Position numbers and translations under genes: made by a program
Source: Dehalococcoidia bacterium
GTDB lineage: Bacteria > Chloroflexota > Dehalococcoidia > Lucifugimonadales > UBA3495
Length of the DNA stretch: 64,000 nucleotides
Reading direction: 5' to 3'
NCBI GenBank assembly: GCA_021295965.1
Contig: JAGWBI010000005.1
Location: forward strand, 1,340-65,339
Notes under the pieces: model-generated
What the model was told of the DNA's origin: nothing
The model's database searches: none
What the model saw: only the letters and a program-made list of their open reading frames with translations
Shown here: piece by piece, positions 1 through 64,000 of the stretch
Layout: every line of letters begins with the position of its first letter
Numbering within the stretch: the first letter of the stretch is position 1

Positions 1-75
1 CAGGTGCTGTGCGGCACGCTGGGGTTGAGCGAGGGCGAGCTTACGGAGTTGGAGGAGCGGCAGGTGGTATATTGA
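1..75 (+). CDS. CaiB/BaiF CoA-transferase, C-terminal end only
   Basis: The first 24 codons of the window read as an open frame ending in TGA at 73-75. The peptide contains LGLSEGELTELEERQVV, which matches the usual last helix of family III CoA-transferases (a short LG-L followed by an acidic helix and a final V-V/I-Y). The two full CaiB/BaiF genes at the right end of the window end in a similar way. Only the tail is present, so substrate and start cannot be judged. Confidence 0.55.
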   Translation, partial: QVLCGTLGLSEGELTELEERQVVY

Positions 76-121
76 GAGCAGTTGTTGGCTTCGATATGGA
101 TTTGGGGTAGGAGTTGGGACG

Positions 122-346
122 ATGCTTGGGATCAGGAAAGACAGCAACCTGGTGTCATACGGGCGTTTTGGTATTGGCCCTTTGGTAATGGGTGCCATAG
201 CTTTACGCTTTGCGGTAATTGCGGTGCGCCAGTTTCCACAAGAAGGAGATGCTTGGCTGGCGCTGACTTTGAGCGCGACAATGACCGCCTGCGGGTTGGG
301 CGCAATCCTGTACGGATGGTGGCAGGACTGGCGTGGTAGGGAATGA
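122..346 (+). CDS. small membrane protein, unknown function
   Basis: This is a 74-residue protein with two probable transmembrane segments: about residues 17-36 (IGPLVMGAIALRFAVIAV) and 46-66 (LALTLSATMTACGLGAILYG). It ends in a charged tail. An AGGAG lies 8 bases before the ATG, which favours this frame over the overlapping open frame at 82-339. I do not recognise a family. It sits just after a CoA-transferase and before another small membrane protein, and the right end of the window shows the same arrangement. Confidence 0.5.
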   Translation: MLGIRKDSNLVSYGRFGIGPLVMGAIALRFAVIAVRQFPQEGDAWLALTLSATMTACGLGAILYGWWQDWRGRE

Positions 347-367
347 TGTGCCGCGTAGATTGTTCTG

Positions 368-709
368 ATGGAACCGAAGGCACCGGACAGGCATCAGTTA
401 GCCGTAGCGATACTAGCGATCGCGACGGCCGCGATCGGATTCGGCCTATTCGGGAGCGATTTGGACCTGGGCGAGCTAACTACGGCGTCCGGTTTGGCCC
501 GCGAAATCCAGTGGGCCAAACTGATCGGAGCGGCGGCAACTACCGTGTTTTACTTTATGGTCCTGATTACAGTGGGCAGGATGTTGTCAAATGATAATAT
601 CTCGGGTCGGCAACTCACCAATGGGCCGATTATGTGGCTCTATATGGAGATGATTAGCCTCGCATGGATTTATTTCGTCAGGCTAATGGAAGATTTGGGT
701 TCAGACTGA
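368..709 (+). CDS. small three-helix membrane protein, unknown function
   Basis: This is a 113-residue protein with three hydrophobic stretches: about residues 11-30 (LAVAILAIATAAIGFGLF), 52-72 (IGAAATTVFYFMVLITVGRM) and 85-104. It starts 21 bases after the preceding small membrane gene and is probably cotranscribed with it. No clear ribosome binding site precedes the ATG. I recognise no family. The protein ends 20 bases before the dehydratase gene. Confidence 0.5.
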   Translation: MEPKAPDRHQLAVAILAIATAAIGFGLFGSDLDLGELTTASGLAREIQWAKLIGAAATTVFYFMVLITVGRMLSNDNISGRQLTNGPIMWLYMEMISLAWIYFVRLMEDLGSD

Positions 710-728
710 TCGGAAGGGGCAAAATACC

Positions 729-1964
729 GTGACACAACAGCAATCCCAACAACAGGTCGTCGAAACCCTCCCCGAAGTCGAGGGCGGCATATCTGATGAA
801 GCCCTGGCCGCCGCCCGCGCCATGATTGGCGTGCGGATGCGTACTGAGCAGTACGTCCGGCAGGCCAACCTGGACACCATGCTCAACTTCGTCAACGGCA
901 TCGGCGACGCCAACCCGCTGTTCCGCGACCAGGAGTATGCCGTGTATTCCAAGTACGGCAGCGTCGTGGGCCATCCCTGCGCGCCCTACATGCGGCACTG
1001 GTCCGGACGGACCCGCTGGGGGTTGCCCGGCGTACACGGGTTCTTTGCCGGCAACGACTGGGAGTTCTTTCGGGTGCTGCGTCCCGGCGATGCCGTCAAC
1101 TGCGTGGAGCGGGTGCTGGACGTGCAGGAAAAGCAGAGCGCCTATTCGGGACGGTTGGTCATTCAGTACGTGGAGACCATCTACTCCAACCAGCGAGACG
1201 AGTTGGTGGCTCGCGTGGTCGGATGGTGCACCCGCCACCAGCGTCGCGCCTCTCGGGAGCGCGGCAAGTATGCCGACGTTCCCAAACGCCACGAGTACAC
1301 TGAGGAGGAACTGGCGGCCATTGACGAGCAGGTGCTCCACGAGACCGCTCGCGGCGGCCAGCCCCGCTACTGGGAGGACACAGAGATCGGCGAGGAGTTG
1401 CCGACTGTGGTGCGCGGCCCCCTGTCGCTGCAGGACGTGAGCGCGTTCCTGGTGGGCACCGGACGCTCCAGCGCCCACGGCGTCCTGCTCCGCGAGGCCA
1501 TGCGACACCCCAACCACTTCTTCCGCAATCCCGAATCGGGCGGCGGTTTGGAGTACACCGGCATCGGCCACCTGCGCGATTCCGTGGCCGAGGCCGTAGG
1601 CGTCCCCGGCGCTTATGACTACGGCCCCCAGCGTGTGTCCTGGCTGGGCACGCTGATGACCAACTGGATGGGCGACGATGCCTTCCTCAAGCGGCTGCGC
1701 GTGGAAACCCGACGTTTCAACGTGTATGGCGACACCCAGTTCTGCAAAGGCCGCGTCGCCCGCAAGTACGTCCACAACGGCAACGCCCTGGTGGACGTGG
1801 ACATCTGGGCCGAAAACCAGCGGGGCGAGGTTACAGCCCCCGGAACGGCGACGGTTCTGCTGCCTTCCAAGAATCCGCGCAACCCATGGTTCACCGACGG
1901 CAGCCACCTTTCGCTGCGCGATGTGCCACTGCCGGAGGAAGCGCCGCCGATACTGCCGGCGTGA
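729..1964 (+). CDS. MaoC-like double-hotdog acyl dehydratase
   Basis: The 411-residue protein has the look of a two-hotdog hydratase/dehydratase. An N-terminal FAS1-type dehydratase half (about residues 30-170) contains the segment GDANPLFRD, which resembles the D-x-N-P-x-H/F hydratase signature. A second half (about 210-390) begins with a second entry motif, YWEDTEIGEELPTVVRGPLS, typical of MaoC domains. Such proteins hydrate enoyl-CoA thioesters in degradation of unusual acids or side chains. The start is GTG with AAGGGG upstream. The histidine of the classic signature appears replaced by phenylalanine in the first half, so only one half may be active. The substrate is unknown. Confidence 0.7.
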   Translation: MTQQQSQQQVVETLPEVEGGISDEALAAARAMIGVRMRTEQYVRQANLDTMLNFVNGIGDANPLFRDQEYAVYSKYGSVVGHPCAPYMRHWSGRTRWGLPGVHGFFAGNDWEFFRVLRPGDAVNCVERVLDVQEKQSAYSGRLVIQYVETIYSNQRDELVARVVGWCTRHQRRASRERGKYADVPKRHEYTEEELAAIDEQVLHETARGGQPRYWEDTEIGEELPTVVRGPLSLQDVSAFLVGTGRSSAHGVLLREAMRHPNHFFRNPESGGGLEYTGIGHLRDSVAEAVGVPGAYDYGPQRVSWLGTLMTNWMGDDAFLKRLRVETRRFNVYGDTQFCKGRVARKYVHNGNALVDVDIWAENQRGEVTAPGTATVLLPSKNPRNPWFTDGSHLSLRDVPLPEEAPPILPA

Positions 1965-1994
1965 TACGGTGGGGCTGAGTAGCAGAGGTCAAAC

Positions 1995-2309
1995 GTGGGC
2001 TTCTTTCAGTGCCCCTACTTGGGCGGCCCCGTGGAACTTAATGATGAACGGGAGAAGCATATCGAGGCCGAGCATGACGAATTGTTGCCAAACCGTCGGG
2101 AGTACATTGCCCTCACACTGGATAGTCCTGACCGCGTACAAATCAGCCCCAGCGACGCAGATGCCAGAGTCTTTAGCCGTTGGTATCCGGAACTGGCGAA
2201 GTATGTGATTGTGGTGGTTGTCATCCACCCTGGACCCAGAAATTGGATAATCACCGCCTATATTTCCCGGAGGCCGGCAACAGGAGAAACGGAATGGATA
2301 AGAAACTAA
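1995..2309 (+). CDS. probable BECR-fold (PBECR-like) nuclease toxin
   Basis: This 104-residue protein matches from memory a family with the plan: short strand, an HI-x3-H-x-E-L helix (HIEAEHDEL, residues 18-26), a turn with PDRV-like residues, an F-x-x-x-Y/WYPEL segment, a long beta hairpin (YVIVVVVIHPG) and a terminal ITAY-x(3)-R strand with GETEW. That plan is the barnase/EndoU/ColicinE5/RelE-like fold used by many toxins and phage nucleases. It starts at GTG with AGAGGT before it. It overlaps by 16 bases the DUF2283 gene that follows, the usual layout of a toxin with its partner. RNase activity is inferred, not shown. Confidence 0.5.
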   Translation: MGFFQCPYLGGPVELNDEREKHIEAEHDELLPNRREYIALTLDSPDRVQISPSDADARVFSRWYPELAKYVIVVVVIHPGPRNWIITAYISRRPATGETEWIRN

Positions 2310-2719
2310 TTTTTGAGTACGACCGGATTGGCGATATCCTCTTGATCCGAAAATGCCACCCCTACCGTGGGCAGGAAACGGATGAGATTGATGATTCAGT
2401 GCTCGCCAAGTTACACCCTCAAACCGATGTAGTGGAATGCGTGCATATTTTGTTCCTTTCCACACATATCTTGAGCCACAACCCGTTCCGGCTGAACATC
2501 CCCATCGTCTCCGGCGCAATCAACGGCTGGCCGGCCGCTCCCGAATTCAACTGCCTGGTAGATCCCGGCTCAGAATGGCTGACCGTGCCCCGGGCCGCCG
2601 TCCTTGGAATGGAGCTGGATACCAGGCCGCCCAAGTTCCCCACCTATCCCGGCAACCGCCCCGCCGACGTAAATCGGTTTGAGTTGACGATAGACAGCGC
2701 AATGCAGCTGGCAACATAG
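2294..2719 (+). CDS. DUF2283 protein with C-terminal extension, probable antitoxin
   Basis: The start ATG at 2294 has AGGAG 7 bases upstream and lies inside the 3' end of the toxin-like gene. Residues 1-65 follow the DUF2283 pattern: I/L-x-YD-x-I-x-D-I-L-x-I near the N terminus, then ETDEIDDSVLAKL, then V-x-x-V-x-I-L-F-L-S. DUF2283 proteins often stand next to a BECR-like nuclease. The remaining 75 residues are not part of that family. They contain CLVDPGSEWLTVPRAAVLGM, which resembles the active-site loop of retropepsin-like proteases, although the usual D-T/S-G reads D-P-G here. The role as antitoxin is inferred from pairing. Confidence 0.55.
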   Translation: MDKKLIFEYDRIGDILLIRKCHPYRGQETDEIDDSVLAKLHPQTDVVECVHILFLSTHILSHNPFRLNIPIVSGAINGWPAAPEFNCLVDPGSEWLTVPRAAVLGMELDTRPPKFPTYPGNRPADVNRFELTIDSAMQLAT

Positions 2720-2793
2720 CGTTCCGGATTCAGCGCCAGCAGAGATTTCAGCGCCTAGCTATTGGGCTACTCCGCTTCGTTAGAGGCGCCACT

Positions 2794-3483
2794 ATGGCCA
2801 GCGACATTCTGGTGATTGAAGACGACCCCGGCATCGCCCGTATCGTCTGCCTGTACCTGGAGCGGGACGGCCATCGCGTTACCGCGGTTGGCGATGGCAT
2901 CAGCGGACTGCAAGCAGCGCGCGAGTTGGATCCCGATTTAATCGTGCTGGACCTGATGCTGCCGCGACTGGACGGCATGGAGGTGTGCCGTATCCTGCGC
3001 GAGGAATCCGACGTGCCAATCATCATGGCCACTGCACGGGTGGACGAGGACGACCGGCTGGCGGGTCTGGACTTGGGCGCGGATGATTACATCCTCAAAC
3101 CCTTCAGCCCTCGCGAATTGGCAGCGCGCGTCCGAGCGGTGTTGCGGCGGACCGCGAGGCAGACCGACGCCGCACAGCCGTCTTTATTGGAGTTCGATGG
3201 GCTGACCATCGACCTCAAGAACAGGACAGTCAATCGTGGTGAGGCCAAGCCTTCGCTGACCCCCACCGAGTTCCGGTTATTGGCGGCGCTGGCTACGGAA
3301 CCCCGCCGGCCCTTCACCCGAGATCAGATTATCGACAAAGTTTTCGGCTACGACTTCGACGGTTTCGACCGCACCGTGGATGTGCATATCGCCAACCTCC
3401 GGCGCAAGATTGAGCCGGACGCCAGGAAACCCCGCTACGTCCAGACCGTACACGGCGTGGGCTATCGGTTTGGCGATGCCTAG
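2794..3483 (+). CDS. OmpR/PhoB-family response regulator
   Basis: This 229-residue regulator has a receiver domain (residues 1-118) with acidic pocket E9-D10-D11, phosphoacceptor D53 (in LDLMLP), T80 and K102 (in LKPF). It is followed by a winged-helix DNA-binding domain (about 130-227) with the usual LTPTEFRLL and VDVHIANLRRKI elements. It overlaps the kinase gene by 8 bases (ATGCCTAG), so the two are translationally coupled. Phosphorylation by that kinase should switch promoter binding. The secreted protein gene 90 bases beyond the kinase is a likely target or modulator. Confidence 0.93.
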   Translation: MASDILVIEDDPGIARIVCLYLERDGHRVTAVGDGISGLQAARELDPDLIVLDLMLPRLDGMEVCRILREESDVPIIMATARVDEDDRLAGLDLGADDYILKPFSPRELAARVRAVLRRTARQTDAAQPSLLEFDGLTIDLKNRTVNRGEAKPSLTPTEFRLLAALATEPRRPFTRDQIIDKVFGYDFDGFDRTVDVHIANLRRKIEPDARKPRYVQTVHGVGYRFGDA

Positions 3484-4921
3484 GCTCAAATTCGGCCTTC
3501 AGCTGCGCCTGGCGTTGGGTTTTGCCGCCATCCTGGCCCTGTCCACTGTGGCGGTGGCCGTCTTCACCAGCAAGGCGGCGGAGCGAGAGGTTGAGGCCGT
3601 TCAGCTGGAACTGGACCGGGTGAGGGCAAACCGGATCGCGGTGGCGCTGACCGATCACTACGGCTCCAATGGGAGTTGGGACGGATCCCAGGCCCTCGTA
3701 TCACGCATCAGTTTCCAAACGGAACGGGAAATCGTGGTGGTCGATCCCGAGGGAAACGTGGTTGCCGACAGCCGCCTCAGACCGCCGGGACGGAGAGGAC
3801 GCGATGACCGCGGCCGGATCTTTTCACATCACTCCGAAGATCCCGATCATCATCTGCCTCCCCCACAGTATTTCACGCCGATAGCGTCGAACGGAGTAGC
3901 AGTGGGTTCGGTAGCGGTGGCGGGGCCGGGCCGACGCGGCTTGGCCCCGTTGCCGCCCGGCGAGCCCGACGCAGGGTCACCGCCTGATGCAGAACCGTCG
4001 CTGTCTAGGCTCGCTGATGCCGTCAGGAAATCGCTCATCCTGGCCGGCGTCATCGGTGGCGCTGTCGGCATATTGTTGGTGCTGCTGCTGTCCCGCAGAG
4101 TGCTGAGATCGGTCGGCAACCTGACGTCGGCGGCGCGGTCGCTCGGCGCGGGCGATCTGTCGAGCCGGGCCCACGTGACGGGCCATGATGAGATAGCCGA
4201 ACTGGGGCAGGCATTCAACTCCATGGCGGATGCCCTGGAAGATTCGGAACGCCAGCGTCGCGCCATGGTATCGGATGTGGCCCACGAGCTTCGCACTCCC
4301 CTGGCCAACATCCAGGGCCACATTGAGGCGATGCAGGATGGGCTGCTGGAACCGGACGCCACGGCGTTGGGCACAATACATCAACAGGCTCTGTACCTGA
4401 ATCGCCTGGTAGAAGACCTGCGATTGCTGTCCGCAACGGAAGCACGCGAGTTGCGCCTGGAACTCGAACCCACGTCCGTCACGGATATCATCCAAAGAGT
4501 CGCGGATTCTTTCCGTCCGCGGGCGGAAGCGGCGTCGGTGGTCCTGGACACGGAGGCCGAGGAAGGGCTGCCGCTGCTGTCAGTGGACCGTCTGCGTATT
4601 GAGCAGGTCGTGGGCAATCTGGTGGATAACGCCATCCGACACACGCCGGCCGGCGGCACGGTCACTGTTTCGGCTTTTCGAGATTCGGACCGGGTGCGCG
4701 TGCAGATTGCCGACACCGGCGCCGGCATCCCGGCCGACGCACTCCCGCATGTGTTCGACCGACTCTATCGCGCCGATTCCTCCCGGGACCGGGCCACCGG
4801 AGGAACCGGCCTCGGATTGACCATCGTCCGCCAGTTGGTGGAAGCCCACGGTGGGACAGTGTGGGTTCAAAGCCAGGAAGGAGCGGGCAGCCGGTTCGGT
4901 TTTGACCTGCCGGTTTCCTGA
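3476..4921 (+). CDS. two-component sensor histidine kinase with HAMP domain
   Basis: The chosen ATG at 3476 overlaps the end of the regulator gene; the open frame extends further upstream but only antisense to reason. The 481-residue protein has a first membrane helix (about 11-31), a short extracytoplasmic sensor rich in H, R, G and P (about 32-185), and a second helix (about 186-210, LILAGVIGGAVGILLVLLL). Next come HAMP, a HisKA domain with H270 in AHELRTPL, and a HATPase domain with N box NLVDNAIRH, G1 box DTGAGIP and G2 box GTGLGL. It is a complete membrane kinase. The histidine-rich sensor (FSHHSEDPDHH) could bind metal ions, which is a guess. Confidence 0.92.
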   Translation: MPRLKFGLQLRLALGFAAILALSTVAVAVFTSKAAEREVEAVQLELDRVRANRIAVALTDHYGSNGSWDGSQALVSRISFQTEREIVVVDPEGNVVADSRLRPPGRRGRDDRGRIFSHHSEDPDHHLPPPQYFTPIASNGVAVGSVAVAGPGRRGLAPLPPGEPDAGSPPDAEPSLSRLADAVRKSLILAGVIGGAVGILLVLLLSRRVLRSVGNLTSAARSLGAGDLSSRAHVTGHDEIAELGQAFNSMADALEDSERQRRAMVSDVAHELRTPLANIQGHIEAMQDGLLEPDATALGTIHQQALYLNRLVEDLRLLSATEARELRLELEPTSVTDIIQRVADSFRPRAEAASVVLDTEAEEGLPLLSVDRLRIEQVVGNLVDNAIRHTPAGGTVTVSAFRDSDRVRVQIADTGAGIPADALPHVFDRLYRADSSRDRATGGTGLGLTIVRQLVEAHGGTVWVQSQEGAGSRFGFDLPVS

Positions 4922-5013
4922 TATTGATAATTTCTTAACATTGTCCTCCTATCCTGAACCCATCAAAGCCGCCAAACCGACACCAAACAATCGCGGCGGC
5001 GCAGGAGGCAAAA

Positions 5014-5607
5014 ATGTTCAACAGGATTCGCAACATCAAGAAGCGGTGGTTCGTGGTGGTGGGGGCGGTCGCCTTGCTGTCCATCGGGCTGGTGGGCGGC
5101 AGCGTTTTCGCCGCGAGCGCGACCGGGAACACCCTGGGCAGCGGCCTGCACCATGCCTCGGGTCAAGACGGAAACCGGCACGGCAAGGGTGATAGCAGCG
5201 CCGTCCTGGCACGGGTCGCTGAAATCGTCGATGTAGAACAGGACACCCTGGAGTCGGCTTTCAAGACCGCCTTCGATGAACAGGCCGAAACCAGGTTCGA
5301 CGACCGCATCGACGCTCTGGTAACGGATGAAACGCTGACCGAAGGTGAGGGTAACGCAGCCAAGACCTGGTTCGAGGATCGCCCTGAGTTGTCAGGACCC
5401 CTCGCCATTCGGTTGGCCGGCACCTCCGACTCCGAGAAAGTGGACAGCTGGTTGGCCAAACTGGTGGAAAACGAAAAACTTACCCAGGATGAATCCGATG
5501 CCCTGTCCGGATGGCACGACGACCGTCCCGAATCGTTGCCCGAAACCGCAAGGCGTCATTCGGGAAAACACAGGCACCACGGCAACGACAGCGATGAAGA
5601 AAGCTAA
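5014..5607 (+). CDS. secreted helical protein next to the two-component system
   Basis: A signal peptide is clear: basic start, hydrophobic core (residues 12-32) and a cleavage site around VFA-AS near residue 34. The mature part is highly charged and helical. It holds two copies of a motif of the form L-V-x(2)-E-x-LT-x-x-E-x-x-A-x(3)-W-x-x-DRPE (about residues 99-126 and 147-174). The end is histidine-rich (HSGKHRHHG). A DUF2680-like or CpxP/Spy-like periplasmic role is possible because it follows the regulator and kinase on the same strand, but I cannot assign a family. GGAGG lies 5-10 bases before the ATG. Confidence 0.6.
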   Translation: MFNRIRNIKKRWFVVVGAVALLSIGLVGGSVFAASATGNTLGSGLHHASGQDGNRHGKGDSSAVLARVAEIVDVEQDTLESAFKTAFDEQAETRFDDRIDALVTDETLTEGEGNAAKTWFEDRPELSGPLAIRLAGTSDSEKVDSWLAKLVENEKLTQDESDALSGWHDDRPESLPETARRHSGKHRHHGNDSDEES

Positions 5608-5645
5608 CAATAGCCAATGTCCGGCCCAGCAGTAGCTCGGGCGCT

Positions 5646-5680
5646 GAGGGGACGGCCTGGTCGGTCGTCCCCTCTTCGGT
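5646..5680 (+). terminator. hairpin terminator after the secreted protein gene
   Basis: GAGGGGACG (5646-5654) pairs with CGTCCCCTC (5666-5674) around an 11-base loop and is followed by TTCGGTTT. The T run is short, so termination may be partial. It separates the two-component cluster from the molybdenum hydroxylase gene. Confidence 0.55.
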
Positions 5681-5767
5681 TTGACGGGGATGGCATTTCC
5701 GACCGGTCGTTTGTGGTAAATTACGCCCGTCGCATTGCCTCGCACGAGCACAGGGAGATTGCCGCTT

Positions 5768-8116
5768 ATGCTTGACTACAAACCGAATATCGTCCTCTCC
5801 AATCCCGATGAAAACTATAAGGTGGTAGGCACCCGTCCGGTGCGCCACGACGGGCCGGACAAGGTGATGGGGCGCGCTCGCTACGCCGCCGACATCCACC
5901 TGCCTGGGATGCTCCACGGCAAGATCCTGCGGAGTCCCCACGCCCACGCCCGCATCCGCGGCATCGACGCCAGCCGGGCGTTGGCCCTGCCCGGCGTCCA
6001 CGTCGTGGTCACCTCCGCAGACTTCCCCGAAGTTTCCGCCGAGATCAAGGACCAGGAAGAAGGGGCCGCCGTCAACTACGGCTTCTACAGCCGCAACGTG
6101 ATGGCCCGCGAGAAGGCGCTCTATAAGGGCCATGCCGTCGCCGCCATCGCCGCCGACTCGCCCCATCTGGCCGAAGAGGCCCTGGCCCTCATCGACGTGG
6201 ACTGGGAAGTCCTTCCCCCCGTGTTGACGGCCGACGAAGCCATGGCGCCAGGCGCGCCCCTGGTTCACGAACGGTTGGTAACGCTGGCCAACCCGGCCCA
6301 GCGTTCCGGCGGGTGGGCCGAAGCCGACGCCGGCGACGGTTCCAACGTATCCAACCACTTCCAGGCCACCCTGGGTGATCTGGAGGCCGGTTTCGCCGAA
6401 GCCGACGCCATCGTGGAACGCGAGTACCACACCAGTCAGGTCCACCAGGGGTATATTGAGCCCCACTCGGCCACCGCTCGTTGGAATAACGACGATACCG
6501 TCACGGTTTGGGCCAGCAGCCAGGGCCATTTCGCGCTGCGTGACCACACCAGCCGAATCCTCGGGATTTCCGTTGGTCAGCTCAACGTCGTCCCAATGGA
6601 GATCGGCGGCGGCTTCGGCGGCAAGGGTCAGGGTGGTTGCTACCTGGAGCCCGTGGTCGCCGCGCTGGCCCGCAAGATCGGTCGGCCGGTCAAGATCGCC
6701 ATGACCCGCACCGAGGTCTTCACCGGCACCGGACCCACCTCCGGCTGCCACATCAAGGTGAAGGTCGGCGGCACTCGTGACGGGCGCTTCACCGCAGCGC
6801 AGGCGACGCTGGTCTATGAAGCCGGCGCTTTCCCCGGCTCCCCCGTCCCCAGCGGCTGCCGCACCATGTTTGCTCCTTACGAAATCCCCAACGGTTTTGT
6901 TGAGGGCTATGACGTGGTGACCAACGTTCCCAAGGCGGCCGCGTACCGCGCGCCCGGTTCGCCGGCCGCGTCGTTCGCCGCCGAGCAGGCGATTGACGAG
7001 CTTTGCCAAAAGCTGGACATCGACCCAATCGAGTTCCGCGCCAACAACGCCTCCAAGGAGGGCAGTCGGCAAATCGGCGGGCCAGTCTTCCGCCGCATCG
7101 GGATGGAGGAAATCCTGCAGGCTACCCAGGAACATCCTCACTTTGCCTCGCCAGTTCCGGAGCCGTCCGCTCCAGGTCTCATGACCGGGCGCGGCATCGC
7201 CGCCGGCGCGTGGTTCAACGGCACCGGGCCGGCCACCGCCGTGGCCAGCGTGATGCCCGACGGAACGGTGAGCCTGATTGAGGGTTCGCCGGACATCGGC
7301 GGCTCGCGGGCGGCGATGGCGATGCACGTGGCCGAAGTGTTGGGGCTGACCGCCGAGCGGATCAAGCCGTCCATCGTCGATACCGACAGCATCGGCTACA
7401 GCAGTGGAGCGGGTGGCAGCGGCGTCACCTTCAAGATGGGCACCGCCGTTTACCAGGCCGGCGAGGAGGTGCGTCGGCAGATGATCGAGCGCGCCGCCCG
7501 CATCTGGGACGTGCCAGTGGAGGACGTGGACTACCAGGAAGACGGCACCCTGGCCCACAAATCAGACGACGCCCTGCGAATGACTTTCGATCAGCTGGCC
7601 CGCCGACTCAACGGGACCGGCGGCCCCATCGTCGGGCACGGCGCGGCCAACCCGGGCGGCGTGGGCAACGCCTTCGCCATCAACATCGCCGACGTGGAGG
7701 TTGACCCCGACACCGGCAAGGTGGACGTGCTGCGTTTCACGGCCATCCAGGACTGCGGCAAGGCTATTCATCCCAGCTATGTAGAGGGCCAGATCCAGGG
7801 AGGGGCGGTGCAGGGCATCGGCTGGGCGCTGAACGAGGAATACTTCTTCGACGACAGCGGCCAGATGATGAACTCGTCGTTCCTGGACTACCGAATGCCG
7901 ACCGCGCTGGACTTGCCCATGATCGACACGGTCATAGTGGAAGTGCCTAACCCCGGTCATCCGTTGGGCGTGCGCGGCGTCGGGGAGGTATCACTGGTTC
8001 CGCCCATGGCCGCCATTGGCAACGCCATCGCGCGGGCGACTGGCTCGCGGTTGGAGAGCCTGCCCATGAACCCCGGCGCCGTGCTGGAAGCGCTGTGGGG
8101 GCAGAACGGCGGATAA
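5768..8116 (+). CDS. xanthine dehydrogenase-family molybdopterin-binding subunit
   Basis: The 782-residue protein is the large, molybdenum-cofactor subunit of the xanthine oxidase family. It opens with the a/b hammerhead domain (about 1-150; VGTRPVRHDGPDKVMGRARY). It then shows the molybdopterin domain with the GGGFGGKG loop, the AYRAPG arginine loop (about 395), and the catalytic glutamate in GVGE near residue 739. AGGGAG lies 10 bases before the chosen ATG. The loop AYRAPGSP lacks the cysteine of CO dehydrogenases, so a role in CO oxidation is unlikely. No FAD or 2Fe-2S subunit gene is adjacent, so partners must lie elsewhere. The substrate is unknown; such enzymes hydroxylate N-heterocycles or aldehydes. 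Confidence 0.85.
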   Translation: MLDYKPNIVLSNPDENYKVVGTRPVRHDGPDKVMGRARYAADIHLPGMLHGKILRSPHAHARIRGIDASRALALPGVHVVVTSADFPEVSAEIKDQEEGAAVNYGFYSRNVMAREKALYKGHAVAAIAADSPHLAEEALALIDVDWEVLPPVLTADEAMAPGAPLVHERLVTLANPAQRSGGWAEADAGDGSNVSNHFQATLGDLEAGFAEADAIVEREYHTSQVHQGYIEPHSATARWNNDDTVTVWASSQGHFALRDHTSRILGISVGQLNVVPMEIGGGFGGKGQGGCYLEPVVAALARKIGRPVKIAMTRTEVFTGTGPTSGCHIKVKVGGTRDGRFTAAQATLVYEAGAFPGSPVPSGCRTMFAPYEIPNGFVEGYDVVTNVPKAAAYRAPGSPAASFAAEQAIDELCQKLDIDPIEFRANNASKEGSRQIGGPVFRRIGMEEILQATQEHPHFASPVPEPSAPGLMTGRGIAAGAWFNGTGPATAVASVMPDGTVSLIEGSPDIGGSRAAMAMHVAEVLGLTAERIKPSIVDTDSIGYSSGAGGSGVTFKMGTAVYQAGEEVRRQMIERAARIWDVPVEDVDYQEDGTLAHKSDDALRMTFDQLARRLNGTGGPIVGHGAANPGGVGNAFAINIADVEVDPDTGKVDVLRFTAIQDCGKAIHPSYVEGQIQGGAVQGIGWALNEEYFFDDSGQMMNSSFLDYRMPTALDLPMIDTVIVEVPNPGHPLGVRGVGEVSLVPPMAAIGNAIARATGSRLESLPMNPGAVLEALWGQNGG

Positions 8117-8155
8117 CGCGCCTGATCTCCCAACCCCGGTCGAAGCCGGAATTTA

Positions 8156-8183
8156 GTAGGGGCGAATGATTATTCGCCCCTAC
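8156..8183. repeat. REP-like palindrome, family 1 (copy 1)
   Basis: GTAGGGGCGAAT (8156-8167) and ATTCGCCCCTAC (8172-8183) form perfect 12-base arms around GATT. The same element recurs at 29710-29737 and 55372-55399, and variants stand at 27054-27090 and 56596-56619. Here it lies between two convergent genes. Confidence 0.85.
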
Positions 8184-8215
8184 GTTATTGCCGTGCTGCG
8201 TAACCTCGCGTCCCG

Positions 8216-10036
8216 CTAACAGTTCGGCAGGGTGAGTTCGTCCAGGTCGTTCTGAGCCACGTCCCGCAACGCCGCCGGTATGCACCCGGTCAAGTCGTTC
8301 CTGATGACGTACAGCAGCATCAGATCGCTCAGATTGGTCAAATCAGGCGGTATCGAGCCGGTCAACTGGTTGGTGTCCAGGTGCAGTTGCTCCAGGTTGT
8401 ACAGATTGCCCAGCTGGGGCGGTATCGTGCCGCTCAACTGGTTGTTGTCCAGGTGCAATTCCTGCAGATTCGCCAAATTGCCCAGCTCGACAGGTATCGC
8501 GCCGCTCATCTGGTTCCGGTTGAAGTTCAATACCTTCAGCTCGGCTAGATTCCCCAGTTCAGGCGGGATTGATCCCTCCAGTTCATTCTCAAGAAGGTAC
8601 AGCCCTTCAAGGCTGGCGAGGTTGCCCAATTCCGGCGGCACCTGGCCGGACAGCCTGTTGCTGTTCAAGCGCAGAGTTTTCACCTTTTTTAGATTCTCCA
8701 GTTCCGGGGGAATCGCGCCCATCAGCTGATTGTTGGAAACGTACAGCCTTTCCACGTTGGTCAGATTGCCCAGTTCCGATGGTATCTCGCCGGTCAGCCG
8801 GTTGCTGTCAAGGCGCAGGGATCGCAGGCTGGTGAGATTACCCAGTTCCGAGGGTATCTCCCCGGTCAACTCGTTGTCGAAGAGGTAGAGCCACTGCAGG
8901 CTAGTGGGATTGCTCAGTTCCGATGGTATCTCGCCGGACAATTGGTTGCCATAGAGCCACAGCCCCCTCAGGTTCTCCAGATTGCCCAACTCAGGCGGTA
9001 TCTCGCCGGTCAGGTCGTTGCGATACGTGCCCAACACGGTCAGGTTCTCCAGATCGCCCAACTCGCGGGGAATCGGCCCGGAGAAAAGGTTGTCGCCGAG
9101 CCACAGAGCCCTGAGGTTTTTGAGCCCGCCCATTTCAGGCGGTATCTGCCCTCGCAGCCGGTTGCCGTCGAGGTCAAGAGTTCGGAGGTTGTCCAGGTTG
9201 TTGAATGTGGCCGGAATATTTCCGGTCAGATCGTTGTTCCACAACTCAAGATCGGTGAGGTTGACCAAGTTGCCCAACTCGCGCGGTATCTGCCCGGTCA
9301 AGTCATTGTGGTCGAGGGAGAGCACGGTCAGGTTGGTCAGGTTACCTAACTCGCGCGGTATCTCGCCGCGCAGGTAGTTAGCATCAAGGTCAAGCGTGTC
9401 TAGGTGGACCAAGTCGCCCAACTCAGGCGGCATTTCTCCTCTTAGGTAGTTGCTTTCCAGGTACAGCACCACCACACAGCCGTTGCCGTCGGTGGATACT
9501 CCGAACCAAGTGCCAATGGGGTCATCGCTGAGCCAGTTGACGTTATTCCGCCACCCGGGGCCGCCGGTGGAGTTGTACAACGCCTCCAAAGCGGCCCGGT
9601 CGCCGGCGCACGCCTGTGCATCACTGGGAAGTTCCACCAGGTCGGACCAAGGCGACCATTGGGGATTGCCGTAGAGATCGTTGCTGGCTCCAACGATAAA
9701 CCAGTACGAAGCCCCCGGAGTTAGCCGCTTAGCAGTGTAGGAGGCTTGCCCCTGATTGCGCACGCCCACGGAAGTAAACGTCTCTTGCCAGTCCCGTCCG
9801 GCCGCGATAGCGGCGTCGTAGTCTTCTTTGTGAACCCACCCAATGCGGTAGTACGCCGCATCGGCTATGGCGTTCCAGGTAACAATCGCCTCGCCAGGGT
9901 TTGAGCCGGCCCCAACCTGCGGCTTCTCCGGGCTGGCTGGAGTGGTTTGGGCTGCCGCCGGCGTCACATTTGCGCCGAACAATGCCATCAACGCAGCAAC
10001 CACCAGTGCTGAGATAACTATGTATGATTTCATCAT
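8216..10036 (-). CDS. secreted leucine-rich repeat protein, plant-type repeats
   Basis: The start ATG at 10036 (a second ATG follows at once) gives a 606-residue protein with a signal peptide (about 1-30, ending AAA-Q). A fibronectin type III-like domain follows (about 38-135; GEAIVTWNAIADAAYYRIGW and YWFIVGASN). A cap region contains ALEALYNSTGGPGWRNNVNW. Then come 17 consecutive repeats of exactly 24 residues with the pattern L-x-L-x-x-N-x-L-x-G-x-IP-x-x-L-G-N-L-x-x-L. This is the plant-specific LRR class. It is probably an extracellular binding or adhesion protein. The 72-base periodicity makes it prone to recombination. No anchor is seen. Confidence 0.9.
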   Translation of the reverse strand: MMKSYIVISALVVAALMALFGANVTPAAAQTTPASPEKPQVGAGSNPGEAIVTWNAIADAAYYRIGWVHKEDYDAAIAAGRDWQETFTSVGVRNQGQASYTAKRLTPGASYWFIVGASNDLYGNPQWSPWSDLVELPSDAQACAGDRAALEALYNSTGGPGWRNNVNWLSDDPIGTWFGVSTDGNGCVVVLYLESNYLRGEMPPELGDLVHLDTLDLDANYLRGEIPRELGNLTNLTVLSLDHNDLTGQIPRELGNLVNLTDLELWNNDLTGNIPATFNNLDNLRTLDLDGNRLRGQIPPEMGGLKNLRALWLGDNLFSGPIPRELGDLENLTVLGTYRNDLTGEIPPELGNLENLRGLWLYGNQLSGEIPSELSNPTSLQWLYLFDNELTGEIPSELGNLTSLRSLRLDSNRLTGEIPSELGNLTNVERLYVSNNQLMGAIPPELENLKKVKTLRLNSNRLSGQVPPELGNLASLEGLYLLENELEGSIPPELGNLAELKVLNFNRNQMSGAIPVELGNLANLQELHLDNNQLSGTIPPQLGNLYNLEQLHLDTNQLTGSIPPDLTNLSDLMLLYVIRNDLTGCIPAALRDVAQNDLDELTLPNC

Positions 10037-10127
10037 TTCCGTTCTTTTTTCAAATCCTCCTGCAAGATTGGACGTTGCTCCGGGCGTAGTTAAGTCTTCG
10101 AAGCGGCGTCGCGACGCGTAACCAGCG

Positions 10128-10562
10128 CTATTTTGGTATCGCCCAGGTGGGCGGGGGCGCGTGTACCACCGACGGGTCGTTGTCGGCAGGGACTTCGGCA
10201 ATCAGCCGTCCGTTTTGAACCTTTACGATATGGTAGAACAGCTGGGCGCGGGGCCCGTTGACGCATATTCCTTGCCCCTCCTCAAAACGCCAGCCGTGGT
10301 CGGGGCACAGGAAGCTCTTGTCCCACTTGACCACGCGGCCCCAGGCGTGGGGGCAGACCATGGACAGCAGGCGGTATTCCCCGTCCCGCGCCTTGGCAAG
10401 CCAGTGCTCTTCCCCGCTTTCCAATCGGACTCGGGCCGGAAACTCCTTGAAGTCGGCCACGGCCCCGATGTCAACCTGACGCGCCGGAGCCATCTTGTTA
10501 TTACCGATGTCCGCGGGATCGGTGTACATCCGTCGCCGGCGGTGGTAGATATTCTCGCTCAT
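10128..10562 (-). CDS. Rieske [2Fe-2S] domain protein
   Basis: This 144-residue protein carries one Rieske motif: CPHAWG (Cys and His ligands, C-x-H) and CPDHGW (C-x-x-H), about residues 69-91. It is close to the small Rieske ferredoxins that feed electrons to oxygenases, but the start of a catalytic domain is absent. No signal peptide is seen, so it is cytoplasmic. The neighbour at 10599-10904 lies 36 bases upstream on the same strand and may be cotranscribed. No oxygenase gene is nearby, so the partner is unknown. Confidence 0.85.
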   Translation of the reverse strand: MSENIYHRRRRMYTDPADIGNNKMAPARQVDIGAVADFKEFPARVRLESGEEHWLAKARDGEYRLLSMVCPHAWGRVVKWDKSFLCPDHGWRFEEGQGICVNGPRAQLFYHIVKVQNGRLIAEVPADNDPSVVHAPPPTWAIPK

Positions 10563-10598
10563 GGCGTTTCTCCTGTCGCGCGTCAGCGTGCTTTGGCG

Positions 10599-10904
10599 TT
10601 AGTCGGTCGGCAACCCACCGAAAGCGTCTTCCATGGTGATGATTGGGTAAATGTCGGTACGGTTCCAGGTGGCGAGGCCCATGTCAATCACCGCGTCGTC
10701 GATGGCGTGGGCGTCGGGGCCGTCGAGTATCAGCCACGTTTGATGCGAGGACTTGCCGACCCAACCGCCCCGGTACTCGCAACCGCGACGGGACAGAGTG
10801 TCGGTGAGTTCCGCCGACATGCGTAAAACCCGGTCGCGGACACCCAGGTCAACCCCGGGGCAGCGTTCCGGCGCGTGCTCCAGCGATACCATGTACAACG
10901 CCAT
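10599..10904 (-). CDS. small protein, probable dimeric ferredoxin-like (ABM/DUF3303-type) fold
   Basis: The 101-residue protein begins MALYMVSLEHAPERCPG and alternates predicted strands and helices. The overall look, with a conserved W in the second half (QTWLILDGPDAHAI), is like dimeric alpha-beta barrel or DUF3303-type proteins, some of which are monooxygenases or isomerases. The family assignment is from pattern only. It lies between the Rieske protein and the cobalamin-binding protein on the same strand, and may form a redox pair with the Rieske protein. Confidence 0.45.
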   Translation of the reverse strand: MALYMVSLEHAPERCPGVDLGVRDRVLRMSAELTDTLSRRGCEYRGGWVGKSSHQTWLILDGPDAHAIDDAVIDMGLATWNRTDIYPIITMEDAFGGLPTD

Positions 10905-10943
10905 GGGCGCGTCCCTCCGTCACAAAATAGATGGGCGGCCCGG

Positions 10944-11909
10944 TTACCCGGCCACCACCGGCTTGGGCAACGTCGCCGGCCGGAAGATTCCCGGCTGGGT
11001 AAGTCCGGCGAACCGCTCCGGGCGCATCGCCTCGGCCAATCCTTCCAGCACGTCAATGACGCGGGGGCCATGGCGGCTGGGTATCTGGCCGTCGAAGAGC
11101 AACACCTGTCCGTCTCTCACGGCATCCAGGGCGTTCCATTCCGGCAGTTCCGACAGGCGGGCCGTTTCAGCAATGGTGCGGTCCATGTTGAAGGCGCAAG
11201 GCATGACCATCACATAGTCGGGCTGGTACTCCAGAACCTCGTCCCAGCCGACCTCCCGCGATTTGCCCCACTTCGCGGCCAAACCCTCCTCACCGCCGGC
11301 CAGCTCCACCAACTCCGGAGTCCACTGGCCGGTGTTGCGCAATGGCTCCAGCCAATCGATGCAGAACACCTTGGGGCGACGTTCATCGGCGGCGCGTTGG
11401 GCAACGTAATCCCTGCGTCCGCGCAGCCGGGACAACAACGCGACGGCGTTTTCCGGCACGCCGGCGGCTTCGCCGATGCGCCAGATGTTGTTGAAAATGT
11501 CGTCCAAACTGGCGGGCCGGATGCTCAATATCTCGGGAGAATAGTCCAGCACTTTGGCGGCGGTCTCAAAGACCGAGCCGGCGCCAACAGCGCAGACTTC
11601 GCATAGCTCCTGAGTCAGAATCAAATCGGGCTGCAAGCGGCGCAACAAATCGACGTCAATAATATAGAGCGGGTTGCCGGTGGCTCGAGCCTGCTGGATG
11701 ATGGCGTCGATTTCCGCGCTGGACAGGTGCGACTTGCTGCGGATGCTGCGGCTGACGACGGGCAGGCCACGGGCGGCGGCGGGGTAGTCGCACATATGCG
11801 ACACGCCGACCAGGGAATCTCCCAGTCCCAGGGCAAACACTATCTCGGTCGCGCTCGGCAGCAGCGAAACTATACGCATGGGCGGCATTGTAGGGGCATT
11901 CGTTACCAT
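10944..11909 (-). CDS. cobalamin-binding protein (BtuF-like, no signal peptide)
   Basis: The core from MRIVSLLPSATEIVFALGLG onward matches the cobalamin-binding branch of the periplasmic binding protein family. It has the conserved GVSHMCDYP, DLILTQELCEVCAV and CIDWLEPL segments, giving about 310 residues in two lobes. No export signal is seen, as is common in this branch, so it may act in the cytosol. Three starts are possible at 11909, 11888 and 11879. I chose 11909 because AGGGTG stands about 8 bases before it. No BtuCD transporter genes are adjacent. It is divergent from the Uma2 gene. Confidence 0.8.
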   Translation of the reverse strand: MVTNAPTMPPMRIVSLLPSATEIVFALGLGDSLVGVSHMCDYPAAARGLPVVSRSIRSKSHLSSAEIDAIIQQARATGNPLYIIDVDLLRRLQPDLILTQELCEVCAVGAGSVFETAAKVLDYSPEILSIRPASLDDIFNNIWRIGEAAGVPENAVALLSRLRGRRDYVAQRAADERRPKVFCIDWLEPLRNTGQWTPELVELAGGEEGLAAKWGKSREVGWDEVLEYQPDYVMVMPCAFNMDRTIAETARLSELPEWNALDAVRDGQVLLFDGQIPSRHGPRVIDVLEGLAEAMRPERFAGLTQPGIFRPATLPKPVVAG

Positions 11910-11977
11910 TGGCAAACACCCTGGCAGCAAGGTCGGTGGTATGATAGACGCCAGTATCGCGGGAGAACGATCACGGT

Positions 11978-12664
11978 ATGACGACCGCACCAAAACCGAT
12001 TGATGCCGCCGCCCCACCAGTGCCGGATGACGCTGGAATGGCTGAGCCGGCCGGGACCATTCGGCTGAAATTGGCCGCGTTGGGTATCGACCACCGGGCG
12101 AGCGATTTTCCCGTCCAGTTCATCGAGTTCTGCGAGCAGAACGACCTGTACGAAATGGAAGTCAACGCCGCCGGAGAATTGCTGATACTGCCTATGACCG
12201 GATACCGGGGCAACAAGCAGGAAAATTACATGAACCACTTCCTGGTCGGGTGGGAACTGGCTAATGGCGGCAGCGCCTCATCTCAAACCGTTCGCTTTCG
12301 TTTGCCGTCCGGGGAGATCCGTGGGCCGGATGCAGCATGGATCACACAGGAACGATTTGACGCGCTGTCCGAGGATGAATGGAACCGGATTGTCGAAGGC
12401 GCACCGGACTTCGTGGCGGAAATACGCTCCCGCACCGACGACTTGCCGCCACTGCGGAACAAGATGGCGCTGTGGATGGCTGCCGGCGCTCGCCTGGGCT
12501 GGTTGATCGACACTCGCAGCCGGCAGGTGTACATCTATCGGGCCGGGCAGACGGAGCCGGAAGTATTGGACAACCCGGAGGCGTTGGACGGGGAGGATGT
12601 GCTCCCGGGTTTCGTGTTTCCGGTACGGCAGTACGTTTTCGACCTGGCAGGACCGGAGGAATAG
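11978..12664 (+). CDS. Uma2-family (DUF820) restriction-endonuclease-fold protein
   Basis: The 228-residue protein shows the Uma2 plan: a G-x-L-x-I-x-P segment after the first helix, GPDAAW (the first catalytic aspartate region), PDFVAEIRS (catalytic glutamate) and the GWLIDTRSRQVYIYR segment. Uma2 proteins are PD-(D/E)XK nucleases of unknown role, numerous in Chloroflexota and Cyanobacteria. The K partner of the active site is less clear. It ends 4 bases before folD and probably shares its transcript. Confidence 0.85.
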   Translation: MTTAPKPIDAAAPPVPDDAGMAEPAGTIRLKLAALGIDHRASDFPVQFIEFCEQNDLYEMEVNAAGELLILPMTGYRGNKQENYMNHFLVGWELANGGSASSQTVRFRLPSGEIRGPDAAWITQERFDALSEDEWNRIVEGAPDFVAEIRSRTDDLPPLRNKMALWMAAGARLGWLIDTRSRQVYIYRAGQTEPEVLDNPEALDGEDVLPGFVFPVRQYVFDLAGPEE

Positions 12665-12668
12665 ACCT

Positions 12669-13604
12669 ATGGCGGCTCGTGTTCTCAACGGCAATGAGAT
12701 AGCCGCCGAATTCCGGGCGGAGGTCGCGGTCAGCGCAGGCCAATTGGCCAGCACCTCCGGCGTAATCCCGGGACTTGCGGCCGTGCTGGTTGGTGATGAT
12801 CCCGCGTCCGCAGTTTACGTGCGCAACAAAGGTCGCGCCTGCGCCGAGGCCGGCATATTCTCCGAGATTTTTTACTGGCCCAGCCATGCAAGGCAAGACG
12901 ACCTGCTGGCTTTCATCGACCGGCTGAATGCCGACTCGCGGTTCCACGGCATATTGGTGCAACTGCCCCTGCCGGAACAGTTGGACGAAACCACTGTCAT
13001 CCAGCGAGTTGACCCGCGCAAGGACGTGGACGGCCTGCATCCCGTAAACCAGGGCCGAGTGCTGCAGGGCGAGCCCGCATTCCTTCCGTGCACTCCTTTC
13101 GGGGTCCAGCAGTTATTGCTCCGTTCGGGATATGACCCGGCCGGAAAACATGTGGTCATCGTGGGCCGCAGCAACATCGTCGGCAAGCCACTGGCGGCCC
13201 TGCTGATGCAGCGCGCTCCCGGCGGCAACGCCACCGTAACAGTTTGCCACACTCGAACCAGGGACTTGCCCGAAATTACCCGTCAGGCGGACATTCTGGT
13301 GGCTGCCATGGGCGTCCCAGGCGCCATCGGCGCCGACATGGTACGCAAGGGCGCCGTAGTTATCGATGTGGGCATCAACCGGGTGGACGACGCTTCGCGC
13401 CGCCGCGGCTATCGCCTGGTGGGCGACGTGGAATACGAAGCGGTGGCTGCCAAGGCCGAAGCCATCACCCCCGTCCCCGGCGGCATCGGGCCAATGACCA
13501 TCGCCATGTTGCTGAGAAACACGGTAGAGGCTGCACGTCACACTGCCACGGCGCTCAACAACGCGCTGGAAGCCGCCCTACGCAGCGCAGATGCGAACCA
13601 GTGA
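12669..13604 (+). CDS. folD: bifunctional methylene-THF dehydrogenase/cyclohydrolase
   Basis: The protein (311 residues, normal for FolD) converts 5,10-methylene-tetrahydrofolate to 10-formyl-tetrahydrofolate. Signature segments are the Y-V-x-x-K pair (YVRNKGRACAEAG, catalytic Tyr/Lys region), GILVQLPLP, DVDGLHP, the NADP-binding VIVGRSNIVGKPLA and PVPGGIGPMT near the C terminus. GGAGGA stands 8 bases before the ATG at 12669. It overlaps queA by 14 bases. One-carbon units from FolD feed purine and formyl-methionine synthesis. Confidence 0.95.
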   Translation: MAARVLNGNEIAAEFRAEVAVSAGQLASTSGVIPGLAAVLVGDDPASAVYVRNKGRACAEAGIFSEIFYWPSHARQDDLLAFIDRLNADSRFHGILVQLPLPEQLDETTVIQRVDPRKDVDGLHPVNQGRVLQGEPAFLPCTPFGVQQLLLRSGYDPAGKHVVIVGRSNIVGKPLAALLMQRAPGGNATVTVCHTRTRDLPEITRQADILVAAMGVPGAIGADMVRKGAVVIDVGINRVDDASRRRGYRLVGDVEYEAVAAKAEAITPVPGGIGPMTIAMLLRNTVEAARHTATALNNALEAALRSADANQ

Positions 13605-14640
13605 TTTCGACTACTTTCTGCCGGAGGAACGCATTGCGCAGACTCCGGCGGAACCCAGGGATTCCTCGCGCTTGTTGGTGCTGGATCGCCATAAACCGGG
13701 CGTCCACATTGAACACCGGAAGTTTAGGGATCTAACTGACTACCTGCGGCCGGGGGACCTGATGGTATTCAACCGGAGCCGCGTGATACCGGCGCGGCTG
13801 CACGGCACTGAAACCCGTTCCGGCGCCCGCGTGGAAATCCTGCTGGTGCGGCGTCAGGCGCCCGGGGTATGGCAGGCGTTGGGCCGGCCGGGCAGACGGC
13901 TGCGCGTAGGCACGACGGTATCCCTCGGAAATGAAGGTGAACCCGTCCCCACGGCGCGGGTGGAGGTTTTGGAAACGCAGGACAACGGATTGAGGATGGT
14001 TAGACTTTCCGACGAGACGGTGCTGGAGGGTCTGGGCGAACTCCCGCTGCCGCCCTATATCAAGGAGACGCCAACTGACCCGGAGCGCTACCAGACGGTG
14101 TACGCCGACGCGCCGGGCAGCGTCGCCGCGCCCACGGCGGGACTGCATTTCACTGATGAACTGCTAGAGGAGATACGCGGCCTCGGGATTACTACGGCTT
14201 GGGTCACCCTCCACGTGGGGCTGGACACCTTCCGCCCGGTGCGCGGCGAGGATATCGCCGAACACAAAATCCATACCGAGTGGTACGAGCTGCCCGAAGA
14301 AACCGCCAACCTGGTCAACGCCGCCCGCCGAGAGGGACGGCGCATCATCGCCGTGGGAACCACCACCGTGCGGACCCTGGAGCAGGTGGGCCGCGACGCG
14401 CATCAGCAAGGTGTAAAGGAGATCACGGCGACCGCCGGCGACGCCGACCTGTTCATCGTCCCCGGGCATCAATTCCGCCTGGTTGACGTCATGCTCACCA
14501 ACTTCCACCTGCCCCGTTCCACACTGCTGATGCTGGTCTCCGCCTTCGCCGGCCGGGAGCGCATCCTGGCGGCCTACGAGGAGGCGGTGCGGCAGGAATA
14601 CCGCTTTTACTCGTTCGGGGACGCGATGCTGCTGCTCTAA
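13591..14640 (+). CDS. queA: S-adenosylmethionine:tRNA ribosyltransferase-isomerase
   Basis: QueA transfers and isomerises the ribosyl part of SAM to preQ1 in tRNA, giving epoxyqueuosine. The 349-residue length is normal. Typical segments are the start FDYFLPEERIAQTPAEPRDSS, RVIPARLHG, PTAGLHFT, THVGLDTFRPV-like HVGLDTFRPV, and the end LTNFHLPRSTLLMLVSAFAG. The start lies inside folD. The next step, queG, is present 13 kb downstream; the other queuosine genes are not in the window. Confidence 0.95.
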   Translation: MRTSDFDYFLPEERIAQTPAEPRDSSRLLVLDRHKPGVHIEHRKFRDLTDYLRPGDLMVFNRSRVIPARLHGTETRSGARVEILLVRRQAPGVWQALGRPGRRLRVGTTVSLGNEGEPVPTARVEVLETQDNGLRMVRLSDETVLEGLGELPLPPYIKETPTDPERYQTVYADAPGSVAAPTAGLHFTDELLEEIRGLGITTAWVTLHVGLDTFRPVRGEDIAEHKIHTEWYELPEETANLVNAARREGRRIIAVGTTTVRTLEQVGRDAHQQGVKEITATAGDADLFIVPGHQFRLVDVMLTNFHLPRSTLLMLVSAFAGRERILAAYEEAVRQEYRFYSFGDAMLLL

Positions 14641-14685
14641 TCCCGGCGCGGGCCGAAAGCAAAGATGTCAGCGACCGTACGACGC

Positions 14686-14931
14686 TTACTCTGCCACTGT
14701 GGAGTAACTGCCGCCGTTGCGCCGGGCCATAGTCAGGCGTGCACCGCCCAAGCCCAGGATTGCCCCGATAGACACCTTTACCATCCAGTCGCCGATTGCG
14801 ATGAGGCTGTCATGGGCTGGGTTGAACCGGTCGGCGGGGATTGAGGCTACGAAAAGCAGGATGCCGATGCCGCCTATCGTTATCATAAACAAAGCGACTA
14901 GCGTCCAACCGGGGCTAACTGCATCTCTCAT
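14686..14931 (-). CDS. small two-helix membrane protein, unknown function
   Basis: The 81-residue protein has hydrophobic segments at about residues 9-29 (TLVALFMITIGGIGILLFVA) and 47-65. Its ATG overlaps the stop of the upstream small gene (ATGA), so the two form a coupled pair. I recognise no family. Confidence 0.5.
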   Translation of the reverse strand: MRDAVSPGWTLVALFMITIGGIGILLFVASIPADRFNPAHDSLIAIGDWMVKVSIGAILGLGGARLTMARRNGGSYSTVAE

Positions 14932-15089
14932 CGCTCGGCCTCGCCCGACGGTTCAGGCTGGGGCCGATTGCCCGGCTGACGGGTAGCACTTTCGGCGCGG
15001 ATCAGTCGGTAGAGTATGACGCTGACTGCCACCAGGAAGCCGACGAGCCCAATAACCATAAGGGTCATCCCCATGATTTGCAGAAACAT
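14928..15089 (-). CDS. short single-helix membrane protein, coupled to its neighbour
   Basis: This 53-residue frame starts with ATG at 15089, with GGAGG 7-8 bases upstream. It has one membrane helix (about residues 4-28, IMGMTLMVIGLVGFLVAVSV) followed by a proline-rich charged tail ending in EPSGEAER. Its stop overlaps the next ATG (ATGA). The binding site, coupling and hydrophobic core support it as a real gene. Confidence 0.5.
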   Translation of the reverse strand: MFLQIMGMTLMVIGLVGFLVAVSVILYRLIRAESATRQPGNRPQPEPSGEAER

Positions 15090-15234
15090 GATTGGCCCTC
15101 CGGTGTCCTAATGGTCGCTCCCCGCATAGCAGGATTATAGCACCGGGACCTTTCCGGTCGGTGAGGAATGCTTGCTACACTGAACGGACTGGCCAAGAAT
15201 CCACTAAAGCGGCAGCGAAAAGGAATCAACGCAA

Positions 15235-16665
15235 ATGGTTATGCCCGCTGACAACGGTAACACGCGCCCGGCTTGGTTCGTCGGCGCTTCCTATGGCGGC
15301 ACAGATGACCAAACTGAACGTTTTTTACGGCGAGGCATCTGGGAGAACGGTTACACAGACCGATATCTAAACGCGGTCAAGTCTATCGCCGAAGGGGATC
15401 GCATCGCAATCAAATCTGCGTATGTTCGTAGCAATCCAGATGGGCTACCATTCGATAATCGCGGAAATCCCGTCTCAGTAATGGCTATCAAAGCCATCGG
15501 CACGGTTACCCAGAACATGGGAGATGGCCGTAGGTTGCGGGTCGCCTGGGTTCCTGTCAATCCCGCCAAAGAGTGGTATTTCTACACTTATCGTGCAACA
15601 GTTTGGGAGGTGAGACCCGGCACTTGGGCTACTGATCAGTTAATCGGTTTCGTTTTTGATAACCAACCACAGGATATAGACGGTTTTCGTAATGATCCTT
15701 ACTGGGTACAACGGTTCGGGGACTCTGATGACTCTAGTCAACCATACGTCCCTGCATCGCCGGAGCTGACACGCGCTGATACCTACACCATCGACAACAT
15801 CCTAGCGGACGGCTGCTTCCTCGGCCTTCCCAAGCTGGAGACGATGCTAAACCGTCTCCAGACCAAGCAGAACATTATCCTGCAAGGCCCGCCCGGTACC
15901 GGCAAGACCTGGCTTGCCAAGCGTCTGGCCTACGCCCTGATTGGATACAAGGACGACAGCAAAGTTCGGCCCTTCCAGTTTCATCCCAACCTGTCCTACG
16001 AGGATTTCGTGCGCGGGTGGCGGCCCCAGGGCGACGGCAGCCTGACGTTGGTGGACGGACCATTCCTCCAACTGGCGGACGAGGCGCGAAATGATCCCGA
16101 TGGCGCGTACGTCATCGTCATTGAGGAAATCAACCGGGGCAATCCGGCGTCCATCTTTGGCGAGATGCTGACCCTGCTGGAAGGGGACAAGCGCAAACGG
16201 AACGAGGCTCTTGCGCTGGCCTACCCGCGTACGACAGGCGAGCGATTTTACATCCCGCCCAACGTGTACGTCATCGGCACCATGAACGTGGCCGACCGCT
16301 CGCTGGCGCTGGTGGACCTGGCACTGCGGCGACGGTTCGCCTTCTTCGACCTGGAGCCGATTTTCGACAATGTTTGGCGCGATTGGGTAAGCGAACAGTC
16401 CGGCATTCCTACTGGATTTCTCGCCCGCGTCGCGCAGAGCATGAACGCGCTGAACGATCAGATTGCGACAGACCGCAACCTCGGACGCCAGTTCCGTATC
16501 GGTCACAGCTACTTTACGCCCGGACCCGGTGTACCGATTGGCGACGAAGCGGCTTGGTACCGGGGCGCCGTGGAAACCGAGATCGCCCCGCTCCTGCAGG
16601 AATACTGGTTTGACAATCCCGACGCGGCGAGTGCCGCCGTGTCGCAGCTGTTGAATGGCTTGTGA
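15235..16665 (+). CDS. mcrB: McrB-type AAA+ GTPase of a modification-dependent restriction system
   Basis: The 476-residue protein has an N-terminal recognition part (about 1-170) that looks like a PUA/EVE-type domain (AWFVGASYGG at the start, later GDRIAIKS). The AAA+ motor follows, with Walker A GPPGTGKTW (about 217-225), Walker B VIVIEEINRG (about 293-301) and the McrB sensor GTMNVADRSLALVDLALRRR. Together with McrC it would cut DNA carrying modified bases. The N-terminal third is AT-richer than the rest. It is joined to mcrC by a GTGA overlap. AAGGA stands about 11 bases before the ATG; a second ATG at 15241 is also possible. Confidence 0.88.
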   Translation: MVMPADNGNTRPAWFVGASYGGTDDQTERFLRRGIWENGYTDRYLNAVKSIAEGDRIAIKSAYVRSNPDGLPFDNRGNPVSVMAIKAIGTVTQNMGDGRRLRVAWVPVNPAKEWYFYTYRATVWEVRPGTWATDQLIGFVFDNQPQDIDGFRNDPYWVQRFGDSDDSSQPYVPASPELTRADTYTIDNILADGCFLGLPKLETMLNRLQTKQNIILQGPPGTGKTWLAKRLAYALIGYKDDSKVRPFQFHPNLSYEDFVRGWRPQGDGSLTLVDGPFLQLADEARNDPDGAYVIVIEEINRGNPASIFGEMLTLLEGDKRKRNEALALAYPRTTGERFYIPPNVYVIGTMNVADRSLALVDLALRRRFAFFDLEPIFDNVWRDWVSEQSGIPTGFLARVAQSMNALNDQIATDRNLGRQFRIGHSYFTPGPGVPIGDEAAWYRGAVETEIAPLLQEYWFDNPDAASAAVSQLLNGL

Positions 16666-17813
16666 CTCAACACCCCGACGCCCCAGCCATCGGGTTCATC
16701 GGCCGGATCCCGGTCCGAAATATCTGGCTGCTGCTGTTGTACGCCTCCCAGTTGTACAAAGAGTTGCCGGAGGCCGCCCGCGTCGAGTTGGAGGACGCGC
16801 CCGACGACATACCGGAGTTGGTGGCTGAAATCCTCGCCAACGCGGTGGAGCGGCGGCTCCGGCGCAACCTCAGCTTTGGTTACGAGCGGAGAGAGGCCAA
16901 CCTCAGCAGGGTGCGCGGCCGGATCAACGTGCTTCGCACGGAGCGGCGGCAGTTGCTCCAGCGCGGAAAGGTGGCGTGCATCTTCGATGAGCTGACCGTT
17001 GACACGCCCCGCAACCGCTACGTGAAAGCGGCTCTGCTACGGCTGGGCCAGGTCGTCAAAGACACGGAATTGTTGCGTCGCTGCCGGAATTTGTCGGCTA
17101 GATTGGAACGGGCCGGCGTGTCCAGCGACTGGGATGCTGGCCGGAACGGTAGGCATCCGCCTCCAGACGTGTTGGGTTGGATGGAATCTGACGAGCGCCG
17201 AATGCTGGCGGCGGCGCAGCTGGCCTTTGATCTCGCAATTCCCACCGAGCAGTCGGGGCATGCGTTGTTGGCTATGGCCGACCGGGAAGCCAACCGGGGG
17301 TGGAAGCTGTACGAGGACGCGGTGGCCGGTTTCTACGACGCGATCCTGTCCCATCGCGGCTGGAGGGTGAGATGCCAGGGCAAAATCGAGTGGCCTCTTG
17401 ATGACCAGACTGCGGGTTTACCGGACCTGATGCCGTCGATGTTCACTGACATTGCCTTGGAGCGCCGCCTTCCTGGTGTTCCCACCGCTGCTCGGCGCAT
17501 TGTAATCGACACCAAGTTCACATCCATCGTCGCATCTGGATGGTACGGAGGAGAGTCCTTCAGATCTGGGAACATCTACCAGATGTACGCCTACCTCCGT
17601 TCCCAGGAAGAGGGCGGCGATCTCCTCTGGCGCAACGCCGCCGGCGTCCTGCTGTATCCGTCGTTGGAGGCTGACTACAACGAAGCGGCCACCATACAGG
17701 GCCACGAAATCCGTTTTGCAACGGTTGACCTGGCCGCCGACAGCCGGACCATCCGGCGGCAATTGTTGCGGGTTGTGGACCCGGCGCCGGGACGCGGCGG
17801 CACGGGCGAGTAA
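16662..17813 (+). CDS. mcrC: McrC-type nuclease subunit
   Basis: The 383-residue protein starts with GTG overlapping the mcrB stop. Typical McrC features are the opening GFIGRIPVRNIWLLLLYASQ, the region LSRVRGRINVLRTER, DELTVDTPRNRYVKAAL, and a C-terminal PD-(D/E)XK core with LPDLMPSMFTDI and RIVIDTKFT (catalytic D and K). McrB binds and translocates modified DNA and McrC cuts it. The pair is complete and stands alone between two small membrane genes and the nusA operon. Confidence 0.88.
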   Translation: MTQHPDAPAIGFIGRIPVRNIWLLLLYASQLYKELPEAARVELEDAPDDIPELVAEILANAVERRLRRNLSFGYERREANLSRVRGRINVLRTERRQLLQRGKVACIFDELTVDTPRNRYVKAALLRLGQVVKDTELLRRCRNLSARLERAGVSSDWDAGRNGRHPPPDVLGWMESDERRMLAAAQLAFDLAIPTEQSGHALLAMADREANRGWKLYEDAVAGFYDAILSHRGWRVRCQGKIEWPLDDQTAGLPDLMPSMFTDIALERRLPGVPTAARRIVIDTKFTSIVASGWYGGESFRSGNIYQMYAYLRSQEEGGDLLWRNAAGVLLYPSLEADYNEAATIQGHEIRFATVDLAADSRTIRRQLLRVVDPAPGRGGTGE

Positions 17814-17837
17814 CCCCCACGGCGACGGTTCCAACCC

Positions 17838-17866
17838 TTGCCCCCTTTCGGCGGCGATGCTATAAT
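17838..17866 (+). promoter_or_regulatory. strong sigma-70-type promoter of the nusA operon
   Basis: TTGCCC (17838-17843) and a perfect TATAAT (17861-17866) are separated by 17 bases, 160 bases before the nusA ATG. No gene other than the operon follows on this strand. Confidence 0.7.
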
Positions 17867-17946
17867 GCGGCCACATCACGCCCTGGTGTAGGATCCGGTT
17901 GCATTCGGTTGCTGGGCCTGCAGCGAGTGGTTACGAGGTTTTGCAG

Positions 17947-17972
17947 AGCGGGGCGGACACCCGCTTTATTTT
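17947..17972 (+). promoter_or_regulatory. attenuator-like terminator in the nusA leader
   Basis: AGCGGG (17947-17952) pairs with CCCGCT (17960-17965) around a 7-base loop and is followed by TTATTTTT, an intrinsic terminator lying after the promoter and before nusA. This would let the cell stop transcription early. Because nusA makes a termination factor, feedback is plausible but not shown. The 160-base leader holds no open frame. Confidence 0.55.
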
Positions 17973-18027
17973 TGCGATTCTCGAAAGGACAAAAGTTGAT
18001 CGATAGCATGGCCGGCGGAGGACGACG

Positions 18028-19827
18028 ATGAAAAGCGACTTCATGATGGCGTTGAATCAGCTATCCGCCGAGCGTGGCTTACGCAAGGAGTTGGTGCTTG
18101 ACAAGGTGGAGGTCGCCCTGGCTACCGCTTTCCGCCGGGATCGGGTGGCCGGTTCGCAGAATCTGGCGGTGAAGCTCAATCCGAACACCGGCGACATCAG
18201 CATCTTTCCTCTCCTTAGCGTTGTTGAAGAGATCGAAGACCCAGAGACCGAAATCATCCTTGCTGATGCGCTGAAAATCCAACCGAGCGCCCAGATTGGC
18301 AGCGAGATTTCCGAGGCCAATGAGGTCGCGTATGACACCAGCCGCATCTCGGCGCAGACGGCCCGGCAGGTGCTCATGCAGGGACTCCGGGAGGCCGAGC
18401 GCGAAAAGATCTTCGAGGAGTATTCCTCCTACGAGGGCGAGATAATCAGCGGCAACATCGAGAGCATAGAAAAGGGACCCACGGTATTCGTCAACCTGAA
18501 CCCTCACCAGGCTCAGAATCAGAACCGGGCCCGGGGCATAATGCGCCCGGATCACCAGGTGCACAACGAACGATACCGCAAGGGACAGAACCTCAAGGTC
18601 CTGCTGGTGGAAGTCCAGCAGACCACTCGCGGGCCGGAAGTGATTGTGAGCCGTTCCCATCGCGACCTGCTGCGCCGGCTGATGGAGGCGGAAGTGCCCG
18701 AAATCAGCAACGGAACGGTGGAGATCCGCGCCATTGCGCGTGACCCGGGCATACGCAGCAAGGTGGCCGTGGCCTCCCACCAGGAGGGTGTTGACCCCGT
18801 CGGTTCCTGCATCGGCCTCAGGGGCAACCGGATCCAGAGCATCGTCAACGAGCTGCAGGGCGAGAAAATCGACGTCATCGAATGGAACGGGGACGCCGGC
18901 GAACTGATCAGACGGGCCCTCAGTCCGGCGGAAGTGCAGGCGGTAGAAACCGACCAGGCCGAGAAGACCGCCTATGTGGTGGTGCCTGAGAGTCAAATGT
19001 CCCTGGCCATCGGTCGGGACGGCCAGAATGCCCGGCTGGCAGCGCGGCTCTCCGGCTGGCGGCTCGACATCAAGAACGTGGAGCAATGGGAAGCTCTTCG
19101 GGTCGCCAGAGCCGCCGAGGCGGCCCGCGTTGCGGCTGAAGAAGCGGCGCTCAACGCCGAGCGCGAGGCGGCAGAACGGGCCGCGGCCGAGGAAGCCGCC
19201 GCCGCTGCTGCCGAAGCGGACGTAGAAGCCATCCAAGCAGTGGCCGAAACCGACGACGTCGCGGTTGGGGAGGTCGAGCTGGCAACGCTGCCGGACCTCG
19301 AAACTACGGCGGATGTCGTCGAAATGGAAGTCGCCACGCCGGTTGAAGATGCAGCCCCCGCCGCCGCGGTTGTATTGGAGCCGGTTGCCGAAGCCTTGCC
19401 CGAAATCGCCATCGTCCCGCCGGCTCCGGCTGAACCGGAAATCGACGAGGATGCGTTGCTGGAAGCCCTAATGGCCGAAGAAGAGGCCGCGGCCGCCGCG
19501 CAGGCTCAGGAACCGGCGGTCCCAGCCGACCCCATTGGCCTGAGCGTCGATGACCTGGACGGCCTGACCATTGACGACGTAGTCGAAGATGAAGAAGACG
19601 AACTCGATTACGAAGACGATTACGACGAGGAAGAACCGGCAGAAGATATGGCCGACCTGTTGGCAGGACTGCCTAATCTGGCGCCGGACGCCGGCAAGAT
19701 CAGGTTTGCGGAAGACATCGTGGGCGAATTCAGAGGCGGAGACCGGCGCCGTCGGCGTGGCGGCGGAGCCAACCGCCGCGGCGGCAACGTCCCGGGCGCC
19801 CGTGGCCCCGGTCCGCGTCGCCGGTAA
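18028..19827 (+). CDS. nusA: transcription termination/antitermination factor NusA with long tail
   Basis: The first 350 residues are standard: an RNA polymerase-binding N-terminal domain (starting with LNQLSAERGLRKELV), an S1 domain (about 135-200), and two KH domains (KH1 about 230-280, KH2 ending in ARLSGWRLDIKN about 350). The family usually stops here or adds short acidic repeats. This protein continues for 250 residues of Ala/Glu/Asp-rich sequence, with a very acidic patch (about 510-535), and ends in an Arg/Gly-rich tail (RRRRGGGANRRGG). GGAGG lies 6 bases before the ATG. It is first gene of the translation operon; rimP is missing in front. Confidence 0.95.
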   Translation: MKSDFMMALNQLSAERGLRKELVLDKVEVALATAFRRDRVAGSQNLAVKLNPNTGDISIFPLLSVVEEIEDPETEIILADALKIQPSAQIGSEISEANEVAYDTSRISAQTARQVLMQGLREAEREKIFEEYSSYEGEIISGNIESIEKGPTVFVNLNPHQAQNQNRARGIMRPDHQVHNERYRKGQNLKVLLVEVQQTTRGPEVIVSRSHRDLLRRLMEAEVPEISNGTVEIRAIARDPGIRSKVAVASHQEGVDPVGSCIGLRGNRIQSIVNELQGEKIDVIEWNGDAGELIRRALSPAEVQAVETDQAEKTAYVVVPESQMSLAIGRDGQNARLAARLSGWRLDIKNVEQWEALRVARAAEAARVAAEEAALNAEREAAERAAAEEAAAAAAEADVEAIQAVAETDDVAVGEVELATLPDLETTADVVEMEVATPVEDAAPAAAVVLEPVAEALPEIAIVPPAPAEPEIDEDALLEALMAEEEAAAAAQAQEPAVPADPIGLSVDDLDGLTIDDVVEDEEDELDYEDDYDEEEPAEDMADLLAGLPNLAPDAGKIRFAEDIVGEFRGGDRRRRRGGGANRRGGNVPGARGPGPRRR

Positions 19828-19887
19828 ACCGTCATCGGTCGCCATCACAGACGCTTTGGAAACCACCACACGGATCGGATATCCCCC

Positions 19888-20199
19888 ATTCCAAGAGAGC
19901 GACATATCCCGGAACGCAGTTGCATCGCCTGTGGCCGAAAAACGGTCAAGGCAGACCTGACGCGACTGGTGCGCGCGCCGGACGGCTCGGTGCGTCCTGA
20001 CCCCAACGGGCGAAGCAACGGGCGCGGCGCATACCTCTGTAGCCAGGCGTCGTGTTGGGAAAAAGGCCTGGTTCGTCGGACCCTGGAACGGAGTTTCCGG
20101 GGCCCCGTGGCCAGCGATGACCTGGAAGCCCTGAAACTGTATTTTATCGAAACCATAGCGTCCGGCGGTGCATCCGCCGGATCCAGGGTCGCTTCGTAG
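19888..20199 (+). CDS. ylxR: YlxR-family (DUF448) nucleic-acid-binding protein
   Basis: The frame between nusA and infB clearly encodes YlxR: SCIACGRK (zinc-like Cys pair), RLVRAPDGSVRPDPNGRSNGR, GAYLCSQ and a closing helix. YlxR proteins bind RNA or nucleoid-associated RNase P. The coding core starts before any ATG, GTG or TTG in its frame: from the nusA stop (TAA 19825-19827, same frame) to the GTG at 19969 the only near-start codons are ATA 19879, ATT 19888 and ATC 19906. I set the start at ATT 19888, where the family alignment expects it. An assembly error or stop-codon readthrough of nusA are alternatives. Confidence 0.75.
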   Translation: MPRERHIPERSCIACGRKTVKADLTRLVRAPDGSVRPDPNGRSNGRGAYLCSQASCWEKGLVRRTLERSFRGPVASDDLEALKLYFIETIASGGASAGSRVAS

Positions 20200-20278
20200 T
20201 CGGCCCGGGGAGAGGAACGACAGCAGCGCCCCGCCTTGCGGCCAGGCACGCTCCGTTTCCCAGGAGGAGGTGACAATC

Positions 20279-22108
<1,830 letters not shown>

Positions 22109-22123
22109 GCTGCGGTGATAAAA

Positions 22124-22223
22124 CCGTCATTCCCGCTTTCGCGGGGATCCAGCGAGGGCAGACCCGAGCGAGCGTGCCTGTTGCAGACGCTTTTCTGGGA
22201 TCCTGCTTCCGCTGGAACGACGG
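22124..22223. repeat. MITE-like element, family 2 (copy A)
   Basis: A 100-base element begins CCGTCATTCCCGC and ends GCTGGAACGACGG, imperfect terminal inverted repeats. It shares its ends and a central CTTTTCTG segment with copy B at 23986-24094. It lies between infB and rbfA, inside the operon. Confidence 0.7.
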
Positions 22224-22279
22224 TTTGATTGTCCAACTGTCAACACGCCATAACCTGGCGTCGTCGCCGAAGGATGTTC

Positions 22280-22675
22280 ATGGCCGACCGCAGGCGCATC
22301 GAGCGAGTGAACGGGTTGCTCCGCGAGGAGATATCCGCCCTCATCGCGTCACAAGTCAATGACCCCCGCCTCAAGGGGATCATCACCATCACCCGGGTGC
22401 AGACGGCTTCAGACCTGCGCAATGCCCGAGTCTATGTCAGCGTGATGGGTACTGAGGCCGTCCGCCGAGAGGCGTTGGACGGCATCCAATCTTCCGCGTC
22501 ATACTTGCGACGGGAACTGCGGGATCGGGTAGCGTTGCGCTACGTGCCGTTCCTGAAATTCGCGCTGGACGATGCGATGCTGGATGCGGACCGCTTGATG
22601 GGCATTATCGATAACCTGGAAGTGCCCGAGGCGTCCGAAGGGGATGAAACCGCGTGGACCAGGGGACGTGCCTGA
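22280..22675 (+). CDS. rbfA: ribosome-binding factor A
   Basis: RbfA binds 16S rRNA helix 1 during 30S maturation. The 131-residue protein is of normal size and shows MADRRRIERVNGLLREEISALI, NDPRLKGIITITRVQ and LKFALDDAMLDADRL, close to the family's KH-like core. AAGGA precedes the chosen ATG at 22280 by about 5 bases; an ATG at 22274 is also in frame. Confidence 0.93.
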   Translation: MADRRRIERVNGLLREEISALIASQVNDPRLKGIITITRVQTASDLRNARVYVSVMGTEAVRREALDGIQSSASYLRRELRDRVALRYVPFLKFALDDAMLDADRLMGIIDNLEVPEASEGDETAWTRGRA

Positions 22676-22679
22676 CGTT

Positions 22680-23636
22680 ATGTCCAATGGCGGTAGGAAG
22701 GCGCCGGCGGTCAACGGGTTCCTGAACTTCTACAAGCCCGTCGGCATTACTTCCATGGAGGCGTTGCGCCGGGTCAAGCGCATCACCCGCCAACGCAAAA
22801 AGGTTGGCCACGCCGGCACCCTGGATCCCCTGGCCGATGGCGTGCTGCCCATCTGCTTTGGGCAGGCCACCAGGCTGATGGAACGGATCGTATCCGGTTG
22901 GAAACGCTACCGCATGACCATGCGACTAGGCGCGGTGAGCAACACCTATGACGCCGAGGGTGAAATCACCGAGATAGCCAATCCCTCCGACCTCAGCCGC
23001 GCCGAGATTGCGGCGGCTCTCCAACGGTTTGTCGGAGTGATCGATCAAGTCCCTCCGATGTACAGCGCGATCAAGATCGACGGGCAACGGCTTTATGACC
23101 TGGCCCGGGCTGGCAAGGAGGTGGAACGCCCGCCCCGCCAGGTTAACGTGCGGGCCATCGGAATTGACGAAATCTCGATGCCCTATTTGCGGTTGACCGT
23201 GGACTGCGGACGCGGCGCGTATCTGCGCTCCATCGCCCACGACCTGGGCCAGGCGCTGGGCTGCGGTGGATACGTGATCGAGCTCACCCGGCTGTCCTGC
23301 GGCGGATTTCGAGCGGAGGACGGCGTCACCCTGGAGGCGCTGGCCGACGCAGAGCTGAACGGCGATTGGCAACAGTATTTGCGCCCGGTGGACTGGGCGA
23401 TGCGGGATATACCGGCGATGATGCTGGATGCCTCAGACGCCTGGGCGGTCCGCCACGGTCAGGCGATATGGGCCGGAGGTTTCGGCCGGAGGGGCAGCGG
23501 CGTACAGCAGCGCGCGTACGACCCCGATGGAGTATTCCTGGCCCTCCTGGACCGCCAGTCGGACGGGCTATGGCAACCAACTCGGGTGTTTCACGGCGCT
23601 GAACCGTCGCCCTACGCCCCGGCGTCCGCGCGATGA
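22680..23636 (+). CDS. truB: tRNA pseudouridine(55) synthase
   Basis: TruB makes pseudouridine-55 in tRNA. Residues about 12-60 hold GFLNFYKPVGITSMEAL and the catalytic loop GHAGTLDPLADGVLP (Asp in TLDPL). Later come MYSAIKIDGQRLYDLAR and CGRGAYLRSIAHDLG. Two starts are possible: 22644 (inside rbfA, 32 bases of overlap) and 22680. I chose 22680 because the domain begins soon after. A PUA-like C-terminal part is short. Last classic gene of the operon. Confidence 0.93.
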   Translation: MSNGGRKAPAVNGFLNFYKPVGITSMEALRRVKRITRQRKKVGHAGTLDPLADGVLPICFGQATRLMERIVSGWKRYRMTMRLGAVSNTYDAEGEITEIANPSDLSRAEIAAALQRFVGVIDQVPPMYSAIKIDGQRLYDLARAGKEVERPPRQVNVRAIGIDEISMPYLRLTVDCGRGAYLRSIAHDLGQALGCGGYVIELTRLSCGGFRAEDGVTLEALADAELNGDWQQYLRPVDWAMRDIPAMMLDASDAWAVRHGQAIWAGGFGRRGSGVQQRAYDPDGVFLALLDRQSDGLWQPTRVFHGAEPSPYAPASAR

Positions 23637-23646
23637 CTTAGCGGCG

Positions 23647-23958
23647 ATGGATGAGTCCGAAGTCGGGTGTCAGAGTTGCGGCCGGCGCATCAGGCGGCGC
23701 GGCAGCTATACGTTTCGACCTCCGGGCGGGAACGTCGGCGTAACCAAATGCGTCCGTTGCGCCCTGCGCCATTGGCCAATGCTGCGCCGATCCCTTATCG
23801 CCAGCGCGGTGGTGGGCACTGCGCTCACGGCGCTGAATCAGGGCGACGCGATATTGTCCGGCCAACTGGCGGGTGCGCTGGCCTGGAAAATCCCCTTGAC
23901 CTATTGCGTGCCCTTCCTGGTGGCAACCTATGGCGCGCTGTCCAACAGCCGCAACTGA
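23647..23958 (+). CDS. nrtS: NrtS-like nitrate/nitrite transporter with zinc-ribbon-like N terminus
   Basis: The C-terminal 65 residues match the NrtS family by pattern: SLIASAVVGTALTALNQGD (helix 1), then ILSGQL, and a second helix IPLTYCVPFLVATYGALSN. NrtS is a small low-affinity nitrate/nitrite transporter described in cyanobacteria. The first 35 residues are extra and hold two Cys pairs, CQSCGRRI and CVRC, spaced like a zinc ribbon. It starts 10 bases after truB, so it may ride on the translation operon's transcript. Function as transporter is inferred. Confidence 0.7.
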   Translation: MDESEVGCQSCGRRIRRRGSYTFRPPGGNVGVTKCVRCALRHWPMLRRSLIASAVVGTALTALNQGDAILSGQLAGALAWKIPLTYCVPFLVATYGALSNSRN

Positions 23959-23985
23959 CGCCCCCGGCTGGGGCATTAACGAATG

Positions 23986-24094
23986 CCGTCATTGCCGCGA
24001 AAGCGGGAATCCAGGGAACGCGCAAACAAGGCAACGTTCCGACTGCAAAGGCTTTTCTGTCCGCCAAAGGCGGATGCTTCCGCAGGAACGACGG
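23986..24094. repeat. MITE-like element, family 2 (copy B)
   Basis: A 109-base element begins CCGTCATTGCCGC and ends CGCAGGAACGACGG, related to copy A at 22124-22223. The ends are imperfect inverted repeats and the two copies share GCTTTTCTG and the closing CTTCCGC-x-GGAACGACGG. It lies between nrtS and lexA, which are convergent. Confidence 0.7.
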
Positions 24095-24120
24095 CGTGAT
24101 TTCCGACCCAGTTAACGGTC

Positions 24121-24774
24121 CTAGAACTGGCGTAGCACTTCAACTACCTGGCCCCTGATTTCCACGTTGTCGGCGGCGACGTAGATGGGATCCATGGTGC
24201 TGTTGGCCGGTTGGAGGCGGATCCGGTCGCCCTCGCGGTAAAACTTCTTCAGCGTGGCCTCTTCCTCTTCCTTCAGCCAAGCCACGACCATATCCCCGTT
24301 GCGGGCGGTTCCGGTGGGTTTGATCACCACCACGTCGCCGTCGTCAATCAGGGCGTCGATCATCGACGTGCCTTTGACGGAAAGGGCAAAAAGGGTCCCG
24401 TGCCGCTTCTTCAACTCGGGGCGGACTTCAACGATGTCAAACTCAGCGGCGGAACCGACGCCTTCCGATGAAAAAGCCGGTAGCGGTTCCCCGGCGGCGA
24501 TGTTTCCTACGATCTGGACGCGGGCTGCGCCGCTGGTGACCGGTTGGCCCATCTCGTCAAGGAGCTCAATGCCTCGGGCGACTTCGGAGCGGCGCTTCAA
24601 GTAGCCATCACGCTCCATGAGGCGCAGATTGTAGTCCACCACTGACGTGCTGCTAATCTCACAGCCGCGCTGGATGTCCCGCACGGTGGGGGGAATCCCG
24701 TTCTCATCCAGGAATTGCTCGATAAAGTCGAGGATGCGCTGTTGTCGTGGTCGAAGGGTTTTCTTTGGTGGCAT
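24121..24774 (-). CDS. lexA: LexA SOS repressor
   Basis: LexA represses SOS genes and cleaves itself when RecA filaments form. The 217-residue protein has a winged-helix DNA-binding domain (about 1-75; RPRQQRILDFIEQFLDENGIPPTVRDI) and a protease domain with cleavage site region near AAG, catalytic Ser in VKGTSMIDALIDDGD and Lys in a GDMVVAWLKEE-neighbouring segment. The chosen ATG at 24774 has GGAGG 8 bases before it; the longer start at 24813 adds 13 residues without one. Transcribed from its own promoter at 24837-24865. Confidence 0.94.
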   Translation of the reverse strand: MPPKKTLRPRQQRILDFIEQFLDENGIPPTVRDIQRGCEISSTSVVDYNLRLMERDGYLKRRSEVARGIELLDEMGQPVTSGAARVQIVGNIAAGEPLPAFSSEGVGSAAEFDIVEVRPELKKRHGTLFALSVKGTSMIDALIDDGDVVVIKPTGTARNGDMVVAWLKEEEEATLKKFYREGDRIRLQPANSTMDPIYVAADNVEIRGQVVEVLRQF

Positions 24775-24836
24775 GGCGGCAACCTCCGTGCGAGGGTCGT
24801 GATCGTCAGTCACACAAACTAATGTTCGATACTAAC

Positions 24837-24865
24837 ATGCTACGACCAGCGCCACCATTTGTCAA
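24837..24865 (-). promoter_or_regulatory. lexA promoter
   Basis: On the minus strand TTGACA (24865-24860) and TAGCAT (24842-24837) are separated by 17 bases. Just downstream, TTAGTATCGAACATTAG covers the likely start point. It contains a CGAAC half site as in Gram-positive SOS boxes and a repeated TTAGT/ATTAG, so it may be the operator for autorepression. Confidence 0.65.
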
Positions 24866-24892
24866 CGCGAAAAAACGAAATCGGCGACGGGA

Positions 24893-25147
24893 TTAACCGA
24901 TGCGGGAGCGATTCAGGGCTGCCGCCAGGCGCGACTTGCGCCGGGAGGCGTTGTTCTTGTGGAAGACGCCCTTCCGCACCGCGATGTCCAGCAGGCTCAT
25001 CGCTTTGCGCACGGCCTCTTCGGACTCGGGCAACCCGTCGGCAACGGCGCGGCGAGCCTGGCCGATTGCGGTGCGGGTGGCGCGACGCACGCTCATATTG
25101 CGGGTATTGCGCTTTGCGGATTGTCGGTGGGCCTTTTGAGCAGGCAA
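24893..25147 (-). CDS. rpsT: 30S ribosomal protein S20
   Basis: S20 binds 16S rRNA early in 30S assembly. The 84-residue protein is basic and helical and shows the family marks KAHRQSAKRNTRN near the start, the middle helix, and GVFHKNNASRRKSRL near the end. No ATG precedes the conserved start. A TTG at 25147 with AGGAG 8 bases upstream fits the alignment exactly, so I use TTG. It stands in the same direction as lexA but with a promoter between them. Confidence 0.92.
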   Translation of the reverse strand: MPAQKAHRQSAKRNTRNMSVRRATRTAIGQARRAVADGLPESEEAVRKAMSLLDIAVRKGVFHKNNASRRKSRLAAALNRSRIG

Positions 25148-25181
25148 AAGGAGAACTCCTGTTTCTTGAAATCGGGCATAG

Positions 25182-25210
25182 ATGGTATCAGACGCGGCAG
25201 AAATTGTCAT
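25182..25210 (-). promoter_or_regulatory. candidate rpsT promoter
   Basis: On the minus strand ATGACA (25210-25205) and TACCAT (25187-25182) are separated by 17 bases, 35 bases before the rpsT TTG codon. Confidence 0.45.
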
Positions 25211-25402
25211 TAACATTGACGCGACGCGCTTCCCGTATCGCGCTTCGGCCGTCCTGGACGCATCAGGTTGACAATTCCGGCCCGGTTGCCCGAAAATCAA
25301 TATGCTAAAAACCGCGCCAGCCTGTCGTTATGGGAACAGGTTTTTCGGTTTAGTTATTGCGAATTGCGTTTAACAACACCATGTTTTCGGAGGATTCCAG
25401 CG

Positions 25403-27028
25403 ATGCCTGAAAAGCAGCTAATTTTCGATGCAGAGGCTCGGCAGAGCCTGATGAGCGGCGTTGACCAACTGGGTCGCGTCGTCGCCCTCACTCTGGGACC
25501 CAGTGGCCGCAACGTCATTCTGGGCCGGGTCTGGACCCTGCCCGTGGTGTGCAGCGACGGCGTCACCATAGCCAAGGAAGTTCAACTGCCCGATCCCTAC
25601 GAAAACATGGGAGCGCAGGTGGTGAAGGAAGCCGCCTCCAAGACCAACGACGTGGTCGGCGACGGGACCACCACCTCGGTGGTGCTGGCCCGCTCCATCA
25701 TCCAGGGCGGGTTTATGAACGTGGCCGCCGGCGCCAATCCCATGGCGCTGAAATCCGGCATCGACCAGGCTGTGTCCGCCGTCAACAACGCGATCAGCGC
25801 CCAGGCCGTGGCCGTGGAGAGCCGGGAGCAGGTGGCCCGCGTCGCCGCCCTGTCCGCTCACGAAGAGGCCATCGCCGAACTGATCGCCGACGCCATGGAC
25901 AAGGTGGGACGCGAGGGCATCATCACCGTGGAAGAGAGTCGCGGCCTCACCGACGAGTTGGAAGTGGTCGAAGGGATGCGCCTGGACCGGGGCTATCTGT
26001 CGCCCCACTTCGTCACCGACGTTGACCGCATGGAAGCGTCCCTGGATGAGCCGCTCTTTTTGCTGACCGACCAGAAACTTTCCGCAGCGGCCGACGTGAT
26101 CCCTGCCCTGGAGGCCGTGGCCCAGGGTGGGCGCCGCCCGCTGGTCATCATCGCCGAGGACGTGGACGGTGAAGCGCTGGCGACGCTGGTAGTCAACAAA
26201 CTGCGTGGCACGATCAGCAGCCTGGCCGTCAAAGCGCCCGGTTTCGGTGAGCGACGCAAGGCATTGCTGGAGGATCTGGCGATCATGACCGGCGGCACGG
26301 TGATCACCAGCGACACCGGAATGCGTATGGAAGACATCTCAATCGAACACCTGGGATCGTCGCGTCGCCTGGTCGCTTCCAAGGACGAGACAACCATCGT
26401 GGAAGGCCGGGGTCACGAAGACGACATCACCGGGCGCGTGGCCGAACTGCGCGTCCAGATTGAGGACACCACCTCCGACTACGACCGCGAGAAGCTGCAG
26501 GAGCGGCTGGCCAACCTGGCCGGCGGCGTGGCCGTCATCAAGGTGGGCGCCGCCACCGAGCCCGAACTCAACGAGCGCAAGAGCCGCACCGAGGACGCCC
26601 TGGCGTCCACCCGCGCCGCCGTGGAGGAAGGCGTCATACCCGGCGGTGGAGTGACCCTGCTCCGCGCCCAGGCGATCCTGGACGACCTGCTGGAAAGCGC
26701 CTCGGGCGACGTGGCCGTGGGCATCCGCCTGGTGCGGGAGGCCCTGGAAGCGCCGCTGTACACCATCGCCGACAACGCCGGGCACAAGGGCGATATCATC
26801 GTGGACCGGGTGCGCCACGGCGAGGGCGACTACGGCTTTGACGCCGACCGTGGCGATTACACCGACCTGGTCGCCCGGGGCATCATCGACCCGGCCAAGG
26901 TGACCCGCTCGGCTCTGCAGAATGCCGGCTCCGTGGCCGGAATGCTGCTCACTACCCAGGCGATCATCACCGAGATTCCCAAGTACGAGCCGCTGCCCGC
27001 CGACATCCAGGACTTCATGCACGACTAG
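25403..27028 (+). CDS. groEL: chaperonin GroEL (60 kDa), stand-alone copy
   Basis: The 541-residue protein is full length and has the ATP-site segments [21 protein letters not shown] and [11 protein letters not shown], the apical domain, and the C-terminal [12 protein letters not shown]. It differs from most GroELs in lacking the GGM-rich tail; it ends [15 protein letters not shown] stands 9 bases before the ATG. No groES gene is next to it and I find no CIRCE element upstream, so it may be a second paralog with its own client range. Confidence 0.93.
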
Positions 27029-27053
27029 CGGCTGATCTGCTCCGATTGGCTGC

Positions 27054-27090
27054 GTAGGGGCGACGTCCGCCGGTGGCGGATCGCCCCTAC
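27054..27090. repeat. REP-like palindrome, family 1 variant
   Basis: GTAGGGGCGA (27054-27063) and TCGCCCCTAC (27081-27090) are the same outer arms as family 1, but the centre holds a second hairpin (TCCGCC-GG-TGGCGGA). It lies between groEL and the dUTPase-like gene. Confidence 0.75.
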
Positions 27091-27111
27091 AGTTATATAG
27101 CGACCCCCATT

Positions 27112-27660
27112 GTGAACCCACAACCTCAACTCTACGGCGCACTCAACCGCGAGGCCATCGCCGCGCTGATCAACGGCGCGGCCCCTTTACCGTTGGTGTC
27201 CGAGTACACCGACCTCGCCCGGCAACTACAACCCAACGGGTTCGACCTGACGGTTCGCGACGTGGCCGGCATACGCGCTGCATCCGGCGAGGCTGCCCTG
27301 GGCGCGTCTGATGAAGACCGGCGGCTGCCCGAACCGCATGAGACCGATTTCCACAAAGACGATTGGTGGCGTCTGTCGTCGGGCGCGTACCGGATAACCT
27401 TCAACGAGGTGGTCAACCTGCCCCGCTGGCTAATGGCGCTGGGCCGGCCCCGTTCCAGCCTGCTGCGCATGGGCGTGGCCCTGCACACCGCCGTCTGGGA
27501 TGCCGGATACAGCGGGCGGTCCCAGGCTCTGCTGGTGGTCCACCAACCGGGCGTCCTGCACCTGCAGCGCAACGCGAGGGTTGCCCAACTGGTATTCTTG
27601 CCGCTGAACGGCGCGGACGCTCTCGGCTACGGAGGGAGATACCAGGGTGAAAACCTGTGA
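27112..27660 (+). CDS. dUTPase/dCTP deaminase-family protein
   Basis: The trimeric dUTPase fold is suggested by residues about 100-130: RPRSSLLRMGVALHTAVWDAGYSG, which carries the S-S-L substrate motif and the D-x-G-Y-S-G motif. The 182-residue length is longer than a plain dUTPase. The GTG at 27112 is chosen because the earlier part of the open frame lies in the REP element. It would hydrolyse dUTP or process dCTP, keeping uracil out of DNA. It overlaps queG by 4 bases. Confidence 0.75.
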   Translation: MNPQPQLYGALNREAIAALINGAAPLPLVSEYTDLARQLQPNGFDLTVRDVAGIRAASGEAALGASDEDRRLPEPHETDFHKDDWWRLSSGAYRITFNEVVNLPRWLMALGRPRSSLLRMGVALHTAVWDAGYSGRSQALLVVHQPGVLHLQRNARVAQLVFLPLNGADALGYGGRYQGENL

Positions 27661-28826
27661 CCGGATCCATTGAAAATGGCGTTGACCCGGCATACCTGCG
27701 CCGGTTGGTTGACGAGACGGCCAGCGAAGTGGGTTTCAATCTGGTTGCCGTCACCACGGCGGACGAGTTCGTCCATGACCGGAACATTGCCGTGCGCCGC
27801 ATTGATGACGGGCTGATGGACGGTTTGCCCTGGTTCACCGGGGAGCGGGTGCGCCGTGGTTCAAGCCCAAACGAACTGCTGCCCGGCGCGCGTTCCGTCA
27901 TCTCCCTGGGCTGGAGTTACCGGCCGACGGAAGAGATTGGCGAGACCCCGGGTCACGGCCAGATTGCGCGCTATGCCAGGGGGCGGGATTACCACCGGGT
28001 GATGAAGCGGCGGATGCGTCGGATGGTGCTGGAAATGCAGGATCGCCTGGGCGACAAATTCGCGGCCCGCTGGTACGTGGACGACGGCCCCATGCTGGAC
28101 CGGGCCGCCGCCGCGCGGGCCGGGCTGGGTTGGTTCGGCAAGAACGGCAACATCCTCAACCCGACCTACGGCTCGTGGATTCTGCTGGGGCAGGTGATTA
28201 CTGACCTACCCCTAACGCCCGATGCGCCGCTCAACAAAACCTGCGGCCAATGCAGCCGCTGCATCCCGGCCTGCCCCACCGACGCCATCGTCGCCCCCTA
28301 CGTGGTGGATAATCGCCGCTGCATCAGCTATCTGACCATCGAGCACAAGGGCGATATTCCACGGGAATTGCGCGCGGAAATGAGCAACTGGGTTTTCGGC
28401 TGCGACATCTGCCAGGAGGTCTGCCCCGTCAACCGCAAGGCCAAGGCTACCGACGATCCGAATTTCGGGCGGCGCGACCTGTCCGCCGTTGACCTGGTTG
28501 AGTTGCTGGAAATGACTGAGGACGAGTTCCGCCAGCGTTTCGCCGGCACGCCCATCATGCGGGCCAAACGAGAAGGTATGCAGCGCAACGCCGGCGTGGC
28601 TCTGGGGAACCTGGGCGATGGCGACGCCGTTCCCGCGCTGTCCCGAGCGTTGCAGACCGCCGCGTCGGTGGTGCGGAGCCATGCGGCATGGGCGCTGGGA
28701 CGAATTGGAAGCGCTGACGCACGAGAGGTCCTGCGCGCCGCCGCTGACACCGAGTCGGATGGCGCGGTGCTGGCCGAAATCCGGGAGGCCTTGGCCGACG
28801 CAGAGCGTTCCTATCCGTTGTCGTAG
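27657..28826 (+). CDS. queG: epoxyqueuosine reductase
   Basis: QueG reduces epoxyqueuosine in tRNA to queuosine, using cobalamin and two 4Fe-4S clusters. The 389-residue protein has the N-terminal domain (YARGRDYHRVMKRRMRRM), the segment YVDDGPMLDRAAAARAGLGW with GKNGN, and two ferredoxin-like clusters (CGQCSRCIPACP and CDICQEVCP). A C-terminal HEAT-like repeat region follows. It starts with GTG overlapping the previous stop (GTGA). It fits the cobalamin-binding protein and queA also present in the window. Confidence 0.95.
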   Translation: MTGSIENGVDPAYLRRLVDETASEVGFNLVAVTTADEFVHDRNIAVRRIDDGLMDGLPWFTGERVRRGSSPNELLPGARSVISLGWSYRPTEEIGETPGHGQIARYARGRDYHRVMKRRMRRMVLEMQDRLGDKFAARWYVDDGPMLDRAAAARAGLGWFGKNGNILNPTYGSWILLGQVITDLPLTPDAPLNKTCGQCSRCIPACPTDAIVAPYVVDNRRCISYLTIEHKGDIPRELRAEMSNWVFGCDICQEVCPVNRKAKATDDPNFGRRDLSAVDLVELLEMTEDEFRQRFAGTPIMRAKREGMQRNAGVALGNLGDGDAVPALSRALQTAASVVRSHAAWALGRIGSADAREVLRAAADTESDGAVLAEIREALADAERSYPLS

Positions 28827-29560
28827 GACTGTTTGGGGTCAGCAGCAGGACGCCGGCTACCGGAGCGCGAGCGCGCGTTGCGCCGTTGCCTCCCGTTGGT
28901 TGGAAGGCTCTCAGGGGAAGCTTGCCCCTCTTCGGCCGGCGCGACCGGGGTTTCCACTGTCGATTGAGCCCGATCTTCGCCTTGCTCGCTACTCCTGGAT
29001 CGGGGCGGCCGGCCGGCGTTGCGGCTGGGAGCGCGTCGCCGGCGCTCGCGCTGGGAGTTTGACCGCTCTTCCTCGGCGGCCAGTTCGGCATCGACCTGTC
29101 GCAGGGCCAGGTCTCGGCCGTCGCGCAGTTTACGCATCTCTGTTTCCAGCAGGAAAAAGTCGTTCTTGGATAGCAGATGCAGGTTGCCCTGGAAGGCCAT
29201 ATACCAGTCTTCCGGAGGCCACTTCCGCACGTATTCGAGGCGATAGGCCAGCAGCCCGGCGTCGATGTACTGCTCCGCGTCAAGGACCACATTGGGTTTG
29301 ATGCGGATGTGGTAAGGCCAGGCGGTCTTGCCCTCCTTGATCCACGGCCCCGAGTTGACCTCCTCGTAGCTGCGTGTCACAGTCGCGGTGGCGGTGAATA
29401 CGCGGGCGCCGGTCACGTAGTAGATGATTCGGTCACCCGGCTCGACGCGCTGTACTTTCCGGCGATATTCAGCCTTCAGCGCCTGCTTGGTGAACCCCAA
29501 ATCGCGGGTGATGTTGTAGTTCTGCTCGTTGCAGTTGATCATCCAGAAATTGTGCGGCAT
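28811..29560 (-). CDS. EVE-domain protein with basic disordered tail
   Basis: Residues 1-150 fit the EVE (PUA-like) fold: MPHNFWMINCNEQNY at the start, VEPGDRIIYYVTGARVFTAT in the middle and WPYHIRIKPNVVL later. EVE domains bind modified bases in DNA or RNA. The last 100 residues are low-complexity with many Arg, Ser, Pro and Glu and could bind nucleic acid. The ATG at 29560 has GGTGGGGA before it. The gene is convergent with queG, overlapping by 16 bases. The start of this protein resembles the N-terminal part of McrB at 15235. Confidence 0.78.
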   Translation of the reverse strand: MPHNFWMINCNEQNYNITRDLGFTKQALKAEYRRKVQRVEPGDRIIYYVTGARVFTATATVTRSYEEVNSGPWIKEGKTAWPYHIRIKPNVVLDAEQYIDAGLLAYRLEYVRKWPPEDWYMAFQGNLHLLSKNDFFLLETEMRKLRDGRDLALRQVDAELAAEEERSNSQRERRRRAPSRNAGRPPRSRSSEQGEDRAQSTVETPVAPAEEGQASPESLPTNGRQRRNARSRSGSRRPAADPKQSYDNG

Positions 29561-29709
29561 TTCCCCACCCGGCGGGCATTCGCAACACGCGAAATCTGGC
29601 CTAATTCTAGCACAGCACGTTACCTCTGCCCGGCGGATCCGGCAGGCCATTTCCACCGAGAGATGCTGCGGGTGGGAGCGACAAAGTCGCAATTCAAACG
29701 GCACCAATT
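29561..29709. other. upstream region of the EVE gene, no gene seen
   Basis: I see no coding frame here. On the minus strand TGCTAGAAT (29611-29603) looks like an extended -10 box for the EVE gene, with no clear -35 element. Confidence 0.35.
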
Positions 29710-29737
29710 GTAGAGGCGAATGATCATTCGCCCCTAC
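29710..29737. repeat. REP-like palindrome, family 1 (copy 2)
   Basis: GTAGAGGCGAATGATCATTCGCCCCTAC is a near-perfect 28-base palindrome (one mismatch from copy 1 in the left arm). It directly abuts a decayed coding fragment on its right. Confidence 0.85.
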
Positions 29738-30056
29738 TCGCGCCGGCAAACTCGCTGCCGTAATCACCGGCGAAAGACTCCTGCTGGTGTCGCAGTTGGA
29801 AAGACCCGACTTTTACCAACCCGAACCGGTGGACAGCGCGTTATACGCCGTCGGTACCGATGGACAGGAACAACGACGGATCTGGCAGGGCTACGCACAC
29901 GCATCATGGTCGCCGGACGGTCAAGACACCGCCGTATGGACGCCCCGGTTGCCAGATGACACCTGGCTTTGGATCACTGATCCCACAGGAGCGGTCAGAA
30001 CGCCCCTGATCAAGCCGGACGCGGATGGCGACGCTATCGCGGCAGGTGCACGTTGA
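29738..30056 (+). pseudogene. beta-propeller (WD40/TolB-like) gene fragment
   Basis: The frame from the palindrome onward reads AGKLAAVITGERLLLVSQLE and continues YAVGTDGQEQRRIW, then WSPDGQDTAVWTPR and LWITDPTGAV: one and a half blades of a TolB/WD40-like propeller (S-P-D-G motif). The frame has no start of its own other than a GTG at 29787 and no complete blade set, so it is probably the remains of a larger gene cut by the palindrome or by deletion. Confidence 0.5.
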
Positions 30057-30155
30057 GGGCAAAGCCGTTGGGGACGTTGGTTCAATATTGAGGGCCGTAA
30101 GGACCGGGGCTTAGTTGTCGGAACAGCGAAATCGCCTCCTCGGGATATTCGGCAA

Positions 30156-30184
30156 TTGTAGGGCTGCAACGAATGTTGTACCAT
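30156..30184 (+). promoter_or_regulatory. candidate promoter of the thiolase gene
   Basis: TTGTAG (30156-30161) and TACCAT (30179-30184) with a 17-base spacer lie 45 bases before the thiolase ATG. The -10 box equals that proposed for rpsT. Confidence 0.4.
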
Positions 30185-30229
30185 CGTTGGGCTTGAAATC
30201 GCCAAAGACGAGTACCGGAGGGCAGATCC

Positions 30230-31405
30230 ATGGCCAGCACCGCACAACGTGAACGCGACATCGCAATCGTCGGCGTCGCCGAATCCGACGAGATGGGCAA
30301 CGTTCCCAACAAATCTTCCCTCCAGCACCATGCCGAGGCCGCCCATAACGCGCTGGCCGACGCCGGCCTGTCGATGTCTGATGTGAACGGCCTGATGACC
30401 GCCGGATTCAGCACCCTGGCCACCGCCGAATACTTCGGCGTGCGGCCGTCCTTTACGGACAACACGTCCGTCGGCGGTTCCTCTTTCGTCATCCACGTTG
30501 CCCACGCCGCCGCGGCCATCCGCGCCGGCTACTGCGATACCGTGCTGATCACCCACGGCCAGGCCGGACGTTCCACCCGCGTCGCGGTGCCGCCCGACCG
30601 GAACCTGCCGGTGGCCCAGTATGAGACCCCCTACGGCATGATCGGCCAGCCTATCAACTACGCCATGGCCTGCACCCGTTACATGCACGAGTACGGCGAG
30701 GACCGCACCCGCCAGGCCCTGGCCGAAATCGCCGTATCCACGCGCAAGTGGGCCAACCTCAACCCAGTGGCCTACATGCACGACAGCCCCATGTCCTTTG
30801 ACGACTACCACAACTCCCGCTGGGTGGCCTGGCCCTTCCACCTTTTCGACTGCTGTCTGGTCACCGACTCCGGCGCGGCCATCATCGTCACCACGGCTGA
30901 GAAGGCCCGCAACTGCGCCAAAGAACCGGTGTGGGTGCTGGGCGCCGCCGAGGGCCACGACCACAACCTGATCAGCTTCATGCAGGATCACACGTCCACC
31001 TGGTCCCGGGAGACCGGCCCCCTGTCGCTGGAACGCGCCGGCCTGACCCACGCCGACATCGACCTGACGATGATCTACGACTCCTTCACCTACACGACGT
31101 TGGTAACCATCGAGGGTCTGGGTTTCTGCGGACCGGGAGAAGGGCCGGACTTCGTGGCGAACCAACGCACCGCGCCGGGCGGGGACTTCGCGCTGAACAC
31201 CAACGGCGGCGGGCTATCCTACTCCCACCCCGGGATGTACGGCAGCTTCCTGCTGGTGGAGGCGGTACGGCAACTGCGCGGGGAGTGCGGCGAGCGGCAG
31301 GTCAATCGCAAGGGATCCACCGACCAGGCCGCCGCCACCAGCATCGTCAACGGCACCGGCGGGTCACTGTCTTCAACCGGAACGGTGGTGCTGGCCACCG
31401 GCTGA
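30230..31405 (+). CDS. thiolase-family (SCP-x-like) acyl-CoA thiolase
   Basis: The 391-residue protein is of the thiolase/lipid-transfer type (acetyl-CoA acetyltransferase superfamily), with DIAIVGVAESDEMGN at the start. It also has DNTSVGGSSFVIHVAHAAAAI and the C-terminal TNGGGLSYSHPGMYG carrying the conserved histidine. The nucleophilic cysteine expected in the N-terminal loop is replaced by serine or glycine (SVGGSS), as in a branch of these proteins whose catalytic status is unclear. AGGGC precedes the ATG by 8 bases. Next neighbours are unrelated, so the pathway is unknown. Confidence 0.8.
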   Translation: MASTAQRERDIAIVGVAESDEMGNVPNKSSLQHHAEAAHNALADAGLSMSDVNGLMTAGFSTLATAEYFGVRPSFTDNTSVGGSSFVIHVAHAAAAIRAGYCDTVLITHGQAGRSTRVAVPPDRNLPVAQYETPYGMIGQPINYAMACTRYMHEYGEDRTRQALAEIAVSTRKWANLNPVAYMHDSPMSFDDYHNSRWVAWPFHLFDCCLVTDSGAAIIVTTAEKARNCAKEPVWVLGAAEGHDHNLISFMQDHTSTWSRETGPLSLERAGLTHADIDLTMIYDSFTYTTLVTIEGLGFCGPGEGPDFVANQRTAPGGDFALNTNGGGLSYSHPGMYGSFLLVEAVRQLRGECGERQVNRKGSTDQAAATSIVNGTGGSLSSTGTVVLATG

Positions 31406-31483
31406 GTAATCAGACCGGCGGGCTATGCTACAATTGACTTCATCAAGCAAGCGGCCAGACGCTACTGGATTATCTACTATCTG

Positions 31484-31630
31484 GTGTACACTGGCGGCGT
31501 TGCTTACAGCATCCCCAGCTACTGGCACAGGCTGTCGGACGACGGCGGTTTGCTGTGGCCGGCCGCCATTTTTGGCGCATCGGCCGGCTCCGCTCTGCTC
31601 TGCTGGTGGCGATTTTCCTGGAGGTTTTAG
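31484..31630 (+). CDS. possible very small membrane protein
   Basis: A 48-residue frame from GTG 31484 encodes a hydrophobic segment with two short membrane stretches (YTGGVAYSIPSYWHRL and LLWPAAIFGASAGSALLCWW). The frame continues upstream to codon ATT 31433 without an ATG, giving DFIKQAARRYWIIYYLV before the GTG. No ribosome binding site is clear. It overlaps nothing else and may be real, but support is weak. Confidence 0.25.
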   Translation: MYTGGVAYSIPSYWHRLSDDGGLLWPAAIFGASAGSALLCWWRFSWRF

Positions 31631-31635
31631 GGCGC

Positions 31636-31956
31636 ATGGTGCTGCTAATTCCGGCTGAGATCAAGAGACTCAAAGAACTTGGCCGAGAAGAAGGCCGAGA
31701 GGAGGGCCGACGCGAGGAACGCCGGCGCATTGAGGAAGAGCTTCGGCTCGCGGCAGAACGCCGTCCGGAGCCCGTCGCAATCCCGGAGGCGAGCCTGTGG
31801 GAGGCGCGTGAAGCCGGCTGGCGAGAGGGCCGTGAAGCAGAGCGCCAGCGTATCATCGCGGCTTTTATAGCGCAGGGCGAAAGGGATGCTGACGGCGCGC
31901 TGCGGGTTACACTGCCCCCCGAAGTGGTCAAAATCCTGTTCGACGAATCAGATTAG
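31636..31956 (+). CDS. coiled-coil protein, unknown function
   Basis: The 106-residue protein starts MVLLIPAEIKRLKELGREEG and continues with repeated EEGR/EERRR segments, a long charged coiled coil (about residues 10-75), followed by a short end. Such GREEGREEGR proteins are common in Chloroflexota, often next to Uma2 or Rpn-type genes. GGAGG stands 11 bases upstream of the ATG. Function is unknown. Confidence 0.5.
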   Translation: MVLLIPAEIKRLKELGREEGREEGRREERRRIEEELRLAAERRPEPVAIPEASLWEAREAGWREGREAERQRIIAAFIAQGERDADGALRVTLPPEVVKILFDESD

Positions 31957-31993
31957 CCCACCGAAATGGCGTAATGCCCAATTTAGCCTGCCC

Positions 31994-33085
31994 ATGGACA
32001 TCGTAATCATCGGCCTTCCCCAATCCGGCAAAACCACCCTGTTTACCGCTCTCACCCTGGGCAAATCCGACGCCAGCGGAGCTTCCGGCAGTCCCACCGA
32101 AATGCACCTCGGCGCGGTCAAAGTGCCCGACCAACGCCTGGATCACCTGGGGGTCATCTACCATCCCCGCAAGATTGTGCCGGCCGAGGTCCGTTACACC
32201 GACCTGCCCGGCCCGGAGGGCATGGCCCGTTCCCAGGGGATCAGCGGTCGTTACCGCAACGCCCTCCAGTCCGCCACCGCCTTTGTGATTGTTGTGCGAG
32301 CCTTCCACAGTGACGCGGTGCCACACCCGTCCGGAACGGTCGATCCGGCCCGCGACCTGGAAGCCATGCTGGGCGAGCTGTCCTTCGCCGATCTGGAGGT
32401 GCTGGAACGAGCGTCCACGCGCTTGGCGGAACAGTTCAACAAGACCAAACCCGCCGACCGTCCCGCCATGGCTCGCCAAAAGGAAACGGTGGACAAGGCC
32501 CGCGCCGGCCTGGAAAATGGCATCCCCGTCCGCCGGCAGACCTTCACCGATTCGGAGCGGGCGATTTTGCTCAACTATCAACTGCTGAGCGACAAGAACG
32601 TGATCGCCGTTTTCAACACCGACGAGGGTGCGGACGACATCCGCATCGCCGACCTGGACCTGGACGCAGAGCTGACCGCTGGCGTGGGCGAGGTCAGCAT
32701 CAGCGCGCGCATCGAGGCGGAATTGGCCATGATGGACGCTGAGGAAGCTGACGAGTTTCGCGCCGACTTCGGGCTGGGCGAGCCGGCCACGTCACAGGTG
32801 ATCCGCGCCAGCTACGATACCCTGGGTCTGGTGTCCTTCCTCACCGTCGGCGACGACGAGGTGCGGGCGTGGAGCGTTCCGGGCGGTATGCCCGCCGTCA
32901 ACGCCGCCGGCGTCATCCATACCGATTTCACTCGGGGCTTCATTCGTGCCGAGGTCATCGCCTACGATGATTTTCACGCCTGCGGAAGTATGGCCCAAGG
33001 CCGTAAGGAGGGCTTGCTGCGCTCCGAAGGCAAGACCTATCCGGTACAGGACGGCGACATCATCAATTTCCTGGTTAACACCTGA
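31994..33085 (+). CDS. ychF: YchF/OLA1-type ATPase
   Basis: The 363-residue protein has the Obg-family G-domain: GLPQSGKTT (P-loop), a DLPGPEG switch region and FNTDE where other GTPases have NKxD; the replacement fits ATP rather than GTP. A helical hairpin lies between, and a TGS domain closes the protein (VHTDFTRGFIRAEVIAYDDF and VQDGDIINFLVN). YchF binds ribosomes and influences catalase and translation fidelity. No ribosome binding site is clear. The following acetyltransferase starts 13 bases later. Confidence 0.93.
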   Translation: MDIVIIGLPQSGKTTLFTALTLGKSDASGASGSPTEMHLGAVKVPDQRLDHLGVIYHPRKIVPAEVRYTDLPGPEGMARSQGISGRYRNALQSATAFVIVVRAFHSDAVPHPSGTVDPARDLEAMLGELSFADLEVLERASTRLAEQFNKTKPADRPAMARQKETVDKARAGLENGIPVRRQTFTDSERAILLNYQLLSDKNVIAVFNTDEGADDIRIADLDLDAELTAGVGEVSISARIEAELAMMDAEEADEFRADFGLGEPATSQVIRASYDTLGLVSFLTVGDDEVRAWSVPGGMPAVNAAGVIHTDFTRGFIRAEVIAYDDFHACGSMAQGRKEGLLRSEGKTYPVQDGDIINFLVNT

Positions 33086-33098
33086 TGGGGTTGTTTTC

Positions 33099-33605
33099 GT
33101 GGTCACCATCCGTCAGTTCCGCCCCGGAGATACCGATACGGTACACCGACTGTTCCGGGAGGGGCAGCGGGACTTTATGGGCGACCACTTCCCCACCGAG
33201 GCCGCGCGGAAAGCCCTGGATGGTTACATCCAGGGCGCCCTCACCGGCGACCTGGCCGACATTGCGACTGCTTATCTGGACCGTCCCAACAGCAATTTCT
33301 GGATAGCCGAGAAGGGTGACAACCCGATTGGTTGCCTGGGCATCTATCGTCACAGCGACGCCGAAGCGGAGGTCTGTCGCGTTGCCGTTGACCGCGACTC
33401 CCGACGCCTGGGCGTGGCATCCCAACTGATGGATCACGCTGAGTCGTTCTGCCGAGATGCCGGCTATTCCCGCATCATCCTGAGGACGGCCAGCTTTCTC
33501 ACCGCCGCCATCAGTATGTACCAGCGTCGGGGCTACCGGCTGGTTTCCGAAGAAGGTTTTGCCAACACCACGATCATCATTTCCTGGTACGCCCTGGATC
33601 TCTAG
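33099..33605 (+). CDS. GNAT-family N-acetyltransferase (paralog 1)
   Basis: The 168-residue protein starts at GTG 33099 (VTIRQFRPGD). The acetyl-CoA-binding motif is VDRDSRRLGVASQLMDHAESF, with the R/Q-x-x-G-x-G/A loop. The second acetyltransferase directly downstream is clearly homologous, so the pair arose by tandem duplication. Substrates unknown. Confidence 0.85.
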   Translation: MVTIRQFRPGDTDTVHRLFREGQRDFMGDHFPTEAARKALDGYIQGALTGDLADIATAYLDRPNSNFWIAEKGDNPIGCLGIYRHSDAEAEVCRVAVDRDSRRLGVASQLMDHAESFCRDAGYSRIILRTASFLTAAISMYQRRGYRLVSEEGFANTTIIISWYALDL

Positions 33606-33614
33606 CCGCGTTTT

Positions 33615-34121
33615 ATGCTCACGATCCGCCAGTTCCGACCCGACGACGCCGAGGCCGTCCGCGACCTGTTCTCCCACGCGCAGGACGACTTCGCGGGGAG
33701 CTATCTGCACAACGAAGCCGACCGGGAGGGGTTCCACGAATATATCGACGGCGCGCTCAACCACGACCTGGCCCACGTCGAGCAGAGCTACCTGCAACGG
33801 CCCGGCAGCAACTTCTGGGTTGCCGATCTGGACGGGCAGTTGGTCGGTTCCATCGGCGCGTACCGCCGCGACGATGAAGAAGCTGAAATCCGCCGCCTGG
33901 CAGTTGACCGCACGGCCCGCCGCCAGGGGGTCGCCTCCCGGCTGCTGGACCAGGCGGAAGACTTCTGCCGGCACGCCGGCTATGCCCGGGCCATCGTCTG
34001 GACCGCCAACCACATGACCTCCGCCATCGCCTTCCTCAAGCATCGCGGCTACCACGAGCTTGAGGACCACGCTTTTCCCCACACCAGTTTGACGCTTTAT
34101 CTGTACGGCTTGGACCTGTAG
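33615..34121 (+). CDS. GNAT-family N-acetyltransferase (paralog 2)
   Basis: The 168-residue protein is of the same length as its neighbour and shares TIRQFRPxD at the start, NFW(I/V)A-x-L/K, a bipartite acetyl-CoA loop VDRTARRQGVASRLLDQAEDF and a common end (YALDL/YGLDL). It starts 10 bases after paralog 1. Confidence 0.85.
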   Translation: MLTIRQFRPDDAEAVRDLFSHAQDDFAGSYLHNEADREGFHEYIDGALNHDLAHVEQSYLQRPGSNFWVADLDGQLVGSIGAYRRDDEEAEIRRLAVDRTARRQGVASRLLDQAEDFCRHAGYARAIVWTANHMTSAIAFLKHRGYHELEDHAFPHTSLTLYLYGLDL

Positions 34122-34189
34122 GCGGTGCTGCTTGCGCTCGCCGGCGGCGGTTTTGGTATATTGGATGGTATGGTAAGGAGGTGGCGGCG

Positions 34190-35521
34190 ATGCACGTCAC
34201 AGGTTTGACGATTGAATTGGGGGGGCCGCCTTTTGGGGATGGGGTGGACTTTAGGCTTGACAAGCGCGTAAACGTATTCGCGGGGCCTAATGCATCTGGG
34301 AAAAGCAGTTTGCTGCGGATGTTGAGCATGCCTGTTCACGACGGATTCACATATGGCGGGGGCAGCCACTTTCAGTACGTATGTCAATATGCAATCGAGG
34401 TCAGCGAAGATTGGCCATTGGAAGACTTGGGGCAGTGTGCGTATGCGCCTCGTTGGACAGCAGTGCCCTGGGTGCAAATCCCCGCGACACGGCTGAGCCT
34501 GCCTTGGTCATCGAGTGCTACATTAGAAAAGCCAGCATATAAGGGTGAAGAGAATCCAACGCTCGATAGCATTTTCCGGCATGGCTACGATCTAGACCTT
34601 TTCGATGCCAGCCAAGTTGAAAAAGCTCTACAGTTGCTAGTCAATGAAGCACAAGATAAACCAGACAAAGGAGGTTTGGGGGCTTTGGTACGACATCCCG
34701 GTCTCACCGAGGCTGAATTCAATCTGCAAATGGCGATGTACATTGGTTATCACTGTGCACAATCTATAACGTCCGAAATATTGACAGGTCCGATTCCCCA
34801 CAATTTGGTAACTGGCGATAGTGATTTCCGCGACGAACTATTCATAAAATACCTGGACGTGCGTCTTGGCATGGCCGTGGATATTGTTGATGGTGATTCA
34901 ATAGCGGCTAATGTTTTGAGTTCGGGTACACAGAGTTCGCTACTGTGGACACGATTCTTGGCTCTCCAAATGCTGTATCACTATAACTTTGCAAATGACT
35001 GGTATCAACGACCAGCGATTTTGCTGATTGATGAGATTGAGAACCACCTGCATCCCACCTGGCAGCGCCGCGTCATCCCCGCCCTGCTGAAGCATTTCCC
35101 CGGATTGCAGGTTTTCGCCACCACTCACTCGCCCTTCGTCGTGGCCGGGCTGAAAGCGGGACAGGTACATCTGCTCAACCGGGATGAGAACGGCGTCGTT
35201 ACCGCCACCACCACCACCGAGCATATCGAGGGCTGGACTGCGGATGAGATATTGCGCGTATTCATGGGGGTTGAAGAGCCCACCGATGAGCCGACAGCCC
35301 AGGCCGCGCAACAGCTGAGGCGGTTGCGGGATGAAGGGCCGCGGGCGGACGAGCAAGAGGAAAACGAACGGCAGTCCGAGATAACCAGGCTGCGACATAT
35401 CGTTGACCGGGCCGCGCTTTCCGGCCCGCGCGCAGCGGAGGACGCACGTTTTCTTGCTGACCTCAGATCAATATTGCAGCGCTACAGCCAACAGCAAGAC
35501 CTGAATCAAGAGAACGGTTAG
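34190..35521 (+). CDS. ptuA: Septu-like ATPase PtuA (module 1)
   Basis: The 443-residue protein is an ABC-type AAA ATPase of the kind used by Septu and some retron systems. Walker A is GPNASGKSS (32-40), the ABC signature is LSSGTQSS, Walker B is ILLIDEIENHLHPTW, then ATTHSPFVV (switch histidine). AAGGAGG stands 8 bases before the ATG. The stop lies directly before an HNH gene. The middle third (about 34380-35020) is AT-richer and diverged; the C-terminal third is close to that of the second copy at 47628. A defence role is inferred from the pair. Confidence 0.75.
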   Translation: MHVTGLTIELGGPPFGDGVDFRLDKRVNVFAGPNASGKSSLLRMLSMPVHDGFTYGGGSHFQYVCQYAIEVSEDWPLEDLGQCAYAPRWTAVPWVQIPATRLSLPWSSSATLEKPAYKGEENPTLDSIFRHGYDLDLFDASQVEKALQLLVNEAQDKPDKGGLGALVRHPGLTEAEFNLQMAMYIGYHCAQSITSEILTGPIPHNLVTGDSDFRDELFIKYLDVRLGMAVDIVDGDSIAANVLSSGTQSSLLWTRFLALQMLYHYNFANDWYQRPAILLIDEIENHLHPTWQRRVIPALLKHFPGLQVFATTHSPFVVAGLKAGQVHLLNRDENGVVTATTTTEHIEGWTADEILRVFMGVEEPTDEPTAQAAQQLRRLRDEGPRADEQEENERQSEITRLRHIVDRAALSGPRAAEDARFLADLRSILQRYSQQQDLNQENG

Positions 35522-35522
35522 T

Positions 35523-36317
35523 ATGCGTAACATTCCGAGGAACTCCTCAGAGCCAACCGAACTTACGACTTTGCGGCAGTCCGGCGATGAAGACTTCGGC
35601 CCGCTGGATGCGCCCTTGGATGCCATGTTCGAGGGAGTGTGTGCCTACTGTGAGCGCAAACCATTATGGCGGTCCCGGCAGGATGGAGTGGGAGCCGATG
35701 ATACTGACCTGCCGGACCGAGAGGGACTATTCTTCACTTGCGACCATGTTCGCCCCCGCCGATTGCTTTGCAATCCGGATCCTTCAGTGGGTCAATGTAC
35801 GGCTAAATCGCCACCCCATAGGTTCGATTGCGTGATCTACGATTGGCACAATTTGGTTTACGCCTGTCAACCGTGTAACGCAGTCAAGGGTGGGCAATGG
35901 CCAACGGATGGCGACGTAGCAGTCTCGTACATCAATCCGTGTGAGCATCCGGACAATCCTGCCGCGCCGAACCGGGTGTTCGAGTACGATCTGGACAGCG
36001 GCAGGCTCACCGTGCGTGGGGATGTGAGCGGTGTTCCCAGAGCCAACGCCGTTCAGACTATCCGAGACTTGGCCCTTAACGACCCGCGCGGCCGGATCGA
36101 AAAAACCAGTTACAGCGCCGGCGAACGGCGCATCAGTCTGGCTGAACTCCGCCTACGATGGGTCTCGGACTTGCGAAAAACCCTGGACATCATCGTAGAG
36201 GTTGCGCCTTCCACGCTTACTGACGTAGCCAGAGGGTTTGTCTCATCGGATGCGCGGTTCTCCTCCATCGCCCGGCAATTCGTCGAAGGGTCGAGGTACA
36301 GACACTATCTGACTTGA
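35523..36317 (+). CDS. ptuB: Septu-like HNH endonuclease PtuB (module 1)
   Basis: The 264-residue protein matches the PtuB/TIGR02646 plan: short N terminus (MRNIPRNSSEPTEL), zinc Cys pair CAYCERK, the HNH core CDHVRPRRL and a second Cys pair CQPCNAVKGG. It starts one base after the ptuA stop, so the two are coupled. In Septu, the PtuA ATPase controls a PtuB nuclease that is released or activated during infection. The gene is intact, unlike the second copy at 49018. Confidence 0.75.
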   Translation: MRNIPRNSSEPTELTTLRQSGDEDFGPLDAPLDAMFEGVCAYCERKPLWRSRQDGVGADDTDLPDREGLFFTCDHVRPRRLLCNPDPSVGQCTAKSPPHRFDCVIYDWHNLVYACQPCNAVKGGQWPTDGDVAVSYINPCEHPDNPAAPNRVFEYDLDSGRLTVRGDVSGVPRANAVQTIRDLALNDPRGRIEKTSYSAGERRISLAELRLRWVSDLRKTLDIIVEVAPSTLTDVARGFVSSDARFSSIARQFVEGSRYRHYLT

Positions 36318-36334
36318 TTTGCGTCTAACGCGGG

Positions 36335-36691
36335 CTAACCAATCGGCCGCGCAAAGCTTATCTCATGCCCATCCGGGTCGGTGATGTGATAGTAGCGCTC
36401 CCGCCAGGGCGCGTCGGCCGGCCGGGTGTCGGGTGAATATCCGGCGGCGATCATCCGGCTATGGTGGGCGTCCACGTCGTCCACGTACAGTATGCAACGC
36501 CCCCACCAGTGTACGTCGGCCTCGCGTTCCAGGATGAGGTTCAGATAGCCGTCGCCGACGCTGAGGGATGTGAAGGAGGCGTCCGGTCCGCCATATAGTA
36601 TCGGTATGCCAGCCCCACCGTGGTAGAAGGCCACCGAGTTGGCCATATCCTTCACGGCCAGCGTAATTGCGCTGATGCTCTGTACCGTCAT
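36335..36691 (-). CDS. VOC-family (glyoxalase-like) protein
   Basis: The 118-residue protein starts MTVQSISAITLAVKDMANSV and has LGLN-like beta-alpha repeats, with metal-ligand-like HWWGRCILYVDDVDAHH and a closing DPDGHEISFARP. These are marks of the vicinal oxygen chelate superfamily. GGAG stands about 9 bases before the ATG. It is divergent from larE; its substrate is unknown. Confidence 0.8.
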   Translation of the reverse strand: MTVQSISAITLAVKDMANSVAFYHGGAGIPILYGGPDASFTSLSVGDGYLNLILEREADVHWWGRCILYVDDVDAHHSRMIAAGYSPDTRPADAPWRERYYHITDPDGHEISFARPIG

Positions 36692-36760
36692 TATCGAATC
36701 TCCAAATCGGAATCGGACCTCGTTGTAGTAGAATGATGCAACACCGCACCGCAGTTTTAG

Positions 36761-37621
36761 ATGGATATTATGACAGAACCCCGACGCTCCCGTCCCGACG
36801 CTCCCCCTGATTGCCTGCCCCGGCTGGAATCCATTCTCCGGGAAATGCAGTCGGTGATCATAGCCTACTCCGGTGGCGTGGACAGCGCGCTCCTGGCGGT
36901 TGCCGCCCAGCGTGCGCTCGGACCCCGAGCTCTGGCCGTAACCGCCGTGTCGCCAGCCCTGGCCGCCCGCGATTTGGCCGACGCCGAAACCGTTGCCACG
37001 CAGTTCGGCATCAACCACCGGGTCATTCGCACCGAGGAATTGGAGCGGGAGGGCTACGTCGCCAACTCACCCCAAAGGTGCTACTTCTGCAAGACCGAGC
37101 TTTATGACCAATTGAGCTCGCTGGCTTCGGCCGAGGGCTACGCCTGGATCGCCAACGGCGCCAACACCGATGACCTGGGCGATTACCGCCCCGGCATGAC
37201 CGCCGCCGCCGAGCACAACATCCGCAGCCCCATGGTGGAGGCCGAGATGGACAAGGCCCAGGTGCGCGACGCCGCCCATTGGCTGGGCGTCCCTCTGTGG
37301 GACAAGCCAGCCCAGCCCTGCCTGTCCTCCCGCATCCCCTACGGCACGCCGGTCACCATAGAGTCCCTGGGTCGCATTGAGGCCGCCGAGGACATCCTGC
37401 GCGACCTGGGCCTCCGGGAAGTACGCGCTCGCCACCACGACAAGCTGTGCCGCATCGAGGTGGGCACGGACGAGATGGAGCTGGCCTTCGCCCACCGCGA
37501 TGAAATAACCCGACGGCTGAAAGCGTTGGGCTACCTGTGGGTGTCTCTGGATTTGAGCGGCCTCCGCTCCGGCAGCCTGAACGACGTGCTGCGGACTGAC
37601 GGCGCAAAGCAGCGGCGATGA
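36761..37621 (+). CDS. larE: ATP-dependent sacrificial sulfur transferase LarE
   Basis: LarE adds sulfur, by giving up its own cysteine sulfur, to the pyridinium precursor of the nickel-pincer cofactor of lactate racemase. The 286-residue protein has the PP-loop SGGVDSALLAVAA, AYSGG at the front, and the sacrificial Cys in QPCLSSRIPYG. It overlaps larC (ATGA). larA and larB are not in the window, so a lactate racemase or another pincer enzyme must be elsewhere. Confidence 0.92.
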   Translation: MDIMTEPRRSRPDAPPDCLPRLESILREMQSVIIAYSGGVDSALLAVAAQRALGPRALAVTAVSPALAARDLADAETVATQFGINHRVIRTEELEREGYVANSPQRCYFCKTELYDQLSSLASAEGYAWIANGANTDDLGDYRPGMTAAAEHNIRSPMVEAEMDKAQVRDAAHWLGVPLWDKPAQPCLSSRIPYGTPVTIESLGRIEAAEDILRDLGLREVRARHHDKLCRIEVGTDEMELAFAHRDEITRRLKALGYLWVSLDLSGLRSGSLNDVLRTDGAKQRR

Positions 37622-38847
37622 AAACCGCCTACATCCAGTCCGTCGGCGGCGCCAGCGGGGATATGCTCCTGGGCGCGCTGCTCGACGCTGGATTGCCTCT
37701 GGATGCCGTCCGTGACGCAATTGGCGCACTTGGCATCCCCGGCGTCGAGATAAGCGCAGCCGGCGAAAATCGCAACGAAGTGCGCGGTACCCGCGCCTTG
37801 GTGGACGTGTCCGCCGCGCCGCGTTACTCGCCGCAACAGATGTTGGACAGCGTGGCGAACGCGGCCGCACTGTCCGAGCGGATACGCGAACGGGCAACCG
37901 CCGTCCTTAACGCCCTGTTCGCCGCCGAGGCGCGAGTCCACGGGTCCGACCCGGATGAGATCCATCTGCACGAACTGGGCAGCGCCGACACGCTCGTGGA
38001 CGTGGTGGGCGTGGTTCACGGGCTGGAGGAACTGGGCATCCAGCGGGTCTATGCGTCCCCGCTGGTGCTGGGCGAGGCAACCGGCCCCCGGCGTCCGGGC
38101 GGCTACAGCAATCCTGCTCCGGCGACGCTGGAAATCATCGCGGCCGCCGGAGCGCCCGTCGCCCCGGAGCGTCCCTTCCACGCCAACGTCGGCGAGCTGA
38201 CGACACCCACCGGCGCGGCCCTGATCACCACCCTGGCCAGCGAGTTTCGCCAGCCGGCCATGACCCTGGACCGCATCGGTGTGGGCATCGGCGGCAAGAA
38301 CCCGCCGGCCTTCCCAAACGTGCTCCGCCTATGGCTGGGGGAGACCGCCCCGGTCATTGCGAGCGAAGCGCGGCAATCTCCGCCGGTCGCTCGCTGGCAG
38401 GACAACGTAATATTACTGGAAACCAACCTGGATGATGCCACCGGCGAGCAGCTGGGTTTCGCCATGGAACGCCTCTTCGAGGCTGGCGCGTTGGACGTGT
38501 GGCACACGCCGATCCAGATGAAGAAAAACCGCCCCGGCGTACTGCTCTCGGCATTGGGGCCCGGCGCGCTGGAAAGCAAGTTGGCCGAGGTCTTCCTGCG
38601 CGACACCCCAACCCTGGGCGTCCGCGTCCGCCCGGTGGGCCGCTACGTGGCGGAACGGGACGTCGTGACGTTGGAGACGGAGTACGGCCCAATGCGGGTG
38701 AAGCGCAAGTGGCTGGGAGGAGAGGTGGTCAGCGCGGCGCCGGAATACGAGGATGTTGCGGCGGCAGCCCGGGCGTCTGGGATCGGGTTTCAGGGGGTTG
38801 CGCGAAATATCGACCAGAGTACGAGCTGGGGCCTGTCGTCAAATTAA
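37618..38847 (+). CDS. larC: nickel pincer cofactor biosynthesis protein LarC, single-frame fusion
   Basis: LarC inserts nickel into the cofactor, using CTP. The 409-residue protein joins the LarC1 part (about 1-240; DMLLGALLDAGLP, LHELGSADTLVD and YSNPAPATLEI) to LarC2 (about 262-409; LLETNLDDATGEQLGFAMERL). In Lactobacillus the two parts are made by frameshifting; here they are in one frame. Between them, residues 246-256 (VIASEARQSP) are encoded by a palindromic repeat at 38353-38380. Confidence 0.9.
   Translation: MKTAYIQSVGGASGDMLLGALLDAGLPLDAVRDAIGALGIPGVEISAAGENRNEVRGTRALVDVSAAPRYSPQQMLDSVANAAALSERIRERATAVLNALFAAEARVHGSDPDEIHLHELGSADTLVDVVGVVHGLEELGIQRVYASPLVLGEATGPRRPGGYSNPAPATLEIIAAAGAPVAPERPFHANVGELTTPTGAALITTLASEFRQPAMTLDRIGVGIGGKNPPAFPNVLRLWLGETAPVIASEARQSPPVARWQDNVILLETNLDDATGEQLGFAMERLFEAGALDVWHTPIQMKKNRPGVLLSALGPGALESKLAEVFLRDTPTLGVRVRPVGRYVAERDVVTLETEYGPMRVKRKWLGGEVVSAAPEYEDVAAAARASGIGFQGVARNIDQSTSWGLSSN
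38353..38380 (+). repeat. REP-like element, family 3, inside larC
   Basis: GTCATTGCGAGCGAAGCGCGGCAATCTC is read in frame as VIASEARQS. A nearly identical copy in reverse stands at 45097-45124 and a long double copy at 46300-46408. It sits between the two domains of LarC and does not break the frame. Confidence 0.8.
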
Positions 38848-38874
38848 GTTGCCAAGCGTCAATCCGCCCCATGT

Positions 38875-38972
38875 CCGTCATTCCCGCGAAAGCGGGAATC
38901 CAGAATCGCCTGCTGTCGCAGAATGATCGGGGTTATGGAAACGCCTGGATTCCTGCGAAAGCAGGAATCCAG
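38875..38972. repeat. REP/MITE-like element, family 2 (copy C)
   Basis: CCGTCATTCCCGCGAAAGCGGGAA opens a hairpin, and CTGGATTCCTGCGAAAGCAGGAATCCAG (38945-38972) closes the element as a perfect palindrome. It is between larC and the convergent TRAP protein gene and shares its left end with copies A and B. Confidence 0.75.
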
Positions 38973-38992
38973 GGATAAATTGACGACACGCC

Positions 38993-41293
38993 CTAGTTGA
39001 TGTCCTCCGCCAGACCGTCGGCGCCGACTCTGACGCCGATGATGGGCGCGGCCTTCTCGTTGTAGATTTGCACGGCCTGGCTGTTGGGACCCCCGGTGCG
39101 CTCCACCCAACGGGGCAACACGTTGTTGCGGCCGGCCTGGAACAGGGCGTCCTGGATCTCCTGGGAGAACTCGATGTACTCCATGCCGCCCTCGGTGTTC
39201 TCGTCGATGCCCTCCTGGGCCCAGACGGTTTCCACCCACTCGCGAGAGGTGCTCTGGTGGCGCTCACCCTCCTCCCTGATGATGGCCTGGAGGTCGGCGG
39301 GAATGGCGTCCCAAACTTCCTTGTTCATGGTGATCCAGGTCACGCCGATGGCAACGATGGGGCCGACCATATAGTCGGTGACCTCGTACCAGCGCACGCC
39401 GGAGCCGCAGGTGCCGCAGGATACGGCGGCGTCCAGCACGCCGCGTTCCAAGGCGGTGTACACGTCGGCAAAGGCCATGAACTGCGGTTCGGCGCCCATG
39501 CCGTCCAGCAGGTCGCTGAGTACGGTGCTGTGGCTGCGGGTTTTCAGGTCCTCGAAGTCGGTCAGCGTCCTCAACTCTTTGGACGAAAAGTAGTAGTTGC
39601 TCTCGTAGTAGTTCTCCATGATGACGATGCCGTTGGACTGTTGCTCGATGATGCGGTGAACATCCTCCCGGGTGGCGTCGATGACGGCGAAGTTGGTTTC
39701 CGAGTCGGGGTACAGACCCCAGAGGTTGGCCATGTCGATGATGGGCAGGTCGCCGCCGATATAGCCGGAGTAGATTTCGGCCAGCTCCATGGTGCGGTCT
39801 TCAATGAGACGCAACGAGTCCGGGCCGGCCAGGCCCAGTTCGGGGAAGGAGCTGATCTGGAATTCAACCTGCCCCTCGGTGCGGTCGCGCACGCGCTCGA
39901 TGAAGCCGTCAATACCCTGCTCCTCCTCGGTGGAGTAGATCAGCGTGCAGGGGTTGCCGGTGCGGTTGATGCAGACCAGCTGGATTTCGATGTTCTCGCC
40001 CTGGGAAACCAGCTCGGTCTCCTTGGCCATCATCATGCCGTCCATGGCGTGGGCGGCGCCGTCGGGGCCGATGCTGACGCCAACGATGGGGCCCACTTTG
40101 TCGTTGTACAGTTTCACCGCCGCGCTGTCCGGCCCGCCGGTGCGCTGCACCCAGTTGGGCAGGATCACTTCCAGAGCGACCTCGCGCATCTTGGCCTGCA
40201 CCTCGTCGCTGAAGGGACGGTGGATCATTCCTGATTCCACGTTGGCCGTAACGCTGATCACGTTCCATTCTTCAATGAGCTTTTTACGGGCGAGTTCCTC
40301 GTATTCGCGGCCCACCTCCAGCGTGATCTGCTGGATATCGGGCGGCAGTTGCGCCCAGGCGTCGCCGCTCATGGTGTAGTAGGCCACCGCGACGGAACCG
40401 ACGATGGGGCCGTAGAGGTAGTCGGTCACCTCGTACCAGCGCTGGCTGTGTCCGGGTTCGCCGCCGGTCACGCCGCCGTCCAGCACGCCGCGCTCCAGGG
40501 CGGTGTACACGTCGGCGAAGGCCACGAACTGCCCTTCCGCGCCCAGGCCGGCCAGCAGGTCGCCGAGGATGGTGCTGTGCTGGCGGATCTTCTTGTTATC
40601 AAACTGGTCCAGCGAATCCAATTCTTCCCGGCTGAAAATGAACTGGTTGGGGTAGTACTGGCGCATGATGGGCTGGCCGCCGGTGGTCTCCTTGAGCACC
40701 GCAACCAGGTCCTCGTGGATGGCGTCGGTCAGCTCCAGGTGGGCCTCCTCGCTGGGGGACAGGCCCCAGAGATTGCCCACGTCCAGCAGCGGCAGATCCC
40801 CGCCCACGTATCCGCTATAGACCTCGGCGACTTCCAGAGTATTGTCCCCGATCAGGCGCAACGTGTCGCCGCCGGCGATGCCCAGCTCGGGGAACGACGA
40901 CAGCGTGAACTGCAACTGGCCGCCGGTGCGGCTCTCGATTTCGGGAATAAAGAAGCTGTTGACCAATTCACACGCGGCGACGTTGCGGTTGATGCAGACC
41001 AGCTGAAACTCGAAACTTTCGCCCTGGGTTTCCAGCTGGGTCTCCTGCGCCATGGCGGTGGTGGCCTGGGGCGCCGCCGTGGCAGCTTGACCACCGGTTG
41101 CCGGGGCGGTTCCGGCCGTGGCTGCGCCGCCGGTGGCTGCGCCGCCGGTGGCTGCGCCGCCGGCTGGTGTCTCGGGCGCGGGCTGCCCGCTGCCCCCGCA
41201 GGCCAACAGGGCAACAACCAGCGTGGCCAGCAGCGCGGGCAACAGGAATCTGATACCAGTCTTGCGGAATCGATCAGCAGTTGTCTTGCTCAT
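38993..41293 (-). CDS. double-domain TRAP substrate-binding lipoprotein (protein A)
   Basis: The 766-residue protein starts with a lipoprotein signal ending LLAC (Cys32), then a Gly/Ala/Thr/Pro-rich linker. Two DctP domains follow (about 90-415 and 435-766). Both contain VCINR, a following C, SSFPELG, YSG-Y-GGDLP and FADVYTALERGVLD. The second domain shows SCGTCG, absent in the first. Single DctP domains are the family norm, so this is an internal duplication. GGAGG stands 4 bases before the ATG. It probably binds an organic acid for the dctQM pair at 49816. Confidence 0.85.
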   Translation of the reverse strand: MSKTTADRFRKTGIRFLLPALLATLVVALLACGGSGQPAPETPAGGAATGGAATGGAATAGTAPATGGQAATAAPQATTAMAQETQLETQGESFEFQLVCINRNVAACELVNSFFIPEIESRTGGQLQFTLSSFPELGIAGGDTLRLIGDNTLEVAEVYSGYVGGDLPLLDVGNLWGLSPSEEAHLELTDAIHEDLVAVLKETTGGQPIMRQYYPNQFIFSREELDSLDQFDNKKIRQHSTILGDLLAGLGAEGQFVAFADVYTALERGVLDGGVTGGEPGHSQRWYEVTDYLYGPIVGSVAVAYYTMSGDAWAQLPPDIQQITLEVGREYEELARKKLIEEWNVISVTANVESGMIHRPFSDEVQAKMREVALEVILPNWVQRTGGPDSAAVKLYNDKVGPIVGVSIGPDGAAHAMDGMMMAKETELVSQGENIEIQLVCINRTGNPCTLIYSTEEEQGIDGFIERVRDRTEGQVEFQISSFPELGLAGPDSLRLIEDRTMELAEIYSGYIGGDLPIIDMANLWGLYPDSETNFAVIDATREDVHRIIEQQSNGIVIMENYYESNYYFSSKELRTLTDFEDLKTRSHSTVLSDLLDGMGAEPQFMAFADVYTALERGVLDAAVSCGTCGSGVRWYEVTDYMVGPIVAIGVTWITMNKEVWDAIPADLQAIIREEGERHQSTSREWVETVWAQEGIDENTEGGMEYIEFSQEIQDALFQAGRNNVLPRWVERTGGPNSQAVQIYNEKAAPIIGVRVGADGLAEDIN

Positions 41294-41356
41294 ACTCCCT
41301 CCGTTCGGCATATTGTCCGCCGCACTGGGCGGTAGCCGTGATTCAGACCGGACGCA

Positions 41357-41385
41357 AGTTTATTTCAGCGACATATTGTTGTCAA
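41357..41385 (-). promoter_or_regulatory. promoter of TRAP protein A
   Basis: On the minus strand TTGACA (41385-41380), 17 bases, TAAACT (41362-41357), 64 bases before the ATG at 41293. Confidence 0.6.
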
Positions 41386-41464
41386 AGGGCATTCCTTACA
41401 TCGCCAACAGGTCGTTTTGTTACGAAAACCGTAAATGTCGGAAACGAGACCCGCCACCAAAGAA

Positions 41465-41491
41465 GCGGGGCGGGTTCAGAACCCGCCCCGC
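41465..41491 (-). terminator. strong hairpin terminator after TRAP protein B
   Basis: Perfect 12-base arms GCGGGGCGGGTT and AACCCGCCCCGC with a 3-base loop lie 29 bases after the gene end. On the minus strand the hairpin is followed by TTCTTT. A closely similar hairpin stands at 54198-54225. Confidence 0.65.
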
Positions 41492-41519
41492 CGCATGACG
41501 TAAACTGTTGACCGAACGG

Positions 41520-44003
41520 TTACTCGGTGGCTGACGCCGTCCCGTCGGCGTTGATCTCCACCTTGACGATGGGCGCAACCAGTTCGTTGAACAGGACGGC
41601 AGCCTCAGAAGTGGGGCCGCCAACCCGGTCCACCCAGCCCGGCACCACGTTTTGGATGGCGGACTGGCGCTGAGCGTTCTGCATCTCTTCGGTGAACTCC
41701 ACCAGCTTCATGCCCTGTTCGATGTTCGAGTTGATCGCGTTGGGGGCGAAGTGCTCGAACAGCAACTGCCGGTTGAGGTAGGCGTGGCGCGCGCCCTCCT
41801 CCAGGATGATGTTCTGGAGGTCCTTGGGCATCTGGTTCCAGCGGTTTTCGCTGATGGAGAACCAGCTGTGTCCCACGGAGACGATGGGACCGACCAGGTA
41901 ATCGGCCACTTCGTACCAGCGCAGGCCGTGTCCGCAGGACCCGCAGGAGATGGCGCCGTCGATGACGCCCCGCTCCAGGGCGGTGTACACGTCGGCGAAG
42001 GCGATGAACTGGGGTTCGGCGCCCATGCCGGAGAGCAGGTCGCTCAACACGGTGCTGTGGCTGCGGACTTTGAGGCCCTGCAGGTCCTCCAGGCTGGCCA
42101 CGTTGGGCTTGGCGAAGATGTAGTTGTGGGCCGTCATCATGTAGGCCACCTGGATACCGCCGTTCTGTTCGGTAACCTCGGCCATCTTGGGCTGGATGGC
42201 GTCAATGACAGCCAGCTGAGCGGTCTGGGTGGGGTACAGGCCCCACAGGTTGCTCATGTCCATGATGGGGAAGTCGCCGCCCACGTAGCCGGAGTAAATC
42301 TGCGCGGAGTCCAGCGTACCGTCCTCGATGAGGCGCAGCGAGTCGGGCCCAGCGATGCCCAGTTCAGGGAAGGACGAGACTTCAAAGATTACCTGTCCAT
42401 TGGTCCGGCGCTTCACCCGTTCCACGAAGCCGATGTCCTCGGTCTCGGCGTAGTTGCCGATGGCCAGTCCGCAGTCAACCAGGGTCCGGTTGATGCAGGC
42501 CATCTGCATCTCAAACTGCTCTCCTTCCGTCACCAGGGGAGTCAGGTTGAAATTGATCCCGTCTTCCAGGCCACAGGACTTGCCCGACGGGCTGCCGCCG
42601 CCGTGGACATCTGGCACCGTTGCGGACGCCTCGCCGTCGCAACGCGTGGCGGCGATGGCTTCCTGGCCGCCGTTGGGAGAGTCGACGATGCTGATGCTCA
42701 CGTCGCCAACCTTCCGGTCACCGTCATCCATCATCATCGAGGCGGAGGTTTCGCTGGCGGTGCCATCGGGATTGATGACCACGCCGACAATGGGGCCAAC
42801 CTTTTCATTGAAGATGTTGACGCCTTCGGAGTTGGGGCCGCCGGCGCGCTGCACCCAGTTGGGAATGATCAGGTTCAGCGCGGTCTCACGCATCCTGGCC
42901 TTCACGTCGTCGGGGAAGTCGGAGTACTCCATTCCTTCCTCAACATTGAGGTTGATGCCGTCCGGATCCCATTGCTCTTTAAGCAGGCGCAGATTTTCGG
43001 CTTCGTATTCCTGGCCCACTTCCTTGAGAATGGCGCGGTTTTCGTCGGTCAGCTGGGCCCATTTTTCACCATTGACCGTGGTGTAGGTCACGCCGATGGA
43101 GCCGACGATGGGGCCGTACAGGTATTCGGTGACTTCATACCAGCGCTGTCCGTAACCGGGGGTCCCGCCGGTTACGCCGCCGTCCAGCACACCGCGTTCT
43201 AGAGCGGTGTACACGTCGGCGAAAGCGACGAACTGACCCTCGGCGCCGAGGCCGGCCAGCAGGTCGCCCAAAATAGTGCTGTGCTGGCGGATCTTCTTGG
43301 CATCAAAGGCGGGCAGGTCGGGCAGGGGTTCGCGGCTGAAGATGTACTGGTTGGGGTAGTAGTTGCGGAAGACCGGCTCGCCGCCGGTGGCATCGCGGAG
43401 GATACGGATCATATCCTCTTCAATGGCGTCGGTCAGCGCGAGGTGGGCGTCGTTGCTGGGGGACAGTCCCCACAGGTTGCCGACGTCGATCACCGGCAGG
43501 TCACCGCCGACGTATCCGGAGTAGATCTCCGCGAATTCCAGGGTGTGGTCTTCCACCAGGCGAATCGTGTCAGGACCGCCCAACCCCAGTTCGGGATACG
43601 AAGAGATTTCGATGGTCACCTCGCCGTTGGAGCGTTCCGCCACGCGAGGGGCGTAGAAGTCCCGAATGAGCTCACAGGGACGCAGGGAACGGTTGATGCA
43701 GACCACCTGGAGGGTGATGGCCTCCTGGACCTCCGGCGCCGGAATCGGAGTTTGCGTGGGAGGCACCGGGGTGGGTGTATTCTCCGGCCCGGTAGCGGCG
43801 GCCGGCGCCGTCTGACCGCCGGCTGCCGGGGTCGTTCCGCCGGTAGCGGCGCCAGGCTGCGTTTGCGCTGCCGGCTGCTCATCGCCGCCGCCTCCGCAAG
43901 CGGCCACGACCGTCATCAAAAGAGCAATGGCAACCATGGCGACCAGTGCTCTCCAGGGCAGGGACGCCCGCAGGTACGGGCGTGATCGGTACGAGTTCAG
44001 CAT
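41520..44003 (-). CDS. double-domain TRAP substrate-binding lipoprotein (protein B)
   Basis: The 827-residue protein is built like protein A: lipobox VVAAC (Cys36), a Pro/Ala/Thr linker, then DctP domain 1 (about 90-415) and domain 2 (about 505-827). The linker between them is longer and has two extra cysteines (RCDGEA and KSCGLEDG). Domain 2 contains SCGSCG. Each domain is closer to the same-numbered domain of protein A than to the other domain of its own protein. The ATG at 44003 follows AGGAT. It probably shares a substrate group with protein A. Confidence 0.85.
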   Translation of the reverse strand: MLNSYRSRPYLRASLPWRALVAMVAIALLMTVVAACGGGGDEQPAAQTQPGAATGGTTPAAGGQTAPAAATGPENTPTPVPPTQTPIPAPEVQEAITLQVVCINRSLRPCELIRDFYAPRVAERSNGEVTIEISSYPELGLGGPDTIRLVEDHTLEFAEIYSGYVGGDLPVIDVGNLWGLSPSNDAHLALTDAIEEDMIRILRDATGGEPVFRNYYPNQYIFSREPLPDLPAFDAKKIRQHSTILGDLLAGLGAEGQFVAFADVYTALERGVLDGGVTGGTPGYGQRWYEVTEYLYGPIVGSIGVTYTTVNGEKWAQLTDENRAILKEVGQEYEAENLRLLKEQWDPDGINLNVEEGMEYSDFPDDVKARMRETALNLIIPNWVQRAGGPNSEGVNIFNEKVGPIVGVVINPDGTASETSASMMMDDGDRKVGDVSISIVDSPNGGQEAIAATRCDGEASATVPDVHGGGSPSGKSCGLEDGINFNLTPLVTEGEQFEMQMACINRTLVDCGLAIGNYAETEDIGFVERVKRRTNGQVIFEVSSFPELGIAGPDSLRLIEDGTLDSAQIYSGYVGGDFPIMDMSNLWGLYPTQTAQLAVIDAIQPKMAEVTEQNGGIQVAYMMTAHNYIFAKPNVASLEDLQGLKVRSHSTVLSDLLSGMGAEPQFIAFADVYTALERGVIDGAISCGSCGHGLRWYEVADYLVGPIVSVGHSWFSISENRWNQMPKDLQNIILEEGARHAYLNRQLLFEHFAPNAINSNIEQGMKLVEFTEEMQNAQRQSAIQNVVPGWVDRVGGPTSEAAVLFNELVAPIVKVEINADGTASATE

Positions 44004-44077
44004 GGGCAATCCTCACGTTAACAGCATAGCGCTGCTGGCGTTTGCCAACAGCTCCAACGATAAAGTCTCAGCGAAAT

Positions 44078-44106
44078 ACGCTACCAGCGGTTTGGCATGA
44101 TGTCAA
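44078..44106 (-). promoter_or_regulatory. promoter of TRAP protein B
   Basis: On the minus strand TTGACA (44106-44101), 17 bases, TAGCGT (44083-44078), 75 bases before the ATG at 44003. The -10 is weak but the -35 is perfect. Confidence 0.45.
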
Positions 44107-44272
44107 CGATATTAAGGTATATCTGGAAGTGGTTTCCCTCCGTGTAATACGTTGCGATGTAGTTTGTCATTACTGGTCTTATTGACGCATTTATTGATCG
44201 TGGGACAAGAAACAATAAGGTAAAATCCGGGATTGGAATACAACAGGCTTCGGCAACGGGAGGAACTGGACC

Positions 44273-45055
44273 ATGCCATATCCAGGATTGGATCTAACGG
44301 GACGCAAGGCGCTGGTCACCGGCGCGGCGCGGGGTATCGGCGCGACGTTGGCTTTGGGGTTGGCCCAGGCGGGAGCCGACGTGGCGGTGAGCGATCTGGC
44401 GACGGACGAATCCTGGGAGGGATTGTCCGAAACGGTAATCCGCATCCGAAACGAGGGGCGCGTCGGCTTAGCTTGCGATCTCGACGTCCAGGACGTGCCG
44501 GAGATCAACCGCACCGTCCGGCGCATGGCAGATGACCTGGGCGGACTGGACATACTGGTGAACAACGCCGGCATTCGGCGGCGCGCTCCCGCCCTCCAGG
44601 TCACGGAAGACGACTGGGACGCGGTGCTGGACACCAACCTTAAAGGGGCATTCTTCTGCGCCCAGTCCGCGGCCCGGCTGATGATCCCCAACGGGTTCGG
44701 ACGCATCATCAACATCGCATCGCAGATGGCGGTGGTGGGCGCGGTGAACCGGGCGGCCTACTGCGCCAGCAAGGGCGGACTGGCGAACCTGACGCGGGTG
44801 TTGGCGTTGGAATGGGCCCAGCACGGCGTGACGGTGAACGCCATCGGCCCAGGTCCCACCACCACGCCCGGCCTGCTGGAGGCCGACGACCGGGACGCCG
44901 ACGAGGTGGCGGCGGAAATGGCGATCAAGATGCCCCTGGGCCGGCGCATGGACCCCGAGGAACTGGTGGGCGCGGCGATCTACCTGGCCAGCGACTCGGC
45001 CGGCGCGACGACGGGACACCTGCTGGTGGTGGATGGTGGGTGGACGGCGTTGTAG
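44273..45055 (+). CDS. short-chain dehydrogenase/reductase
   Basis: The 260-residue protein is a classical SDR: TGAARGIG (cofactor loop), NNAGIRRR, catalytic S in IASQMAVVG, Y-x-x-x-K in YCASKGG, and the closing GATTGHLLVVDGG. It is FabG/gluconate dehydrogenase-like and probably uses NAD(P)H on a hydroxy or keto group. GGGAGG stands 10 bases before the ATG. Nothing shows the substrate. The LLM oxidoreductase follows on the same strand. Confidence 0.88.
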   Translation: MPYPGLDLTGRKALVTGAARGIGATLALGLAQAGADVAVSDLATDESWEGLSETVIRIRNEGRVGLACDLDVQDVPEINRTVRRMADDLGGLDILVNNAGIRRRAPALQVTEDDWDAVLDTNLKGAFFCAQSAARLMIPNGFGRIINIASQMAVVGAVNRAAYCASKGGLANLTRVLALEWAQHGVTVNAIGPGPTTTPGLLEADDRDADEVAAEMAIKMPLGRRMDPEELVGAAIYLASDSAGATTGHLLVVDGGWTAL

Positions 45056-45096
45056 TATCATTTGACATTGGGTCAAAACGCCACCATCGTCCCACC

Positions 45097-45124
45097 GAGA
45101 TTGCCACGCTGCGCTCGCAATGAC
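45097..45124 (-). repeat. REP-like element, family 3 (inverted copy)
   Basis: The reverse complement reads GTCATTGCGAGCGCAGCGTGGCAATCTC, differing at two of 28 positions from the copy within larC. It stands just before the LLM oxidoreductase gene. Confidence 0.75.
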
Positions 45125-45148
45125 CGGTTGGTGCGGGAGGATAATCGT

Positions 45149-46279
45149 ATGAAGTTCGGGATGTTTTACGAGTTGCAGATGCCCCGGCCGTGGACGGACA
45201 CGGCGGAGTACGACACGCTGTGGAACGCGGTGCGGCAGGTGCAGTACGCCGAGGAAATGGGGTTCGAGCGGACGTGGCTGGTGGAGCACCACTTCCTGAC
45301 CGAGTTCGCCCACTCGTCGGCGCCGGAGGTGATGCTGGCGGTGATGGCCCAGCACACCAAGAAAATGCGCCTGGGTTTCGGCGTGGTGCTGGCGCCGGTG
45401 CATCACCCCTTGCACGTGGCGGCGCGGGCCTCCACCCTGGACATCCTGAGCGACGGACGCGTGGACGTGGGCGTCGGCCGCACCAAAGGGCCGTACCAGC
45501 TGACGCCCTTCGGAACGGACGTGGCCCAGACCCAGAGCATGATGGTGGAAACGCTGGAATGCCTGCCCCGGATGTGGTGCGACGAGGTCTTCAGCCACGA
45601 CGGCGAGAACTGGACGATACCGCCCCGGGAGGTCATACCCAAGCCGTTGCAGCAGCCCCACCCGCCCCTGTGGATGGCCTGCACCCAGGAGGACACCTTC
45701 CGCCTGGCCGGACAGCTGGGCGTGGGCTGCCTGGTAAACACGCTGGGCGGCACCGATAAGACCCGGGGGCTGGTCAACGCCTACTACGAGGCTATCGAGA
45801 ACCCTAACCCGGTGGGCCGTTTCGTGAACCGGCAGGTGGTGGCCTCCACCATCGGCTTCTGCGACGAGGACGATGTCAGGGCCCGGCAGAAGGGAGCAGA
45901 GGTCGCCGCATGGTACCTGGAGCAGAGCCGCGCGCGGTTTGTGCTGGAATGGGCCGGCGTTGATCCCGACGCGGTGCCGGACGAGTACAAGTTCTACGTG
46001 CAGGGCGGCGCGGTGCGCGGCGGCGGCCCGTCCCGTCCGTCGGAGGACCCGCAGCAGCAGAAGCCGCCCACGCCGGAGGAACTGCTGGCCGGCGGCGGCT
46101 ATTGCGTGGGCGACCCCGACGCCTGCATCCGGGTGATCGAGGAGTTCGAGGCCATGGGCGTGGACGAGATCATGCCTATCTTCCAGGCCGGATACGCGAT
46201 GCACGAAGAGGTTATGAACTCAATACGGCTGTTTGGCGAGTACGTGATACCGCATTTCCGCGCGAAAGAAAGCCGATAG
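45149..46279 (+). CDS. LLM-class flavin-dependent oxidoreductase
   Basis: The 376-residue protein is a luciferase-like TIM-barrel monooxygenase: MKFGMFYELQMPRPW at the start, W-x-x-EHHFLTEF in residues 45-60, RMRLGFGVVLAP-like RLGFGVVLAPVHHP and GRVDVGVGRTKG. These enzymes use reduced FMN or F420 to oxidise small organic substrates. GGGAGG lies 8 bases before the ATG. The SDR upstream may share its pathway. Confidence 0.85.
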   Translation: MKFGMFYELQMPRPWTDTAEYDTLWNAVRQVQYAEEMGFERTWLVEHHFLTEFAHSSAPEVMLAVMAQHTKKMRLGFGVVLAPVHHPLHVAARASTLDILSDGRVDVGVGRTKGPYQLTPFGTDVAQTQSMMVETLECLPRMWCDEVFSHDGENWTIPPREVIPKPLQQPHPPLWMACTQEDTFRLAGQLGVGCLVNTLGGTDKTRGLVNAYYEAIENPNPVGRFVNRQVVASTIGFCDEDDVRARQKGAEVAAWYLEQSRARFVLEWAGVDPDAVPDEYKFYVQGGAVRGGGPSRPSEDPQQQKPPTPEELLAGGGYCVGDPDACIRVIEEFEAMGVDEIMPIFQAGYAMHEEVMNSIRLFGEYVIPHFRAKESR

Positions 46280-46299
46280 GGTGTGGCGACTGTTACGTT

Positions 46300-46408
46300 G
46301 TCATTGCGAGTCCGCCTCTGGCGGATGGCAATCTCGTTGCCGGATGTAAGGTCGTTTTGCTCGCGCGATTGCCATCCGCCGCAGGCGGACTTCGCTCCTC
46401 GCAATGAC
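46300..46408. repeat. MITE-like element with family 3 ends
   Basis: A 109-base element begins GTCATTGCGAG and ends CTCGCAATGAC, with two inner half-palindromes (TCCGCCTCTGGCGGA and TCCGCCGCAGGCGGA) in inverted order. It lies between the LLM and DUF362 genes. Confidence 0.75.
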
Positions 46409-46440
46409 ACCCCTGATATGTTGCGATTCGGGAGGTATTG

Positions 46441-47580
46441 ATGACTACTGTTGAGCAGTTAGGGACCAGCCCGCTGGCAGCGGCAGGGCGGAGAACCGGC
46501 ACGCCGGTGGTATCGGTGGTTGCCACCACGCCGGAAATGGTGCTGGCCGATGTGGAGCGGGCCATGCGTCTCGCCGGCGCAGAGCAAATACTGTCACCGG
46601 AGCAGGAAACGCTGCTGAAGATCAACATCTCCTGGCAGCACTGGTATCCGGGATGTTCAACGACGCCGTGGCAGTTGGAGGGTGTGGTCTGCGCCTTGCA
46701 GAACCTGGGGCATCGCGATCTCATCGCGGCGCACAACGGGACGGTGGTGGTGGATTCCTTTGAGGGGGAGGTCAACAACAAGCACAAGCCGGTACAGGAC
46801 AAATACAACCTGCGCACGGTGCATCTGGACACGCCGCCGGAGCCGTGGGTGCGCTACGAACCCAAGGCGGAGATGCTGGTCCTGGATGACATCTACCCGG
46901 AGGGCATCGAGATACCGGAGATATTCGCCGGCAAGAACATCGTGCATTTGCCCACCATGAAAACCCACGTGTTCACCACCATGACCGGCGCGATGAAGAA
47001 CGCCTTCGGCGGCCTGCTCCACCGCAAGCGACACTGGACCCACTCGGTGATCCACGAAACGCTGGTGGACCTGCTGGCGATACAGCAGGAAATCCACCCC
47101 GGCATCTTCGCCGTAACCGACGGCACCTTCGCCGGCGACGGCCCGGGTCCCCGGGCCATGCGTTGGCACATCAAGAACCGCATCGTGGCCGGCGCCGACC
47201 AGGTGGCCGTCGATGCGGTGGTAGCGTCGATGATGGGCTTCGATCCGCTGTCCCTCCGGTTCATCCGCCTGGCCCACGAGCGCGGCCTGGGCGTCGGCGA
47301 TATGCGCGACATCGAGGTCGTCGGCGACGAACCCGACATCAGCCGCGTCAACTGGAACTTCGCCGACAACGAAAACACCTTCGCCAGCCGCGGCCAGAAG
47401 ATGATCTACTGGGGGCCGTTGAAGCCGCTGGAAAACGCGCTGCTGCGCTCCCCGCTGGCGGCGTGGGCCTACGCGGCGAGCAATCTGTACCACAACGGGT
47501 ACTGGCTTAATACGATTGGGAAGGGGCGGGTGAAGAAGGCGCTGCGGACGGAGTGGGGGCGGTTGTGGGAGGGCTATTAA
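46441..47580 (+). CDS. DUF362 domain protein
   Basis: The 379-residue protein matches DUF362: an opening beta-alpha part, KINISWQHWYPGCSTTPWQLE, the region NIVHLPTMKTHVFTTMTGAMKN, and AVTDGTFAGDGPGPRA. The iron-sulfur extension of many DUF362 proteins is missing. Function of the family is unknown; some are suggested to act in cofactor or anaerobic metabolism. GGAGG stands 5 bases before the ATG at 46441. Confidence 0.75.
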   Translation: MTTVEQLGTSPLAAAGRRTGTPVVSVVATTPEMVLADVERAMRLAGAEQILSPEQETLLKINISWQHWYPGCSTTPWQLEGVVCALQNLGHRDLIAAHNGTVVVDSFEGEVNNKHKPVQDKYNLRTVHLDTPPEPWVRYEPKAEMLVLDDIYPEGIEIPEIFAGKNIVHLPTMKTHVFTTMTGAMKNAFGGLLHRKRHWTHSVIHETLVDLLAIQQEIHPGIFAVTDGTFAGDGPGPRAMRWHIKNRIVAGADQVAVDAVVASMMGFDPLSLRFIRLAHERGLGVGDMRDIEVVGDEPDISRVNWNFADNENTFASRGQKMIYWGPLKPLENALLRSPLAAWAYAASNLYHNGYWLNTIGKGRVKKALRTEWGRLWEGY

Positions 47581-47627
47581 GCGGCTGATGGGCGTTGGGC
47601 TAGAATGGATGAGCTGAGGTTTTTGAT

Positions 47628-49001
47628 ATGTACATTACCAAGATGAAGGTGGAAAGCGTGCCGCCCTTCACGAGCCGGGTTGAGTTCGAGTTTGACAGGC
47701 ACGTGAACGTGTTCGTGGGTCCGAACGCGGTTGGAAAAACCGCCGTATTACTCGGTCTGTCAAAAATTCCGTCAGCCCCGCCATATCGGTGCGTAAATTA
47801 TTTCGGTGATTCCGGTCGACAGGAGCTTTCAGTAAGCCCGGATTGGCCGGTGGAACATGATGAACAGGCGGGTCGCTGGGCTGACGATCCACCTGGACCG
47901 AAATGGGATGAAATTCCCTTCGTCTATGTTGGGTCAACACGGTTGAATTTGCCGGAACAAGCGGACGTATTAGGCGACATTGGTGAAGTTCACCCAGTGG
48001 GCTCGCCGATCGTGCAACAGGCTATTTTCGAGCCAGTAGTGGCTACCGGCAGTAACGGAAGGCCCAACACATTCGACTCAATAATAGTTAAGTCAGCCAT
48101 AGCCAGTGAGATTTGGAAGTTGTCTGAACCGGAGATTGGACCGGGATTAGATCCGATTTTGTCAAAAATGAAGTACGAGTTCTTAAGCAGGCAGCAGTTT
48201 AATACTGCGATAGAACTAGGATTGCGATGTGCACGCAGCATTTGCAACGAGATCATCACTAGCGACAGGCCGCGCAATTTTGTAGAACCTGGTGAAGGCG
48301 ACATAATAGAGCATCTCGGGGCCACTCCTCCGGTGATGCATCGTGGTATGGGCATTATGACGGTCGATGATGGTATGTGGTACAACGATGGACCACTATA
48401 TGCCGGCAATCTGAGCGCGGGTTCACAGGGAACGCTCATGTGGGTGTGGCTCCTAGCGCTAAAGATGGTTCACCATTACAGATATAGAGCTGGCTGGGAG
48501 AAGCAGCCGGCGATTTTCCTGATTGACGAAATCGAAAATCACCTTCACCCCACCTGGCAGCGTCGCGTCATCCCCACCCTGCTGGAACATTTCCCCGGTT
48601 TACAGATATTCGCAACCACGCACTCGCCCTTTGTGGTAGCCGGCCGGAAGAAAGGGCAGGTGCATATGCTGAAACGCGACGCCGACGGCGTGGTCACCGC
48701 CAGCACTAACGAGCACGACATCATCGGCTGGACCACGGACGAAATCCTGCGCACGTTTATGGAGGTTGACGAACCTACCGACCAGCAGACCATTGACCGA
48801 GCTAATCGTCTGCGGGAATTGCGCGGTAAGGGAACACTGAGCGACGCCGAAAGGGACGAAATGGACGAGCTGCGCCGTCAGGTCAACGAGGACTTTATGT
48901 CCAGCAGCACGCCATTGGAGGCGCAGCGGGAACGTTATGGCGATATGATGCTCGAGTTCCTGCGCTCCCGTCAGTCTGATTTATCCCAGGACGGCAGCTA
49001 G
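47628..49001 (+). CDS. ptuA: Septu-like ATPase PtuA (module 2)
   Basis: The 457-residue protein is an ABC-type AAA ATPase: Walker A GPNAVGKTA, signature LSAGSQGTL, Walker B IFLIDEIENHLHPTW and ATTHSPFVV. The stretch 47740-48500 is AT-richer and poorly matched to copy 1; from Walker B to EPTD the two are almost the same at protein level. After that the ends differ. TGAGG lies 8 bases before the ATG. Followed by an HNH gene. A defence role is inferred. Confidence 0.72.
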   Translation: MYITKMKVESVPPFTSRVEFEFDRHVNVFVGPNAVGKTAVLLGLSKIPSAPPYRCVNYFGDSGRQELSVSPDWPVEHDEQAGRWADDPPGPKWDEIPFVYVGSTRLNLPEQADVLGDIGEVHPVGSPIVQQAIFEPVVATGSNGRPNTFDSIIVKSAIASEIWKLSEPEIGPGLDPILSKMKYEFLSRQQFNTAIELGLRCARSICNEIITSDRPRNFVEPGEGDIIEHLGATPPVMHRGMGIMTVDDGMWYNDGPLYAGNLSAGSQGTLMWVWLLALKMVHHYRYRAGWEKQPAIFLIDEIENHLHPTWQRRVIPTLLEHFPGLQIFATTHSPFVVAGRKKGQVHMLKRDADGVVTASTNEHDIIGWTTDEILRTFMEVDEPTDQQTIDRANRLRELRGKGTLSDAERDEMDELRRQVNEDFMSSSTPLEAQRERYGDMMLEFLRSRQSDLSQDGS

Positions 49002-49017
49002 GCTAGGCGACGAGCCG

Positions 49018-49655
49018 ATGCGCTGGATTGACCGGGGGCCGGAGCCGGACGGTGTGGCCGGCTACGCCCGTCAGTTCACGCCGGGGTGGGTTGACTACTT
49101 CCAGGGTGGAATCGGCGGCCGGCCTACTGATTCATACTGGCGAGAGTTTAGGGAGGTGCTAGGCAGCCGCTCCGGCAACATCTGCTGGTATTGTGAACGA
49201 CGCTGCCAGCAGGCACCGTTGATCATTTCCGTCCGTTGAGCCGCTTCCCGGATCTGGCCTACGAATGGGCCAACTGGATTTTCAGTTGCCGCAGATGCAA
49301 CGAGGAAAACAAGCAGGACCAGTGGCCCGGCACGGGCTATGTTGATCCCTCCGCGCCGGAACCCCAGGAACGGCCCGAGCGATATTTCGACTATGATCCC
49401 GCTACCGGGGAAATAATCCCACAATCCGGCTTGCCCGCGAGCGATCGCGGGCAAGCCCTGCAAACCATAGACGATTTGGGGTTGAACCAGCTGGACGTCC
49501 GCTTTTATCGTCTAGACTGGACGCGCCGGTTTCTCTCGGACTTCAACACACTCCCCTCAATGGAGCGACAGGCATTTGCCGATTTTTCCACCCGTACCGG
49601 AATGGAGTTTGCTGGCGCATCGCTTATGGCGGTTCGGCGCTTGCCTCAGCGATGA
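49018..49655 (+). pseudogene. ptuB: Septu-like HNH endonuclease PtuB (module 2), frameshifted
   Basis: The first frame (49018-49239) reads MRWIDRGPEPDGV and CWYCERRCQQ, as in TIGR02646/PtuB, then stops. The missing core continues in another frame: TVDHFRPLSRF is encoded from 49215 and goes on to CRRCNEENK and the end at 49655. The shift needs one added base between about 49205 and 49217. So either a 1-base deletion has broken the gene or the sequence has an error. Restored, the protein would be about 212 residues. Confidence 0.75.
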
Positions 49656-49662
49656 CGCATTC

Positions 49663-49691
49663 TTGACATCCTTTTTTGGGGCGCATAGACT
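49663..49691 (+). promoter_or_regulatory. promoter of the dctQM genes
   Basis: TTGACA (49663-49668), 17 bases, TAGACT (49686-49691), 124 bases before the dctQ start. The -35 is perfect. Confidence 0.65.
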
Positions 49692-49815
49692 GCCCAAGCG
49701 TATTGAGACGCCTGATTTTGTGAATGTTCCGGTTGAAATCGGGTATCTTGCGTCTCATGCTGCGACCTCGCCAGGCTCCTTTTGAAGAGACCCGAATGAA
49801 ACCCGGAGGCCCCCG

Positions 49816-50490
49816 TTGAGCACTCAAGCCGTTCAGCCCACGGCGGACAACCAGCCGGCCACCATCACCATAACGCGAGCCATCTATAAGATGGACGGTG
49901 GATTGGACTACGTTTATCGCATTCTCGGCTATGTTTGCGGAACGTTGCTCCTTTTGCTCGGCCTGTTCATCACCTACCAGGTGATCGCTCGCAAATTGGG
50001 TGGGCCAATGGCGCCGGGCATGGACCAGCTCAGTGGCTATGTGCTGGCATTCGCGGGGACCTGGGCGTTTTCCTATTCGCTCCGCACCGGCTCCCATGTG
50101 CGCATCGACGTGCTGCTCCCGCTGTTCTCCCGCATTCATCCCTATATGCGTTCCGCCGCCGACTGGCTGGCGTTGGGATCGGTGGGTTTCTTTGGCGCCA
50201 TCACCGCCTGGAAGACGTGGGAAGAGGTATTAGAGTCGTACTGCATCAGCAACGACCCGGCCACGGGAGCCTGTATTCAGGCGTTGACCAATACCTACCC
50301 CCTGACGCCCCTCTGGATACCCCAGACGGTGGTGGCCATCGGGTTCACGATGCTGGCCTTCACGTCCTTCCAGTGGATGCTGAGCATGGTGGTACGCGGC
50401 ATTTTGGAGATCATCCACAAATCCCGCGGCGGCGACGTTGCGGACCTGGTGACCACCGAAAACGTCCAGGAAGCCGCGTCGGGCGTCTAG
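49816..50490 (+). CDS. dctQ: TRAP transporter small permease DctQ
   Basis: The 224-residue protein starts at TTG 49816, with GGAGG 7 bases upstream; no ATG fits. It has four membrane helices (about 36-57, 72-93, 119-140 and 174-199) with the DctQ marks GGPMAPGMDQLSGYVLAFAG and SYSLRTGSHVRIDVLLPLF. It forms the membrane complex with DctM. The binding protein gene is not adjacent, but two binding lipoproteins lie 6-11 kb before on the other strand. Confidence 0.88.
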   Translation: MSTQAVQPTADNQPATITITRAIYKMDGGLDYVYRILGYVCGTLLLLLGLFITYQVIARKLGGPMAPGMDQLSGYVLAFAGTWAFSYSLRTGSHVRIDVLLPLFSRIHPYMRSAADWLALGSVGFFGAITAWKTWEEVLESYCISNDPATGACIQALTNTYPLTPLWIPQTVVAIGFTMLAFTSFQWMLSMVVRGILEIIHKSRGGDVADLVTTENVQEAASGV

Positions 50491-50564
50491 CGTCCCGGGG
50501 TACCTGCCGACATCCATCATTCCAGCCTTTGACCGGCCTCAACTGACCGGAGGACTGCAAGCAA

Positions 50565-52247
50565 ATGGCAATCATCACCGCTTTCAGCATGATGGGGGTC
50601 TTCTTCCTCATTGGACTGTACGTCGCCGGCGCCCTGGGGGTGCTCTCGCTGGTGATGATGCAGGCGTTTTCCGATGCGCCGTTGTGGAACATCCTCGGCA
50701 ACAAAGCCTGGGAGAGCAACACCAACTTCATCCTGGTGGCGGTGCCGCTCTTCCTGCTGATGGGCGAGCTGATGCTGCGCTCCGGCATGGGCGAGCGGAT
50801 GTACGGCGCCCTGTCGCGCTGGCTGGTGTTCCTGCCCGGCGGACTGCTGCACACCAACATCGCCTCCTGCGCCGTGTTCGCCGCCTGCTCCGGCTCCAGC
50901 GTGGCCACCTCCGCCACCATCAGCCGGGTTTCCCTGCCGTCCTTCCGGCAGCGTGGCTACAGCGAACGCCTGGTGATCGGCTCCCTGGCCGCTGGCGGCA
51001 CCCTGGGCATTCTGATTCCACCCAGCATCGGCCTGATCATCTACGGCGTGCTGGTCGAAGAGTCGATTGGCCGGCTCTACATGGCCGGGTTCTTCCCCGG
51101 CTTCCTGCTGGCGTTCGTCATGATTCTCATGATGGTATTCACATCCATAGTCGCGCCGCGCACGGCGCCTATGGACGAGGAAGTTAAGCGCCTCTACCGT
51201 GGCTGGTTCAATGGATTGGGCATCCGCCGCTACAGCGAAGAGCAGTTGAACGTTCTGCGCCAGGAACAGGCCACCGAAGCGGGCCTGACTGACCTGGCGG
51301 AACGCAAGGCCTATCGCCGTGGCCGCTCTACGCTCAACTATTTGGAAGCCACCTCCGAGTGGCTCCGCATGATCGGCGAAGCCTTCGTCGGCCTGGTCGC
51401 CATCATACCCGTGATCATCATCATCGCGGTGGTGCTGGGCACCATCTACCTGGGCATTGCCACGCCCACCGAGGCGGCGGCCTTCGGCGTAAGCGGAGCG
51501 CTGATAGTGGCGGCGGCCAACGAACTGTACAAGCGCGTTCTGGGCACCTACTCCAGCTGGGGCCAGGCGTTCCGGGCGGTGTACCTGATGCTGCTGGATG
51601 CCATCATCTCCACCGTGCGCACCTCGTCCATGATCATGCTCATCGTCATGGCGGCCTTCACGCTTAGTTTTGCCTTCGCGCGCCTGGGCATTTCCCAGGA
51701 CATCTCGGAGTGGATCACGGGTCTGAACCTCAACGCGCTGCAGTTCGTGATAATTCTGGTGTTCTTCTACCTGCTGCTGGGCACCTTTATGGAAAGCTTC
51801 GCGATGCTGGTTACCACCATCCCGATCCTCACCCCGGCGCTGGTCAACGTGGGCGTGGACCTGGTTTGGTTCGGCATCATCATGGTGATCCTGGTAGAGG
51901 CGGCGTTGATCAGCCCGCCCGAGGGTATCAATCTGTACATCCTCCACGGAGTAAGACAGGACGTGGACGCCCAAATGGCGGAACAAACGGCAGCCGCACA
52001 GGCTGCCCTGCAGGAAAGTACCATTACCGATGTGTACATCGGTGTCCTGCCGTTCATGGGCTGTATGGCGATGGTTATAGCACTTTTGTTCGCTTTTCCT
52101 GATATTGCCTTGTGGGCGCCATGTCTCATCTACGATGATCCAAGCCGGGATTTCCTCCAGCACATTAATGTGGAACGAGATGCCGCCGGGTTCTGGGAGC
52201 AAGTGCAGTATTGCTCCTCCGAGTTCCGACCGCGTGCCTACGAGTAG
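50565..52247 (+). CDS. dctM: TRAP transporter large permease DctM
   Basis: The 560-residue protein is a multi-helix (about 12) permease with GLYVAGALGVLSLVMMQAFS, VPLFLLMGELMLRSGM, GGTLGILIPPSIGLIIYGV and ESFAMLVTTIPILTP, all typical of DctM. It is longer than the usual 430 residues because of a hydrophilic insert (about 200-265) and a 65-residue tail. It uses a sodium gradient to import acids held by the binding protein. The gene follows dctQ by 74 bases. Confidence 0.9.
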   Translation: MAIITAFSMMGVFFLIGLYVAGALGVLSLVMMQAFSDAPLWNILGNKAWESNTNFILVAVPLFLLMGELMLRSGMGERMYGALSRWLVFLPGGLLHTNIASCAVFAACSGSSVATSATISRVSLPSFRQRGYSERLVIGSLAAGGTLGILIPPSIGLIIYGVLVEESIGRLYMAGFFPGFLLAFVMILMMVFTSIVAPRTAPMDEEVKRLYRGWFNGLGIRRYSEEQLNVLRQEQATEAGLTDLAERKAYRRGRSTLNYLEATSEWLRMIGEAFVGLVAIIPVIIIIAVVLGTIYLGIATPTEAAAFGVSGALIVAAANELYKRVLGTYSSWGQAFRAVYLMLLDAIISTVRTSSMIMLIVMAAFTLSFAFARLGISQDISEWITGLNLNALQFVIILVFFYLLLGTFMESFAMLVTTIPILTPALVNVGVDLVWFGIIMVILVEAALISPPEGINLYILHGVRQDVDAQMAEQTAAAQAALQESTITDVYIGVLPFMGCMAMVIALLFAFPDIALWAPCLIYDDPSRDFLQHINVERDAAGFWEQVQYCSSEFRPRAYE

Positions 52248-52282
52248 GAAAAGTCTGAATCTGCACCTGTTCACAGCGCTGG

Positions 52283-52322
52283 CAAGTTGCCCCGGCCGTC
52301 CCGGGACGGCCGGGGCAACTTG
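52283..52322. terminator. 40-base perfect palindrome, terminator-like
   Basis: CAAGTTGCCCCGGCCGTCCC is followed directly by its exact reverse complement. On the plus strand TTTGG follows. It lies 36 bases after dctM and 59 bases before the next gene and likely ends the transport transcript. Confidence 0.6.
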
Positions 52323-52380
52323 TTTGGCATGGCGACCGCCATTGACCCAATCCCCCGCCGGGGTTAGCATAGCCCCCGCT

Positions 52381-53115
52381 ATGTACGCACTGATACTGGC
52401 CGGAGGCAAAGGTGAGCGGTTGCGTCCCCTCACCGACACCGTGCCGAAACCGATGATACCGGTGGACGGCCGGCCCATCCTGTGGCGCCAGGTTCGCTGG
52501 CTGCGGGAGGCCGGCGTGACCGACGTAATTTTCCTGGTGGGCCATCTGGCCGATGTGGTAGCGGATTATTTCGGCAATGGCGCCGAAAACGGGATACGCG
52601 CCCACTACTGCCACGAGGACACTCCCCTGGGCCGCGGCGGCGCTCTGAGGCAAGGATTGGCAATGCTGCCGCCGGATGCGGGTGACGATCCGGTCATCGC
52701 CACCAACGGCGATGTGATCACCGACGCCAGGCTCGATGAGTTGCTGGATGACTACCACCGGCGGCGGCGCAAAAATCCCGCTCACGTCGCCAGCATCTTG
52801 ACCGTCCCCATGACCAGTCCCTACGGCATCGTTGACGCCGGCGCTGATGGGTTGGTCAGCCAATTCCGCGAAAAGGCGGTCCTGCCCTACGCCATCAACG
52901 GCGGCGTGTACGTGCTGCATCCCGACATCCGGGATATGCTTCCCGAGATCGGCGACCACGAGACCACGACCTTCCCCACCCTGGCAACATCCGGTTGTAT
53001 GTCCGCCGTCCAGACCGGCGCTTTCTGGCGCAGCGTGGACTCGCCCAAAGACCTGCGAGAAGCGGAAGAGTATTTTACTCGCGCGGCCGGCGACGCGGTC
53101 GGAGCGACGCGGTGA
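52381..53115 (+). CDS. sugar-phosphate nucleotidyltransferase
   Basis: The 244-residue protein has LILAGGKGERLRPLTD (nucleotide loop), PKPMIPVDGRPI (sugar-phosphate region) and TNGDVITD (metal site). It belongs to the NTP-transferase family that makes NDP-sugars such as GDP-mannose or dTDP-glucose. The C-terminal acyltransferase domain of longer members is absent. ATG 52381 is the first likely start. It overlaps moxR (GTGA). Confidence 0.82.
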   Translation: MYALILAGGKGERLRPLTDTVPKPMIPVDGRPILWRQVRWLREAGVTDVIFLVGHLADVVADYFGNGAENGIRAHYCHEDTPLGRGGALRQGLAMLPPDAGDDPVIATNGDVITDARLDELLDDYHRRRRKNPAHVASILTVPMTSPYGIVDAGADGLVSQFREKAVLPYAINGGVYVLHPDIRDMLPEIGDHETTTFPTLATSGCMSAVQTGAFWRSVDSPKDLREAEEYFTRAAGDAVGATR

Positions 53116-54065
53116 TCACATCCGCGCAGGCGCAGCAAATCGCGGATACCGCCGCCGCAATCCGGGACAACATCCAGCTGGCGATAGTCGGCAAGGATGA
53201 TGTAATCGAATACACCCTGGCAGCCCTGTTCAGCGCCGGCCATATCCTGGTAGAGGACGTACCCGGCATCGGCAAGACCACGCTGGCCCGGTGCCTGGCC
53301 TATTCGCTGGATTGCGAGTTCCGCCGCATCCAGTTCACCCCCGACCTGATGCCCTCGGACATCACGGGAATCCACTACTATAACCAACACAACGGACAGT
53401 TCGAGTTCCGTCCCGGGCCGGTCATTTCCCAGGTGGTACTGGCCGACGAGATAAACCGGGCCACTCCCAGGACCCAGTCGGCGCTGCTGGAGGCCATGGC
53501 CGAGCGACAGGTGACCATCGACCAGGATACGGTGCCGTTGCCGGCGCCTTTCCTGGTACTGGCGACGCAGAACCCCATCGAGCTGGAGGGAACCTTTCCT
53601 CTGCCCGAAGCGCAGATCGACCGTTTCATGCTCAGATTGCGGCTGGGTTACCCCTCGGAAAGCGACGAAGAGGCCATGCTGGAGCGTTTTGAAGACGCCG
53701 ACCCGCTGGAGTCGCTACGCCCGGTGGCGTCGGCGGACGATGTGCTGCGGATCCAGGGCATGGTGCGCCAGATATACATTGACCCGGTGCTACGGTCATA
53801 TCTGGTCAGCGTGATCCGGGCAACGCGCGAGCATCCCGACGTGGAACTGGGGGCAAGTCCCCGAGCCACCCTGGGTCTGTACCGGTGCGCCCAGGCCCTG
53901 GCCGGCATACGCGGTCAGGAGTACGTAACACCGGACGATATCAAGTCGCTGGCTTCCCCGGCCCTGGCCCATCGGATCATACTGAAAAGCATGGCCCGGC
54001 TACGGGAACGTAACCAGGAATCAATCGTAGCCGAGGTTCTGGAAGCGCAGTCGGTACCAATATAG
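53112..54065 (+). CDS. MoxR-family AAA+ ATPase
   Basis: The 317-residue protein has Walker A EDVPGIGKTTLARC, Walker B VVLADEINRATPRTQSALLEAM, sensor LVLATQNPIELEGTFPLPEAQ and the arginine finger region. MoxR proteins act as chaperones, usually with VWA or DUF58 partners. None follow here. It starts at GTG 53112, overlapping the previous stop. Confidence 0.88.
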   Translation: MITSAQAQQIADTAAAIRDNIQLAIVGKDDVIEYTLAALFSAGHILVEDVPGIGKTTLARCLAYSLDCEFRRIQFTPDLMPSDITGIHYYNQHNGQFEFRPGPVISQVVLADEINRATPRTQSALLEAMAERQVTIDQDTVPLPAPFLVLATQNPIELEGTFPLPEAQIDRFMLRLRLGYPSESDEEAMLERFEDADPLESLRPVASADDVLRIQGMVRQIYIDPVLRSYLVSVIRATREHPDVELGASPRATLGLYRCAQALAGIRGQEYVTPDDIKSLASPALAHRIILKSMARLRERNQESIVAEVLEAQSVPI

Positions 54066-54197
54066 GCGCAGTCGCCGTCCGACAGTCCTCACCTCCCCGC
54101 AATGGGTACGGTGAAACCTCGTTATCAGTGGCGTCAATGTCTGACAATCAGCAGGGCGGCGTGTTGCCCTGAGAAGCCGCATTGGGCCGCTCATAAA

Positions 54198-54225
54198 TCG
54201 GGGCGGGTTGAGCAACCCGCCCCGA
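54198..54225. terminator. hairpin terminator, second copy of the GGGGCGGGTT type
   Basis: TCGGGGCGGGTT (54198-54209) and AACCCGCCCCGA (54214-54225) with loop GAGC lie between the convergent moxR and NHL genes and could end both. The same stem core GGGGCGGGTT occurs at 41465-41491. Confidence 0.55.
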
Positions 54226-54251
54226 ATCGCGGCGAAGATTTGGGGGTTGGC

Positions 54252-55325
54252 CTAGAGGCGTCCGCCGCCGCCGGAGACGCGCTCATTGACGCCGTAGAAG
54301 ACGGCGTCCAGCTTGGTAAAGACCTGGATCCGTGACCGAGCGGTTTCCACGACGAAGATGCGGCCCTCGTCGTCGCACTCCACGGCAATGGGGCCCCAGA
54401 ACAGCTTTTCCCGGTCCAGGCCCTGGGCGATCTCGCGCTCTTCCCACATTTCAGGGTTGGCGTCAATCTTGCCCTTGCCCCAGGTGGAGATGGTGGCTTC
54501 GCCGTAGGTCATGCCGGCGAAAGATCCGTCGGGATGGAACAACTGCATCCGGTCGTTGTTCCAGTCGGCGACGTAGATGGTGCCCTCGTTGTCCACCGCC
54601 ACGTCGGTGGGGCGGTTGAACTGTCCGATGCCGTCGCCGGTCTCGCCGAACTGCATCAGGAACTTGCCGTCGGCGTTGAACTTCTGGATGCGGTCGTTGC
54701 GCCAGTCGGCAACGTACACGTTCCCATCCTGGTCGGTCTCGATGCCGAAGGGCATGTTGAGCTGGCCGGGGCCGTCACCGAACCCGCCGAACTGGCCGAT
54801 GAACTCACCATCGGCGGTCAGCATCTGCACCCGGTGGTTGTTGCTGTCAACCAGGTACAGCGTGCCATTGGGCCCGAAGGTCAGGCCGCTGGGCTTGTTC
54901 CACTGGCCGTCGCCGTCGCCGGGGCGCTCCCACTTGGTGAGGTACTCGCCCTCCCCGGAGTAGATGCTGATGCGGTCCAGGTATTCGTCGGCGAGATAGA
55001 CGTTGCCGTTAGGGCCGACGGTGATGGCGGTGGGCCAGATGATTGCCCCGTCAGTGGACACGGCTTCGCCGTCGCCCTGCTCGAAAACGCCCTTGGCGAA
55101 CTCGCCAATGAACTCCTCGTCGACGGTGCACATGGTGATGCGCTTGCCGTCGGGGCGGTAGTCATAGGATCGGTTGGCGACGTACATGACGTCGTCTTCG
55201 CCACGGGCCATCGCGGTGGGGTTGCGGAACCCGGGGCCGGAAAACTCGGCGCGCCCAATGGTGTGGCTGTACTTCAGGTCAATGCCGACGGCGGGCAATG
55301 CCGTGCGGTCAATGGTGGTGGTCAT
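54252..55325 (-). CDS. NHL-repeat beta-propeller protein
   Basis: The 357-residue protein repeats W-x-x-P-x-x-x-x-x-x-x-G-x-x-Y-x-x-D segments at about residues 95-300 (for example RPTDVAVDNEGTIYVADW, and MPFGIETDQDGNVYVADW), giving about five to six NHL blades. No signal peptide is seen. It stands in the same direction as DUF1501 and DUF1800 genes and may belong to their group. Family function is unknown; NHL propellers act as binding surfaces. Confidence 0.85.
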   Translation of the reverse strand: MTTTIDRTALPAVGIDLKYSHTIGRAEFSGPGFRNPTAMARGEDDVMYVANRSYDYRPDGKRITMCTVDEEFIGEFAKGVFEQGDGEAVSTDGAIIWPTAITVGPNGNVYLADEYLDRISIYSGEGEYLTKWERPGDGDGQWNKPSGLTFGPNGTLYLVDSNNHRVQMLTADGEFIGQFGGFGDGPGQLNMPFGIETDQDGNVYVADWRNDRIQKFNADGKFLMQFGETGDGIGQFNRPTDVAVDNEGTIYVADWNNDRMQLFHPDGSFAGMTYGEATISTWGKGKIDANPEMWEEREIAQGLDREKLFWGPIAVECDDEGRIFVVETARSRIQVFTKLDAVFYGVNERVSGGGGRL

Positions 55326-55371
55326 AAGGCGTTCCTCCGTTGGTACGGATGTGGTGTATGCGGGTGCACGG

Positions 55372-55399
55372 GTAGGGGCGAATGATCATTCGCCCCTAC
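55372..55399. repeat. REP-like palindrome, family 1 (copy 3)
   Basis: GTAGGGGCGAATGATCATTCGCCCCTAC is a perfect 28-base palindrome between the NHL and DUF1501 genes. Confidence 0.85.
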
Positions 55400-55409
55400 G
55401 GGCTACTCG

Positions 55410-56543
55410 TTAGATGAAGTTGAACTTCTCGAACGTCCCGTTGACCAACGGCTGGGCGTCCAGACCCATCCAGTTTTCCAGCAGGTCGGAGTAGATGCTG
55501 CGGAAGTCGCTGTTGAAGTGCAGGTCACCCTCCAGCAGCTTGTCGGCCTCCAGCGAAGGATATTCGCCATACATGCCGCCCTTGACGTTGTCGCCCACGA
55601 CGAAGGCCACGCCGCCGCTGCCGTGGTCGGTGCCGGAGCCATTGTCGTGCACCCGGCGTCCGAACTCGGTGAAGACCAGCAGCGTAACGTTGTCGCTGGC
55701 GTCGTGCTCCCGCAGGTCGTCCATGAAGTCGGCGATGGCGTTGGAGGTGTTCGACCACAGGCTGGCGTGGGCGGCCAGCTCGCCGGCGTGAGTGTCGAAG
55801 CTGTTGTAGGGAGCCGTGGTGTAGAGGATGCGGGTGCCGAACCCGGCCAGGTGGACCTGGGCGATGTTCTTCATGTACTGGGCCACCACGTCGCCGCCGT
55901 ACTCCACGCTGGAGGTGTACATCTCCGGCGCGGTGCTGAGGATGTCGGCGCCCTTCAGCGCGTCGGTGCCGGTCTGGGACAGGTACTCGACGACGGCGCT
56001 GCGGCCAATGGTGGGCGAGTACATCTTGGAGAAGATGTCCAGGGCATCCATGCGCTGCTCCTCGGCCTCAATGCCGGTGAGCACGCCGTAGGTGGCCAGG
56101 TTGCCGACGGAGGCAACGGGCACGCCGGGAGCGGCCAGGGCCCGGGGAAGGCCGCGACCAAAGTTCACGCCGGTCAGCACGTTTTCCTTGTTGGGGTCGA
56201 TCTCGCGGATGGCGCGGCCCAGCCAGCCTTCGGTGCCCTGCTTGTCGGGCTCGCAGGTGTGCCAGATGTCCATGCTGCGGAAGTGGCTGCGGTTGGGATT
56301 GGGATAGCCAACGCCCTGGATGACGGCAACCTTGCCCTCATCGTAAAGCCTCTTCAGGGGACCCATGTTGGGGTTTAGGCCCGCGTAGCCGTCCAGGTCC
56401 AGCGCCTGGCCTTCAGGCACACGCACGGACGGGCGGTTGTCGTAGTACAGCGGGTCGCCGTGAGGCACCAACGTATTGAGCGCGTCGTTGCCGCCGGAGA
56501 GCTGGAGCACCACCAGCACCGGATCTTTCTTGGTAGCAGTCAT
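55410..56543 (-). CDS. DUF1501 protein
   Basis: The 377-residue protein shows the sulfatase-like DUF1501 marks: LVVLQLSGGNDALNTLVPHGDPLYYDNRPS, GYPNPNRSHFRSMDIWHTC, DTHAG and FTEFGRRVHDNGSGTDHGSGG. Most members carry a Tat or Sec signal; this one starts directly with MTATKKDPVLVV and looks cytoplasmic. AGGAG stands about 9 bases before the ATG at 56543. DUF1501 is usually paired with DUF1800, as here. Confidence 0.88.
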   Translation of the reverse strand: MTATKKDPVLVVLQLSGGNDALNTLVPHGDPLYYDNRPSVRVPEGQALDLDGYAGLNPNMGPLKRLYDEGKVAVIQGVGYPNPNRSHFRSMDIWHTCEPDKQGTEGWLGRAIREIDPNKENVLTGVNFGRGLPRALAAPGVPVASVGNLATYGVLTGIEAEEQRMDALDIFSKMYSPTIGRSAVVEYLSQTGTDALKGADILSTAPEMYTSSVEYGGDVVAQYMKNIAQVHLAGFGTRILYTTAPYNSFDTHAGELAAHASLWSNTSNAIADFMDDLREHDASDNVTLLVFTEFGRRVHDNGSGTDHGSGGVAFVVGDNVKGGMYGEYPSLEADKLLEGDLHFNSDFRSIYSDLLENWMGLDAQPLVNGTFEKFNFI

Positions 56544-56595
56544 TTTTGTTTCTCCTTGATTCGGTGGGAGCAGAAACGTTCGCGTCGCGTCGCGC

Positions 56596-56619
56596 CGGGG
56601 CGAATTATTATGCGCCCCG
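56596..56619. repeat. REP-like palindrome, family 1 variant
   Basis: CGGGGCG and CGCCCCG flank AATTATTATG; the core resembles family 1 with changed arms. It lies between the DUF1501 and DUF1800 genes. Confidence 0.55.
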
Positions 56620-56631
56620 ACACGGCCTTGA

Positions 56632-58038
56632 CTATGCGAACTGGTACTCCTGGGTGCTGACGATGAGCTGCAGCGTCTGGGCAATGGTCTCGGAGTATTC
56701 CGGCGTCCCAATGGCCGGGTTGCCGTTGCTGCTGGCGTACTCAATCAACTGGGCGCGGGTCTCCGGGGCCAACTCGTAGGCGCCGACCATTTCCAGGCAG
56801 CGGTCAACGATGTTCTCGGCGCCGGCGACTTCCTCGCTGCCCAGGCGGGATACGATGTCCCGGATACCGGGCAGGCTGGTGTTGCCCACCTGGTCGGCGG
56901 CGAAGTTGATGCGCTCCACCAGGGTGCCGGAGTCGATCCACTCGGCGCCGGTGTGCCAGCCTTCAACCGTCGGCGGGTTCATCAGGTCCTGGCCCATGTA
57001 GCGGATGGTGTTGGCCAGGGGGTTCAGGCCCAGCTTGGGCGACGTGAAGTCCTGCACCAGGCGCATGGTGCCGATGACCACCTCGGTGGGGCTCTTCACC
57101 TTCTCGAACCGGGAGTTCTTGAAGAAGTCGGAGTTGAAGAGAACGCGCAGCATGGCCGTCAGGTCATAGCCGGAGTCGAAGTAAGTCTGCTCCAGCAGCG
57201 CGATGGCTTCTGGGTCCCGCGGCGGCGTGTTCTGCCATGCCGGCACCTGCACCTCGTCGGCGACGAAGAAGTTGTAGAGGTGGCGGGAGACGAAGCGGGC
57301 GGCGGATTGCTGGCGGGCGATGATCTCAACGATGTCGTCGCCGTTGAAGTTGCCGGTTTCGCCCAGGAAGGTCTTCTCGTCGTTGTCGTGGTCGTAGGGA
57401 TTGTAGATGAAGTTGGACTCGTAGCGGCCGTAGGGATAGCGCGGCACGGCGTTGGTGATGGTCCAGCCGGTGAAGGCGCGGGCGGCTTCCTTGACGTCGT
57501 CCTCGGAGTAGTTGGCTTCGCCGTCCATCCCGACGCCCAGGGAGAACAGTTCCAGGAGCTCGCGGCCCCAGTTCTCGTTGATGGCGCCCTTGTGGCTCAT
57601 GCAGTTGTCCAGGTAGAACACCATGGCCGGGTCACGGGCGAGGCCCTTGAGCAGGACGTCGAACTTGCCCATGCCCAGGTCGCGGAACATATCCAGCTGG
57701 AGCTGGATCTGGCGGCCATGCTCGCACTTGGAGTTGCCGGTGCAGAGGATGCCGTGCCAGAACAGGGCGACCTTCTCCTGCAGCGGGCGCTTGGTGTTGA
57801 TCATCCGGTAGGTGAGATAGGCCTGGTTGACTTCCAGGGCGTTCATCTCTTTCCAATCGACGAAGTACCGCTCAAGAATATCCATCTCCAGGTCGGGCTG
57901 GGCGATGGGATTGAGCAGTTCTTCAACGGTGGCTTCGTAGCCGGCGGCGGCGCGCTCCTCCAGTTCGGCGTAGGTTGCGCCGAAGCCGGCCCGACGCATC
58001 AGGTGCGCCATCTGGGCAATTTCCTGGTTGGTGGGCAT
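56632..58038 (-). CDS. DUF1800 protein
   Basis: The 468-residue protein has the DUF1800 opening (MAHLMRRAGFGATYAELE), KVALFWHGILCTGNSK, NCMSHKGAINENWGRELLELFSLG and EAARAFTGWTI. AGGAGGT stands 8 bases before the ATG at 58038. No signal peptide is seen, unlike many members. The family's function is unknown. It is the first gene of the DUF1800-DUF1501-NHL group. Confidence 0.88.
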   Translation of the reverse strand: MPTNQEIAQMAHLMRRAGFGATYAELEERAAAGYEATVEELLNPIAQPDLEMDILERYFVDWKEMNALEVNQAYLTYRMINTKRPLQEKVALFWHGILCTGNSKCEHGRQIQLQLDMFRDLGMGKFDVLLKGLARDPAMVFYLDNCMSHKGAINENWGRELLELFSLGVGMDGEANYSEDDVKEAARAFTGWTITNAVPRYPYGRYESNFIYNPYDHDNDEKTFLGETGNFNGDDIVEIIARQQSAARFVSRHLYNFFVADEVQVPAWQNTPPRDPEAIALLEQTYFDSGYDLTAMLRVLFNSDFFKNSRFEKVKSPTEVVIGTMRLVQDFTSPKLGLNPLANTIRYMGQDLMNPPTVEGWHTGAEWIDSGTLVERINFAADQVGNTSLPGIRDIVSRLGSEEVAGAENIVDRCLEMVGAYELAPETRAQLIEYASSNGNPAIGTPEYSETIAQTLQLIVSTQEYQFA

Positions 58039-58210
58039 AGCGTGTACCTCCTGGTAGTTTGACGGTTTCGACCGTGACAGGGGCTGTTGCCGACGGTTTC
58101 CGACGATGCCATACCGCAACTTCCATGGGCATCGGGAAACCCCCGGGGAATGGCCGCATACTACCCGCCGGCAGGATGGAGTGTCAAGGAACAGGTGCAG
58201 TAGCCGGGCA

Positions 58211-59143
58211 CTAGAACGGCGGCGCAAACCCGTCTTTGCCTTCGCCCAACTCCGGCAAGGTATCGCGCAACACGTCGAACACCATTCCGTAGTGTTCCAG
58301 GTATTCCTCGCGGAATGAAGCTTGGTCGCAGCCCAGTTTTTCGGCCATCAGGTCAAACGCCTTGTCCCGTGTGCCGGCCAGGAATTTCCCGCGTTGAAAA
58401 TGGAAGGGTTGAGCGATGAACTTCTGGACGCCGGTTTCAACCAAACTGTCGGCGAAAGCGTAGGGGCTGCTGACCAGCAGCAGCGGCGTCATCGTGATGC
58501 AGGTATCAATCCCGGCCGCCTGCACCTCGCCAATCGCCCGCAGCCGTACCATGTTCGACGGGCAGAAGGGTTCAAAGGTGCGGCGGACGTCTTCGTCGTC
58601 AGTGGTGACGGTCATATTCACCTGAACACGCCCACCGTTCTCCTCGATCTGACGGAACAAGTCGCAATCGCGCACGACGGCGGGGCTTCGCGTTTGGATC
58701 ACCAGCTTGGGTTTGTGTCGGTCCGCCATTATTTCCAGTATGCCGCGAGTGAGTTTCAGTTCCCGCTCCGCCGGCTGGTAAGCATCGGTAACACTGCTCA
58801 TGTAAATGAGCTTGCCGTCCAGCGCGCCGGGTTTGCGCTTGGCCATCAACTCAACGGCGTTTTCCTTGACGTTGACCCAATAGCCCCACGAATCTCGTTT
58901 CTCAACATCCCGGCTAAAGAAAGCGGCATAGCAGTAGGTGCAGCCAAAGGAACAACCGCTATACGGGTTCAGGGTGAAGTCGTAAGCATCCATGAACCCG
59001 GTAGCGCGGGTGAGGATTTCGCGGGCGGGAGTGTAGGCGATGGAGGTTTGACCGATGCTTGATGGGCGTTTATCTAATAGCAATTCAGGGTTGCTGTCAT
59101 CAAAAAACCGCCCTTGCTGTGTATCAAAGGACATAAGGCTCAC
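58211..59143 (-). CDS. SPL-family radical SAM protein
   Basis: The 310-residue protein carries NPYSGCSFGCTYCYA with the CxxxCxxC cluster that binds SAM, preceded by AREILTRATGFMDAYDFTL. It is close to the spore photoproduct lyase-like (Rv2578c) radical SAM family. GTG 59143 overlaps the upstream stop (GTGA); ATG 59134 is the alternative. Substrate is unknown. It is coupled to the methyltransferase-like gene before it, so both probably act on one target. Confidence 0.82.
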   Translation of the reverse strand: MSLMSFDTQQGRFFDDSNPELLLDKRPSSIGQTSIAYTPAREILTRATGFMDAYDFTLNPYSGCSFGCTYCYAAFFSRDVEKRDSWGYWVNVKENAVELMAKRKPGALDGKLIYMSSVTDAYQPAERELKLTRGILEIMADRHKPKLVIQTRSPAVVRDCDLFRQIEENGGRVQVNMTVTTDDEDVRRTFEPFCPSNMVRLRAIGEVQAAGIDTCITMTPLLLVSSPYAFADSLVETGVQKFIAQPFHFQRGKFLAGTRDKAFDLMAEKLGCDQASFREEYLEHYGMVFDVLRDTLPELGEGKDGFAPPF

Positions 59144-60144
59144 TGCCTCAGGTATATTCGGTAGAATGTCGACTGTGGTTCACAGTCTACGTTGCTTCGC
59201 CGGCCTGTCAAAAAATTGACAGATGTTTCAGACAAATGTGGACGTAGCCGCTCCAAATTCGCGATTTCCCTCCTAAGATTGGTGGTGTTCGTGAGAACAC
59301 CGGTTAGTCCAAGATGTGGGGCATGTTGCACCCGTTCGACAGGGAGATAAGGTGCACCTTCAAACGGCCTGGCAACTTGCCGAACCAGATTTTCTTTGAG
59401 CGCAAAGGAAGTGAAAAATGCTACAAACGGGTCGGTTGCACGCATGGCGTGAATGGCTGGCGCAATCTCGGTCATGTTATCGCTGTAAACGACATGCAAT
59501 GCACTGAACCAACGTTCAGTATCCTCTTCGAATTGAACTGCCTGTGTGACTTGTTCAATGCCGTTGACCTCCCAATGGATCGATTCCAAAGCATCGCGAA
59601 GAGGTCCCAATTCATCCTGCTGCTCCACGATCTGCCGAAAATGTTCCAATATCAGAGCGCCCGTCCAAATCATCTCCTCGTTGTCGATGCAATCGATCCG
59701 GACGGAATCGAGATGTTCTCCACGGTGCAAAGCATCCGCCACCGCTAAGGCCGTGGCGAATAGCATGGCCAAAGATCCGCTTCCAAAATCTACAATGTGC
59801 AACCTTTGGCCGCTTATCAGGTTTCCAGCTTGCAACCCACGAGACGCTCTCATGCCGTGAATGGCCCGATATGCCACGTTGATCTGTTTCGGTTGATACC
59901 AAAGTGCATAGAATAAAGCTAACCAATCATCATTGTAGCGTGGCATACGATACGCCAAATTTGCCAGCGCGTTCAAAGAGTCATTAATCCGGTCTGCCGT
60001 AGCAACTGCTCTCTGAGGAGCATCTCCGCTCTCCCGAATGAGTTCCGCTAATCGTTGGCGCCCAAAGTCGCTGATCGTTCGGTCCAGAACCGTCACAATC
60101 CTTCGACTCATACGGTGAGTCCAGTTTAGGGAATGCTGTACCAT
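59140..60144 (-). CDS. methyltransferase-like protein coupled to the radical SAM gene
   Basis: The 334-residue protein has a possible class I SAM-binding motif, LHIVDFGSGSLAMLFATALA (about residues 117-136), then an acidic strand DSVRIDCIDNEEM. Otherwise I recognise no family. AGGTG stands about 8 bases before the ATG at 60144. The gene is AT-richer than its surroundings, which suggests transfer. It overlaps the radical SAM gene by 4 bases. Three-Cys partner proteins (TcmP) often sit next to such radical SAM proteins; this one may be an analogue. Confidence 0.5.
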   Translation of the reverse strand: MVQHSLNWTHRMSRRIVTVLDRTISDFGRQRLAELIRESGDAPQRAVATADRINDSLNALANLAYRMPRYNDDWLALFYALWYQPKQINVAYRAIHGMRASRGLQAGNLISGQRLHIVDFGSGSLAMLFATALAVADALHRGEHLDSVRIDCIDNEEMIWTGALILEHFRQIVEQQDELGPLRDALESIHWEVNGIEQVTQAVQFEEDTERWFSALHVVYSDNMTEIAPAIHAMRATDPFVAFFTSFALKENLVRQVARPFEGAPYLPVERVQHAPHLGLTGVLTNTTNLRREIANLERLRPHLSETSVNFLTGRRSNVDCEPQSTFYRIYLRQ

Positions 60145-60210
60145 TATTTTACACCTCATAAAACAGTTTAGGCTGAATACCTGCCCTTACCAGCCTTTCA
60201 CGACTACATG

Positions 60211-61080
60211 TTAGCGGGCACTTTGCTCTTCCAGCCGAGCTATACCAAGGGCAGTTCGATGTCTACTCCTCCTCCCCATACCCCCCAGCCGCTCCTTCAC
60301 CCACTCCCCCGCCTCGTCCCCCAACGACGGCTCCTGCGGCGGTTCGTTGTACCGCGTTTCCAGGTTGTAGCGGGCGGTATGGTGCCGGTTGTCAACGATG
60401 GCGCCCAGGTCCACCTCTGGGGCGTGCGTCTCATCCTCGGATAGCAGCGGCAGGGTGAACTTTGGGATACGCTGCTGCACCATGAAGGGGTACATCACGG
60501 CGCCGGGGCTCTCCAGGCTCCGGCACACCAGGATACGGTAATCGCTGGCCGGAGGCGCCGTTTCCAACGGCATTGGCTCCCAGCAGCGCAGTAGGTCGAT
60601 CTCCACCGGGTTGACCAGTCCGGCAACGATGCCTTCGCGCTTGCGGATATACCGGCGGCGGCCCTCCCCGGGCCGCTTGTTGGTCGGAGATAGCACTTCA
60701 ACCACCGTGACCAACTCTCGCTCCAGAACCGTTTCCACTCGCAGCCACAACACGCCAACCTCACGCGGCATTCGCACCCTAACCGCCACAACCTCATCCG
60801 GCAGAGTTGCAACGGCGGAGGGTGTTTCCCCATCTGCCGGCGGCGCACCGGCGGACTCGTTCGTTACCAGCGCACCAGGGACCCTCAGGTTCAACCCGGA
60901 CGACGCACCGAAGGGTTCCTCAACCTCTACCCGCCGTTGCAGGGCAATGCGGTAGCGGTCCGGAAGTTGTGGTCCCAGAACGTCGCGCAATTGTCCAACC
61001 AATCCGTTGTGAAAATCCGGCCATATATCCGGGTTTTCCAGGTAAGGATTCATGCCGGGGAACGGGTTGTCATATCGCAT
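60211..61080 (-). CDS. DUF4058 protein
   Basis: The 289-residue protein starts MRYDNPFPGMNPYLENPDIWPDFH, the hallmark of DUF4058, followed by LRDVLGPQLPDRYRIALQRRV, and later VVEVLSPTNKRPGEGRRRYIRKRE. The family, common in Chloroflexota and Cyanobacteria, resembles Uma2-type nuclease folds and has no known role. GGAG stands about 8 bases before the chosen ATG at 61080. Confidence 0.85.
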   Translation of the reverse strand: MRYDNPFPGMNPYLENPDIWPDFHNGLVGQLRDVLGPQLPDRYRIALQRRVEVEEPFGASSGLNLRVPGALVTNESAGAPPADGETPSAVATLPDEVVAVRVRMPREVGVLWLRVETVLERELVTVVEVLSPTNKRPGEGRRRYIRKREGIVAGLVNPVEIDLLRCWEPMPLETAPPASDYRILVCRSLESPGAVMYPFMVQQRIPKFTLPLLSEDETHAPEVDLGAIVDNRHHTARYNLETRYNEPPQEPSLGDEAGEWVKERLGGMGRRSRHRTALGIARLEEQSAR

Positions 61081-61212
61081 GGTCATCTCTCCGCAACCGA
61101 CCAGTGCAAATATACCACGTGCAACGGAGCGGTACCTGCCATGGATTTCGCGTTGTACCCATCGCGGTATGCGGCTAGAATGGGCAACCGAAATTTATCC
61201 GGGGGCTGTATA

Positions 61213-62409
61213 TTGACTAGCGGAGCACTGGCCGGCGTCAAGATAATTGACCTGACCCACCACATCGCCGGCCCCTACGCCACCAAGTTGCTGGCCGATT
61301 TTGGGGCCGACGTGCTGAAAATCGAGCGGCCCGGCGGCGATCCGGCCCGGCGGCTGCCGCCCTTCTACCACGACGAGCCGGACGCCGAAAAAAGCCTGCC
61401 TTTTCTATACCTCAACACCAACAAGCGCAGCGTCATCCTGAACCTGAAGTCTGAGACCGGGCGGGCGATCCTCTGGGATTTGCTGACCGACGCCGATGCC
61501 CTGGTGGAAAACTTCGCCCCCGGCGTGATGGCATCGCTCGGATTGGACGAAGACACGCTGCGGGCGCACAACCCCCGGCTGGTGGCGGCGTCGGTGTCCA
61601 ACTTCGGGCAGACCGGACCGTGGCGGGATTACCGGGCCACCGACATGGTGGAGTACGCCCTGGGTGGGTTGATGTATATATTCGGGGCCTACGACCGGGA
61701 ACCGCTGAAACACGCCCTGCACCAGGCCCAGTTCAAGGCCGGAACCAACCTGGCGTCGGCGACTCTGATGGCGCTGTACCATCAGCGGCTGACCGGCGAA
61801 GGTCAGCGGGTGGACGTTTCCATACAGGAGAGCATCGCGTCGGCGTTGCGGGACGTCACCAACAACTACACCTACACCGGCGCCGTGCGGCGACGGCAGC
61901 CCAACCATACGGGCGATCTCACCAGGCTGCGGGCGGTTTCAGACGGTTACGTGCTGCCCAACCCCGGCATCGGGGCTTCGTTGAACTGGCAGATTCTCGT
62001 GGACTTCCTGGAGGCGCCGGAACTGGACGATCCGCGCTTTGACAACGCCTCGGTACGGCTGGAAAACGCGGAAGCCCTGGGCGACATCCTGGACGAAATA
62101 TTCGCCACCAAGCGAAAGCAGGAGATCTTCTACGCGGCCCACCAGCAGCGTTTCATCTACGGCGTCATCGATTCGCCCGAGGAAACGGTGGACAACCCGC
62201 AGATACAAGCGCGGGGTTACTACGTTCCGGTGGAACATCCCCATCTGGGGGAGATCACATTCCCCGGCGCGCCGTTCCTGATGTCGGACTCGCCGTGGGA
62301 GGTTCAATCCGCCGCGCCCCGGCTGGGCGAACACAACGCGGCGGTGTTGGGCGAACTGGGGTACTCGCCGCAGGACCTGGCGTACCTGCGGGCATCGGAG
62401 GTGATCTGA
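61213..62409 (+). CDS. CaiB/BaiF family III CoA-transferase (first of two)
   Basis: The 398-residue protein has LAGVKIIDLTHHIAGPYATKLLADFGADVLKIE at the start, then LNLKSETGRAIL, and DMVEYALGG carrying the likely catalytic aspartate. It moves CoA between carboxylic acids. A TTG at 61213 with GGGGG 8 bases before it matches the family length; an ATG at 61177 would add 12 residues. The second transferase starts one base after its stop, suggesting a heterodimer or two-step pathway. Confidence 0.88.
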   Translation: MTSGALAGVKIIDLTHHIAGPYATKLLADFGADVLKIERPGGDPARRLPPFYHDEPDAEKSLPFLYLNTNKRSVILNLKSETGRAILWDLLTDADALVENFAPGVMASLGLDEDTLRAHNPRLVAASVSNFGQTGPWRDYRATDMVEYALGGLMYIFGAYDREPLKHALHQAQFKAGTNLASATLMALYHQRLTGEGQRVDVSIQESIASALRDVTNNYTYTGAVRRRQPNHTGDLTRLRAVSDGYVLPNPGIGASLNWQILVDFLEAPELDDPRFDNASVRLENAEALGDILDEIFATKRKQEIFYAAHQQRFIYGVIDSPEETVDNPQIQARGYYVPVEHPHLGEITFPGAPFLMSDSPWEVQSAAPRLGEHNAAVLGELGYSPQDLAYLRASEVI

Positions 62410-62410
62410 A

Positions 62411-63766
62411 ATGGCCGGTCCGTTGCAGGGAGTCCGCATCGTCGAGATGGGTCAGCTCATCGCCATACCCTCGGCGATGAAGTGGATGGGCGACATGGGC
62501 GCGCAGGTCATACGCCTGGAGTCGGTGCAACGGCTGGAAAGCTACCGAACCGATTCTCTGTACCACAACGACGTTGATGGCGAATTCTGGAACCGGGGCG
62601 CCAACTTCTACGAGCAGAACCGGAACAAGCTGGGCCTCACGCTGGACCTGAGCCGGGACGAAGGCCGGGCAGTGCTGCGGGACCTCATCGCCGTCTCCGA
62701 CGTGTTCGCCGAGAACTTCACCCCCCGGGTCATTCGCAACTTCGCATTGGAGTACGACGACCTCCGCAAAATCCGGCCCGACATCATCATGGTGTCATCA
62801 ACGGGCTACGGCTTCGACGGACCCTGGGCCAACTTCGGCGCCACCGGGCCGGCGACGGAAGGCGCGGCCGGCCTGGCCTACATGACCGGCTATCGAGACG
62901 GCGGGCCGGTAATGTCGGAGATACCGTTCACCGACTACACCGCGGGCGAGCATACCGTAGCCGCCGTGATGCTGGCCCTCATGCACCGCCTCAACACCGG
63001 GCGCGGCCAGTTCATCGACATCTCCCAGACCCAGACCTGCAGCGCGACCATCCCCGAGGCCCTGCTGGACTGGACCGTGAACGGACGAGTGCAGGAGCGC
63101 ATCGGAAACGAGGATCCCGCTATGTCGCCTCACGGCTGCTACCCCTGTGCTGGCGACGACCGCTGGATCGCCATTGCGGTGGACAGCGACGAGGCCTGGC
63201 AGGCTCTGTGCCGGGTGATGGGCCGGGCGGATTGGGCAGCGGATGCGAGGTATTCCGATGCGCTGGGCCGCATCCGCCACCGTGCCGAACTGGACAAGAT
63301 GCTGGCCTTCGAGACCCGCGCCCACGACAACCACGAACTGATGGCGCGGTTACAGGCCGAGGGTGTCGCAGCGGGCGCGGTGATGGACAGCGAAGACCTG
63401 CTGTTCAACGAGCACCTGAAAGAGCGACGCTTCTACGAGGTTGTAGAACACCACCCGGATACAGGGATGCCCCCTCTGCCCTATGCGGGACGGCCCTGGA
63501 AGTTGACGGGCACGCCGGCAGTTCCGCCGAAGCCGGCCCCGGTCATGGGCCAGCACAACCGGGAGTTGCTGGAGGAACTGCTGGGCAAGACCGGTGACGA
63601 GATCGCCGCGCTGGAAGAGGCGCAAATCATCGGTTACACGCCCCTGTCACCTCGCGGGGTGCGCCGGCCGTCGCTGGACGAGCAGGTGCGGCAGGGCCGG
63701 ATGCAACGGTACGACACGGACTACGCTGAGCGGGTGCGGGGGTGGTTTGGGATTCAGGCACAATAG
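62411..63766 (+). CDS. CaiB/BaiF family III CoA-transferase (second of two)
   Basis: The 451-residue protein has the family start (LQGVRIVEMGQLIAIPSAMKW), LDLSRDEGRAVLRDLI, and TDYTAGEHTVAAVMLALMHRLNTGRGQFID. It is longer than the neighbour because of a 40-residue charged tail. It is probably cotranscribed with the first transferase (one base between stop and start). Confidence 0.88.
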   Translation: MAGPLQGVRIVEMGQLIAIPSAMKWMGDMGAQVIRLESVQRLESYRTDSLYHNDVDGEFWNRGANFYEQNRNKLGLTLDLSRDEGRAVLRDLIAVSDVFAENFTPRVIRNFALEYDDLRKIRPDIIMVSSTGYGFDGPWANFGATGPATEGAAGLAYMTGYRDGGPVMSEIPFTDYTAGEHTVAAVMLALMHRLNTGRGQFIDISQTQTCSATIPEALLDWTVNGRVQERIGNEDPAMSPHGCYPCAGDDRWIAIAVDSDEAWQALCRVMGRADWAADARYSDALGRIRHRAELDKMLAFETRAHDNHELMARLQAEGVAAGAVMDSEDLLFNEHLKERRFYEVVEHHPDTGMPPLPYAGRPWKLTGTPAVPPKPAPVMGQHNRELLEELLGKTGDEIAALEEAQIIGYTPLSPRGVRRPSLDEQVRQGRMQRYDTDYAERVRGWFGIQAQ

Positions 63767-63830
63767 TGCAAAGTGATAGAATGTGAGACAAAGAAGAAGG
63801 CCCCTTGATGAGTTGTATGGTGGTTCATTT

Positions 63831-64000
63831 ATGAATGAAGAAGTAATCACTTGGACTATGATTGCGGCCGGCGGTGTGGCGGCATTAGGGAGCGTTCTCG
63901 TAGCTTTGGGGATTGCTTTGGGGGACGGTTTATACGCAGTCATCTGGCCGGCCGCCGGCTGGATGATCGCACTGGGTCTAGTCATCGGCGGACTGGCTGG
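63831..64000 (+). CDS. start of a membrane protein, cut by the window end
   Basis: ATG 63831 opens a frame that continues to the window end: MNEEVITWTMIAAGGVAALG, then a second hydrophobic stretch (VIWPAAGWMIALGLVIGGLA). It follows a CoA-transferase by 64 bases, like the small membrane genes at the left end. Only the first 56 codons are visible. Confidence 0.45.
   Translation, partial: MNEEVITWTMIAAGGVAALGSVLVALGIALGDGLYAVIWPAAGWMIALGLVIGGLA

Follow-up and report, generated by a model that had tools for sequence, protein, structure and literature searches.

Lipoproteins with two DctP domains each in a Dehalococcoidia bacterium, and their possible role as tandem binding proteins of a TRAP transporter

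Genes A and B each encode a lipoprotein that carries two complete DctP domains. Both genes are located on the reverse strand of the window, the whole stretch of 64,000 nucleotides analysed here, which originates from a Dehalococcoidia bacterium. TRAP transporters are normally taken to consist of one binding protein with one domain for one main substrate. A and B may represent lipid-anchored heterotandem binding proteins of one TRAP transporter, whose domains present different organic acids in turn to DctQM; the chances of this reading being correct are judged to be about even.

Architecture and integrity of the paired domains

The features of the two genes are listed below by their positions in the window.

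38993..41311, (-) strand: gene A, lipoprotein with two DctP domains, 772 aa (ORF, Pfam, NCBIfam, AlphaFold2 model)
41198..41209, (-) strand: lipobox of A, LLAC, Cys38 (sequence)
41033..41197, (-) strand: tether of A, low-complexity Ala/Gly/Thr, low pLDDT (sequence, model)
40040..41032, (-) strand: domain 1 of A (A1), type 1, arginine R243 at 40583-40585
38996..40009, (-) strand: domain 2 of A (A2), type 2, arginine R592 at 39536-39538
41520..44009, (-) strand: gene B, lipoprotein with two DctP domains, 829 aa (ORF, Pfam, NCBIfam, AlphaFold2 model); alternative start at the ATG at 44003
43896..43907, (-) strand: lipobox of B, VAAC, Cys38 (sequence)
43725..43895, (-) strand: tether of B, low-complexity (sequence, model)
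42744..43724, (-) strand: domain 1 of B (B1), type 1, arginine R241 at 43287-43289
42534..42743, (-) strand: inter-domain linker of B, about 70 aa, two Cys, low pLDDT
41523..42533, (-) strand: domain 2 of B (B2), type 2, arginine R649 at 42063-42065

Both proteins start with a hydrophobic signal containing the lipobox; the tether behind it is 55-57 residues long and enriched in Ala, Gly, Thr, Pro and Gln. The profile PF03480 matches two stretches in each protein (E 5.2e-53 and 6.4e-51; 180.7 and 173.8 bits against a gathering cut-off of 23.4), and NCBIfam TRAP_S1 likewise finds two matches each in A and B. These double matches, together with the Cys38 lipoboxes and the tethers, confirm the preliminary description of two full DctP domains behind a lipobox and a low-complexity linker. 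By every sequence test, A and B belong to the DctP family. Their two complete domains depart from the usual form of one domain per chain, which is not a condition of membership. While A1 and A2 are joined by about 10 residues, the inter-domain linker of B is conserved across the B orthologues and contains an HGGGSPSG motif; a Pfam search of this linker matched no family. Domain 1 of A is closer to domain 1 of B (63% identity) than to its own partner A2 (49%), as had been noted before. The remaining identities are 53% for A2-B2, 47% for B1-B2, 48% for A1-B2 and 50% for A2-B1.

AlphaFold2 modelling of A and B yields two complete, confident domains each with disordered tethers, and the pTM values of 0.52 and 0.49, respectively, leave the relative placing of the domains unfixed. 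The A1 and B1 models align to DctP7 (2pfy) with Z scores of 35.7 and 35.0 over 300 residues, and the B2 model aligns to the solved structure 4n4u with a Z score of 31.3. A2 matches 2pfz by sequence (E 1.7e-14) and also has the DctP fold according to the secondary structure of its model. In SiaP, Arg-147 binds the ligand carboxylate and is needed for high-affinity binding; it is present in 96.8% of 6142 sequences (PMC4646407). Alignment to solved proteins places an equivalent of this residue in all four domains (R243, R592, R241 and R649), and the arginine is also kept in nearly all relatives. It predicts a carboxylate ligand. Outside the pair, another double protein (L049:6976-9675) has lost the conserved arginine from its domain 2 (KVFSHD), unlike its L044 relative.

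The median dN/dS between species is 0.08 for A1, 0.07 for A2, 0.07 for B1 and 0.08 for B2, compared with 0.09 for DctM and 0.08 for DctQ. By this measure, purifying selection acts on all four domains as strongly as on DctM. A pseudodomain or a lost ligand site in A or B is ruled out by the arginine, the dN/dS values and the fold. The concern that one domain might lack a ligand cleft is likewise answered by the presence of fold and selectivity arginine in four of four domains, and both domains of each protein look functional as judged from sequence and models.

A division of roles, with substrate delivery assigned to one domain and docking, regulation or structure to the other, would be in line with the arginine-free domain 2 of L049 and with the accessory N-terminal segments that are common in this group of binding proteins. 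Non-binding parts have a precedent in a dimeric TAXI binding protein that possesses an additional domain (PMC12344293). Such a division is nevertheless improbable for A and B, where both domains possess the arginine and are under equal purifying selection.

Distribution and history of the fusion

The window stems from a metagenome-assembled genome (3.23 Mb, 86 contigs, 86.6% complete), and fragmentation of this kind could in principle allow neighbouring genes to be joined by an assembly or binning error. The same double ORFs recur, however, in several independent assemblies, including three single-contig chromosomes (G003, G007 and G010), and are therefore due neither to chance nor to misassembly. 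The artefact raised as a possible objection in the preliminary description is thereby refuted, its remaining probability being negligible.

Within the genus, 9 of 14 genomes, counting the window's own, possess intact double-DctP genes. B is broken or fragmentary in three sister genomes (G002, G005 and G006; loci L047:6168-8668, L048:7928-10215 and L053), reflecting either decay or sequencing error. In G008, the locus runs off the end of a contig, and G011 possesses single-domain genes only. The records of the relatives are metagenome genomes of Dehalococcoidia or SAR202. The owners of these genes are uncultured SAR202-type bacteria, which presumably feed on dissolved organic matter. Most of them presumably derive from marine sponges, judging from isolate names and PMC6306507.

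The search for the same fusion in other genomes, proposed at the outset, returned orthologues in sister species and further doubles elsewhere in the order. Within the order, doubles are present in the family to which the window belongs and also in f19, another family, where one genus has them. The f19 doubles (L090, L091 and L092) are lipoproteins encoded near dctM, with 81-87% identity between their two domains. Since they share only about 21-24% identity with the domains of the window, they result from an independent fusion. A double of 888 aa in a second genus of the window's family (G014) most likely arose by yet another independent fusion, as each of its domains falls beside a single-domain protein outside the A/B clade in the tree. 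A sample of 150 genomes from the phylum contained 20 genomes with DctP besides that of the window, with no match in a reading frame longer than 521 residues, and thus no double DctP outside the lineages already found. In a plasmid search, a weak proxy for other phyla, the best ten listed records match over about 0.9 kb, corresponding to one domain. Single-domain binding proteins are indeed the rule in the samples searched, namely the phylum, the order and the best ten listed plasmid records. Tandem arrays of single-domain genes exist in related genomes (L077, L080 and L085) and are a plausible source of the fusions. Single-domain DctP lipoproteins of the group (L003:766-2457 and similar) carry a 200-residue N-terminal extension, for which a Pfam search gave no match.

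In the domain tree, A1 and B1 are sisters (support 100/99). Another double family (L044 and L049) has its domain 1 as sister to the A2 clade and its domain 2 grouped with the B2 clade. Among constrained trees, an exclusive A2+B2 clade is rejected with a p-AU of 2e-43 and an A1+A2 clade with a p-AU of 5e-5. The latter value rejects, for A, the model of a separate internal domain duplication in A and in B. A fusion followed by one gene duplication is insufficient as an explanation, given the rejection of the exclusive A2+B2 clade. Several relatives show other domain combinations. G007 encodes a hybrid of A1-type and B2-type domains with a B-type linker, the A of G010 consists of A1 followed by an A1-like domain (A1-A1'), and G003 and G008 contain a single A2-type lipoprotein. 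These versions and the interleaving of A2 and B2 with domains of other doubles in the tree indicate that domains were swapped. Hence, the earlier proposal that the fusion preceded the gene duplication is upheld in part: the sister relationship of A1 and B1 and the rejection of A1+A2 agree with it, whereas the lack of an exclusive A2/B2 clade and the exchange of domains do not. The phylogeny points to an old fusion, with the fusion-first order possible for A and B, and to domain exchange having been common since then.

Linkage to dctQM and proposed function

The permease genes are located on the opposite strand, about 6 kb from A and B.

49816..50490, (+) strand: dctQ, small TRAP permease (profile match; directly downstream of A in related genomes)
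50565..52247, (+) strand: dctM, large TRAP permease (profile match)

In four genomes of the same genus (G004, G010, G012 and G013; G010 as a single contig), B, A, dctQ and dctM are contiguous. The single-contig G003 has a double-domain B, a single-domain A2-type gene, dctQ and dctM in this order. Compared with the closed G003 (L037), an 11 kb segment of the window (38993-49815) containing A, B, SDR, luciferase-like, DUF362 and AAA genes is cleanly inverted between larC and dctQ. Because of this inversion, the binding-protein genes are divergent from dctQM and apart from it in the window. A search for inverted repeats at both ends of the inversion found none. In otherwise similar operons, dctM is of two diverged types of about 560 and 625-643 aa (L037, L038, L041 and L095 versus L042, L043, L045 and L096). 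The large permease has thus been exchanged, with dctQ remaining similar.

The pairing of A and B with the dctQM of the window is suggested by the operons of the relatives and by the fact that this dctM is the only one found in the 86.6% complete genome of the window. A and B could also scavenge for other uses or for another transporter. The inversion that parts them from dctQM, the incomplete genome and the doubles of G007, which do not adjoin dctQM, would be compatible with this. Set against the operons in several relatives and the single DctM, such a use has only a slim chance of being correct.

According to the alignment, the segments lining the cleft differ between the domain types. Type 1 domains (A1 and B1) have PNQ, KIRQHST and GGxPG. 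The corresponding segments are ESN, KTRSHST and SCGTCG in A2, and AHN, KVRSHST and SCGSCG in B2, which also has Gln for Glu in the AEIYSG segment. Within each domain type, these segments are conserved across species. The differing signatures of domain 1 and domain 2 favour different ligands. As A and B have the domain 1 type in common and differ in domain 2, one specificity is probably shared and the second differs.

Alternatively, the ligands of the two domains might be identical or nearly so, and the tandem would raise capacity by providing more sites per anchor and a higher local concentration at DctQM. The domains are 47-63% identical, share the arginine and are largely alike in fold, and the highly similar domains of the f19 doubles fit a simple doubling in that genus. 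In A and B, however, the pocket-near segments differ consistently between domains 1 and 2, and a purely capacity-related role is considered unlikely for them, albeit credible.

In the heterotandem reading, two DctP domains that differ in specificity would be kept at the membrane by the lipid anchor and the flexible tether. After closing on an organic acid via its conserved arginine, each domain would take its turn in docking on the single DctQM elevator. One transporter could thus be served by perhaps three specificities, namely the shared domain 1 type and the two differing domains 2. The arrangement would probably allow each transporter to take up more substrates, and it would keep the local concentration of loaded domains high. 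As the QM part of TRAP transporters is a monomeric elevator (PMC10774421), it can accept only one domain at a time. A pair of domains is not essential, since a single A2-type protein replaces A in some relatives. More broadly, A and B may be part of a modular, lipid-tethered system, in which double-domain proteins arising from repeated fusion and exchange feed one DctQM, so that a single secondary transporter handles several substrates, and domain swaps give new specificities. This wider proposal is made with slightly less than even confidence.

Comparison with known systems

No description of tandem DctP proteins was found in a limited search of the open-access literature, which is not proof of their absence. 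Among ABC importers, some are known to have two binding domains arranged in this way. The DctP-type binding proteins (PF03480), such as SiaP, DctP6/DctP7 and IseP, have the fold, the selectivity arginine and the operon with dctQ and dctM in common with A and B. The known members comprise one domain per chain, whereas A and B contain two, in addition to an N-terminal lipid anchor and a long tether. TAXI-GltS BP0403 (PMC12344293) and fused TAXI-GltS resemble A and B as TRAP-type lipoprotein binding proteins with an unusual domain architecture. BP0403 differs in belonging to the TAXI family, in combining one binding domain with an unrelated domain, and in its GltS permease.

The ligands of A and B would reveal the diet of their uncultured SAR202-type owners. 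The tandem system would also offer a natural experiment on the ability of a monomeric elevator to accept different domains, and on what is gained by tandem sites. While each of its parts is familiar, the architecture of A and B is unusual and testable.

The mode of action of the tandem may be likened to that of GlnPQ, an ABC importer of Lactococcus lactis. The tandem domains of GlnPQ bind different amino acids independently, and the length of the linker affects the transport rate (PMC8025302). In GlnPQ, as in A and B, a single chain carries two distinct binding domains that a linker keeps at the membrane; they serve one importer, as is proposed for A and B. A and B do not belong to the GlnPQ class, which comprises ABC transporters with amino-acid-binding domains of an unrelated family fused to the permease; they are separate lipoproteins with a TRAP permease. 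If true, a TRAP transporter that receives its substrates from tethered tandem domains would be to secondary transporters what GlnPQ is to ABC importers.
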